Shown piece after piece: positions 1-24,391 of a stretch of 24,391 nucleotides of DNA. Within the stretch, counting starts at the first letter, position 1; the number at the start of each line of letters is the position of its first letter. The stretch is from a virus: positions 1 through 24,391 of IMG/VR virus record IMGVR_UViG_3300025874_000092. One strand, written 5' to 3'. The notes under the pieces are model-generated. The model was given only the letters and a program-made list of their open reading frames with translations. It was not told the origin of the DNA and did no database searches. The position numbers were made by a program, and so were the translations under genes.

Positions 1-72
1 AGAATGGTTATGAAATACAACGCTGGAGTTGGTTACGCTGTATCTGAAGATATTGCACTTTACTCTGCATAA
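1..72 (+). CDS. C-terminal end of a structural protein, probably major capsid protein (5' truncated)
   Basis: An open frame runs from the first base to a TAA at 70-72 and gives 23 residues ending GYAVSEDIALYSA. The start lies outside the window. The closing pattern, a hydrophobic strand rich in G, A, V and Y that ends almost at the stop, resembles the end of HK97-fold capsid proteins. A strong terminator and then a tail-tube-like gene follow at once. Assignment as major capsid protein rests mostly on this position and is an inference. Another structural protein is possible. Confidence 0.4.
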   Translation, partial: RMVMKYNAGVGYAVSEDIALYSA

Positions 73-82
73 TTAATAATTT

Positions 83-110
83 AGTGGGAGGGTAACACCT
101 CCTACTTTTT
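83..110 (+). terminator. Intrinsic terminator after the capsid-like gene
   Basis: AGTGGGAGG (83-91) pairs with CCTCCTACT (98-106) with one G-T wobble, leaving a six-base loop GTAACA, and is followed by a T run to 110. It lies 10 bases after the stop of the upstream gene. It probably lowers read-through into the next gene, as is usual after very highly expressed capsid genes. Confidence 0.75.
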
Positions 111-123
111 AAACCTATTCAAT

Positions 124-699
124 ATGGCATGTTTATTACAAGATGGTAGAGGGCTAGAATGTAGAACCGCTATTGGAGGTATACGAAATGTATACTTTGT
201 CAATAATGGAGCTGCTGGAACCCTGGTTATCGGAACAGACGGCCAATTGACAGCATTAGGCACAGCAAGTACAGCATATCAATACGCTTTAAATCCACAG
301 AGCTCAACTTTCGATGAAACAGTAACAGTTTCTGAAGAAAATGGTACAGTGTTTTACGAGCAAGTGCTAACGCTAGCATTACCTAATCTATCAATTACGG
401 CTTTAAAAGCATTAAAAGAATTAGTACAAGGACGCTTTCAAGTCTTTGTAGAAGATAATAACATAAACGAGGTTACTGGTAACGGTGACTTATACCTAGC
501 TGGAGCATACAATGGTATGACTGTTACAGCTGGTAACGTTGGTAGAGGTCAAGCATTTGGCGATATGAGCGGTTACAATCTTACTTTTACAGGAAGAGAA
601 AAAGCAGCAGCTATTGCTGTTGTAGCAGCTGATTCTGCAAATGAAGATGTTTTCCAAGGGTTAACAACTAATCCACCAACTATCGACGACGGATCTTGA
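124..699 (+). CDS. Putative major tail tube / structural protein
   Basis: 191 residues with no signal peptide or membrane segment. It starts MACLLQDGRGLECRTAIGGI and alternates short beta-rich segments with glycine turns, for example ENGTVFYEQVLTLALPNLS near residues 72-90 and GDMSGYNLTFTGRE near residues 147-160. The opening (M-A-C-x-L, then a C-R-x-x-x-G-G-I pattern) and the 'YNLTFTG.E' end are what I recall from a structural protein family in Bacteroidota phages that lies directly after the capsid gene and is usually called a tail tube or tail protein. The assignment is by pattern memory and position. The gene stands alone between two intrinsic terminators, which fits a stoichiometrically abundant virion protein. 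The C-terminal acidic tail (PTIDDGS) is probably disordered. Confidence 0.55.
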   Translation: MACLLQDGRGLECRTAIGGIRNVYFVNNGAAGTLVIGTDGQLTALGTASTAYQYALNPQSSTFDETVTVSEENGTVFYEQVLTLALPNLSITALKALKELVQGRFQVFVEDNNINEVTGNGDLYLAGAYNGMTVTAGNVGRGQAFGDMSGYNLTFTGREKAAAIAVVAADSANEDVFQGLTTNPPTIDDGS

Positions 700-726
700 T
701 AGTATAATGTTATTAATAAAATAATT

Positions 727-755
727 AAAGGCACTCGAAAGGGTGCTTTTTTTTT
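727..755 (+). terminator. Intrinsic terminator with GAAA tetraloop
   Basis: AAAGGCACTC (727-736) pairs with GGGTGCTTTT (741-750) around a GAAA loop (737-740), and the T run continues to 755. It ends the tail-tube-like gene and separates it from the adhesin and portal operon that begins at 811. Confidence 0.85.
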
Positions 756-775
756 ACTTCTAAAACAACTTGTAC

Positions 776-795
776 TATTCTCTATTTATTAATAT
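776..795 (+). promoter_or_regulatory. Candidate late promoter motif, copy 1
   Basis: TATTCTCTATTTATTAATAT lies 15 bases before the ATG at 811, directly after a terminator, where a new promoter is needed. The same 20 bases with a single difference occur at 18465-18484, before the tail operon. It does not match the TATATTTAC type promoters elsewhere in the window, so it could be a late class read with the phage sigma factor at 15171. Functional assignment is inferred from position and repetition. Confidence 0.45.
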
Positions 796-810
796 ATCAA
801 ATCAACAAAG

Positions 811-2340
811 ATGATTAAGGTACAATCTGAGACATCAAAGACAATATACCCTAGCCTAACTTCAGTTAGTGATGATGCTAATAGCAATTACTACCTAATG
901 GAGGTTGAAAACGAGCAAACAAAAAGAAAAGTTGCTAAGGTGATCACTAAAGGAGCTGTTACAAATAGATCAGTAGCTTGTAGTTTAGACGAAGTCACTT
1001 ACACAAATTTCTCTTCTTCTGGTGCTGTGTATATGGATCACCTTCCTTACTTACTAACAACTGGTGATAATTGGAGTATGTGTTTATGGTTTAAACATAA
1101 GTACAACACTGGAAACAGTGACATAAAAACGTTGATATACTTTAGACAATTGACAACTCCGTCTGAGTTTATTTGTACCATTAACGCTGATGGTTATATA
1201 GAAGTAAATCAATACTTTAATAAGGTTCACGTATTTGATAGTGTTAAAGTTGATGATGGTAATTGGCACAGATTGGTGTTAACTCAAAAGAATAATGGTA
1301 GCACTGCTAGTAAGATTAAATGCTATATAGATGGTAAACACATTGGTAATACATCTATCGATTTTACTTTGTATTGGTCTAACTTTGATAGGTACTTTTT
1401 AGGAACCAATTTAGCTGTATCAGGAAGAAGTTTATTTGGTGAACTTAAAGACTTTCAACTATGGGACTACACTTTAAATGGTGATGATATTAAATTTGAT
1501 TATGACTTTCCTGACTTTTTAGCTTCAGATAGACAAGAAAACGCAGCACCTGTTAATAGGAATATGAAAACTAGATATGAATTATCTAGCGCTACATTCG
1601 GTAACTTCCATAACTCTTACAACGATAATTTAATAGACTATCCTAACGATTTTTTTAGTTGGGAAAACATAAGCAACCTTGATATAAGTAACAACGTAGC
1701 TTTATCAAACAATGGATTTAAAATAGCTGACAGAATAACTTACGATGGTGTTTCTAATTTTAATCTTATAACCCAAACAATAACGAACGTTCCAGGTACT
1801 GGGGAATGGAGGTTTGGAATGTGGGTAAAAGGAGAAGGTAACACAATAGGAAGTAGAGGAAGATTAAGGTTTTACTCTGGTACTTCTGTGCAATACCCTC
1901 AAGAGACTATATTTATATACACTGATCAATGGCAATTTGTAGATACTTATACTGATATAGGTGTTACTGGCTCTTTGGTTTTAGGTTTTGAGCCATTAAT
2001 ATTTTGGGACAATACAAGTAGTGCACGTGACCCACAAAAAGGAGATGCTATTTACGCTTATGGGGCTAGGTTTAAAGGAACAACTTATGACCTAACAGCT
2101 ACACTTGTAGCTAGTGCAACTTTCCGAACAGGCTCAACTCCTATGTTTGCTTTTGATGATAACGCTTTTTATAAGTACAAAATATACGAGCAAACAAGCA
2201 AAAATAACACAGATATTTACGATGACTCTATTCTTGGTTTAAGAGAAGAAGGTAAATTATTTGTACAGGGAATAGGTCAACCTGAATACGTAAAACAAAA
2301 AGACGCAGATTCAACAAACGAAGTATACTTAAAAATATGA
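811..2340 (+). CDS. LamG / concanavalin A-like lectin domain virion adhesin
   Basis: 509 residues. Residues about 70-225 form a LamG (laminin G, jelly-roll) domain: strand WSMCLWFKHK near 88-97, GNWHRLVLTQ near 150-159, CYIDGKHIG near 171-179 and FGELKDFQLWDYTLN near 209-223. Residues about 280-430 look like a second beta-sandwich, carbohydrate-binding-module-like (GEWRFGMWVKGEG, then QWQFVDTYTDIG). The first 50 and last 60 residues (REEGKLFVQG..NEVYLKI) look like a separate virion-anchoring part. The protein most likely decorates the virion and binds polysaccharide on the host surface. It overlaps the portal start by four bases (ATGA), so the two are translationally coupled. It could be a head fibre or neck appendage rather than a tail fibre, and the position next to the portal favours that. 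Confidence 0.65.
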   Translation: MIKVQSETSKTIYPSLTSVSDDANSNYYLMEVENEQTKRKVAKVITKGAVTNRSVACSLDEVTYTNFSSSGAVYMDHLPYLLTTGDNWSMCLWFKHKYNTGNSDIKTLIYFRQLTTPSEFICTINADGYIEVNQYFNKVHVFDSVKVDDGNWHRLVLTQKNNGSTASKIKCYIDGKHIGNTSIDFTLYWSNFDRYFLGTNLAVSGRSLFGELKDFQLWDYTLNGDDIKFDYDFPDFLASDRQENAAPVNRNMKTRYELSSATFGNFHNSYNDNLIDYPNDFFSWENISNLDISNNVALSNNGFKIADRITYDGVSNFNLITQTITNVPGTGEWRFGMWVKGEGNTIGSRGRLRFYSGTSVQYPQETIFIYTDQWQFVDTYTDIGVTGSLVLGFEPLIFWDNTSSARDPQKGDAIYAYGARFKGTTYDLTATLVASATFRTGSTPMFAFDDNAFYKYKIYEQTSKNNTDIYDDSILGLREEGKLFVQGIGQPEYVKQKDADSTNEVYLKI

Positions 2341-4496
2341 GCTTAAGAATAATAAATTTAGCGGCTGAGAAATCACCAAAAGCAAAAGAGTCTAACTCTA
2401 AGGAGTGGGTATCTTACGGTGATGACAATAACTACTTTGAGTATTTGATTGACAGATACAATGGTAGTGCTGTGAATAACGCGATTATATCGTCTGTTAG
2501 TGATCAAATATATGGCGAAGGTTTATCGTGTACTGACGAAAACAAAAAGCCTTTAGATCACGCTAAGATGAAGACTATATTTAAACCAAACGATTTAAAG
2601 CGTGTATCTCATGATCTTAAGTTATTAGGTCAAGGTGCGTTTAACATTGTTTGGAATAAAGGTAGAACTCAAATACTTAAGGCAAAGCATATACCTATGC
2701 AAAACTTAAGGCCTGAGAAATCTATAGAAGGTGAAATCCAGGCATACTACTACTCCGATGATTGGAGTCAATATAGAAAAGAAAGATATGCACCTAAACG
2801 CATCGAAACGTTTACTGGTGAAAAAGGAGATACATCGCAAGTATTGGTTATAAAACCTTATGCTTCAGGTTACTTTTACTTTTCACCTGTTGATTACGCT
2901 GGATGTTTGCAATGGGCAGAGATAGACGAAGAAATTGGTACATACCATTTATCTAATATTCAAAATGGCTTCGCTCCTACGATGATGATCAACTTCAACA
3001 ATGGTCAACCAACTGAAGATGAGCAAAATCATATCGAGAATAAAGTGATGCAAAAGCTTCAAGGTACTAAAGGTAAAAAGTGGCTTATATCATTTAACGA
3101 TGATACTACAAACGCAACTACTATTGATAGTTTACCAATATCAGAAGCTAGTGAACAATACAAGTTTTTAAGCGAAGAGGCTACACGTAAGATCTTAATA
3201 GGTCACAAAGTAACTAGTCCTATTTTGTTTGGTATAAAAGACAGCACAGGTTTAGGAAACAACGCTGACGAAATAAAGACTGCTTCTCAATTATGGGACA
3301 ACACAGTTATACGGCCATATCAAAATATGATACTTGATGCTATAAACGAAGTGCTGCTTGTTAACGGTATTATTTTAAACACATACTTTAAGACTTTACA
3401 ACCAATAGAATTTATAGAAACCGAAGGTCTTGATGCTGATGAGAAAGAGATAGAGACTGGGATTGATCAATACAGTGAGTTTAGTGAATTCAAAGACTTA
3501 AAAGACATAGATACTAAGCCAACTAGTGGAATGATCTCTGAGGCTAAGAGAGGACTGGAACTAAGAAGAGAGTTTGGTAGAGGAGGTACTGCTGTTGGAG
3601 TTGCTAGAGCTAGAGATATATCTAACGGTAAAAATTTAAGCTTAAGTACTATCAAAAGAATGTACTCATTTTTTAGCAGACATGAGAAATCTACTAAAGG
3701 AGGACAAGGCTACAAAGTAGGAGACGATGGCTACCCAAGTGCTGGTAAAATAGCTTGGCTACTTTGGGGTGGAGACGCTGGGTTTACTTGGTCAAAAAGA
3801 AAGGTAGAAGAAATAAAGAATGTAGAAGAAGACTTTTATAAATGTAAACCTGGTTGTAAAAAGAAAAAAGGTAAATGTGAATGTTCTTCTAACTTTAAAG
3901 ACGAAAGACCTTTTTTATCAGATGATCAAGGCGATGATCTGTTAGACTACTTAGAATTAGTTGGAGAAGAAAACGATAATGATGAATGGGAATTAATAAG
4001 TGAAGAAGAGGTTGATACTACTAAGGATGGTTTTCACCAATTCGCTAATCCTACAAAATCAGATGCTAATCCAGATGAAAAGTCTAGATGGGGAGACACT
4101 GGTTTATATAAGGTAAGATATGTTTATTCTAAGACTTCTAGAAAAGAGTCTAAATCATCCTCAAGACGTTTCTGTAGTAGAATGATAGAATTATCATCAA
4201 GCGGAATAGAGTACCGGTATGAGGATATTATCAAAATGGGTAAAGACGGCATAAACTCAGAATTTGCTCCAAAAGGAAAAAATACCTATAATTTGTTCAA
4301 ATACAAAGGAGGCGTTAATTGCCACCATGGTTGGCTTAGAAGAATATACTTTAGAAAAAAGAATAATAAAGGAAGGTTCTTACCTAACGAAGGCTTAGAA
4401 AACGACAAACGTGTAGGTAACAATCCTTATGTGAAGCAAAAAGGTGAAGAGGCTAAAGCAATGATTGATACACCTAATAAAGGACGACTAAATTAA
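2337..4496 (+). CDS. Composite portal protein with C-terminal gp7-like minor head domain
   Basis: 719 residues, longer than a typical portal of 400-550. Residues 1 to about 390 are portal-like: an N-terminal part with NNAIISSVSDQIYGEGL, the YFYFSPVDYAGCLQWAEIDEEIG region, and the helical TSPILFGIKDSTGLGNNADEI region. Residues about 394-494 hold a compact domain of unknown role (GRGGTAVGVARARDISNGK, then GYPSAGKIAWLLWGGD) that I know from phage portals and prohead-protease-type proteins. A four-cysteine knot-like cluster follows (C503, C507, C513, C515). The last about 115 residues carry FCSRMIE (C613), a Y-x-x-E-D-I motif and GGVNCHHGW (C662, H663, H664), the pattern of SPP1 gp7-type minor head proteins. 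It forms the DNA-entry dodecamer and probably part of the head interior. A DUF6712-type gene follows six bases later. Confidence 0.75.
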   Translation: MSLRIINLAAEKSPKAKESNSKEWVSYGDDNNYFEYLIDRYNGSAVNNAIISSVSDQIYGEGLSCTDENKKPLDHAKMKTIFKPNDLKRVSHDLKLLGQGAFNIVWNKGRTQILKAKHIPMQNLRPEKSIEGEIQAYYYSDDWSQYRKERYAPKRIETFTGEKGDTSQVLVIKPYASGYFYFSPVDYAGCLQWAEIDEEIGTYHLSNIQNGFAPTMMINFNNGQPTEDEQNHIENKVMQKLQGTKGKKWLISFNDDTTNATTIDSLPISEASEQYKFLSEEATRKILIGHKVTSPILFGIKDSTGLGNNADEIKTASQLWDNTVIRPYQNMILDAINEVLLVNGIILNTYFKTLQPIEFIETEGLDADEKEIETGIDQYSEFSEFKDLKDIDTKPTSGMISEAKRGLELRREFGRGGTAVGVARARDISNGKNLSLSTIKRMYSFFSRHEKSTKGGQGYKVGDDGYPSAGKIAWLLWGGDAGFTWSKRKVEEIKNVEEDFYKCKPGCKKKKGKCECSSNFKDERPFLSDDQGDDLLDYLELVGEENDNDEWELISEEEVDTTKDGFHQFANPTKSDANPDEKSRWGDTGLYKVRYVYSKTSRKESKSSSRRFCSRMIELSSSGIEYRYEDIIKMGKDGINSEFAPKGKNTYNLFKYKGGVNCHHGWLRRIYFRKKNNKGRFLPNEGLENDKRVGNNPYVKQKGEEAKAMIDTPNKGRLN

Positions 4497-4502
4497 TAAA
4501 CA

Positions 4503-5000
4503 ATGGCAGCATTATTTGTAAACGAAGATAAATTAAAAAATTGCACAGCTATCAATTACAACGTTGATACTGCATTTTTGTTACCTTTTTTAAAGATAGC
4601 TCAAGATAAACATTTGCAAATGATTCTTGGAACTCGTTTGTACAACAAAATAAGTACCGATATAAATGACCGTGATCTTGATGGTGTATATAAAACACTT
4701 GTCGACGATTACGTTCAGGACTGCCTAGTGCATTACGCTTTAGTTGAAGCATTACCATTTATATCATACCAAATAAAGAACGGTAGCATTACCCAAAAAA
4801 ATAGTGAAAATGGTAACGCGGCAAGCCGAGAAGATGTAAATTACTTAGTGCAAAAAGAAAGAGATACTGCAGAGTTTTACGGACAAAGAATTGTAGAGTA
4901 CTTGTGTTATAATTCATCACTTTTCCCAGAATACACAACGAATAATGATGATGAGATTGAACCAATAAAAAATGCTTACTTTACAGGTATAAAAATATGA
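4503..5000 (+). CDS. DUF6712-like head-completion / connector protein
   Basis: 165 residues, mostly helical. The segment AFLLPFLKIAQDKHLQMILG (about 25-44), then LYNKIS, a long second helix pair with CLVHYALVEALPFISY, and a C-terminal helix ending near LCYNSSLFPEY match the layout of the short head-tail connector proteins of Bacteroidota phages grouped as DUF6712, as far as I can judge from pattern. Such proteins add to the portal and form the ring for tail joining. The position immediately after the portal agrees. It shares the bases ATGA with the next small gene. Family name is by recognition only. Confidence 0.6.
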   Translation: MAALFVNEDKLKNCTAINYNVDTAFLLPFLKIAQDKHLQMILGTRLYNKISTDINDRDLDGVYKTLVDDYVQDCLVHYALVEALPFISYQIKNGSITQKNSENGNAASREDVNYLVQKERDTAEFYGQRIVEYLCYNSSLFPEYTTNNDDEIEPIKNAYFTGIKI

Positions 5001-5089
5001 AATACAGACCAAAGCTACATAATATAAAAAAGCTAAAGGTGTATTTAAGAAAACTAAAGGATGAAAAGCGACTTGATAGAACTAAATAG
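4997..5089 (+). CDS. Small basic protein, unknown
   Basis: 30 residues (MKYRPKLHNIKKLK...), start overlapping the connector stop as ATGA. About two fifths of residues are K or R, which suggests nucleic-acid contact or an amphipathic helix. I recognise no family. The tight overlap on both sides (it runs 29 bases into the next gene) supports real translation, but so short a frame could be chance. Confidence 0.4.
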   Translation: MKYRPKLHNIKKLKVYLRKLKDEKRLDRTK

Positions 5090-5198
5090 CATTAATGCTG
5101 CTGCCATAGGTGTTACCTTTGCAGACTTTGATGCAATATTGACGACGTTAGTCTTGGTTACGGCGTTAGTATACAATGTGCAAAGATTAATTAAATGA
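5061..5198 (+). CDS. Small single-pass membrane protein, holin-like
   Basis: 45 residues. An N-terminal acidic stretch is followed by one hydrophobic helix (ILTTLVLVTALVYNVQRLIK, residues 26-45) ending in basic residues, so the C-terminus is expected in the cytoplasm. It overlaps the endolysin start by four bases (ATGA), and genes of this size and shape next to an endolysin are commonly holins or pinholin-like proteins. Role inferred from context. Confidence 0.55.
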   Translation: MKSDLIELNSINAAAIGVTFADFDAILTTLVLVTALVYNVQRLIK

Positions 5199-5545
5199 AG
5201 TACTTCTCTAAAAGTGAGTTTAAATGCAATGACGTTCAGTGCTTTGATCTTATGAACCCTGAACTAATAAAGAAACTAGATTTAGCTAGAGGTATTGCTG
5301 AAGTATCTTTCTTTATTACCTCTTCTTATAGGGATAAAGAAACAAACGATAGAGAAGGTGGCTCTAAAAAGTCTGCTCACTTGAGAGGTAATGCCGTTGA
5401 TATACATTGTGAAAATTCCTACCATAGATTTAAAATAGTACAAGCTTTGTTAGATGTTGGGTTTACAAGGATAGGTATTCACAGTACATTTATACACGCT
5501 GATGTAGATGAAGAGCTTGCTGATTGTGTAATTTGGACTTACTAA
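5195..5545 (+). CDS. M15 family peptidase endolysin (D-Ala-D-Ala / L-Ala-D-Glu peptidase type)
   Basis: 116 residues. It is a zinc peptidase of the M15 (VanY/Peptidase_M15_3) type. The opening KYFSKSEFKC is typical for the small phage and bacterial members. SSYRD (43-47), SAHLRGNAVD (60-69) and HAD (101-103) supply the metal ligands expected for the family, H62, D69 and H101. It should cleave peptide cross-bridges in host peptidoglycan during lysis. There is no signal peptide, so release depends on a holin. The gene is coupled to small membrane proteins on both sides. Confidence 0.88.
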   Translation: MKYFSKSEFKCNDVQCFDLMNPELIKKLDLARGIAEVSFFITSSYRDKETNDREGGSKKSAHLRGNAVDIHCENSYHRFKIVQALLDVGFTRIGIHSTFIHADVDEELADCVIWTY

Positions 5546-5546
5546 T

Positions 5547-5684
5547 ATGACAGGTTGGGATTTAGGATTTGGCTACTACACTGGCGTTCTAGTTGGCTTA
5601 TGGTCGGGTAAATACGAGAACGGTTACAAACACGCTTTGTACTTACCATTTATATTCATTGAAATAAATACTTATTATGATTGA
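5547..5684 (+). CDS. Small hydrophobic protein of the lysis cassette
   Basis: 45 residues starting two bases after the endolysin stop. It contains a glycine- and aromatic-rich first half (GYYTGVLVGLWSG, 9-21) and a short hydrophobic second segment (ALYLPFIFIEI). This could be one or two short membrane passes. I know no family. Position suggests a holin partner or spanin-like helper, which is an inference. It overlaps the next frame by eight bases. Confidence 0.5.
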   Translation: MTGWDLGFGYYTGVLVGLWSGKYENGYKHALYLPFIFIEINTYYD

Positions 5685-5847
5685 GATTTTGAAATCAAAC
5701 TGGGCTGAATTGCTAATCGGAGCAATGGCATTTTTTAAAGTACTAGCTAACGTAACTCCTACTGAAAAAGACAACAAGATCTTTGGTTACTTAGATGACT
5801 TCGTTAACTACTTTATTAAGGACAAAAAAAATAAAGTAAATGATTAA
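5677..5847 (+). CDS. Small membrane-associated protein near holin
   Basis: 56 residues (MIEILKSNWAELLIGAMAFF...). One hydrophobic helix (residues 10-25) precedes a conserved-looking stretch, VTPTEKDNKIFGYLDD, that I recall from small proteins beside endolysins in marine phages, followed by an amphipathic basic tail. The predicted place is the inner membrane. Function unknown, probably an accessory to lysis. It overlaps both neighbours by eight bases. Confidence 0.6.
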   Translation: MIEILKSNWAELLIGAMAFFKVLANVTPTEKDNKIFGYLDDFVNYFIKDKKNKVND

Positions 5848-6055
5848 GGCCTTTTTGACAAAAGGGATCTTGCCAATAATTCCACAACTATTTAAAGATC
5901 ACAAAGGAAAGTGGAGTAGCAGACGCACCGTTTCTGGTGTGCTAGCTATGGCTTGTGTGATAGACATGGAAGTCAACGGCATTACCACTAATTCTTTGAT
6001 CTTAGCTTTTATAGCTGTATTACCATTATGCTTCTCTGTATTTGAGAAAAAGTAG
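5840..6055 (+). CDS. Holin-like membrane protein
   Basis: 71 residues. The first part is amphipathic and basic (LFKDHKGKWSSRRTVSG, residues 17-33). Two hydrophobic segments follow (GVLAMACVIDMEV near 33-45 and SLILAFIAVLPLCFSVF near 52-68) and the chain ends EKK. The K-G-K-W-S-S-x-R motif before a membrane hairpin is a pattern I recall from small membrane proteins of Bacteroidota phages. With the M15 peptidase 300 bases upstream, it is a reasonable holin candidate, competing with the gene at 5061. Confidence 0.6.
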   Translation: MIKAFLTKGILPIIPQLFKDHKGKWSSRRTVSGVLAMACVIDMEVNGITTNSLILAFIAVLPLCFSVFEKK

Positions 6056-6128
6056 CATTTATAAACAATACCAAGTCTATAAAGTTAATTTTTTTTATTT
6101 TAGTTGAAGTTAAACTAAAAGCTAAATT

Positions 6129-7220
6129 ATGAAGGACAATAGATATCGACTCAAAGACGAGGAGGTAGAGCTCATTGAACAACATCGAGCAAAAACCATA
6201 GACAACATAAACGACAATACTCTTTTAGATGCTCATCTATCAGAAAGGGGTATTCACAAAGATGACGTTGTAAGTGTAAAGCATTGGCAAGCAGCTAATG
6301 GAGAATATAGGTTCTCTATTGTTACTAAAGACAATGACAAGCTAAATAGTGATTACGTAGTTGGCAAGCTTAAAGAGTTTCTTGAAAAAAGAGCTCCTAA
6401 GTACGATAGAGTTAACTACAGTAATTATAGCAAAACAGGACATCTTCTCGTTATAAACCCTGCTGACATTCATATTGGTAAATATTGTGCTGTTGACGAA
6501 ACTGGAGAGCAATACGATCGAATGATAGCAGTATCTAGAGTAGTTGAAGGTATCGAAGGTTTGATAGAAAAAGCTAAAGGCTTTAATGTTGAAAGAATAT
6601 TGTTCTGTATTGGTAACGATGTACTACACGTAGATAATGTTTATAATAAAACTACTAAAGGTACTCAGCAGGACGTAGACGGGATGTGGTGGGAACATTT
6701 TGAAATAGCGTTGGAGTTATATGTTAGATGCGTAGAAAGATTAAGGGAAATTGCACCAGTAGATTGCGTGCATTCTATGAGTAACCATGATTACCAAAGT
6801 GGCTTTCACTTGGCACAAGCACTAAAGGCTTGGTTCAGAAAAGACAAGTCAGTAACTGTAGATGCTTCAGCACGTCATCGTAAGTATTATGAATATGGTA
6901 ACAATCTTATAGGATTGGAACACGGAGATGGTGCTAAAATGGATAACCTACCTTTGATTATGGCACAAGAAAAACCAGAAGAATGGGGTAGAGCTAAATA
7001 TAGATACTGGTACTTACATCACTTACACCATAAGATCAAATACAAATGGAGAGACGCTAAGGACTTTATTGGCGTAACAGTAGAATACTTAAGATCTCCT
7101 AGTGCTGCAGACTCATGGCACGCTAGAAAAGGCTACGTTGGTACTCCTACTGCTGTAGAAGCATTCGTACATTCATCAGACTTCGGTCAGGTAGCAAGAC
7201 TCACACACTTTTTTATATAG
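6129..7220 (+). CDS. Calcineurin-like metallophosphoesterase
   Basis: 363 residues. The dimetal phosphoesterase motifs occur in order: D113-x-H115 (NPADIHIGK), G162-N-D164, N219-H-D221 (MSNHDYQ), H265-G-D267 and H298/H300 (LHHLHH). The order and spacing fit a complete catalytic core. About 100 residues before the core (DEEVELIEQH...) may be a nucleic-acid-binding part. It likely hydrolyses a phosphodiester in DNA or nucleotides. Stand-alone phage members of this superfamily are usually of unknown substrate. It is not a convincing SbcD/Mre11, because no partner ATPase is present. The gene ends in a terminator at 7238 and follows the lysis cassette after a 73-base AT-rich gap. Confidence 0.82.
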   Translation: MKDNRYRLKDEEVELIEQHRAKTIDNINDNTLLDAHLSERGIHKDDVVSVKHWQAANGEYRFSIVTKDNDKLNSDYVVGKLKEFLEKRAPKYDRVNYSNYSKTGHLLVINPADIHIGKYCAVDETGEQYDRMIAVSRVVEGIEGLIEKAKGFNVERILFCIGNDVLHVDNVYNKTTKGTQQDVDGMWWEHFEIALELYVRCVERLREIAPVDCVHSMSNHDYQSGFHLAQALKAWFRKDKSVTVDASARHRKYYEYGNNLIGLEHGDGAKMDNLPLIMAQEKPEEWGRAKYRYWYLHHLHHKIKYKWRDAKDFIGVTVEYLRSPSAADSWHARKGYVGTPTAVEAFVHSSDFGQVARLTHFFI

Positions 7221-7237
7221 CTACAAGTATTGTAGAT

Positions 7238-7269
7238 AAAGGGCTTTAGAAATAAGGCTCTTTTTTTTT
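7238..7269 (+). terminator. Intrinsic terminator after the phosphoesterase
   Basis: AAAGGGCTTT (7238-7247) pairs with AAGGCTCTTT (7254-7263) through a six-base loop, with a T run to 7269. A second small perfect hairpin, CTACAA-GTA-TTGTAG, sits just before it at 7221-7235. Together they close the late lysis unit before a new promoter. Confidence 0.75.
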
Positions 7270-7283
7270 GCACTTTTTTTGTG

Positions 7284-7322
7284 AAAATATTTTTTTCTTT
7301 CGCGATGTTTGCGTATATTTAC
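7284..7322 (+). promoter_or_regulatory. Promoter with TATATTTAC -7 box
   Basis: AAAATATTTTTTTC from 7284 and TATATTTAC at 7314-7322 reproduce the two boxes seen at 7873, 10041 and 17568. TATATTTAC is close to the Bacteroidota sigma-A -7 element TAnnTTTG. It follows a terminator and lies 30 bases before the ATG at 7353, with the leader CAACTAAACGAT. Confidence 0.65.
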
Positions 7323-7352
7323 ATATCAATAAAAACAAAACAACTAAACGAT

Positions 7353-7607
7353 ATGAAACTTAAATTCAAAAAATCTTGCCAAGGTAGTTACGAAGCAAAC
7401 GGAACTTATAAAAACCATAAAGTTACGGTATTGGTAGAGGGATATGAAGAAGGTGGATTTTGCTACTCAATACACATTAATGATTCCTACGCTGAAGGCG
7501 ATGGATGGATTGGATTAAGAAAAAAAGATATACTAGAAATGATTGACAGACAAGTAATGTGGAAGATTGATGAAATTATTGAAGAACAAAATTGTCCATT
7601 CCGTTAA
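7353..7607 (+). CDS. Small hypothetical early protein
   Basis: 84 residues (MKLKFKKSCQGSYEANGTYK...). The ATG at 7353 is chosen because the upstream in-frame GTG at 7281 lies inside the promoter. Two or three predicted beta strands (HKVTVLVEGYEEGGFCYSIH) are followed by a helix (KKDILEMIDRQVMWKIDEII). I know no family. As the first gene after a strong host-like promoter, it may be an early host-takeover protein, which is an inference only. Confidence 0.65.
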   Translation: MKLKFKKSCQGSYEANGTYKNHKVTVLVEGYEEGGFCYSIHINDSYAEGDGWIGLRKKDILEMIDRQVMWKIDEIIEEQNCPFR

Positions 7608-7644
7608 AACATAAACATTTACTAACTAAATAAACTGCAAAACC

Positions 7645-7860
7645 ATGAAATCACCAGCAACAACTAGAAGCAAAGCATACTACGGAGAAAACTATAGAGT
7701 AGACGCTGTAGGAACATTTAGAGACAATGAAATGGAAGATATTGTTATAACATTTCATGACACTAAGAACAACACTGAGATGGACATAACCAACTTTATG
7801 TATGATCAAATGGATACGTGGTTCATTAACGACATGGAGCAAGAAGTTTCAGAAGGATAA
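7645..7860 (+). CDS. Small acidic hypothetical protein
   Basis: 71 residues (MKSPATTRSKAYYGENYRVD...). It has a short basic N-terminus, then a strongly acidic body rich in D, E, M and N (DQMDTWFINDMEQEVSEG at the end). No membrane segment or recognised motif. It is 37 bases after the previous gene, with an A-rich leader, and is probably cotranscribed with it. Confidence 0.55.
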   Translation: MKSPATTRSKAYYGENYRVDAVGTFRDNEMEDIVITFHDTKNNTEMDITNFMYDQMDTWFINDMEQEVSEG

Positions 7861-7872
7861 AAAAGATTGTGT

Positions 7873-7909
7873 AAAATTTTTTTACTAAACTTTTTATTCG
7901 TATATTTAC
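7873..7909 (+). promoter_or_regulatory. Promoter with AAAATTTTT and TATATTTAC boxes
   Basis: AAAATTTTTTT starts at 7873, and TATATTTAC lies at 7901-7909, 28 bases from box start to box start. The leader AAATAACTAAAACC (7917-7930) precedes the ATG at 7938. It is the same arrangement as at 10041 and 17568. Confidence 0.7.
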
Positions 7910-7937
7910 ATAACCAAAATAACTAAAACCAAATATC

Positions 7938-8204
7938 ATGAATTATTTAGATCTAAAACCACACGTATACAGAGGAGTAACTATAGTACTCAAAAACGAC
8001 AAAAACTTCGTTATGCTATGGTTCGATAAAAAGTCCTGTAAATTCTTACTAGAACTAGACGGAGAGATTATTCTAAACACAATTAACTTTATGGCTATAG
8101 CTATTGAATTAGAAACTATAGGCAAACTAGAAGTAGTAAGTGACACAAACGTTTCAACTTCATTTATTGGATTAGGTAATTGTTCAACTATTCAAGTAAG
8201 CTAA
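7938..8204 (+). CDS. Small hypothetical early protein
   Basis: 88 residues (MNYLDLKPHVYRGVTIVLKN...). Beta-rich first half with alternating hydrophobic residues (FVMLWFDKKSCKFLLELDGE), then a helix (INFMAIAIELETIG). There is no known family. It is the first gene of an operon that continues without a visible terminator to the SSB-like gene at 9628, which suggests early expression with replication functions. Confidence 0.55.
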   Translation: MNYLDLKPHVYRGVTIVLKNDKNFVMLWFDKKSCKFLLELDGEIILNTINFMAIAIELETIGKLEVVSDTNVSTSFIGLGNCSTIQVS

Positions 8205-8206
8205 TT

Positions 8207-8377
8207 ATGGAAAGTACGGTTATACCAGTATTTCAAATCGTAGGGAGTTACGAGGGAAGAAAGTACGAAGACATTGATGTAGTCTACGGAGAAAAAAATA
8301 AAGATCTTCTAGTGGAAGAATACAGAAAAGCAAGAGGTGATAACTGGCACATAGTTGCCTATAGAATAGATGAATAA
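8207..8377 (+). CDS. Small hypothetical protein
   Basis: 56 residues from ATG 8207 (MESTVIPVFQIVGSYEGRKY...). An upstream in-frame non-ATG start at 8180 would overlap the previous gene and is less likely. The end forms a helix rich in charged residues (KDLLVEEYRKARGDNWHIVA). Not recognised. The stop shares one base with the next ATG at 8377. Confidence 0.5.
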   Translation: MESTVIPVFQIVGSYEGRKYEDIDVVYGEKNKDLLVEEYRKARGDNWHIVAYRIDE

Positions 8378-8577
8378 TGGGAAAGCTAAAAGAATTATTA
8401 TTAGGTACTAGAGAGCAACAAATTGACAGAGAGCAAATGTTGGAAATGCAATACAATGCTCATTACGATGAATGTGCTAACTACGTAGAAGAATGGAAAC
8501 AAGGTACTCGTTCACCTTTAAATGCAACGATAAACGAATTTAACTACCTAAACAAACCTACAAATGGAGCCAAGTAA
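8377..8577 (+). CDS. Small helical hypothetical protein
   Basis: 66 residues (MGKLKELLLGTREQQIDREQ...). The first 50 residues form a continuous charged helix, possibly a coiled coil. The remainder (LNATINEFNYLNKPTNGAK) looks extended. No catalytic motif. It overlaps the next gene by 14 bases. Unknown function. Confidence 0.5.
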   Translation: MGKLKELLLGTREQQIDREQMLEMQYNAHYDECANYVEEWKQGTRSPLNATINEFNYLNKPTNGAK

Positions 8578-8935
8578 ACTAAACGAGTTGTATATCAAGA
8601 ACGGTCTTACAGCTAAAGATATTTTTAAACACAAGTTCTACACTATCATCTCAAGATCAGGTATTGATAAGATACAAGCTAACAATAACATAGTGATCGA
8701 ATATGATTTGATCCATAATTCTCCTGACAACAAGTGTATTATCATAAAAGCTACAGCTAAATGTGGAGATAAAACAATACAAACCTTCGGAGAGTCTTCA
8801 CCAGCAAATACTGCTCAAGCGTATCCTGTATCAATGGCAGAAAAAAGAGCTATGAGTAGAGCTGTATTAAAGCTTACTGGATTTTATGAACTAGGTCACT
8901 TCGGAGAAGATGAGTCTGATGACTTTAAAAGATAA
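8564..8935 (+). CDS. Possible single-strand annealing (ERF/Rad52-like) protein
   Basis: 123 residues. A central run of alternating strands (NIVIEYDLIHNSP..CIIIKATAKCGDKTIQTFGE, about 42-78) is followed by a helix with MAEKRAMSRAVLKLTGFY (about 91-108) and an acidic end (GEDESDDFKR). Strand-strand-strand then 'A-x-K-R-A-x-x-R-A-x-L-K-L' is the general layout of ERF- and Rad52-type annealing proteins, which pair single strands in phage recombination. Neighbours fit: a DnaA-like protein and an SSB-like DUF3127 protein lie within 1 kb. The protein is short for the family and the match is by shape, so a hypothetical label remains possible. Confidence 0.4.
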   Translation: MEPSKLNELYIKNGLTAKDIFKHKFYTIISRSGIDKIQANNNIVIEYDLIHNSPDNKCIIIKATAKCGDKTIQTFGESSPANTAQAYPVSMAEKRAMSRAVLKLTGFYELGHFGEDESDDFKR

Positions 8936-8942
8936 TAACCTT

Positions 8943-9149
8943 ATGAGAACATGGACACCTAACACACCCTTACAGCAAGTGTTGTTTGATACTTATAAAA
9001 CAAAAGATCTTACATGTGTGAGACTCTCTGTAACTCAACCAACTCTTAGAAAGCTATTTAAAGACGAGCAACAACTTACATTTAATCAACTAAAAACAAT
9101 ATCAACAGACAGTAAAATAAGTCTAATTAAATTAATACATTTATTATGA
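8943..9149 (+). CDS. Small HTH-like regulatory protein
   Basis: 68 residues from ATG 8943. An alternative ATG at 8910 adds 11 residues but overlaps the previous gene by 26 bases. The stretch VRLSVTQPTLRKLFKD reads as helix-turn-helix (T-x-P-T-L-R-K in the recognition helix) and is followed by LTFNQLKTISTDSKISLIKL, similar in layout to small Cro/CI-like domains. It may be a small DNA-binding regulator. It ends in an ATGA overlap with the DnaA-like gene. Confidence 0.5.
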   Translation: MRTWTPNTPLQQVLFDTYKTKDLTCVRLSVTQPTLRKLFKDEQQLTFNQLKTISTDSKISLIKLIHLL

Positions 9150-9637
9150 TGGGAGGAGAAATACTAAGCGACGATGTAGCTAAAGCAGTTTTACAAGCAG
9201 CAGCTGATCAATGTAAAGCTACACCAGAGTTGGTGAAGTCAAAAGACAGAAGAAGATTTATTGTGGAAGCAAGACAACTTGTGACAGCAATACTAAGAGA
9301 AGGAGGATGGGGTTTTCAAGAGATAGCTAACTTTCTTACAGAAGAAACTATTGGAAACCATACTAATCCTCATCACTGGTATAAAATGCATAACAAAGAT
9401 TATGAGATGTATGACTACTATAAGATTAGCTATGACATTTTAAAGAGCATTCATGGCGAAAACATAGATGAATTTAAAGCAAATAAAGCTAAACTAATAG
9501 ACATAGAGAGATATATTGATCTAAAACAAAAGTTCGACCAATTGAAGCTTAAGCATGATGCGCTTTCAATGGAGAATAAATTAATTAAGCAGAGTGCAAA
9601 TAAATTAAAATCACAAATAAACAAGTTATGGAGTTAA
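9146..9637 (+). CDS. DnaA domain IV-like DNA-binding protein with coiled coil
   Basis: 163 residues. Residues about 18-82 match the C-terminal DNA-binding domain of DnaA: ATPELVKSKDRRRFIVEARQ (25-44) corresponds to the 'K-S-k-x-R-x-x-x-x-x-A-R-q' helix, and IGNHTNPHHW (69-78) to the D/N-H-T signature that contacts the DnaA box. There is no AAA+ ATPase domain. Residues about 108-160 are a charged coiled coil (KQKFDQLKLKHDALSMENKL). It probably binds DnaA-box-like sites, either to recruit host replication to the phage or to regulate it. ATG 9146 overlaps the previous stop. ATG 9149 is also possible. Confidence 0.72.
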   Translation: MMGGEILSDDVAKAVLQAAADQCKATPELVKSKDRRRFIVEARQLVTAILREGGWGFQEIANFLTEETIGNHTNPHHWYKMHNKDYEMYDYYKISYDILKSIHGENIDEFKANKAKLIDIERYIDLKQKFDQLKLKHDALSMENKLIKQSANKLKSQINKLWS

Positions 9638-9960
9638 CAGGAAAAGTAGTAAAGATCTTAGATCTCGAAACAATTAGCGAAAAGTTTAAGAAGCAAGTAG
9701 TTGTTATTGAACAAACCGATGCAATGTACGACAAAGAAGTACCAGTAGAATTTGTCAACAAAAGTGTTGATGAGATCTCAAGCCAATTAGAAGTAGGCCA
9801 AAACGTTAAACTTGGTATCAACCTTTGTGGTAGAGAATGGCAGGGTAGATACTTTGTAAACATCAGAGGTTGGAGAATGTTCAACGATGAAATTAGTGAA
9901 GATAGTGTTGCTGATCCAGTAGGAGCAAGCAATGCAGGTGGAAGTGATCTACCGTTTTAG
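9628..9960 (+). CDS. DUF3127 family SSB-like protein
   Basis: 110 residues. MELTGKVVKILDLETISEKF, a 'F-K-K-Q-x-V-V-I-E' strand and GREWQGRYFVNIRGWRM (about 73-89) match DUF3127, an OB-fold family common in Bacteroidota. The last residues are an acidic, glycine-rich tail ending GGSDLPF, the same design as the C-terminal tip of single-stranded-DNA-binding proteins that recruits replication partners. This strongly suggests an SSB role. It overlaps the DnaA-like gene by 10 bases and is followed by a strong terminator. Confidence 0.8.
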   Translation: MELTGKVVKILDLETISEKFKKQVVVIEQTDAMYDKEVPVEFVNKSVDEISSQLEVGQNVKLGINLCGREWQGRYFVNIRGWRMFNDEISEDSVADPVGASNAGGSDLPF

Positions 9961-9972
9961 TTGTTTTAAAAT

Positions 9973-10016
9973 CTATAGGCTACTGATTGGGATTCGGTAG
10001 TCTGTAGGTTTTTTTT
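9973..10016 (+). terminator. Strong intrinsic terminator closing the early replication operon
   Basis: A 14-bp stem: CTATAGGCTACTGA (9973-9986) pairs with TCGGTAGTCTGTAG (9994-10007) with three G-T wobbles, around a seven-base loop. G and eight T follow (10008-10016). It is the best terminator in the window. Confidence 0.9.
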
Positions 10017-10040
10017 GGCTAGAAGTGAAAAAAAGTATCA

Positions 10041-10078
10041 AAAAGTTTTTCTAGTTAATTTTTTATTTGTAAGTTTAC
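10041..10078 (+). promoter_or_regulatory. Promoter with AAAAGTTTTT and TAAGTTTAC boxes
   Basis: AAAAGTTTTT at 10041-10050 and TAAGTTTAC at 10070-10078, 29 bases apart start to start. The 10-base upstream box is identical to that at 17568, and both are followed by AGTTAAT. The leader CAATAACTAAAAAAC (10084-10098) precedes the ATG at 10106. It should drive the nucleotide-metabolism and replication genes to 14747. Confidence 0.7.
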
Positions 10079-10105
10079 TTCATCAATAACTAAAAAACTA
10101 AAAAA

Positions 10106-10267
10106 ATGATTCTACCGATGTACACTGAAAGCGAAAGAAAAGATCTAAAGAAAGAGCTTAATAAACTAATTAGGCATTTAGATAAAATTGAAGATGTTGA
10201 AAGCGATAGCTACAAAAAGAAATATGAAGAAGCTTTAAACTTGTACGAAATAATTAATGATTTGTAA
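10106..10267 (+). CDS. Small coiled-coil protein, unknown
   Basis: 53 residues (MILPMYTESERKDLKKELNK...). Nearly all helix with heptad-like spacing of L and I (LKKELNKLIRHLDKIEDVE) and a second helix (YKKKYEEALNLYEIINDL). It lies immediately behind a strong promoter with a good A-rich leader, so translation is likely. Not recognised. Confidence 0.6.
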   Translation: MILPMYTESERKDLKKELNKLIRHLDKIEDVESDSYKKKYEEALNLYEIINDL

Positions 10268-10270
10268 ACC

Positions 10271-10558
10271 ATGAACATTCTAGAAGAAGCAAACAAAATT
10301 ATCAATGAAAGATCTGAAGAGAAGGAGCGAATGTACGGTCCTTTCTCTGAAGGTATGGAGAGAGCAGCATCAATAGTATCTGCATCTACAGGTAAAGATA
10401 TAACCGCATCTGATATGTATATATGCCTTGTAGCTTTAAAGCTCTCTAGGCACTCTTATAATTACAAAGAAGATAACTTATTAGATGCAGTAGCATATAT
10501 TGGAGCGTTAAACAACTATGAACTAAAACAAAAAAACAAAGATGAAAGCACTGATTAA
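10271..10558 (+). CDS. DUF6378-like small phage protein
   Basis: 95 residues. ILEEANKIINERSEEKERMY, G-P-F near 24-26, then the helix pair YICLVALKLSRHSYNYKEDN (56-75) and LLDAVAYIGALNNYE (76-90) match the helical phage family I know as DUF6378 ('yGp..., k-l-a-R, h-k-x-D-N-x-x-D-x-x-G-Y'). The function is unknown. The helix pattern with D-N-x-x-D resembles MazG-like all-alpha pyrophosphatases, and it heads a nucleotide-metabolism operon. It overlaps the next gene by 17 bases. Confidence 0.65.
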   Translation: MNILEEANKIINERSEEKERMYGPFSEGMERAASIVSASTGKDITASDMYICLVALKLSRHSYNYKEDNLLDAVAYIGALNNYELKQKNKDESTD

Positions 10559-11519
10559 CATTTACTCAAACATTCAATGTACTCAAAAGAACCACTCTGG
10601 TTTAGAGGCTCATTACCTATCTACTCATCACGATTGCGATTTGATTGGCAAGTCTGGTAGAACAAATAAAGACTTTGATAAATACGTAGATATTTTTAGC
10701 ATTGAAGATCTTACTAAATACGATGGTATCATAATTCAACTTAGTCAACCTAACTTTTTTGGAGGAGTAATTGGAGATGATACTATTGAAAAGGTAAAGA
10801 AAGTTGCAGCTTATTTAGGTAGCACTAATATATTATGTACCGATCCTAAAATCAAACCAACTAATCCTGCTAAGATGATCAATGATAGAGCTGAAGGTAC
10901 TTTTAGCGATGATCAAGTAGCTGCATGGGATCTAATCCTACAGAAATCTACTTACGTATTTCCTGGAAAAGACTTAGCTAAGTTTTGGAGCGATGATAAA
11001 TACAAAGACGTAGAGGTATCTTATTTTAATTTCTTTCCTAAGATCTTTGGTCACTTGCTAAACCCTGAAATTAGTGATAGACCTAAGTCACACGATGTAG
11101 TTTACTACGGTGATCGAAGAGGTTCTTATAGAGAAAAGCAAGTAGAGAAATACATGCCACAAAAAGATACTTCTTTACTAATCGGATTTAAGACTACTAA
11201 AGTTGATGTACCATTTACTAAAAAGCTTAAGCATGACGAGTTAATGGATAAATTAGATCAATGTAAAGTTAGCTTAGTATTATGTGATGCTGAACATAGA
11301 GATAACGTGGTAACATTTAGACTATATGAGACTTTAGGTTCAAATTGTTTAGCTGCAATTCCAATTGAGTATGATCCCAATAAAGAAATTATTCAAGACC
11401 CTGAGTTACGTGAACTTTTATACGTAAGATCTAAAGACGATGTTAGAAACTTAGTAGGTAAATATAGTACTGAACTAATCAAGAAGCAACATGAAGAATT
11501 TAGAAGGCTTACAAGTTAA
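10542..11519 (+). CDS. Putative glycosyltransferase (GT-B-like), possibly DNA-base modifying
   Basis: 325 residues. The N-terminal half looks like a Rossmann domain (KYDGIIIQLSQPNF near 58-75, then a helix and STNILCTD). The C-terminal half has DVVYYGDRRGSYREKQ (near 185-200), SLVLCDAEHRDNVV and FRLYETLGSNCLAAIPIEYD (about 260-279). The R-x-x-E-T-L-G-x-x-C/A pattern (E263) resembles the nucleotide-sugar-binding segment of GT-B glycosyltransferases, including T4 alpha-glucosyltransferase. It is two genes upstream of a hydroxymethylase-like gene, so the acceptor could be 5-hydroxymethylated base in phage DNA. The fold match is by eye, and another sugar or nucleotide enzyme is possible. Confidence 0.45.
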   Translation: MKALINIYSNIQCTQKNHSGLEAHYLSTHHDCDLIGKSGRTNKDFDKYVDIFSIEDLTKYDGIIIQLSQPNFFGGVIGDDTIEKVKKVAAYLGSTNILCTDPKIKPTNPAKMINDRAEGTFSDDQVAAWDLILQKSTYVFPGKDLAKFWSDDKYKDVEVSYFNFFPKIFGHLLNPEISDRPKSHDVVYYGDRRGSYREKQVEKYMPQKDTSLLIGFKTTKVDVPFTKKLKHDELMDKLDQCKVSLVLCDAEHRDNVVTFRLYETLGSNCLAAIPIEYDPNKEIIQDPELRELLYVRSKDDVRNLVGKYSTELIKKQHEEFRRLTS

Positions 11520-11667
11520 ATTCACTTGGCTTGGAGAAGTTCTTACTGGAATTTGTCACGGTAAAGCTAAACTTAATGATGGCACTTATGTGTATATGTG
11601 CTCTAAAAAAGGAAGTCAAACAAAATACCCTATAAAACCAAGATTATGTGGAATTTTAAAACAGTAA
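11491..11667 (+). CDS. Small beta-rich protein bridging glycosyltransferase-like and hydroxymethylase-like genes
   Basis: 58 residues (MKNLEGLQVKFTWLGEVLTG...). The alternating strand pattern (QVKFTWLGEVLTGICHGKAK then GTYVYMCSKKG) resembles a small SH3/KOW-like barrel. It overlaps the upstream gene by 29 bases and the downstream gene by 22 bases and fills an otherwise empty 126-base gap, which supports translation. No known function. Confidence 0.5.
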   Translation: MKNLEGLQVKFTWLGEVLTGICHGKAKLNDGTYVYMCSKKGSQTKYPIKPRLCGILKQ

Positions 11668-12311
11668 CAGATGCGTTTGAGACTATGTACGATAAAGTCT
11701 TAGAGAAAGGAGTTGACGTTAATGGCACTAAAGCTATATACAACCAAATGTTTACTATATTAGACACCACAGAGTGTGTAGTAAAGACTCCTTGGCGTAA
11801 ATTCAACCAAGACTATGCTGAACAAGAGTGGAATTGGTATCTTAGTGGAGACAGAGATGCTTCAGTAATGGCTAAGCGAGCTAACATTTGGTACAATCAC
11901 ATGGATGAACGTGGATATGTTAACAGTAACTATGGTTACCAATGGATGCGTAATGATCAATTAGAATATGTGATCAATAAACTATCAAAAGATAAATACA
12001 CAAGACAAGCTGTTGTAACTATTTACGATGCTAAAGAACATGATGAGTACAAAAAAGATACTCCATGTACGATATCAATCCAGTTCTACTTTACACCAGA
12101 TAGCGACAAGCTAAATATGACTGTGTTAATGAGATCTAATGATTTAGTGTATGGCTTTTGCAACGATGCATATTGTTTCATTAAGTTACTACATAAAGTT
12201 TGTGATATTCAAGGTTGTGAACCTGGTAACTACGTACACTACGCTCAGAACCTACATATATACGATAGACACTTTAACTTACGTAATAGAAACTATATAC
12301 AAAAACTATGA
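11646..12311 (+). CDS. Thymidylate-synthase-family enzyme, probable dCMP (or dUMP) hydroxymethylase
   Basis: 221 residues, compact for the family. Conserved elements: EWNWYLSGDRD (61-71), NSNYGYQW (94-101), TRQAVVTIYD (119-128), the catalytic cysteine C141 in DTPCTISIQFY, MRSND (162-166, R163 binds phosphate) and NLHIYDRHF. When GFCNDAYCFIKLLH is aligned without gaps to the G-L-P-F-N-I-A-S-Y...H segment of thymidylate synthase, the uracil-recognising Asn177 is replaced by D174. Asp here is the known mark of T4 dCMP hydroxymethylase and switches specificity to cytosine. It would therefore make 5-hydroxymethyl-dCMP for phage DNA. dUMP specificity cannot be excluded. The neighbouring glycosyltransferase-like and dCTPase-like genes support a modification role. 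Confidence 0.75.
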   Translation: MWNFKTVTDAFETMYDKVLEKGVDVNGTKAIYNQMFTILDTTECVVKTPWRKFNQDYAEQEWNWYLSGDRDASVMAKRANIWYNHMDERGYVNSNYGYQWMRNDQLEYVINKLSKDKYTRQAVVTIYDAKEHDEYKKDTPCTISIQFYFTPDSDKLNMTVLMRSNDLVYGFCNDAYCFIKLLHKVCDIQGCEPGNYVHYAQNLHIYDRHFNLRNRNYIQKL

Positions 12312-12547
12312 GAGCAGCTGTATCACAAATATTACCTTTTAAGAAGCTTAAGTATGAAACAGTTAAAACTTATATCTTAGAGCTTAGTGATGGTAAGACA
12401 ATTAATTGGTATGACAATGGTAGGAGACCAATGAATGCTGAAGTCGGAGATGTTATTGAAGGTCTTAAGATATACTTTGGCAAAATAGACTATAAAGCTT
12501 CTAACATTGTAGTAGTGCAAACACAACTAGATATTTTTAATCAATAA
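12308..12547 (+). CDS. Small hypothetical protein of the nucleotide-metabolism operon
   Basis: 79 residues starting in an ATGA overlap with the hydroxymethylase-like gene. Beta-rich (VKTYILELSDGKTINWYDNG, then GDVIEGLKIYFG), possibly an OB-like barrel. It ends QLDIFNQ. I know no family. Translational coupling suggests it works with the upstream enzyme, but nothing in the sequence shows how. Confidence 0.55.
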   Translation: MRAAVSQILPFKKLKYETVKTYILELSDGKTINWYDNGRRPMNAEVGDVIEGLKIYFGKIDYKASNIVVVQTQLDIFNQ

Positions 12548-12560
12548 ACAAAATAACAAA

Positions 12561-13019
12561 ATGGCTAACAAGGACAACAAATGCGCAGATCTTAATACAT
12601 TAGATCAAAAATCAAAAGATTGGGACTTTATTTTCAATTTACAAAAGAGCACACAAGAGAACACTTACGGATTTAAGTTTGATAGTTTATCATTAGAAGA
12701 ACTATCTAAATTCTGGTGTGTTAATAAGCATGCCCTTGACGATGAGATATGTGAGATGTTCGATGCATTAGGTGGTATCGATGATGGAATTGGTAATGCA
12801 GCATGGAAATACTGGAAAGCTGACCATGAAAAAGCTAAAACGATGAAGGTAGAAGATCTTACAGATAATGATCTTAAAGAATTAAAGTTTGAAATTGTTG
12901 ATGCGTTTCATTTTTTGATTAATTTTGCTGTAAGTATCAACATGTCTGGTAGTGATCTTTTCAATATGTTCAAAGCAAAAAACTTGGAGAACATTGCTAG
13001 ACAAAAAAATAACTACTAA
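12561..13019 (+). CDS. Dimeric dUTPase / dCTPase-like all-alpha NTP pyrophosphatase
   Basis: 152 residues. The metal-binding motifs of the dUTPase_2 / MazG-like superfamily are present: D61-E62-x-x-E65 (DEICEMFDALGG), then the aromatic AWKYWK (81-86), then E111-x-x-D114 (ELKFEIVDAFHFLINFAVSI), then the C-terminal KNLENIARQ (140-148). The family hydrolyses dUTP, dUDP or dCTP to the monophosphate and pyrophosphate in the cytoplasm. T4 gp56 of this superfamily removes dCTP and supplies dCMP to the hydroxymethylase, and the placement here 250 bases after such an enzyme suggests the same job. Substrate cannot be told from sequence alone. Confidence 0.8.
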   Translation: MANKDNKCADLNTLDQKSKDWDFIFNLQKSTQENTYGFKFDSLSLEELSKFWCVNKHALDDEICEMFDALGGIDDGIGNAAWKYWKADHEKAKTMKVEDLTDNDLKELKFEIVDAFHFLINFAVSINMSGSDLFNMFKAKNLENIARQKNNY

Positions 13020-13708
13020 TGAGAGATCGTAAATTCCAAGGGATATGGATACCTAGAGATGTGTACCTTAACACAGATCTAACATGGATAGAAAAGATAC
13101 TACTTATAGAAATTGACTCTCTTGACAAAGGTAGTAAAGGATGCTTTGCATCTAATGATTACTTTGCAGAGTTCTTAGGAGTGTCTAAAACACATATATC
13201 AAAATCAATCAAACATTTGATAGAGTTGAACTTCTTAGTACTTAAGTCATTCAATGGTAGGATCAGAATACTAAAAAGTGCGTTGAACTCTACTTCAAAG
13301 CAGAGTTGTACTGAGGTTCAAAGCAGAGTTGAAGCTAAGGTCAAAGCAGACTTGAACTCTACTTCAAATCCTAATATAATAGTAAAGAATAATAAAACAA
13401 ATACTAAAGAAATAGGTAAACCTATTTTATCCAAAAAGACAGGTAAGCCTAATAGTTTTGAAGAGGTTCAAGAATACTTCATACTAAAAAGTAGTGATAA
13501 ATTTGTAGCATTAGACTTTTACGAATACTATGAAAACATAGGTTGGAAAGTAGGTAAGAACCCAATGAAGAAATGGAAGTTAGCAGCTAATCGTTGGATG
13601 CGTAACAATAAAAACTTTAAGAAACCAAATCCAGATCAAGGGTTATCAGATGTTTACTTCCCAAATCTGCTTGACTTTAATGACGAACAAACCAAAAAAC
13701 TATTATGA
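13019..13708 (+). CDS. Winged-helix replication initiator-like protein (O-like)
   Basis: 229 residues. Residues about 5-75 form a helix-turn-helix typical of phage replication proteins: FQGIWIPRDVYLNTDLTWIE, then LLIEIDSLDKGSKGCFASND and YFAEFLGVSKTHISKSIKHL. A polar, repetitive linker (about 84-140) follows. Its DNA contains four 23-bp tandem units (see the repeat entry). The C-terminal part (VALDFYEYYENIGWKVGKNP, then KWKLAANRWMRNN) is a helical domain seen in many phage initiators. It most likely binds the origin inside its own gene, as lambda O does. It shares bases with both neighbours and precedes a companion replication gene. Confidence 0.72.
   Translation: MRDRKFQGIWIPRDVYLNTDLTWIEKILLIEIDSLDKGSKGCFASNDYFAEFLGVSKTHISKSIKHLIELNFLVLKSFNGRIRILKSALNSTSKQSCTEVQSRVEAKVKADLNSTSNPNIIVKNNKTNTKEIGKPILSKKTGKPNSFEEVQEYFILKSSDKFVALDFYEYYENIGWKVGKNPMKKWKLAANRWMRNNKNFKKPNPDQGLSDVYFPNLLDFNDEQTKKLL
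13272..13368 (+). repeat. 23-bp tandem iterons, putative replication origin
   Basis: TCAAAGCAGA starts at 13295, 13318 and 13341, exactly 23 bases apart. A fainter unit begins at 13272 (TAAAAAGTGCGTTGAACTCT) and a truncated TCAAAT at 13364, both in phase. The block TTGAACTCTACTTCAAA occurs twice. Because 23 is not a multiple of three, the repeat does not code for a repeated peptide, so it appears to be selected as DNA. A very AT-rich stretch (13364-13412) and an inverted repeat AATAGGT-AA-ACCTATT (13411-13426) follow. Confidence 0.75.
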
Positions 13709-14367
13709 TGGTAGGAAAAGAAGAAACACCAGAGCTACTTGAATTTTGCTTTAATGTAATCAATAAGACTCTATTTGAAATGAGTCAGAAACGTGCTGAA
13801 AGTGATCGAAAGGTATTAGCTAATATGTTACTAGCAGATGTAATAAAAAGATACTACACGCTTACGAAAGATGAGATCATAAAAGGATTTAGTCAAGGAG
13901 TAAGAGATGGAGAAGAAATGAGTATAAACCCTAGAACATGGAACAGATGGCTAAGAAAAGCTAAAATGAATTCTAATGCATATAGGATAAAATTATCACA
14001 AGATAATAAAGTACTACTATTGGAAACAACTAAAACACCTAGTGAACTCTCAAACATACAGAGAGAGTTTGTAGAACTTTGTATTGTAGAACCATTTGAA
14101 CAGTTTGTCGAAGATAACTCTCTAAAGCTTACAGGTATTACAATTGTTTATAAATATCTAGAAAGCAAGGATTTGATTAAATTAGATAACGATAAGAAAC
14201 TTAAAATGCTTAAAGAAGCAGAGAGAACTATTAAAGCTCGTAGAAAGTTTCATGGTAACGAATATGAAACCTACGATGCAAAGACTATCTGTAGAGAAAA
14301 AGTACTAAAAGACTACTTTAGAAAATGGAAAAAAGAACAAGTAAATTTAAGAAAGATACTCCTTTAG
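13705..14367 (+). CDS. Replication-associated hypothetical protein, possible helicase-loader counterpart
   Basis: 220 residues, mostly helical and charged (MMVGKEETPELLEFCFNVIN...). It includes EEMSINPRTWNRWLRKAKMN (near 71-90) and a basic C-terminus (KDYFRKWKKEQVNLRKILL). No Walker motifs are visible, so it is not an ATPase of the DnaC type. It starts in an ATGA overlap with the initiator-like gene and overlaps the resolvase by 43 bases. Position equals that of lambda P, but this is inference. Confidence 0.5.
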   Translation: MMVGKEETPELLEFCFNVINKTLFEMSQKRAESDRKVLANMLLADVIKRYYTLTKDEIIKGFSQGVRDGEEMSINPRTWNRWLRKAKMNSNAYRIKLSQDNKVLLLETTKTPSELSNIQREFVELCIVEPFEQFVEDNSLKLTGITIVYKYLESKDLIKLDNDKKLKMLKEAERTIKARRKFHGNEYETYDAKTICREKVLKDYFRKWKKEQVNLRKILL

Positions 14368-14747
14368 ATTATGTATTTATTCCAGGTAATGTTCCTAGTA
14401 GTAAGAACAGTAGACGTTGGACAGGTAAATACTTTATTGGCTCAAAGCAAACAATGAGGTACTATAAGGAAACTAAAGGATATTGGCTACAAAATAAGAA
14501 AAACTTTTTAAAATTACTGAAAGGATCTGACTCACAAAACTCTAAGCCATATAAAATATCTTTTAAGTTCGTTAGAAAAAGTAAACACAAATTTGATTAC
14601 TTAAATCCAGCTCAAACAGTGCAAGATCAAATGGTAAAATACGGATGGATAGTAGATGATAACGCTCATGAAATGATCCCAGTATTCGAAGAGTTTGAGT
14701 ACGATAAAAATAATCCTGGAGTATACATTTCAGTGATAAACAAATAA
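14325..14747 (+). CDS. RusA-like Holliday junction resolvase
   Basis: 140 residues. The opening FIPGNVPSSKNSRRW (18-32) is the usual RusA/YqaN-type start ('p..P.sKNs'). The acidic residues expected for metal binding appear in FDYLNPAQTVQDQMVKYGWI (D91, N94, D101) and VDDN (D111, D112). These small homodimeric endonucleases cut four-way junctions during phage replication and before packaging. Upstream context (initiator, annealing-like and SSB-like genes) fits. Confidence 0.85.
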   Translation: MEKRTSKFKKDTPLDYVFIPGNVPSSKNSRRWTGKYFIGSKQTMRYYKETKGYWLQNKKNFLKLLKGSDSQNSKPYKISFKFVRKSKHKFDYLNPAQTVQDQMVKYGWIVDDNAHEMIPVFEEFEYDKNNPGVYISVINK

Positions 14748-14776
14748 CAACATTATCTATTTATAATAAAGAAACT

Positions 14777-14893
14777 ATGATGAACCTAAGGAAAGAAGAA
14801 GAATTTGAAGACTTTATCAAGGATCTAACAGATAAAGATCAACCAGAAGAATGTCAAATTGATGATCCAGATTGTGATAACTGTGGTTCGTAA
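14777..14893 (+). CDS. Small acidic protein with cysteines
   Basis: 38 residues, strongly acidic (MMNLRKEEEFEDFIKDLTDK...), ending with C26, C33 and C36 in an ECQIDDPDCDNCGS tail. The C-x2-C at the end could bind metal with a partner. It lies 29 bases after the resolvase and ends just before the next promoter. Unknown. Short frame, so moderate confidence. Confidence 0.45.
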   Translation: MMNLRKEEEFEDFIKDLTDKDQPEECQIDDPDCDNCGS

Positions 14894-14909
14894 AAACATA
14901 TTGACAACG

Positions 14910-14941
14910 TTGAAAAGTGTAACATCAATAGTTATATTTAC
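14910..14941 (+). promoter_or_regulatory. Promoter with TTG and TATATTTAC boxes
   Basis: TTG at 14910-14912, 20 bases of spacer, and TATATTTAC at 14933-14941 fit the flavobacterial consensus TTG-N17-23-TAnnTTTG. Unlike the other promoters it is followed, after about 50 bases, by an intrinsic terminator rather than by an A-rich leader and ATG. Confidence 0.6.
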
Positions 14942-14986
14942 CTTGTCTACCGACCCATCGGTTTTCTTGGTTTTTAGTTATTTTGT

Positions 14987-15022
14987 AAAGGGACTCTTGC
15001 AACGCGCTTGAGTCCTTTTTTT
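14987..15022 (+). terminator. Intrinsic terminator, possibly an attenuator or the end of a short RNA
   Basis: AAAGGGACTC (14987-14996) pairs with GAGTCCTTTT (from 15010), giving a perfect GGACTC/GAGTCC core around a 13-base loop, and the T run ends at 15022. It stands between the promoter at 14933 and the ATG at 15041. A smaller hairpin, ACCGA-CCCA-TCGGT (14949-14962) followed by TTT, comes just before. Confidence 0.85.
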
Positions 15023-15040
15023 GTTTTAAAAAAAATAGAT

Positions 15041-15205
15041 ATGAAAGGAGTAATAAACAGAACAATATTGGAAGGAATACAGAAAGAACAGTCTATGACT
15101 AAAATCAAAAAAGAACTTAAAGAAGTTCATAAGATTACTATTTCTCCAAGTGCATTCAAAATGAGATACAATGCAATTAAACAAAGATTTGACGCATTAC
15201 TATGA
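15041..15205 (+). CDS. Small HTH-like protein ahead of the sigma factor
   Basis: 54 residues from ATG 15041 (MKGVINRTILEGIQKEQSMT...), highly basic. KIKKELKEVHKITISPSAFK (about 21-40) looks like a helix-turn-helix with S-x-S-A-F-K-M-R in the second helix. It overlaps the sigma-like gene by 35 bases. It may regulate or assist it. Not a recognised family. Confidence 0.5.
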   Translation: MKGVINRTILEGIQKEQSMTKIKKELKEVHKITISPSAFKMRYNAIKQRFDALL

Positions 15206-15701
15206 AAAGATTTATGAGATTGCTTTAAAGATCACTAAGAATAACGTCAACGACGCTAAGGATCTAACGCAAGATGTTTGTCTTATAGTATTAGAGTATG
15301 ATCAACAGAAAATGTCTAAGATCATAGATAATGGTCACTTGATATTTTGGGTAGCAAGAGTAATGCTGAATCAGTATTCTCGATCTAACTCTACCTTCAA
15401 AACTAAGTATCACACTTACTTAAGATCAGAGAATGTAGAAATAAATAATTTCGAATACTTTGATGATATAAGTTGGCACCAAGAAAGAGAAAACAAATTA
15501 GAGTTTATTAATTCAAAACTGAAAGATCTTCATGAGTACGACAAGATCTTATTTCAGATTTATTTCTCTTCAGGTAAAAGCATAAGAAAACTATCTAAAG
15601 AATCTGGGATCTCAGTTACTTCGATATACACCACATTAAAGAACGTTAAAAACTATTTGAAAGATGAAGTTGAGAACGAGTACGAGGAACTTACAAGATA
15701 G
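15171..15701 (+). CDS. Phage-encoded sigma-70-like (ECF-type) transcription factor
   Basis: 176 residues. Region 2-like helix block at about 8-80: YEKIYEIALKITKNNVNDAK, then DLTQDVCLIVLEY (the 'D-A-x-D-x-x-Q-x-v' pattern of ECF sigma factors) and FWVARVMLNQY. Region 4-like HTH at about 118-165: LHEYDKILFQIYFSSGKSIR then KLSKESGISVTSIYTTLKNV. It would direct host RNA polymerase to phage promoters, most likely late ones, since it lies next to the packaging genes. The start at 15171 is the only ATG that preserves region 2. It overlaps both neighbouring genes. Confidence 0.78.
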   Translation: MQLNKDLTHYYEKIYEIALKITKNNVNDAKDLTQDVCLIVLEYDQQKMSKIIDNGHLIFWVARVMLNQYSRSNSTFKTKYHTYLRSENVEINNFEYFDDISWHQERENKLEFINSKLKDLHEYDKILFQIYFSSGKSIRKLSKESGISVTSIYTTLKNVKNYLKDEVENEYEELTR

Positions 15702-16038
15702 ATTAGAAACTTGTAAGAAATGTAAACACTTTAGAAAGTCAGTAAGTCAATGTAAGAAGTGTGGTTGCTTTATGAAGATCAAAGCAGCAATAGCTTTTAC
15801 AAGATGTCCTATAGGAAAGTGGGAAAGAGAGCATGAAATTACAAATGATCAACTAGCTATATTAAGAAGAATACTTAATGAACTAAAAGGAACAAGAGTA
15901 GACAAGGAGCAAAACGTAGGTCTAACCAATCTATATAATGAAATTTTTGGAATGAAAAAGTCAGTAAGTAGTTGTGGTAGTTGCGTTAAGCAGTTGGTAG
16001 ATGATTTAAAAAAGGTATTAGAAGGATATGAAAAATGA
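15664..16038 (+). CDS. Zinc-ribbon phage protein preceding terminase
   Basis: 124 residues. Cysteines C17, C20, C30, C33, C35 and C48 lie in the series CKKCKHFRKSVSQCKKCGCF and then A-F-T-R-C-P-I-G-K-W, a pattern found in a small zinc-binding phage family encoded beside the sigma and terminase genes in Bacteroidota phages. The C-terminal SSCGSCVKQ (C104, C107) is a second short metal site. Function unknown. A role in transcription with the sigma factor, which it overlaps by 38 bases, is plausible. Confidence 0.6.
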   Translation: MKLRTSTRNLQDRLETCKKCKHFRKSVSQCKKCGCFMKIKAAIAFTRCPIGKWEREHEITNDQLAILRRILNELKGTRVDKEQNVGLTNLYNEIFGMKKSVSSCGSCVKQLVDDLKKVLEGYEK

Positions 16039-16402
16039 ACAAAATAGAACAACGCGCGCGAAGGAGCAAGTCATTGAAGCACTTAAGAAGTCACTAGGAG
16101 TAGTTACGCACGCTCTAGGACGTTGTAATCTTAGTCGAACTAATTACTATAAGTGGTTAAAAGAAGATGAAGAGTTTGCACGTGAGGTCAATGAAATACA
16201 GAATGAAGCTTTAGACTTTGCAGAGACAGCTTTGTTTGATCAAATACGAGATGGTAATACACAAGCAACAATGTTCTATTTAAAGACTAAAGGCAAAACT
16301 AGAGGTTACACAGAACGTAGTGAGCTAGATATATCATCACAAGGAGAAAAGATAAACAAAATAGAAGTAGAAATTGTCGACACTAAAGGTACAAACGAGT
16401 AA
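16028..16402 (+). CDS. terS: Terminase small subunit
   Basis: 124 residues. An N-terminal HTH (KEQVIEALKKSLGVVTHALG, then CNLSRTNYYKWLKEDEEFA) recognises the packaging site. The oligomerisation part EALDFAETALFDQIRDGNTQ then ATMFYLKTKGKTRGYTERSE is typical of the phBC6A51-type small terminases. It overlaps the zinc-ribbon gene by 11 bases and the large subunit by 29 bases. Together with TerL it forms the DNA packaging motor that docks on the portal encoded at 2337. Confidence 0.85.
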   Translation: MKNEQNRTTRAKEQVIEALKKSLGVVTHALGRCNLSRTNYYKWLKEDEEFAREVNEIQNEALDFAETALFDQIRDGNTQATMFYLKTKGKTRGYTERSELDISSQGEKINKIEVEIVDTKGTNE

Positions 16403-17540
16403 CGTATTTCATAGAAACTATGGAGCACCAACCAAGATTGTGGTAAACCAAGGTGGTACACGATCAGGTAAGACCTACTCGATAGTTCAGTTACTTATTG
16501 TGAAATCTTTTGAAGAAACAAACTGTACGTTCTCTATTGTCAGAAAGTCGTTACCAAGTTTAAAGCTATCGGTAATGCGTGACTTCTTTGAAGTACTAAA
16601 CAAACTAGAATTATATGACGAAACTTGTCACAATAAATCTGAGAACACTTATAAGCTAAACAATAATCTATTTGAGTTTATTTCTTTGGATCAACCACAG
16701 AAGAAGAGAGGTGCTAAGAGACAATACCTATTCTGTAATGAAGCCAATGAACTTACATGGGAAGACTTCTTTCAGTTGTTAGTTAGAACTGAGAAAAAGA
16801 TCTTCATAGATTATAACCCTTCTGACACACACCACTGGATATATGATAAAGTACTAACTAGAGATGATTGCACATTCATACAGTCAACCTATTTAGATAA
16901 CCCTTTCTTGCCAGATGAGTTAGTAAAAGAGATTGAAAGACTTCGAGAAACAGATGAAGACTATTGGAAGATCTACGGATTAGGAGAACGTGGTTTTTCA
17001 AAAGCTACAGTATTCCCTAAAGTCACGATAATAGGTAAGGTACCAGAGCACGCTAAGTTAATCAGTACAGGATTAGACTTTGGGTATACTAATGATCCCA
17101 CAGCTATGGTTGAAGTATACGAATACGAGGATAAATTAATCTTTAACGAATTACTATATGAACGAAGACTCACTAACTCTGACATTGCTAACCGAATGGA
17201 TGTTTTCGGGATTGATCAGCGAAGAGCTGTATTTGCAGACAGTGCAGAGCCTAAATCCATTGAAGAATTATATCGCTTAGGTTATAACGTGAAAGCTTGT
17301 GTGAAAGGTAGAGACTCTATAAATATAGGAATTGATCTACTTAAACGATTTAAACTAGAAGTCACATCATCAAGTAGTAACATTATATCTGAGTTCAATA
17401 ACTATAAGTGGCAAGAAGACAAGAATGGCTATTTACTTAATAAGCCTATAGATAATTATAATCATGCTATAGATGCAATAAGGTACGCTGTCACTATGGT
17501 CAAGTCCAAACCTAATGTAGGTAAGTACAGTTTGAGATAA
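16374..17540 (+). CDS. terL: Terminase large subunit (Terminase_3 / PBSX type)
   Basis: 388 residues. Walker A is GGTRSGKT (27-34), Walker B-like YLFCNEAN (118-125), then the motif FIDYNPSDTHHW (144-155). The C-terminal RNase H-fold nuclease carries D235 (LDFGYTND), D289 (ADSAEPKS) and D367 (HAIDAIRYA). It cuts concatemers and pumps DNA into the head. The frame is closed by a TAG six bases upstream of the TTG at 16374, and the first in-frame ATG lies after Walker A, so a TTG start (or recoding from terS) is required. Confidence 0.93.
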   Translation: MSTLKVQTSNVFHRNYGAPTKIVVNQGGTRSGKTYSIVQLLIVKSFEETNCTFSIVRKSLPSLKLSVMRDFFEVLNKLELYDETCHNKSENTYKLNNNLFEFISLDQPQKKRGAKRQYLFCNEANELTWEDFFQLLVRTEKKIFIDYNPSDTHHWIYDKVLTRDDCTFIQSTYLDNPFLPDELVKEIERLRETDEDYWKIYGLGERGFSKATVFPKVTIIGKVPEHAKLISTGLDFGYTNDPTAMVEVYEYEDKLIFNELLYERRLTNSDIANRMDVFGIDQRRAVFADSAEPKSIEELYRLGYNVKACVKGRDSINIGIDLLKRFKLEVTSSSSNIISEFNNYKWQEDKNGYLLNKPIDNYNHAIDAIRYAVTMVKSKPNVGKYSLR

Positions 17541-17567
17541 AGAAAAAATATTTCAAAAAAAATGCAC

Positions 17568-17604
17568 AAAAGTTTTTCAGTTAATCGAGATTGTGTATAT
17601 TTAC
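17568..17604 (+). promoter_or_regulatory. Promoter with AAAAGTTTTT and TATATTTAC boxes
   Basis: AAAAGTTTTT at 17568-17577, followed by C-AGTTAAT, and TATATTTAC at 17596-17604, 28 bases apart start to start. The leader AAATAACTAAAAAC (17612-17625) precedes the ATG at 17635. This is the clearest member of the set. Confidence 0.72.
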
Positions 17605-17634
17605 ATATCTTAAATAACTAAAAACAACTACATT

Positions 17635-18183
17635 ATGACTACATTCAAACTTACACCGACACAAAAAAGAGAGTTACTAGCAGGTATTATAACTCACAAG
17701 ATAAAACACAACCAAGATATTATTCCTTACGTTGGTAGAAACTTAGGAGACTTTAACTACCTAGATTTATTAGAAGAATTCTACATTGAACCATTTGTAT
17801 CAAGAGAAATTGCAGATCTTTATTTAGCTTCTAAGTATAAAAAACAAGAAGTAGTTTCTCAACACGGAAGAAAGTACAAATATTTAACAGATATGGAAGG
17901 TCAAGTATTTGACTTTTTACTTAAGGATTTAGAACCATGGATCGGAGGAGAAAGTTACTCAATAACAAGTACTGAAGATATTATCAAAGCAACTGGAATT
18001 AAAGGAGATAAATTAAGAGGAGTTTTATCTTCATTAACTCAAAAGAATGTTCTAGAGTCTTGGGAAGCAGATGTTACAGAAAAAACTCACTACACTGAAG
18101 CAGAAACAGTTTGGGAAACTCATTGGGCATTCGTTAATCAACAAAACTTTTCAACTGAAGATCTAATCAAAAAAGTATCTTAA
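17635..18183 (+). CDS. Putative winged-helix regulator or hypothetical protein
   Basis: 182 residues. The C-terminal part SYSITSTEDIIKATGIKGDK then LRGVLSSLTQKNVLESW (about 106-142) reads as a winged helix: helix, turn, recognition helix, wing. The N-terminal half is helical and aromatic (LGDFNYLDLLEEFYIEPFVS). It has its own promoter and terminator and so is expressed apart from its neighbours, as expected for a regulator made at its own time. No family recognised. Confidence 0.55.
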   Translation: MTTFKLTPTQKRELLAGIITHKIKHNQDIIPYVGRNLGDFNYLDLLEEFYIEPFVSREIADLYLASKYKKQEVVSQHGRKYKYLTDMEGQVFDFLLKDLEPWIGGESYSITSTEDIIKATGIKGDKLRGVLSSLTQKNVLESWEADVTEKTHYTEAETVWETHWAFVNQQNFSTEDLIKKVS

Positions 18184-18186
18184 TAT

Positions 18187-18214
18187 GGAGGAGCTAAATG
18201 CTCCTTCTTTTTTT
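18187..18214 (+). terminator. Intrinsic terminator after the winged-helix-like gene
   Basis: GGAGGAGC (18187-18194) pairs with GCTCCTTC (18200-18207) around a TAAAT loop, followed by T to 18214. It begins three bases after the stop codon. Confidence 0.85.
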
Positions 18215-18232
18215 AACTATAAACTAAATACC

Positions 18233-18325
18233 ATGACAAACGTATACGCAATGATCCTAGTAGTTGTCGCAGTAGCAGCAGTTAATATCTACTATTCAAA
18301 ATATTTCTATGATCACGAGGAGTAA
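18233..18325 (+). CDS. Small single-pass membrane peptide
   Basis: 30 residues. Residues 6-18 are purely hydrophobic (AMILVVVAVAAVN), followed by an aromatic belt (IYYSKYFYD) and an acidic end. The A-rich leader AAACTAAATACC precedes the ATG. Its place between a terminator and the tRNA gives no clue to function. Short frame, so moderate confidence. Confidence 0.45.
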   Translation: MTNVYAMILVVVAVAAVNIYYSKYFYDHEE

Positions 18326-18334
18326 AGAAAGACA

Positions 18335-18445
18335 TGAAAGGTGGTGAAATTGGCAGACACGCCCAACTGTCTCTTGGGTGAAGACAAGAAATAAAGCATT
18401 AAGTTGCCTAATCCCTTCGTAGAGGTTCGAGTCCTCTCCTTTCAG
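18335..18445 (+). tRNA. Abnormal class II tRNA gene (Leu-like body, apparent GUC anticodon)
   Basis: Acceptor TGAAAGG (18335-18341) pairs fully with CCTTTCA (18438-18444), discriminator G at 18445, no encoded CCA. The D arm GTG-AAATTGGCAGA-CAC (18344-18360) is the tRNA-Leu type. CCCAA/TTGGG (18362-18366, 18374-18378) forms a perfect anticodon stem with loop CTGTCTC, hence anticodon GUC (Asp) and a pyrimidine at position 37. The T arm AGAGG-TTCGAGT-CCTCT is canonical. The variable region (18379-18420) is 42 bases, far above the usual class II size, with only TGAAG/CTTCG pairing at its ends. It is probably a degenerate or unusually processed tRNA-Leu, or a tRNA-like element. Confidence 0.7.
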
Positions 18446-18464
18446 CTATTGTTACAATAATGTA

Positions 18465-18484
18465 TATTCTCTATTTATAAATAT
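18465..18484 (+). promoter_or_regulatory. Candidate late promoter motif, copy 2
   Basis: TATTCTCTATTTATAAATAT differs at one position from 776-795. It lies directly before the first tail gene, and its last two bases are the AT of the ATG at 18483. Transcripts starting downstream would be leaderless, so either the start is further upstream or the motif acts in another way. The shared motif before the two structural operons is the main support. Confidence 0.42.
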
Positions 18485-19085
18485 GAAGCTTACAGTACCT
18501 ACAGATTTAAGTGAAATTACCTTAGGACAACTGCAAACCTTAAACGATATTGAGGAAGCAGAGTTAGATGCTATTGATAGACAAAAAGAAACTATCATAG
18601 CTTTGACAAAGGTTGACAGAGGGACACTTGATAGATTTAGGCTTAGTGACCTAAAGAATGTTTATGATAAGCTCTTATACCTAACTAAAAAGGATGAGAA
18701 GCTTGTGAAGTTTGTAGACATAAATAACACTAAGTATGGTTTTCATCCTAATCTATCGAATATCACTACTGGAGAGTTTGCTGACCTAGATACTTTGTGT
18801 CAAGATCTAAATAAAAACCTAGACAAAGTAATGGCTATTCTATATAGAGAAGTAACTATAGAAAAGTCAAATAAATATCAAGTAAAACCTTACGATGGTG
18901 ATTTAGATATTAGAGCAAAGTTGTTTAAAGAGAAGATGCCTGCTAATGTTGTTAATGGAGCTATTGTTTTTTTTTGGAATTTAGGAAGAGACTACTTGAA
19001 CAATTCTCTAATCTCTTCCAAGGAGGATCAGGAGACGTTAAAGAGCAACAGTTCTCAGAAAAGTGGGGATGGTACCAAATACTGA
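18483..19085 (+). CDS. Tail assembly chaperone, G-like zero-frame product
   Basis: 200 residues (MKLTVPTDLSEITLGQLQTL...). The opening 'v-P-x-x-L-s-E-I-T-L-G-q' and the helical body match the tail assembly chaperones of Bacteroidota siphophages. At codons 162-164 (GTT TTT TTT) ribosomes can slip back one base, which yields a 238-residue fusion to the frame at 18974-19198 (residues 1-164 plus 74). The zero-frame product continues for 36 residues of low-complexity polar sequence. The pair G and G-T guides tail tube polymerisation around the tape measure in lambda-like phages. It is the first gene after the late motif at 18465. Confidence 0.75.
   Translation: MKLTVPTDLSEITLGQLQTLNDIEEAELDAIDRQKETIIALTKVDRGTLDRFRLSDLKNVYDKLLYLTKKDEKLVKFVDINNTKYGFHPNLSNITTGEFADLDTLCQDLNKNLDKVMAILYREVTIEKSNKYQVKPYDGDLDIRAKLFKEKMPANVVNGAIVFFWNLGRDYLNNSLISSKEDQETLKSNSSQKSGDGTKY
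18968..19019 (+). other. Programmed -1 ribosomal frameshift signal
   Basis: T TTT TTT at 18968-18974 lies in the correct phase for tandem slippage (zero-frame codons 18969-18971 and 18972-18974), inside a run of nine T. After a nine-base spacer, GGAAGAGA (18984-18991) pairs perfectly with TCTCTTCC (19012-19019) around a 20-base loop. The -1 frame is open from here to 19198. All three parts of a classic signal are therefore present. Confidence 0.88.
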
Positions 19086-19198
19086 TGGCACTATCTAATA
19101 GTGATATATTAAAAGTTGATGAAGTTACTAAAACAGGTATTTACAAATCGTTTACCTATTTAAGTTACATTAAAGATAAAGAAAAACTGAATAAATGA
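18974..19198 (+). CDS. Tail assembly chaperone, T-like extension read by -1 frameshift
   Basis: 74 residues starting at TTG 18974, with no ATG in a sensible place, so it is read only as the C-terminal part of the G-T fusion. FSEKWGWYQILMALSNSDIL then KVDEVTKTGIYKSFTYLSYI resembles the T domain of Bacteroidota phage chaperones ('K-W-G-W-Y ... d-i-x-K-i-d-E'). The domain binds tail tube monomers in lambda. The stop overlaps the next ATG (19195). Confidence 0.75.
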   Translation: MEFRKRLLEQFSNLFQGGSGDVKEQQFSEKWGWYQILMALSNSDILKVDEVTKTGIYKSFTYLSYIKDKEKLNK

Positions 19199-19656
19199 AG
19201 ACGTTTAAAGCAATAGTTGATCAATTTCAAGTTATATGTGAAGCACATGAGCAAATCGTGTCGTTTACAAACGGAGATATATTCGATGTAGATCTTTCTA
19301 ATGAGATGGATTTTGCTAAAGCTCATTTAGTAGAGCAATCAGCTACGATAAACAATCGTGACTTTGTATTCACTTTTGATCTATTAGTGATGGATCTAGT
19401 TAGTGCTGATGGATCGAATGAAACAGACGTGCTTAGTAACACGTTTTTAATATTATCAGATATTTATAGAGAGTTTAAGAATGGACTTGGTAGACTTAGT
19501 GCAGATCAAGTAATAGTATCAGATCAATTTGTCGTAAGTGATAGTATAAGTTGTGATCCATTTACAGATAGATTCGAGAACCTATTAGCTGGCTGGAAAG
19601 GATCAATTAGCATTAGAGTTCCAAGTCACAATAACGCATGTAATAGTCCTATATGA
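19195..19656 (+). CDS. Tail terminator / tail completion-like protein
   Basis: 153 residues. An alpha/beta start (FKAIVDQFQVICEAHEQIVS), then VFTFDLLVMDLVSADGSNET, then PFTDRFENLLAGWKGSISIR (127-146) and an end with HNNACNSP. The D-R-F-E-N-L-x-x-G-W pattern and the C-N-x-P ending are what I recall for a Bacteroidota phage family lying between the tail chaperones and gp10-like proteins, called tail terminator or minor tail protein. Both ends are coupled to neighbours by four-base overlaps. Confidence 0.6.
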   Translation: MKTFKAIVDQFQVICEAHEQIVSFTNGDIFDVDLSNEMDFAKAHLVEQSATINNRDFVFTFDLLVMDLVSADGSNETDVLSNTFLILSDIYREFKNGLGRLSADQVIVSDQFVVSDSISCDPFTDRFENLLAGWKGSISIRVPSHNNACNSPI

Positions 19657-20192
19657 GTTTAGAGTTAGAAGCAACAGAGAAAGCGTTAAACAAGTTTGGT
19701 AAAGACGTGATCATAAAAGCAGCTACGTACTTGCAAACTAGAAGACGTGGTTATGATACAGGTAGATTATTTAAGTCTTTAGACTATGATCTAGCAGTTG
19801 CAGCTAATTCTATAAGCTTAAAAATAAGGATGGAAGAATATGGATTAGCTATCAATGAAGGTAGAAGTCCTAGTAAAGGAAAAGGTGGTGGAGGTCCTTT
19901 GTACCCTAAGATCTTGGAATGGGTTAAACGAAAGAACCTAAGACCAAGAAATAGTAAAGGACAATTTACTGCTTGGAGAAATAAAGAACAACAGCAAAGA
20001 GGAATAGCTTATGTGATCACTAGAAAAATCCATAGATTTGGTTACAAAGGAACAAAGTTCTTTGATGACGCTTTTGCTCAAAGCTATAAGAAATTACCTA
20101 AGCAATTAGAAAAAGCATTTGCTTTAGATTTAGAAAACTTTTTGAATTTTACAATAGACGAAATAAATGGCAACAACAGTAACACAGAGTAA
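19653..20192 (+). CDS. HK97 gp10-like head-tail / tail protein
   Basis: 179 residues, basic. LGLAINEGRSP-type segment (EYGLAINEGRSPSKGKGGGG, about 62-81), LEWVKRKNLRPRN, a strand-helix IAYVITRKIHRFGYKGTKFF (about 118-137) and the helix following it give the layout of HK97 gp10-like proteins: 'G-x-x-P..., W-v-k-x-k, I-a-x-x-I-x-x-x-G-x-x-x-x-x-F-F'. These join the head connector to the tail. Start overlaps the previous stop. Confidence 0.7.
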   Translation: MSLELEATEKALNKFGKDVIIKAATYLQTRRRGYDTGRLFKSLDYDLAVAANSISLKIRMEEYGLAINEGRSPSKGKGGGGPLYPKILEWVKRKNLRPRNSKGQFTAWRNKEQQQRGIAYVITRKIHRFGYKGTKFFDDAFAQSYKKLPKQLEKAFALDLENFLNFTIDEINGNNSNTE

Positions 20193-21753
20193 TTATTGGA
20201 TGCTGAAGTTGACAAGTGATACAACACCTGTCTTTAACTTTAAATTCGTAATTGAGGTTTATATTGACAGCGTAAAGCAAATAACCTTAAAACAACCTAA
20301 AAACACGAATGGGTCAGCTCACGTTAGCTATGAGAAGATCATGAGAGACTATATTGAAGTAACTCACAAACATTCTAATACTATTACGGGTAACGCAAGC
20401 TATGACTCAATTCATTTAATGCCTCAAAATGCTACCGTACAAAGTGGTATTGTAAAAGATTACCCAATGAGTGAGAACACTGGCACTATGAAAAGTGTTA
20501 CGTTTAAATTCTTTGAAGAATATTCAACCACTTTAACTGGCGTTATATCCAGATCAGCTTCATCTGCTACTGATTTGACTTTAAGGAAGATTAATTTCGC
20601 TAATGAGTGGGAAGATCAAATGAATTTTGACACTGATTTATATTGCTTCAATGACGCGAGAGCAGGACTACCTTATTTTTTAACCAAGCTACCTACTAAT
20701 ACGAGTCAAATAAATACAAACACATTTTTTGCTTCTACGATAACAAGTTTAAACGATTACAAAACATTATCATGGCTAAATAGTGATGAGCCTCCTTTTG
20801 ATACTCAGTATGGTACAATAGCTATAAAGTTTTATGAAGAAGCTCCTAAAACACAAGTAATAAGCAATAGGGGAATACAGACGAACTACGTTGGTCAAAT
20901 AACGTTTATAAATAATGCTACGAATGGAGGTCATTCTCCTTCATCAGCTACTACCGATAGCGAGTCCTTGATATATTTAGGAGTTGGTGGAGGTAATGTG
21001 AAGAACATAGTTTACCCTAGTAGAGGTGGTTACCAAATGGGATCAAATGTAAATTACTACACTGTATTTTATGGTGAGTCAAATATCAACGAGATATTTA
21101 CAAATAAGAGTGGTGATAATATTAAGCCAGGTGATTTCATTACAATATGGGTAGCAGGAGGAACTATAGACTACACTACTATAGGAGCAGCTGATAACAA
21201 CCAAGGTACTTCTTTTTTCGCTACCGGAACGCCTAGTGGTACTGGTACATTTAAAAAGACTCATACAGTTTCATTATCACGAACACATTTATTTGAAGTG
21301 TCAAGGTGTAACAAGTACGAAGAGTTCAGCTTAGCTTGGAAGAACAAGTTTGGAACATGGGACTATTATATGTTTGATGGCAAAAGTAGTGAGTCAATTG
21401 GTTATGATAGGAAAGAATTTGTAGATAAATTACCTGGAACATGGGATGCAGTTAACTTTGACTTAAATTCATACGAAAGAGGTAGAAGGCAAATAGTTGA
21501 AGGATCTAAATCAACAACAGTAAGCACTAGGTTTATTACTGAAGATTACAATGACTACTTTAACGAGCTTATGATGAGTAACGAAGTCATACTTTTAACG
21601 CCTGTAGATGAAGGTGATGACGGTGTAAAGCAAGTTCCAGTACCAATAAACATAAAAGACAAGTCTATAGAGTATAAGACCACTGTCAATGATAAACTAG
21701 TACAATACTCTTTTACTTTCGAATATGCACATAAATTAAAAACACGTAATTAA
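20167..21753 (+). CDS. Large tail / baseplate protein with an inserted small domain
   Basis: 528 residues, beta-rich. The N-terminal half includes KFVIEVYIDSVKQITLKQPK and many S/T/N-rich strands. Residues about 316-360 (GDNIKPGDFITIWVAGGTID, YTTIGAADNNQGTSFFATGT, SGTGT) match a small autonomous domain found inserted in many marine phage virion proteins ('G-t-t-D-F-T-x-i-G-A-x-x-N-x-x-G-t-x-F-x-A-T-G'). The C-terminal part (EFSLAWKNKFGTWDYYMFDG) is typical of Bacteroidota tail proteins. It probably forms part of the tail tip. No catalytic residues are seen. It overlaps the gp10-like gene by 26 bases. Confidence 0.55.
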   Translation: MATTVTQSNYWMLKLTSDTTPVFNFKFVIEVYIDSVKQITLKQPKNTNGSAHVSYEKIMRDYIEVTHKHSNTITGNASYDSIHLMPQNATVQSGIVKDYPMSENTGTMKSVTFKFFEEYSTTLTGVISRSASSATDLTLRKINFANEWEDQMNFDTDLYCFNDARAGLPYFLTKLPTNTSQINTNTFFASTITSLNDYKTLSWLNSDEPPFDTQYGTIAIKFYEEAPKTQVISNRGIQTNYVGQITFINNATNGGHSPSSATTDSESLIYLGVGGGNVKNIVYPSRGGYQMGSNVNYYTVFYGESNINEIFTNKSGDNIKPGDFITIWVAGGTIDYTTIGAADNNQGTSFFATGTPSGTGTFKKTHTVSLSRTHLFEVSRCNKYEEFSLAWKNKFGTWDYYMFDGKSSESIGYDRKEFVDKLPGTWDAVNFDLNSYERGRRQIVEGSKSTTVSTRFITEDYNDYFNELMMSNEVILLTPVDEGDDGVKQVPVPINIKDKSIEYKTTVNDKLVQYSFTFEYAHKLKTRN

Positions 21754-24391
21754 TGAAAGTTCAGTTAATAGCTAATAAAAATGGTGATGCATTTTACTTA
21801 GACTTGAATGACGTTAGTATAAAAGCTAATTATTCTACTATAGAAATTCAAGACATAACTAAAAGAAAGTCTGAGAATACTCAAGGCTTTACACTACCCT
21901 TTACTAGCACTAATAACAAGTTCTTCTCTCACTTTTACAATGTAAACGCTAGTGGCGATTTTGATGTAAATGCTAGGATAAAAGCTTCAGTTAACGTAGA
22001 TACAGTTCAAGTAATAGATGGCTACTTGCAACTTATGAGTGTTAATTCTACGACGCAAACTTATGATGTAGTTGTTTTAGGAGAGGTAGCTAATATAGTA
22101 AAGTCTCTTGGTATTGAAAACCTCACTGATTTAGACCTATCACAATACAATCATGATTACACTAGAGCTAATGTATATGCTTCTTGGGATGGTGCTACAG
22201 TGTATGATAATGGAAGTACTGGAGATGAAATCTTATATCCTATAATAGATTACGGAACTGGATTAGATAAAATTGCAGTTGATGCTACTAATGATAGATT
22301 AAGTACTGATAAACTAAAACCAGCTTTTAAGGTACAAACTTTATTCTATAAGATTTTAAATAGATTAGGATATTCTATAAACTCTAGCTTTTTAGGATCA
22401 GACACTTTCTTTACTAAGCAGTATATGACTTTAGCTGGCAAAGTAAAGACTTTAGAAAACGAGCAAACTGACGGTTTTAGAGTATACACCGATACTGGAT
22501 CTACGAGAGTCTATGATAACAACGTAGACGTAATACCTTTTTTAATAGACAACCCAAGTGTCATATCAGAGGCTTACGATATAAATGGCAACTATAATAC
22601 GAATGCAGCTGACCCAGATGATAGCTTTTATGACGTGCCTGCTAACGGATATTATAGGTTTAAAGTACTTCTATATTATGCACCAGCAAATGTTCCTACA
22701 GGGAACCCTGATACTTATAGATTTAAGTTACATTTAAAGCACTTAAACCCTAGTGGTACTTATGATCTACTAAAACAAGTTACTGTAACTGTAGATAGTA
22801 GCGCTGGGGTAGTTGAATTTATAACACCTTCTTTTATTCTTCAAGATACTAAAGAGGTATACTTCTTTTTTGAAGATCTTACAGGAGCTGCTGATTACAT
22901 AGATATAAATTATGGAAGTTACGTTCAGTTATTGGAAGCACCTGGACAAAAGACAGGAACTACAGTAGATCTTTCTTCAGATAACACTTTACTTCCAAAG
23001 GTAAAGCAAGTTGACTTTTTGACTTCTATTATTTCAAGATATAATTTAGTAATAGAAAAAGACAAAGATGATCCAAGCAAATTAAACATTGAACCTGCTC
23101 AGGATTACTTTGACTCAGGTACTTCTAAAGATTGGAGTAACAAAATAGATGAGGACAAAAATATAGTCATAAAGCCTACACACGAATTTCAATATGACTC
23201 TCTTAATCTAACAGATTTAGAAGACAAAGATTGGATGTGTACTGAGTGGCAAGATACTACTAAAACTAATTACGGATCTTTTCAATTAGATTTTAGCAAT
23301 GACTTTACGAATGGTAATCCGTTAGAAATAAAGTCTATTTTCTCAGGTTTTCCTACCTTCAATGCTGGAGGTATTAGAATGGCACAATTGTTTAGATGGG
23401 ATAACGACACAACTCAATTCACCGAGACTAAGCCTAAATTGTTCTATTATTCTGGCAAAAAAAGTTGCCCTCCGTACAGGTTTTACACGGAAACAGGAGC
23501 ATCAGACTTCGATTATAAACATGAATACCCTTTTTGCTCAACATTTTCAATGACTGGTACTACAATAACCAGTACAGATATAGATATTAGGTTCAAATCT
23601 GTTCAATGTTACGGTGAAAGTGCTTTGATTACTACACCTACTCAAAATGATACTTATGCTAAATGTTGGGCAGCTTATATAAACAGCATTTACAACCCAG
23701 ATGCTAGAATACTTACAGCTAATTTTAAGTTAGATGCAGTAGATATTGCTAACTTTAACTACAACGACAAGATATTCGTTAAAGATTCTTATTACAGAGT
23801 AAATAAAATAAAGTCTTACGCTATTGGTAAAGACATTTCGACTCAAGTTGAGTTAATCAAAGTGCTGCAATATAATAGCACTAACCCTGTAATAGGATGT
23901 GATCTTAAAGTGAGCTCAGTTGCACCAGATGGAGTAGTATCTTTTATTGATAATGATGATCAAGCAGCTGTAGCAACTAGACCTTGTTGTGAAGGTTTAG
24001 GTTACAGGTTTTATCCATCATCTACAAACCCAATATGTGTAGCGTTAACTAGCAATAAAAATGACTCGCAATTACCACCGGTTATTTTGACTGATGAAAC
24101 TACGGTTACTGTAGGAAATGAAGGTCAAGATGTGGTAATAACTGGAGATTACGTTGTTGGTGATTTGAAAGGAGATGTACTTGCAGAAAATGGCACCGTA
24201 GTATTAGACAACGGTACAGATGGTACAGATGCTACTTTTATAGGGGATGTTACAGGAGACTTAACGGGTAATGCAGACACATCAACAAAGATTGCGTCTA
24301 TCACAAACTCAAATATAGTTCAACTAACGGATACGCAAACTCTTACAAATAAAACTTTAACATCACCAACGTTAACTACTCCAGTTTTAGG
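21753..24391 (+). CDS. Very long tail / baseplate protein with fibre-like C-terminus (3' truncated)
   Basis: Open from ATG 21753 to the window end, at least 879 codons without a stop. The opening MKVQLIANKNGDAFYLDLND and the passage RKSENTQGFTLPFTSTNN (about 49-66) are the pattern of a Bacteroidota phage tail protein family that I know only as a tail-tip/baseplate protein. A Cys-containing block (RPCCEGLGYRFYPS, about 742-755) comes late. The last 80 residues turn into fibre-type repeats: GDYVVGDLKGDVLAENGTVV, GDVTGDLTGN and LTDTQTLTNKTLTSPTL. This suggests a tail-tip protein fused to a receptor-binding fibre. The end of the protein lies outside the window. Confidence 0.65.
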   Translation, partial: MKVQLIANKNGDAFYLDLNDVSIKANYSTIEIQDITKRKSENTQGFTLPFTSTNNKFFSHFYNVNASGDFDVNARIKASVNVDTVQVIDGYLQLMSVNSTTQTYDVVVLGEVANIVKSLGIENLTDLDLSQYNHDYTRANVYASWDGATVYDNGSTGDEILYPIIDYGTGLDKIAVDATNDRLSTDKLKPAFKVQTLFYKILNRLGYSINSSFLGSDTFFTKQYMTLAGKVKTLENEQTDGFRVYTDTGSTRVYDNNVDVIPFLIDNPSVISEAYDINGNYNTNAADPDDSFYDVPANGYYRFKVLLYYAPANVPTGNPDTYRFKLHLKHLNPSGTYDLLKQVTVTVDSSAGVVEFITPSFILQDTKEVYFFFEDLTGAADYIDINYGSYVQLLEAPGQKTGTTVDLSSDNTLLPKVKQVDFLTSIISRYNLVIEKDKDDPSKLNIEPAQDYFDSGTSKDWSNKIDEDKNIVIKPTHEFQYDSLNLTDLEDKDWMCTEWQDTTKTNYGSFQLDFSNDFTNGNPLEIKSIFSGFPTFNAGGIRMAQLFRWDNDTTQFTETKPKLFYYSGKKSCPPYRFYTETGASDFDYKHEYPFCSTFSMTGTTITSTDIDIRFKSVQCYGESALITTPTQNDTYAKCWAAYINSIYNPDARILTANFKLDAVDIANFNYNDKIFVKDSYYRVNKIKSYAIGKDISTQVELIKVLQYNSTNPVIGCDLKVSSVAPDGVVSFIDNDDQAAVATRPCCEGLGYRFYPSSTNPICVALTSNKNDSQLPPVILTDETTVTVGNEGQDVVITGDYVVGDLKGDVLAENGTVVLDNGTDGTDATFIGDVTGDLTGNADTSTKIASITNSNIVQLTDTQTLTNKTLTSPTLTTPVL

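Follow-up and report, generated by a model that had tools for sequence, protein, structure and literature searches.

The linker-coding part of a phage replication initiator gene carries an array of four 23-bp-spaced iterons that is very probably a lambda-like theta origin, lying inside, and read by the product of, its own HTH_36 winged-helix initiator gene. The window, i.e. the whole stretch of DNA analysed, corresponds to positions 1-24,391 (24,391 nt) of the IMG/VR virus record IMGVR_UViG_3300025874_000092, and all coordinates refer to it (Table 1). The origin model starts from what can be read in the sequence, namely the repeat and its constraint at the DNA level, the dyadic unit, a layout kept in relatives, and recognition helices that vary together with the iteron arms. 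From these we infer binding of the initiator, DNA unwinding, loading of the helicase and activity as an origin.

Table 1. Features of the candidate origin region and their coordinates in the window
Feature	Position	Strand	Remarks
Initiator gene	13019-13708	+	229 aa; HTH_36 winged-helix N-terminal domain (about residues 1-88), probably disordered linker (91-147), conserved C-terminal block
Recognition-helix codons	13187-13225	+	Residues 57-69, helix in AlphaFold model; T58, H59, K62 and S63 co-vary with iteron arms
Degenerate leading spacer copy TAAAAAGTGC	13272-13281	+	In phase, 5/10 match
Iteron dyad 1 TTGAACTCTACTTCAA	13283-13298		Arms 5/5
Iteron dyad 2 TTGTACTGAGGTTCAA	13306-13321		Arms 4/5
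Iteron dyad 3 TTGAAGCTAAGGTCAA	13329-13344		Arms 4/5
Iteron dyad 4 TTGAACTCTACTTCAA	13352-13367		Identical to dyad 1
Three 7-bp spacers AGCAGAG/AGCAGAG/AGCAGAC	13299-13305, 13322-13328, 13345-13351	+
A-rich tract, putative DNA-unwinding element	13368-13410	+	43 nt, 84% AT; 26 A, 10 T
Inverted repeat AATAGGT-AA-ACCTATT	13411-13426		Exact; arms extend to 8 bp at 13410-13427
Adjacent conserved gene, probable replication partner	13705-14367	+	C-terminal half matches C-terminus of relatives' long one-piece initiators

The initiator gene and its iterons

The product of the gene at 13019, regarded as an initiator in an earlier note on this DNA, matches the HTH_36 family (PF13730) with 38.4 bits (E=1.1e-9), above the curated Pfam cut-off of 25, as well as PHROGs 2880, 678 and 270, all of them described as replication initiation (4.8e-14 and 7.1e-18 for PHROGs 270 and 2880, respectively), so that this assignment stands. 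Its AlphaFold model shows a confident winged helix-turn-helix, followed by a stretch with pLDDT <50 over residues 91-147, which is probably a disordered linker. A PDB homology search with the initiator yielded no significant sequence relative, and the best solved-structure matches of the model in Foldseek (4pql, 4pt7 and 5kbj, described as initiator or Rep-DNA structures) are weak (E = 1.7e-3, TM about 0.3), the confidence of the whole model being low. Neither did the Pfam scan of the initiator give any match to RepA_N (PF06970), with which the similarity is one of fold only. The array and the AT-rich tract that follows it correspond to codons 89-131, nearly all inside the low-confidence region, and the iteron DNA could be accommodated within the gene, as the linker encoded by this part is disordered and would tolerate many sequences.

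The exact recurrence of TCAAAGCAGA every 23 bp, at 13295, 13318 and 13341, was confirmed, with no further exact copy in the window, and the best tandem array reported by TRF for the whole window covers 13282-13368 (period 23, 3.8 copies, score 95; runner-up 40). This 10-mer, however, which the earlier note had taken as the repeat unit, is the junction of two units. The unit itself is a 16-bp imperfect dyad of the TTGAA-N6-TTCAA type plus a 7-bp spacer, and four such dyads lie exactly 23 bp apart, without any other close dyad copy elsewhere in the window. As for the weaker units proposed at both ends of the array, the one at 13364 (TCAAATCCTA) has 7/10 matches and that at 13272 (TAAAAAGTGC) only 5/10; in the wider family, the place matching 13272-13281 is often occupied by AAAAGCAGA.

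A repeated linker peptide, or a chance or simple-sequence repeat, could in principle give rise to such an array, and peptide repeats are in fact seen in certain relatives whose period is 21 or 24 bp (e.g. L045). In the window, however, a period of 23 sets the three copies of TCAAAGCAGA in three codon phases (0, 2 and 1), where they encode SKQ, QSR and KAD. The self-match score of the initiator gene is 25.6, as compared to at most 13.6 among 100 shuffles of codon order and at most 16.6 among 1000 synonymous recodings that kept the protein, whereas the other window genes tested do not exceed 10.6. Since the observed repeat was reached in 0/1000 synonymous recodings, it belongs to the DNA rather than to the encoded peptide, as had been claimed at the outset, which refutes the peptide explanation for the window and leaves this whole class of explanations with a negligible probability.

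Conservation in close relatives and the elements downstream

Two close relatives, L005 and L006, have initiators 91% and 75% identical to the window protein, respectively, and each of them keeps four dyads at exactly 23 bp. The loss of this phase in close relatives, which had been named beforehand as an argument against the origin, is thus not seen in either of them. Further very close relatives were sought, and none was found. When compared with L005, there are 0/43 third-position differences within 13283-13411, which comprises the array and the AT-rich tract, against 46/186 in the rest of the gene (p = 3e-5). Two of the three longest identical runs in this comparison of the initiator gene (13341-13415 and 13277-13339) fall in the region of the array and the tract, and the third one (13166-13234) covers the recognition helix.

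The AT-rich stretch reported after the array is present as a tract of 43 nt with 84% AT, and 13368-13411 is identical to L005 at every nucleotide. Its AT richness is unexceptional when compared with synonymous recodings of the protein it encodes (64/200). The inverted repeat at 13411-13426 is exact, in agreement with the 7-bp arms originally noticed, and appears as AATAGAT-AA-ATCTATT in L005 and as AACAGGT-AA-ACCTGTT in L006, i.e. two compensatory double changes. Although this motif was expected to be incidental, it was retained because of these compensatory changes, which, together with the third-position conservation against L005, suggest selection on the DNA itself in the array and in the inverted repeat alike. 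The copy of AGGTAARCCT reported at 13441 does occur, as AGGTAAGCCT, but not as an origin element: it encodes GKP, is changed in both L005 and L006, and was rejected as incidental. On the other hand, GC skew is positive throughout the 24-kb record, with no inflection, and it is uninformative about the origin because its sign never changes.

The wider family and the recognition helix

A set of 118 non-redundant initiators was assembled from searches and named phages, 115 of them testable for repeats. A short-period repeat of the linker, mostly of 22-24 bp, was found in 92 of the 115 at a codon-shuffle p<=0.01, and dyad arrays spaced 20-25 bp in the same linker were significant in 95 (0/50 codon shuffles). 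A first dyad detector based on arm matches alone separated poorly from the shuffles (mean chain of 3.2 vs 2.1), and became discriminating once the similarity between units was added. The wider family keeps a period of 21-24 bp with different arm sequences, which vary by lineage yet stay complementary, as in TTGGTGAAAACACCAA (L030), TTGGCGAAAACGCCAA (L057), TTAGCAAAAATGCTAA (L244), TCCATTAAATAATGGA (L072) or TTTACACAAATGTAAA in the lactococcal phage BK5-T.

Downstream elements recur as well. In 82% of the genes, against 29% expected, the AT-richest 45 nt fall in the interval that surrounds and immediately follows the array, and among relatives with a GC content >40% the AT tract goes beyond the synonymous expectation in 9/15 (p<=0.05, corrected for picking the minimum). 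Inverted repeats after the AT-richest stretch were detected in 20/104 relatives at p<=0.05, when about 5 would be expected. The inverted repeat 3′ of the AT tract is often centred on CTAAAG (ATATCTAAAGATAT, GATATACCTAAAGGTATATC, TTCTAAAGAA), as observed in L048, L239, L154, L148, L030 and L138, which suggests a common ligand or priming signal. The spacers are conserved by clade: a periodic GCAG or GCTG occurs in 30/71 A1-type relatives and in 0/47 of the A2-type, and a periodic ACCCC/GGGGT in 15/47 of the latter. A non-dyad spacer kept in all frames makes a second protein contact possible.

Differences between iteron arms track those between recognition helices once the rest of the domain is removed (r = 0.285, 0/2000 permutations, n = 84), in a test whose unit-picking rule sometimes takes AT-rich non-iteron stretches and thereby adds noise. 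In a stricter set (n = 68), a block-wise partial Mantel analysis gives a partial r of 0.349 for the helix, with no other 10-residue block of the domain >0.076, whereas the rest of the domain against the arms, with the helix removed, gives r = -0.03; shared ancestry is only partly controlled by the Mantel permutations used for the relation between helix and arms. A column scan places T58, H59, K62 and S63 among the highest-scoring columns. Of the signs that each initiator would bind the dyads within its own gene, this correlation is the strongest. It is also the part of the analysis that may be new, and open-access literature searches found no survey of coding-sequence iterons in the HTH_36 phage initiator family. 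Somewhat better than even chances can be given to a broader proposal, namely that, across the large HTH_36 family of phage initiators, the origin and the protein reading it make up a single self-contained module that evolves freely, in which a short helix stretch at about 58-63 acts as a specificity code for the arms. Under this code SKW, for example, would go with TTGAA, SRW with TTGAC or TTAAC, SEII with TTCG, and TISTS with TTTAA.

The same relation bears on two other explanations, both very improbable and to a similar extent. One of them is a structured RNA element, with hairpins in a row along the initiator mRNA, that could serve, for example, in translational control. The dyads of some relatives could indeed form hairpins (z = -2.5 to -4.9 in L030, L057 and L244), but the array of the window folds no better than its shuffles (z = -0.73, 53/200), for which RNA structure was rejected in this case, and arms that follow a DNA-recognition helix speak against it too. 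The other is a site for partition (centromere-like), incompatibility or packaging that lies in the initiator gene by coincidence. Iteron-like arrays also act as partition sites in plasmids; no ParA/ParB-like gene, however, was recognised among the window proteins scanned, and the arms follow the helix encoded by the very gene that surrounds them.

Known origins, the initiation model and its implications

The arrangement of an origin inside the initiator gene is already known from lambda O, from the Rep proteins of plasmids pSK41 and pPR9, and from phage BK5-T. In lambda, as in the window, iterons in the initiator gene are followed by an A-rich tract on the same strand and by an inverted repeat (PMC6022878), GTCAGAGAATTC/GAATCCTCTGAC in lambda, whose counterpart is the one at 13411-13426. 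Even the lengths are equal, with an array of 85 bp and an AT-rich tract of 43 nt in both. The four annotated iterons of lambda ori in gene O, seen as imperfect dyads, are spaced 20/24/23, whereas the spacing in the window is strictly 23 bp, with AT-rich arms and a conserved AGCAGA spacer, unlike lambda. The parallel with lambda drawn in the earlier note is therefore upheld as one of layout. With the Phage_rep_O profile (PF04492), the window initiator scores 15.2 bits, below the cut-off of 28.7, as compared to 123 bits for lambda O itself, and hhalign gives a probability of 0.4% for the two proteins, i.e. no detectable homology, which makes lambda O a functional parallel and not a detectable sequence relative. 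Since its initiator falls outside the O sequence family, the window origin would work like lambda ori without bearing the Phage_rep_O label.

BK5-T is already of the same kind as the window, and its initiator ORF49 matches PHROG 270 at 1.3e-62. This HTH_36 initiator gene contains four in-gene dyads of the TTTACACAAATGTAAA type (spacing of 23/22/23), followed by an AT-rich tract and an inverted repeat, as in the window, and differs in its arm sequence, its C-terminal region and its Gram-positive host. The record of BK5-T annotates a repeat_region in the replication gene, which coincides with these four dyads as detected under the same criteria. In pSK41, a staphylococcal RepA_N plasmid, the rep gene has four Rep boxes in its central part, which encode a dispensable linker, and the protein has an N-terminal winged helix (PMC5703833). 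In the staphylococcal plasmid pPR9, an HTH_36 domain and its origin segment stand in place of the pSK41 equivalents, and this rep region replicates autonomously and supports a mini-replicon (PMC5703833). The N-terminal domain of the pPR9 Rep belongs to Pfam 13730 (PMC5703833), as does that of the window initiator.

These comparisons also weigh on the possibility that the dyads are operators only, with the protein acting as a transcriptional regulator (a roadblock or autoregulator) in its own gene and replication starting elsewhere. A fold that resembles MarR-like regulators and dyadic sites, which suit repressors, would fit with such a role. The matching PHROG families, however, are those of replication initiation, the array is inside the gene and not at a promoter, and the window has no other close copy of the dyad. 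Moreover, the AT tract and the inverted repeat follow in a fixed order, as in lambda, and the N-terminal domain of a functional pPR9 replicon is of the same Pfam family (PMC5703833), all of which makes operators alone improbable.

Initiation at a lambda-like origin of this kind would start with the binding of the winged-helix domain of the initiator to each of the four 16-bp dyads, most likely as a dimer. The resulting nucleoprotein complex would strain or open the A-rich tract just downstream, and the C-terminal block of the initiator, together with the product of the gene at 13705, would then recruit the host replisome. Past the tract, the inverted repeat is probably another place for protein binding or priming. 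The 13705 product has no Pfam hit and no significant PHROG hit, but the C-terminus of long one-piece initiators aligns with its C-terminal half (hhalign probability of 94%, E = 1e-7; BLASTP E = 6e-5), which suggests a joint role with the initiator, perhaps like that of lambda P with O. A homologue with 61% identity is found in the record of L006. The long initiators sharing this C-terminus, in L010, L008, L014 and similar relatives, point to gene fission or fusion.

No helicase gene was recognised among the window proteins scanned with Pfam and PHROG. Other genes of this small tailed phage include those for a portal protein (2337-4496) with a long C-terminal extension that matches PHROG 2859 and a cysteine-rich stretch (KCKPGCKKKKGKCECSS), a single-stranded DNA-binding protein of the DUF3127 type (9628-9960; Pfam 5.9e-21, PHROG 4932), and a sigma-factor-like protein (15171-15701; PHROG 1740, 1.2e-7) just upstream of the terminase genes. 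A match to a phage beta-glucosyltransferase family (10542-11519; PHROG 7922, 1.9e-15) has as its neighbour a gene resembling thymidylate synthase, at 11646, and the pair hints at modified bases in the DNA.

The array thus offers a concrete and cheaply testable origin for an uncultured phage, and a layout known mainly from lambda recurs in a large family whose initiators show no detectable similarity to O in sequence. This family provides dozens of natural pairs of initiator and origin, whose DNA-reading residues and sites co-vary, enough for working out a recognition code experimentally. If the proposal of a freely evolving module is true, initiator and origin would re-specify together within a single exchangeable cassette of 500 bp, and this joint re-specification would let related phages and plasmids avoid cross-talk.

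Follow-up and report, generated by a model that had tools for sequence, protein, structure and literature searches.

A conserved family of class-II tRNA-like RNAs with aspartate-type identity marks in phages and Bacteroidota: candidate non-decoding partners of AspRS

The analyzed window (the whole 24,391-nt stretch of the IMG/VR virus record IMGVR_UViG_3300025874_000092) contains an intact class-II tRNA-like gene with a complete cloverleaf, which is near certainly a member of a conserved tRNA-like family, under strong structural selection, found in phages and on the chromosomes of Bacteroidota. Our preferred reading of the window gene, with a rough probability of 0.45, is a non-decoding tRNA mimic, built on this phage-carried family, that would be bound or charged by the AspRS of the host. 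For the family at large, we tentatively propose tRNA-shaped RNAs located beside Lrp/AsnC regulators, which may be aspartylated or seized by AspRS and read no codon, constituting either a non-ribosomal aspartyl-tRNA system or a controller of AspRS, a proposal that we hold at somewhat short of even odds. The gene and its flanks are laid out as follows (all on the + strand):

18233..18325 (+): upstream 30-aa ORF MTNVYAMILVVVAVAAVNIYYSKYFYDHEE, its stop codon 9 nt 5' of the RNA gene; no match in a Pfam search
18335..18445 (+): class-II tRNA-like RNA gene, 111 nt, tRNA positions 1 to 73; supported by RF00005, the family model and near-identical copies
18335..18341 (+): acceptor stem 5' strand TGAAAGG, pairing with 18438-18444 (both halves read from the sequence); U1 and G2 conserved
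18344..18360 (+): Leu-type D arm GTG ... CAC, stem halves 18344-18346 and 18358-18360 (read from the sequence), D-loop GG at 18352-18353
18362..18378 (+): anticodon stem-loop CCCAA-CTGTCTC-TTGGG, stem halves 18362-18366 and 18374-18378 (read from the sequence); all five stem pairs covary in the family
18367-18373 (+): anticodon loop CTGTCTC, with GTC at 18369-18371 and T37 at 18372
18369..18373 (+): conserved loop motif G34-U35-C36-U37-C38, from loop-unconstrained scans
18379-18420 (+): variable region, 42 nt (read from the sequence)
18380..18383 (+): variable-arm stem 5' strand GAAG, from offset pairing and covariation
18384..18414 (+): variable-arm interior, AATAAA (18390-18395) and CTAATCC (18408-18414) flanking a short GC...GC apex
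18415..18418 (+): variable-arm stem 3' strand CTTC, from offset pairing and covariation
18421..18437 (+): T arm AGAGG-TTCGAGT-CCTCT, from sequence and family covariation
18438..18446 (+): acceptor 3' strand CCTTTCA, followed by G73 and C74; CCA is not encoded
18483..19085 (+): downstream ORF, 200 aa, phrog_32199 (unknown function), starting 37 nt past G73

All elements described by the initial annotation, including the GUC anticodon and T37, are present in the window, so that the observation itself is confirmed, and the interpretation given to it is partly supported. Its leucine-type body stands as far as the D arm and the geometry at the base of the variable arm are concerned and fails at the discriminator, G73, which is not Leu-like; this G73 and the 4-bp variable stem GAAG/CTTC had both been missed. 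The term "malformed" has to be dropped for an intact member of a conserved, covarying family with the same loop and discriminator in phages and hosts. That the stems pair and the sequence is not random is borne out by a score of 40.9 bits (E 4.9e-7, local cmscan) against RF00005, which is independent of the family model, and by 93.4 bits (E 1.6e-23) against the masked-loop family model R1, the latter partly by construction since a near-identical copy of the window gene is among the 33 model rows; given these two scores, the gene is not a chance occurrence. A tRNA fold is further evident from the covarying cloverleaf, the D-loop GG and the T-loop TTCRA. Default ARAGORN reported no tRNA in the window, Rfam at the gathering threshold gave no match across it, and no Rfam family other than tRNA exceeded its gathering score over the RNA; the folding energy of the gene alone (z -0.01) is uninformative. 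The gene sits within a series of forward-strand phage genes. Elsewhere in the window, positions 10542-11519 hold a beta-glucosyltransferase-like phage gene (phrog_7922; weak, below-cut-off match to Pfam T4-Gluco-transf), which suggests that the phage DNA may be glucosylated and so modified, and the product of positions 811-2340 has a lectin domain of the concanavalin A-like type (Laminin_G_3).

The family extends far beyond this window. The gene recurs at an equivalent place in two other contigs, each copy differing from the window by 2 bases in the variable-arm apex, and in one of these contigs the neighbor protein is only 72% identical to that of the window; phages with an 83-84% identical terminase have a 94-nt tRNA with GUC and a long variable arm elsewhere in the genome. 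A single degenerate pattern matched 69 viral contigs and, among GTDB genomes, at least 120 host loci in Pedobacter and other Bacteroidota (e.g., Solitalea and Chryseosolibacter), with one to several copies each. The phage copies represent at least 16 unrelated contig groups, and blastn with the copy of locus L090 located a member in the 636-kb megaphage record LR756504.1. These searches were pattern- and model-based and aimed at viruses and Bacteroidota; host prevalence is patchy, and the counts, taken from related sequences and not from independent events, are lower bounds (the R1 genome scans missed the known carriers G013, G039 and G055). Host copies are often arranged in tandem with mixed arm types (about 41 nt and about 73 nt) adjacent to each other, for instance at L152 (2323 and 2527), L154 (five copies between 3983 and 5600) and L213 (three copies). 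Five different copies compared by blastn with annotated phages gave either nothing or short partial matches, many of them in ordinary tRNA-Leu genes, and plasmids searched with one copy gave no match. ARAGORN found none of the family RNAs in 16 host loci and called some of the shorter phage copies as tRNA-Asp, a Rfam scan of four host loci had no match over the family RNAs, Rfam 15 holds no such family, and no description of it was found in the literature searched (open-licence papers only). As far as Rfam 15 and these papers allow to judge, the family is apparently uncatalogued because ARAGORN passes over it and Rfam lacks a dedicated model. Some other odd tRNA genes were encountered in the phage loci: three class-II-like genes with enlarged anticodon or variable regions at L089:8139-8277 (-), L057:4926-5044 (+) and L066:1723-1838 (+), which have no GUCUC loop and score lower with the family model (49-51 bits for L089 and L057), and a tRNA-like gene at L057:4462-4585 (+), which ARAGORN fits only with a 28-nt intron and which resembles a class-I body with a long extra segment.

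Selection on structure is seen in the covariation of 33 aligned representatives (anticodon loop masked): pairing holds in 98.2% of cells, 19/24 pairs change on both sides, and the two-sided changed cells number 125 vs. 28 in shuffles. The 7 + 5 pairs of the acceptor and T stems form in all representatives; acceptor pairs 1-7 always form in the family, with two-sided changes at 6/7. Most Sphingobacteriaceae copies (e.g., L140:5386) retain a mismatched U29-U41 within their anticodon stem (CCTCC/GGTGG).

The anticodon loop, in turn, is not maintained as a decoding loop. Loop bias was avoided in two ways, via the loop-masked covariance model and via a pattern that ends before the loop. In the 54 viral contigs matched by the latter, the loop is mainly YTGTCTC, and U33 is lost in 14/54 (A, C or G at 33), giving TGGTCTC, TAGTCTC, CGGTCTC, CAGTCTC and TCGTCTC; other variants of this set have A34 or C37, and host variants include G33 (L298), C37 (L294) and C34 (L297). 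In these scans, U35 and C36 persist, as do G34 and C38 with few exceptions (A34 in L322 and L333, C34 in L297; G38 or A38). Position 37 is a pyrimidine in 189/189 distinct genes, with U35 and C36 constant, as found by a detector that fixed TC at 35-36 and accepted only T or C at 37, and unconstrained scans agree. The combination of U33 with purine 37 expected of a decoding elongator is absent, since no copy, the window gene included, has purine 37; ordinary tRNAs of the same loci have U33 in 133/134 and purine 37 in 126/134 cases. An ordinary-looking second phage tRNA-Asp at L131:590-666 (-) has U37 as well (loop CTGTCTA). With position 33 free to change and 34-36 and 38 kept, codon reading is unlikely to be what selects this loop.

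The positions that are kept match the marks by which AspRS recognizes its tRNA. Bacterial Asp determinants are G73, G10, G34, U35, C36 and C38, with a minor contribution of G2-C71 (PMC9976931). The family has U35 and C36, nearly constant G34 and C38, an invariant G10, G73 with a following C in 167/167 distinct genes of our first set, and G2-C71 in 166/167, which at the level of sequence amounts to an Asp-like determinant set. It differs from tRNA-Asp in its class-II body with a long arm (19 to about 106 nt in place of a short class I variable region), in pyrimidine 37, in a dispensable U33, and in the terminal pair, which is U1-A72 in 158 and A1-U72 in 9 of the 167 genes; in bacterial tRNA-Asp, G1-C72 is strictly conserved and helps to position the 3' end (PMC9976931). 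Likeness to tRNA-Leu (class II, RF00005) is confined to the D arm, the 7/5 acceptor and T arm and the 1 + 2 unpaired bases flanking the variable-arm stem: the family lacks A73 and a Leu anticodon (G73 in 167/167, loop YNGTCTC), has pyrimidine 37, does not require U33 and reaches a variable arm of about 106 nt, and G73 is an antideterminant for LeuRS (PMC9976931). Bacterial Ser determinants include C72 and C11-G24 (PMC9976931), in place of which the family has A72 or U72 and U11-A24, even though the long arm and G73 are present.

Since the near-invariant positions are Asp determinants and the freely varying loop positions 32 and 33 are not, we infer that AspRS of the cell would bind, and probably aspartylate, this RNA. 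According to this preferred reading, the family resides on Bacteroidota chromosomes and has repeatedly been captured by phages; RNase P and RNase Z would free the RNA from its transcript, after which CCA would be added, and codon reading would be poor or absent because of Y37 and the dispensable U33. The RNA may then act as an AspRS-directed adaptor outside of decoding, as an aspartyl donor or as a competitor or sensor of AspRS, and it is the "tRNA mimic with another use" among the options raised by the initial annotation that the evidence favors. Of the particular uses named there, those as an attachment site or a primer gained no support from these analyses. Counting against this reading are the U-A or A-U pair at 1-72 instead of G1-C72, the few copies departing at 34 or 38, the retention of U33 in most copies (and in the window gene), the U37 of the ordinary-looking L131 tRNA-Asp, and the lack, among the genes inspected, of any partner enzyme found to use Asp from this RNA.

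A genuine GAC/GAU-decoding tRNA is unlikely, whether an additional tRNA-Asp built on a Leu body and carrying Asp, or a missense tRNA carrying Ser, as is possible for allo-tRNAs. The retention of U33 and GUC by most copies and the placement of several phage copies within tRNA clusters (L089, L094, L131 and L341) would suit it, and G73 together with the long arm could attract SerRS; however, the Ser determinants C72 and C11-G24 are absent, pyrimidine 37 runs throughout the family, and U33 is replaced in copies whose variable arms are so different that several independent losses are probable. Moreover, canonical tRNA-Asp (loop CTGTCAC) is present in 4/4 host genomes checked, and phage loci L089 and L131 have a further tRNA-Asp besides the family RNA; as canonical tRNA-Asp coexists with it, the family RNA is not the sole GUC tRNA of the cell.

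The genomic setting differs between hosts and phages. In 101/120 host loci among the matches listed, the RNA adjoins a divergent Lrp/AsnC gene about 157 nt apart, identified by Pfam (HTH_AsnC-type, AsnC_trans_reg); several of the other 19 loci end near the gene, leaving the neighbor out of view. A reverse search from the regulator found the RNA beside it in four Bacteroidota loci (L267-L270), all with YTGTCTC; of the six closest regulator homologs, two had no adjacent RNA. Promoter-like sites of the Bacteroidota type (TTTG ... TAnnTTTG), located about 50 nt 5' of the RNA gene, occur in 107/200 host upstream regions vs. 5.5 in shuffles, and hairpin-plus-T sequences lie 3' of some host copies (uncounted). 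Phage copies are without a promoter-like site and mostly lie between co-oriented genes. A small protein family (...VFHYN...WAAIPR..Y..YWS) repeatedly follows the RNA in one phage group (L323, L325, L327, L332 and other loci). The conserved Lrp/AsnC neighbor, the preservation of 34-38 while U33 drifts, and the structured arm domain that many copies have, with its invariant segments (TTGACC and GCTAAC-type), are also compatible with a regulatory RNA, tied in hosts to Lrp/AsnC, in which the GUCUC loop is a binding site for RNA or protein and the tRNA fold provides stability. We regard this alternative as improbable: GAGAC, the complement of GUCUC, is not in excess in the flanks (36 observed vs. 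62.8 expected), by which antisense pairing with nearby GAGAC was rejected; clustering of flanking ORFs from 99 loci revealed no gene common to the 16 phage contig groups; and a binding-site role would leave unexplained why the RNA has the Asp determinants along with G73 and G2-C71.

Repeated capture by unrelated phages and the display of a GUC loop on a non-standard body would also fit a phage counter-defense, in which the RNA is a decoy for an anticodon nuclease or another tRNA-targeting toxin that attacks tRNA-Asp-type loops. This appears distinctly doubtful, as hosts carry a chromosomal gene at a conserved place and no gene for a toxin or nuclease recurred next to the RNA in the loci.

The variable arm, described in the initial annotation as far too long and as a possible insertion or intron-like piece, is a trait of the family with a covarying stem of its own. 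Variable regions range from 19 nt to about 106 nt (the longest in L269), and the arm consists of a 4-bp stem and a variable apex; placed with 1 nt on its 5' side and 2 nt on its 3' side, the stem is paired in 97.8% of cells, vs. 85% at the next best offset. The window has a reduced form, GAAG ... AATAAAGC-[ATTAAGTT]-GCCTAATCC ... CTTC, and the closest unrelated copy, in phage locus L094, shares its arm flanks around a GAAA apex; given this copy and the range of the family, the 42 nt of the window is a normal arm. Host copies have internal-loop sequences related to the arm interior of the window, and many host (and some phage) copies have a structured arm domain whose helices covary and in which TTGACC- and GCTAAC-type segments are invariant. 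The alternative pairings CAACT/AGTTG and TGTCT/AGACA do exist as strings in the window and are not conserved, and both were rejected on this ground; in place of the former, L094 has a GAAA apex. In intron mode, ARAGORN relies on the CAACT/AGTTG pairing and assigns Asn(att) to the window and Asn(gtt) to near-identical copies, a switch caused by two apex base differences, which disfavors an intron. It is therefore next to untenable that the gene is a tRNA-Leu pseudogene in decay or a tRNA interrupted by an intron or some other insert: although only intron mode lets ARAGORN fit the window gene, the intron model assigns different anticodons to near-identical copies, virtually every copy has a stem within the variable arm itself, and covariation is family-wide, so that both the intron-containing tRNA and the pseudogene were rejected. 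The absence of conservation in relatives by which the initial annotation would have recognized a pseudogene was checked, and the family is conserved in phages and on host chromosomes.

Several known systems combine some of these traits. Allo-tRNAs share the long variable arm and an anticodon mismatched to the body, and GUC is among the commonest anticodons of their 8/4 type (PMC7609411). The family differs from them in its canonical 7/5 branch (8/4 or 9/3 acceptor/T branches were not found) and in its lack of Ser determinants C72 and C11-G24. The nematode nev-tRNAs are eukaryotic, have a Leu-type class-II body with a foreign anticodon and are charged with Leu; the family shares this type of body and a foreign anticodon, and the loops differ. 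Bacterial Y RNAs such as YrlA contain a tRNA-mimicking module within a longer RNA and do not serve decoding; unlike in YrlA, the family has a whole tRNA whose acceptor ends are free and whose extra domain is placed in the variable arm. The staphylococcal non-proteinogenic tRNA-Gly, a class I tRNA, is charged and diverted from translation to cell-wall bridges, and the family, with its class-II body, would by analogy resemble it as a charged tRNA diverted from translation.

Overall, culturable bacteria (many Pedobacter species and their relatives) have a conserved RNA gene that has apparently been overlooked. Its Lrp/AsnC neighbor, an amino-acid regulator, may point to a connection with amino-acid supply in hosts, and capture by both small phages and a 636-kb megaphage suggests an importance during infection. 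If charged but non-decoding, this RNA would be a new bacterial example of a tRNA withdrawn from protein synthesis.
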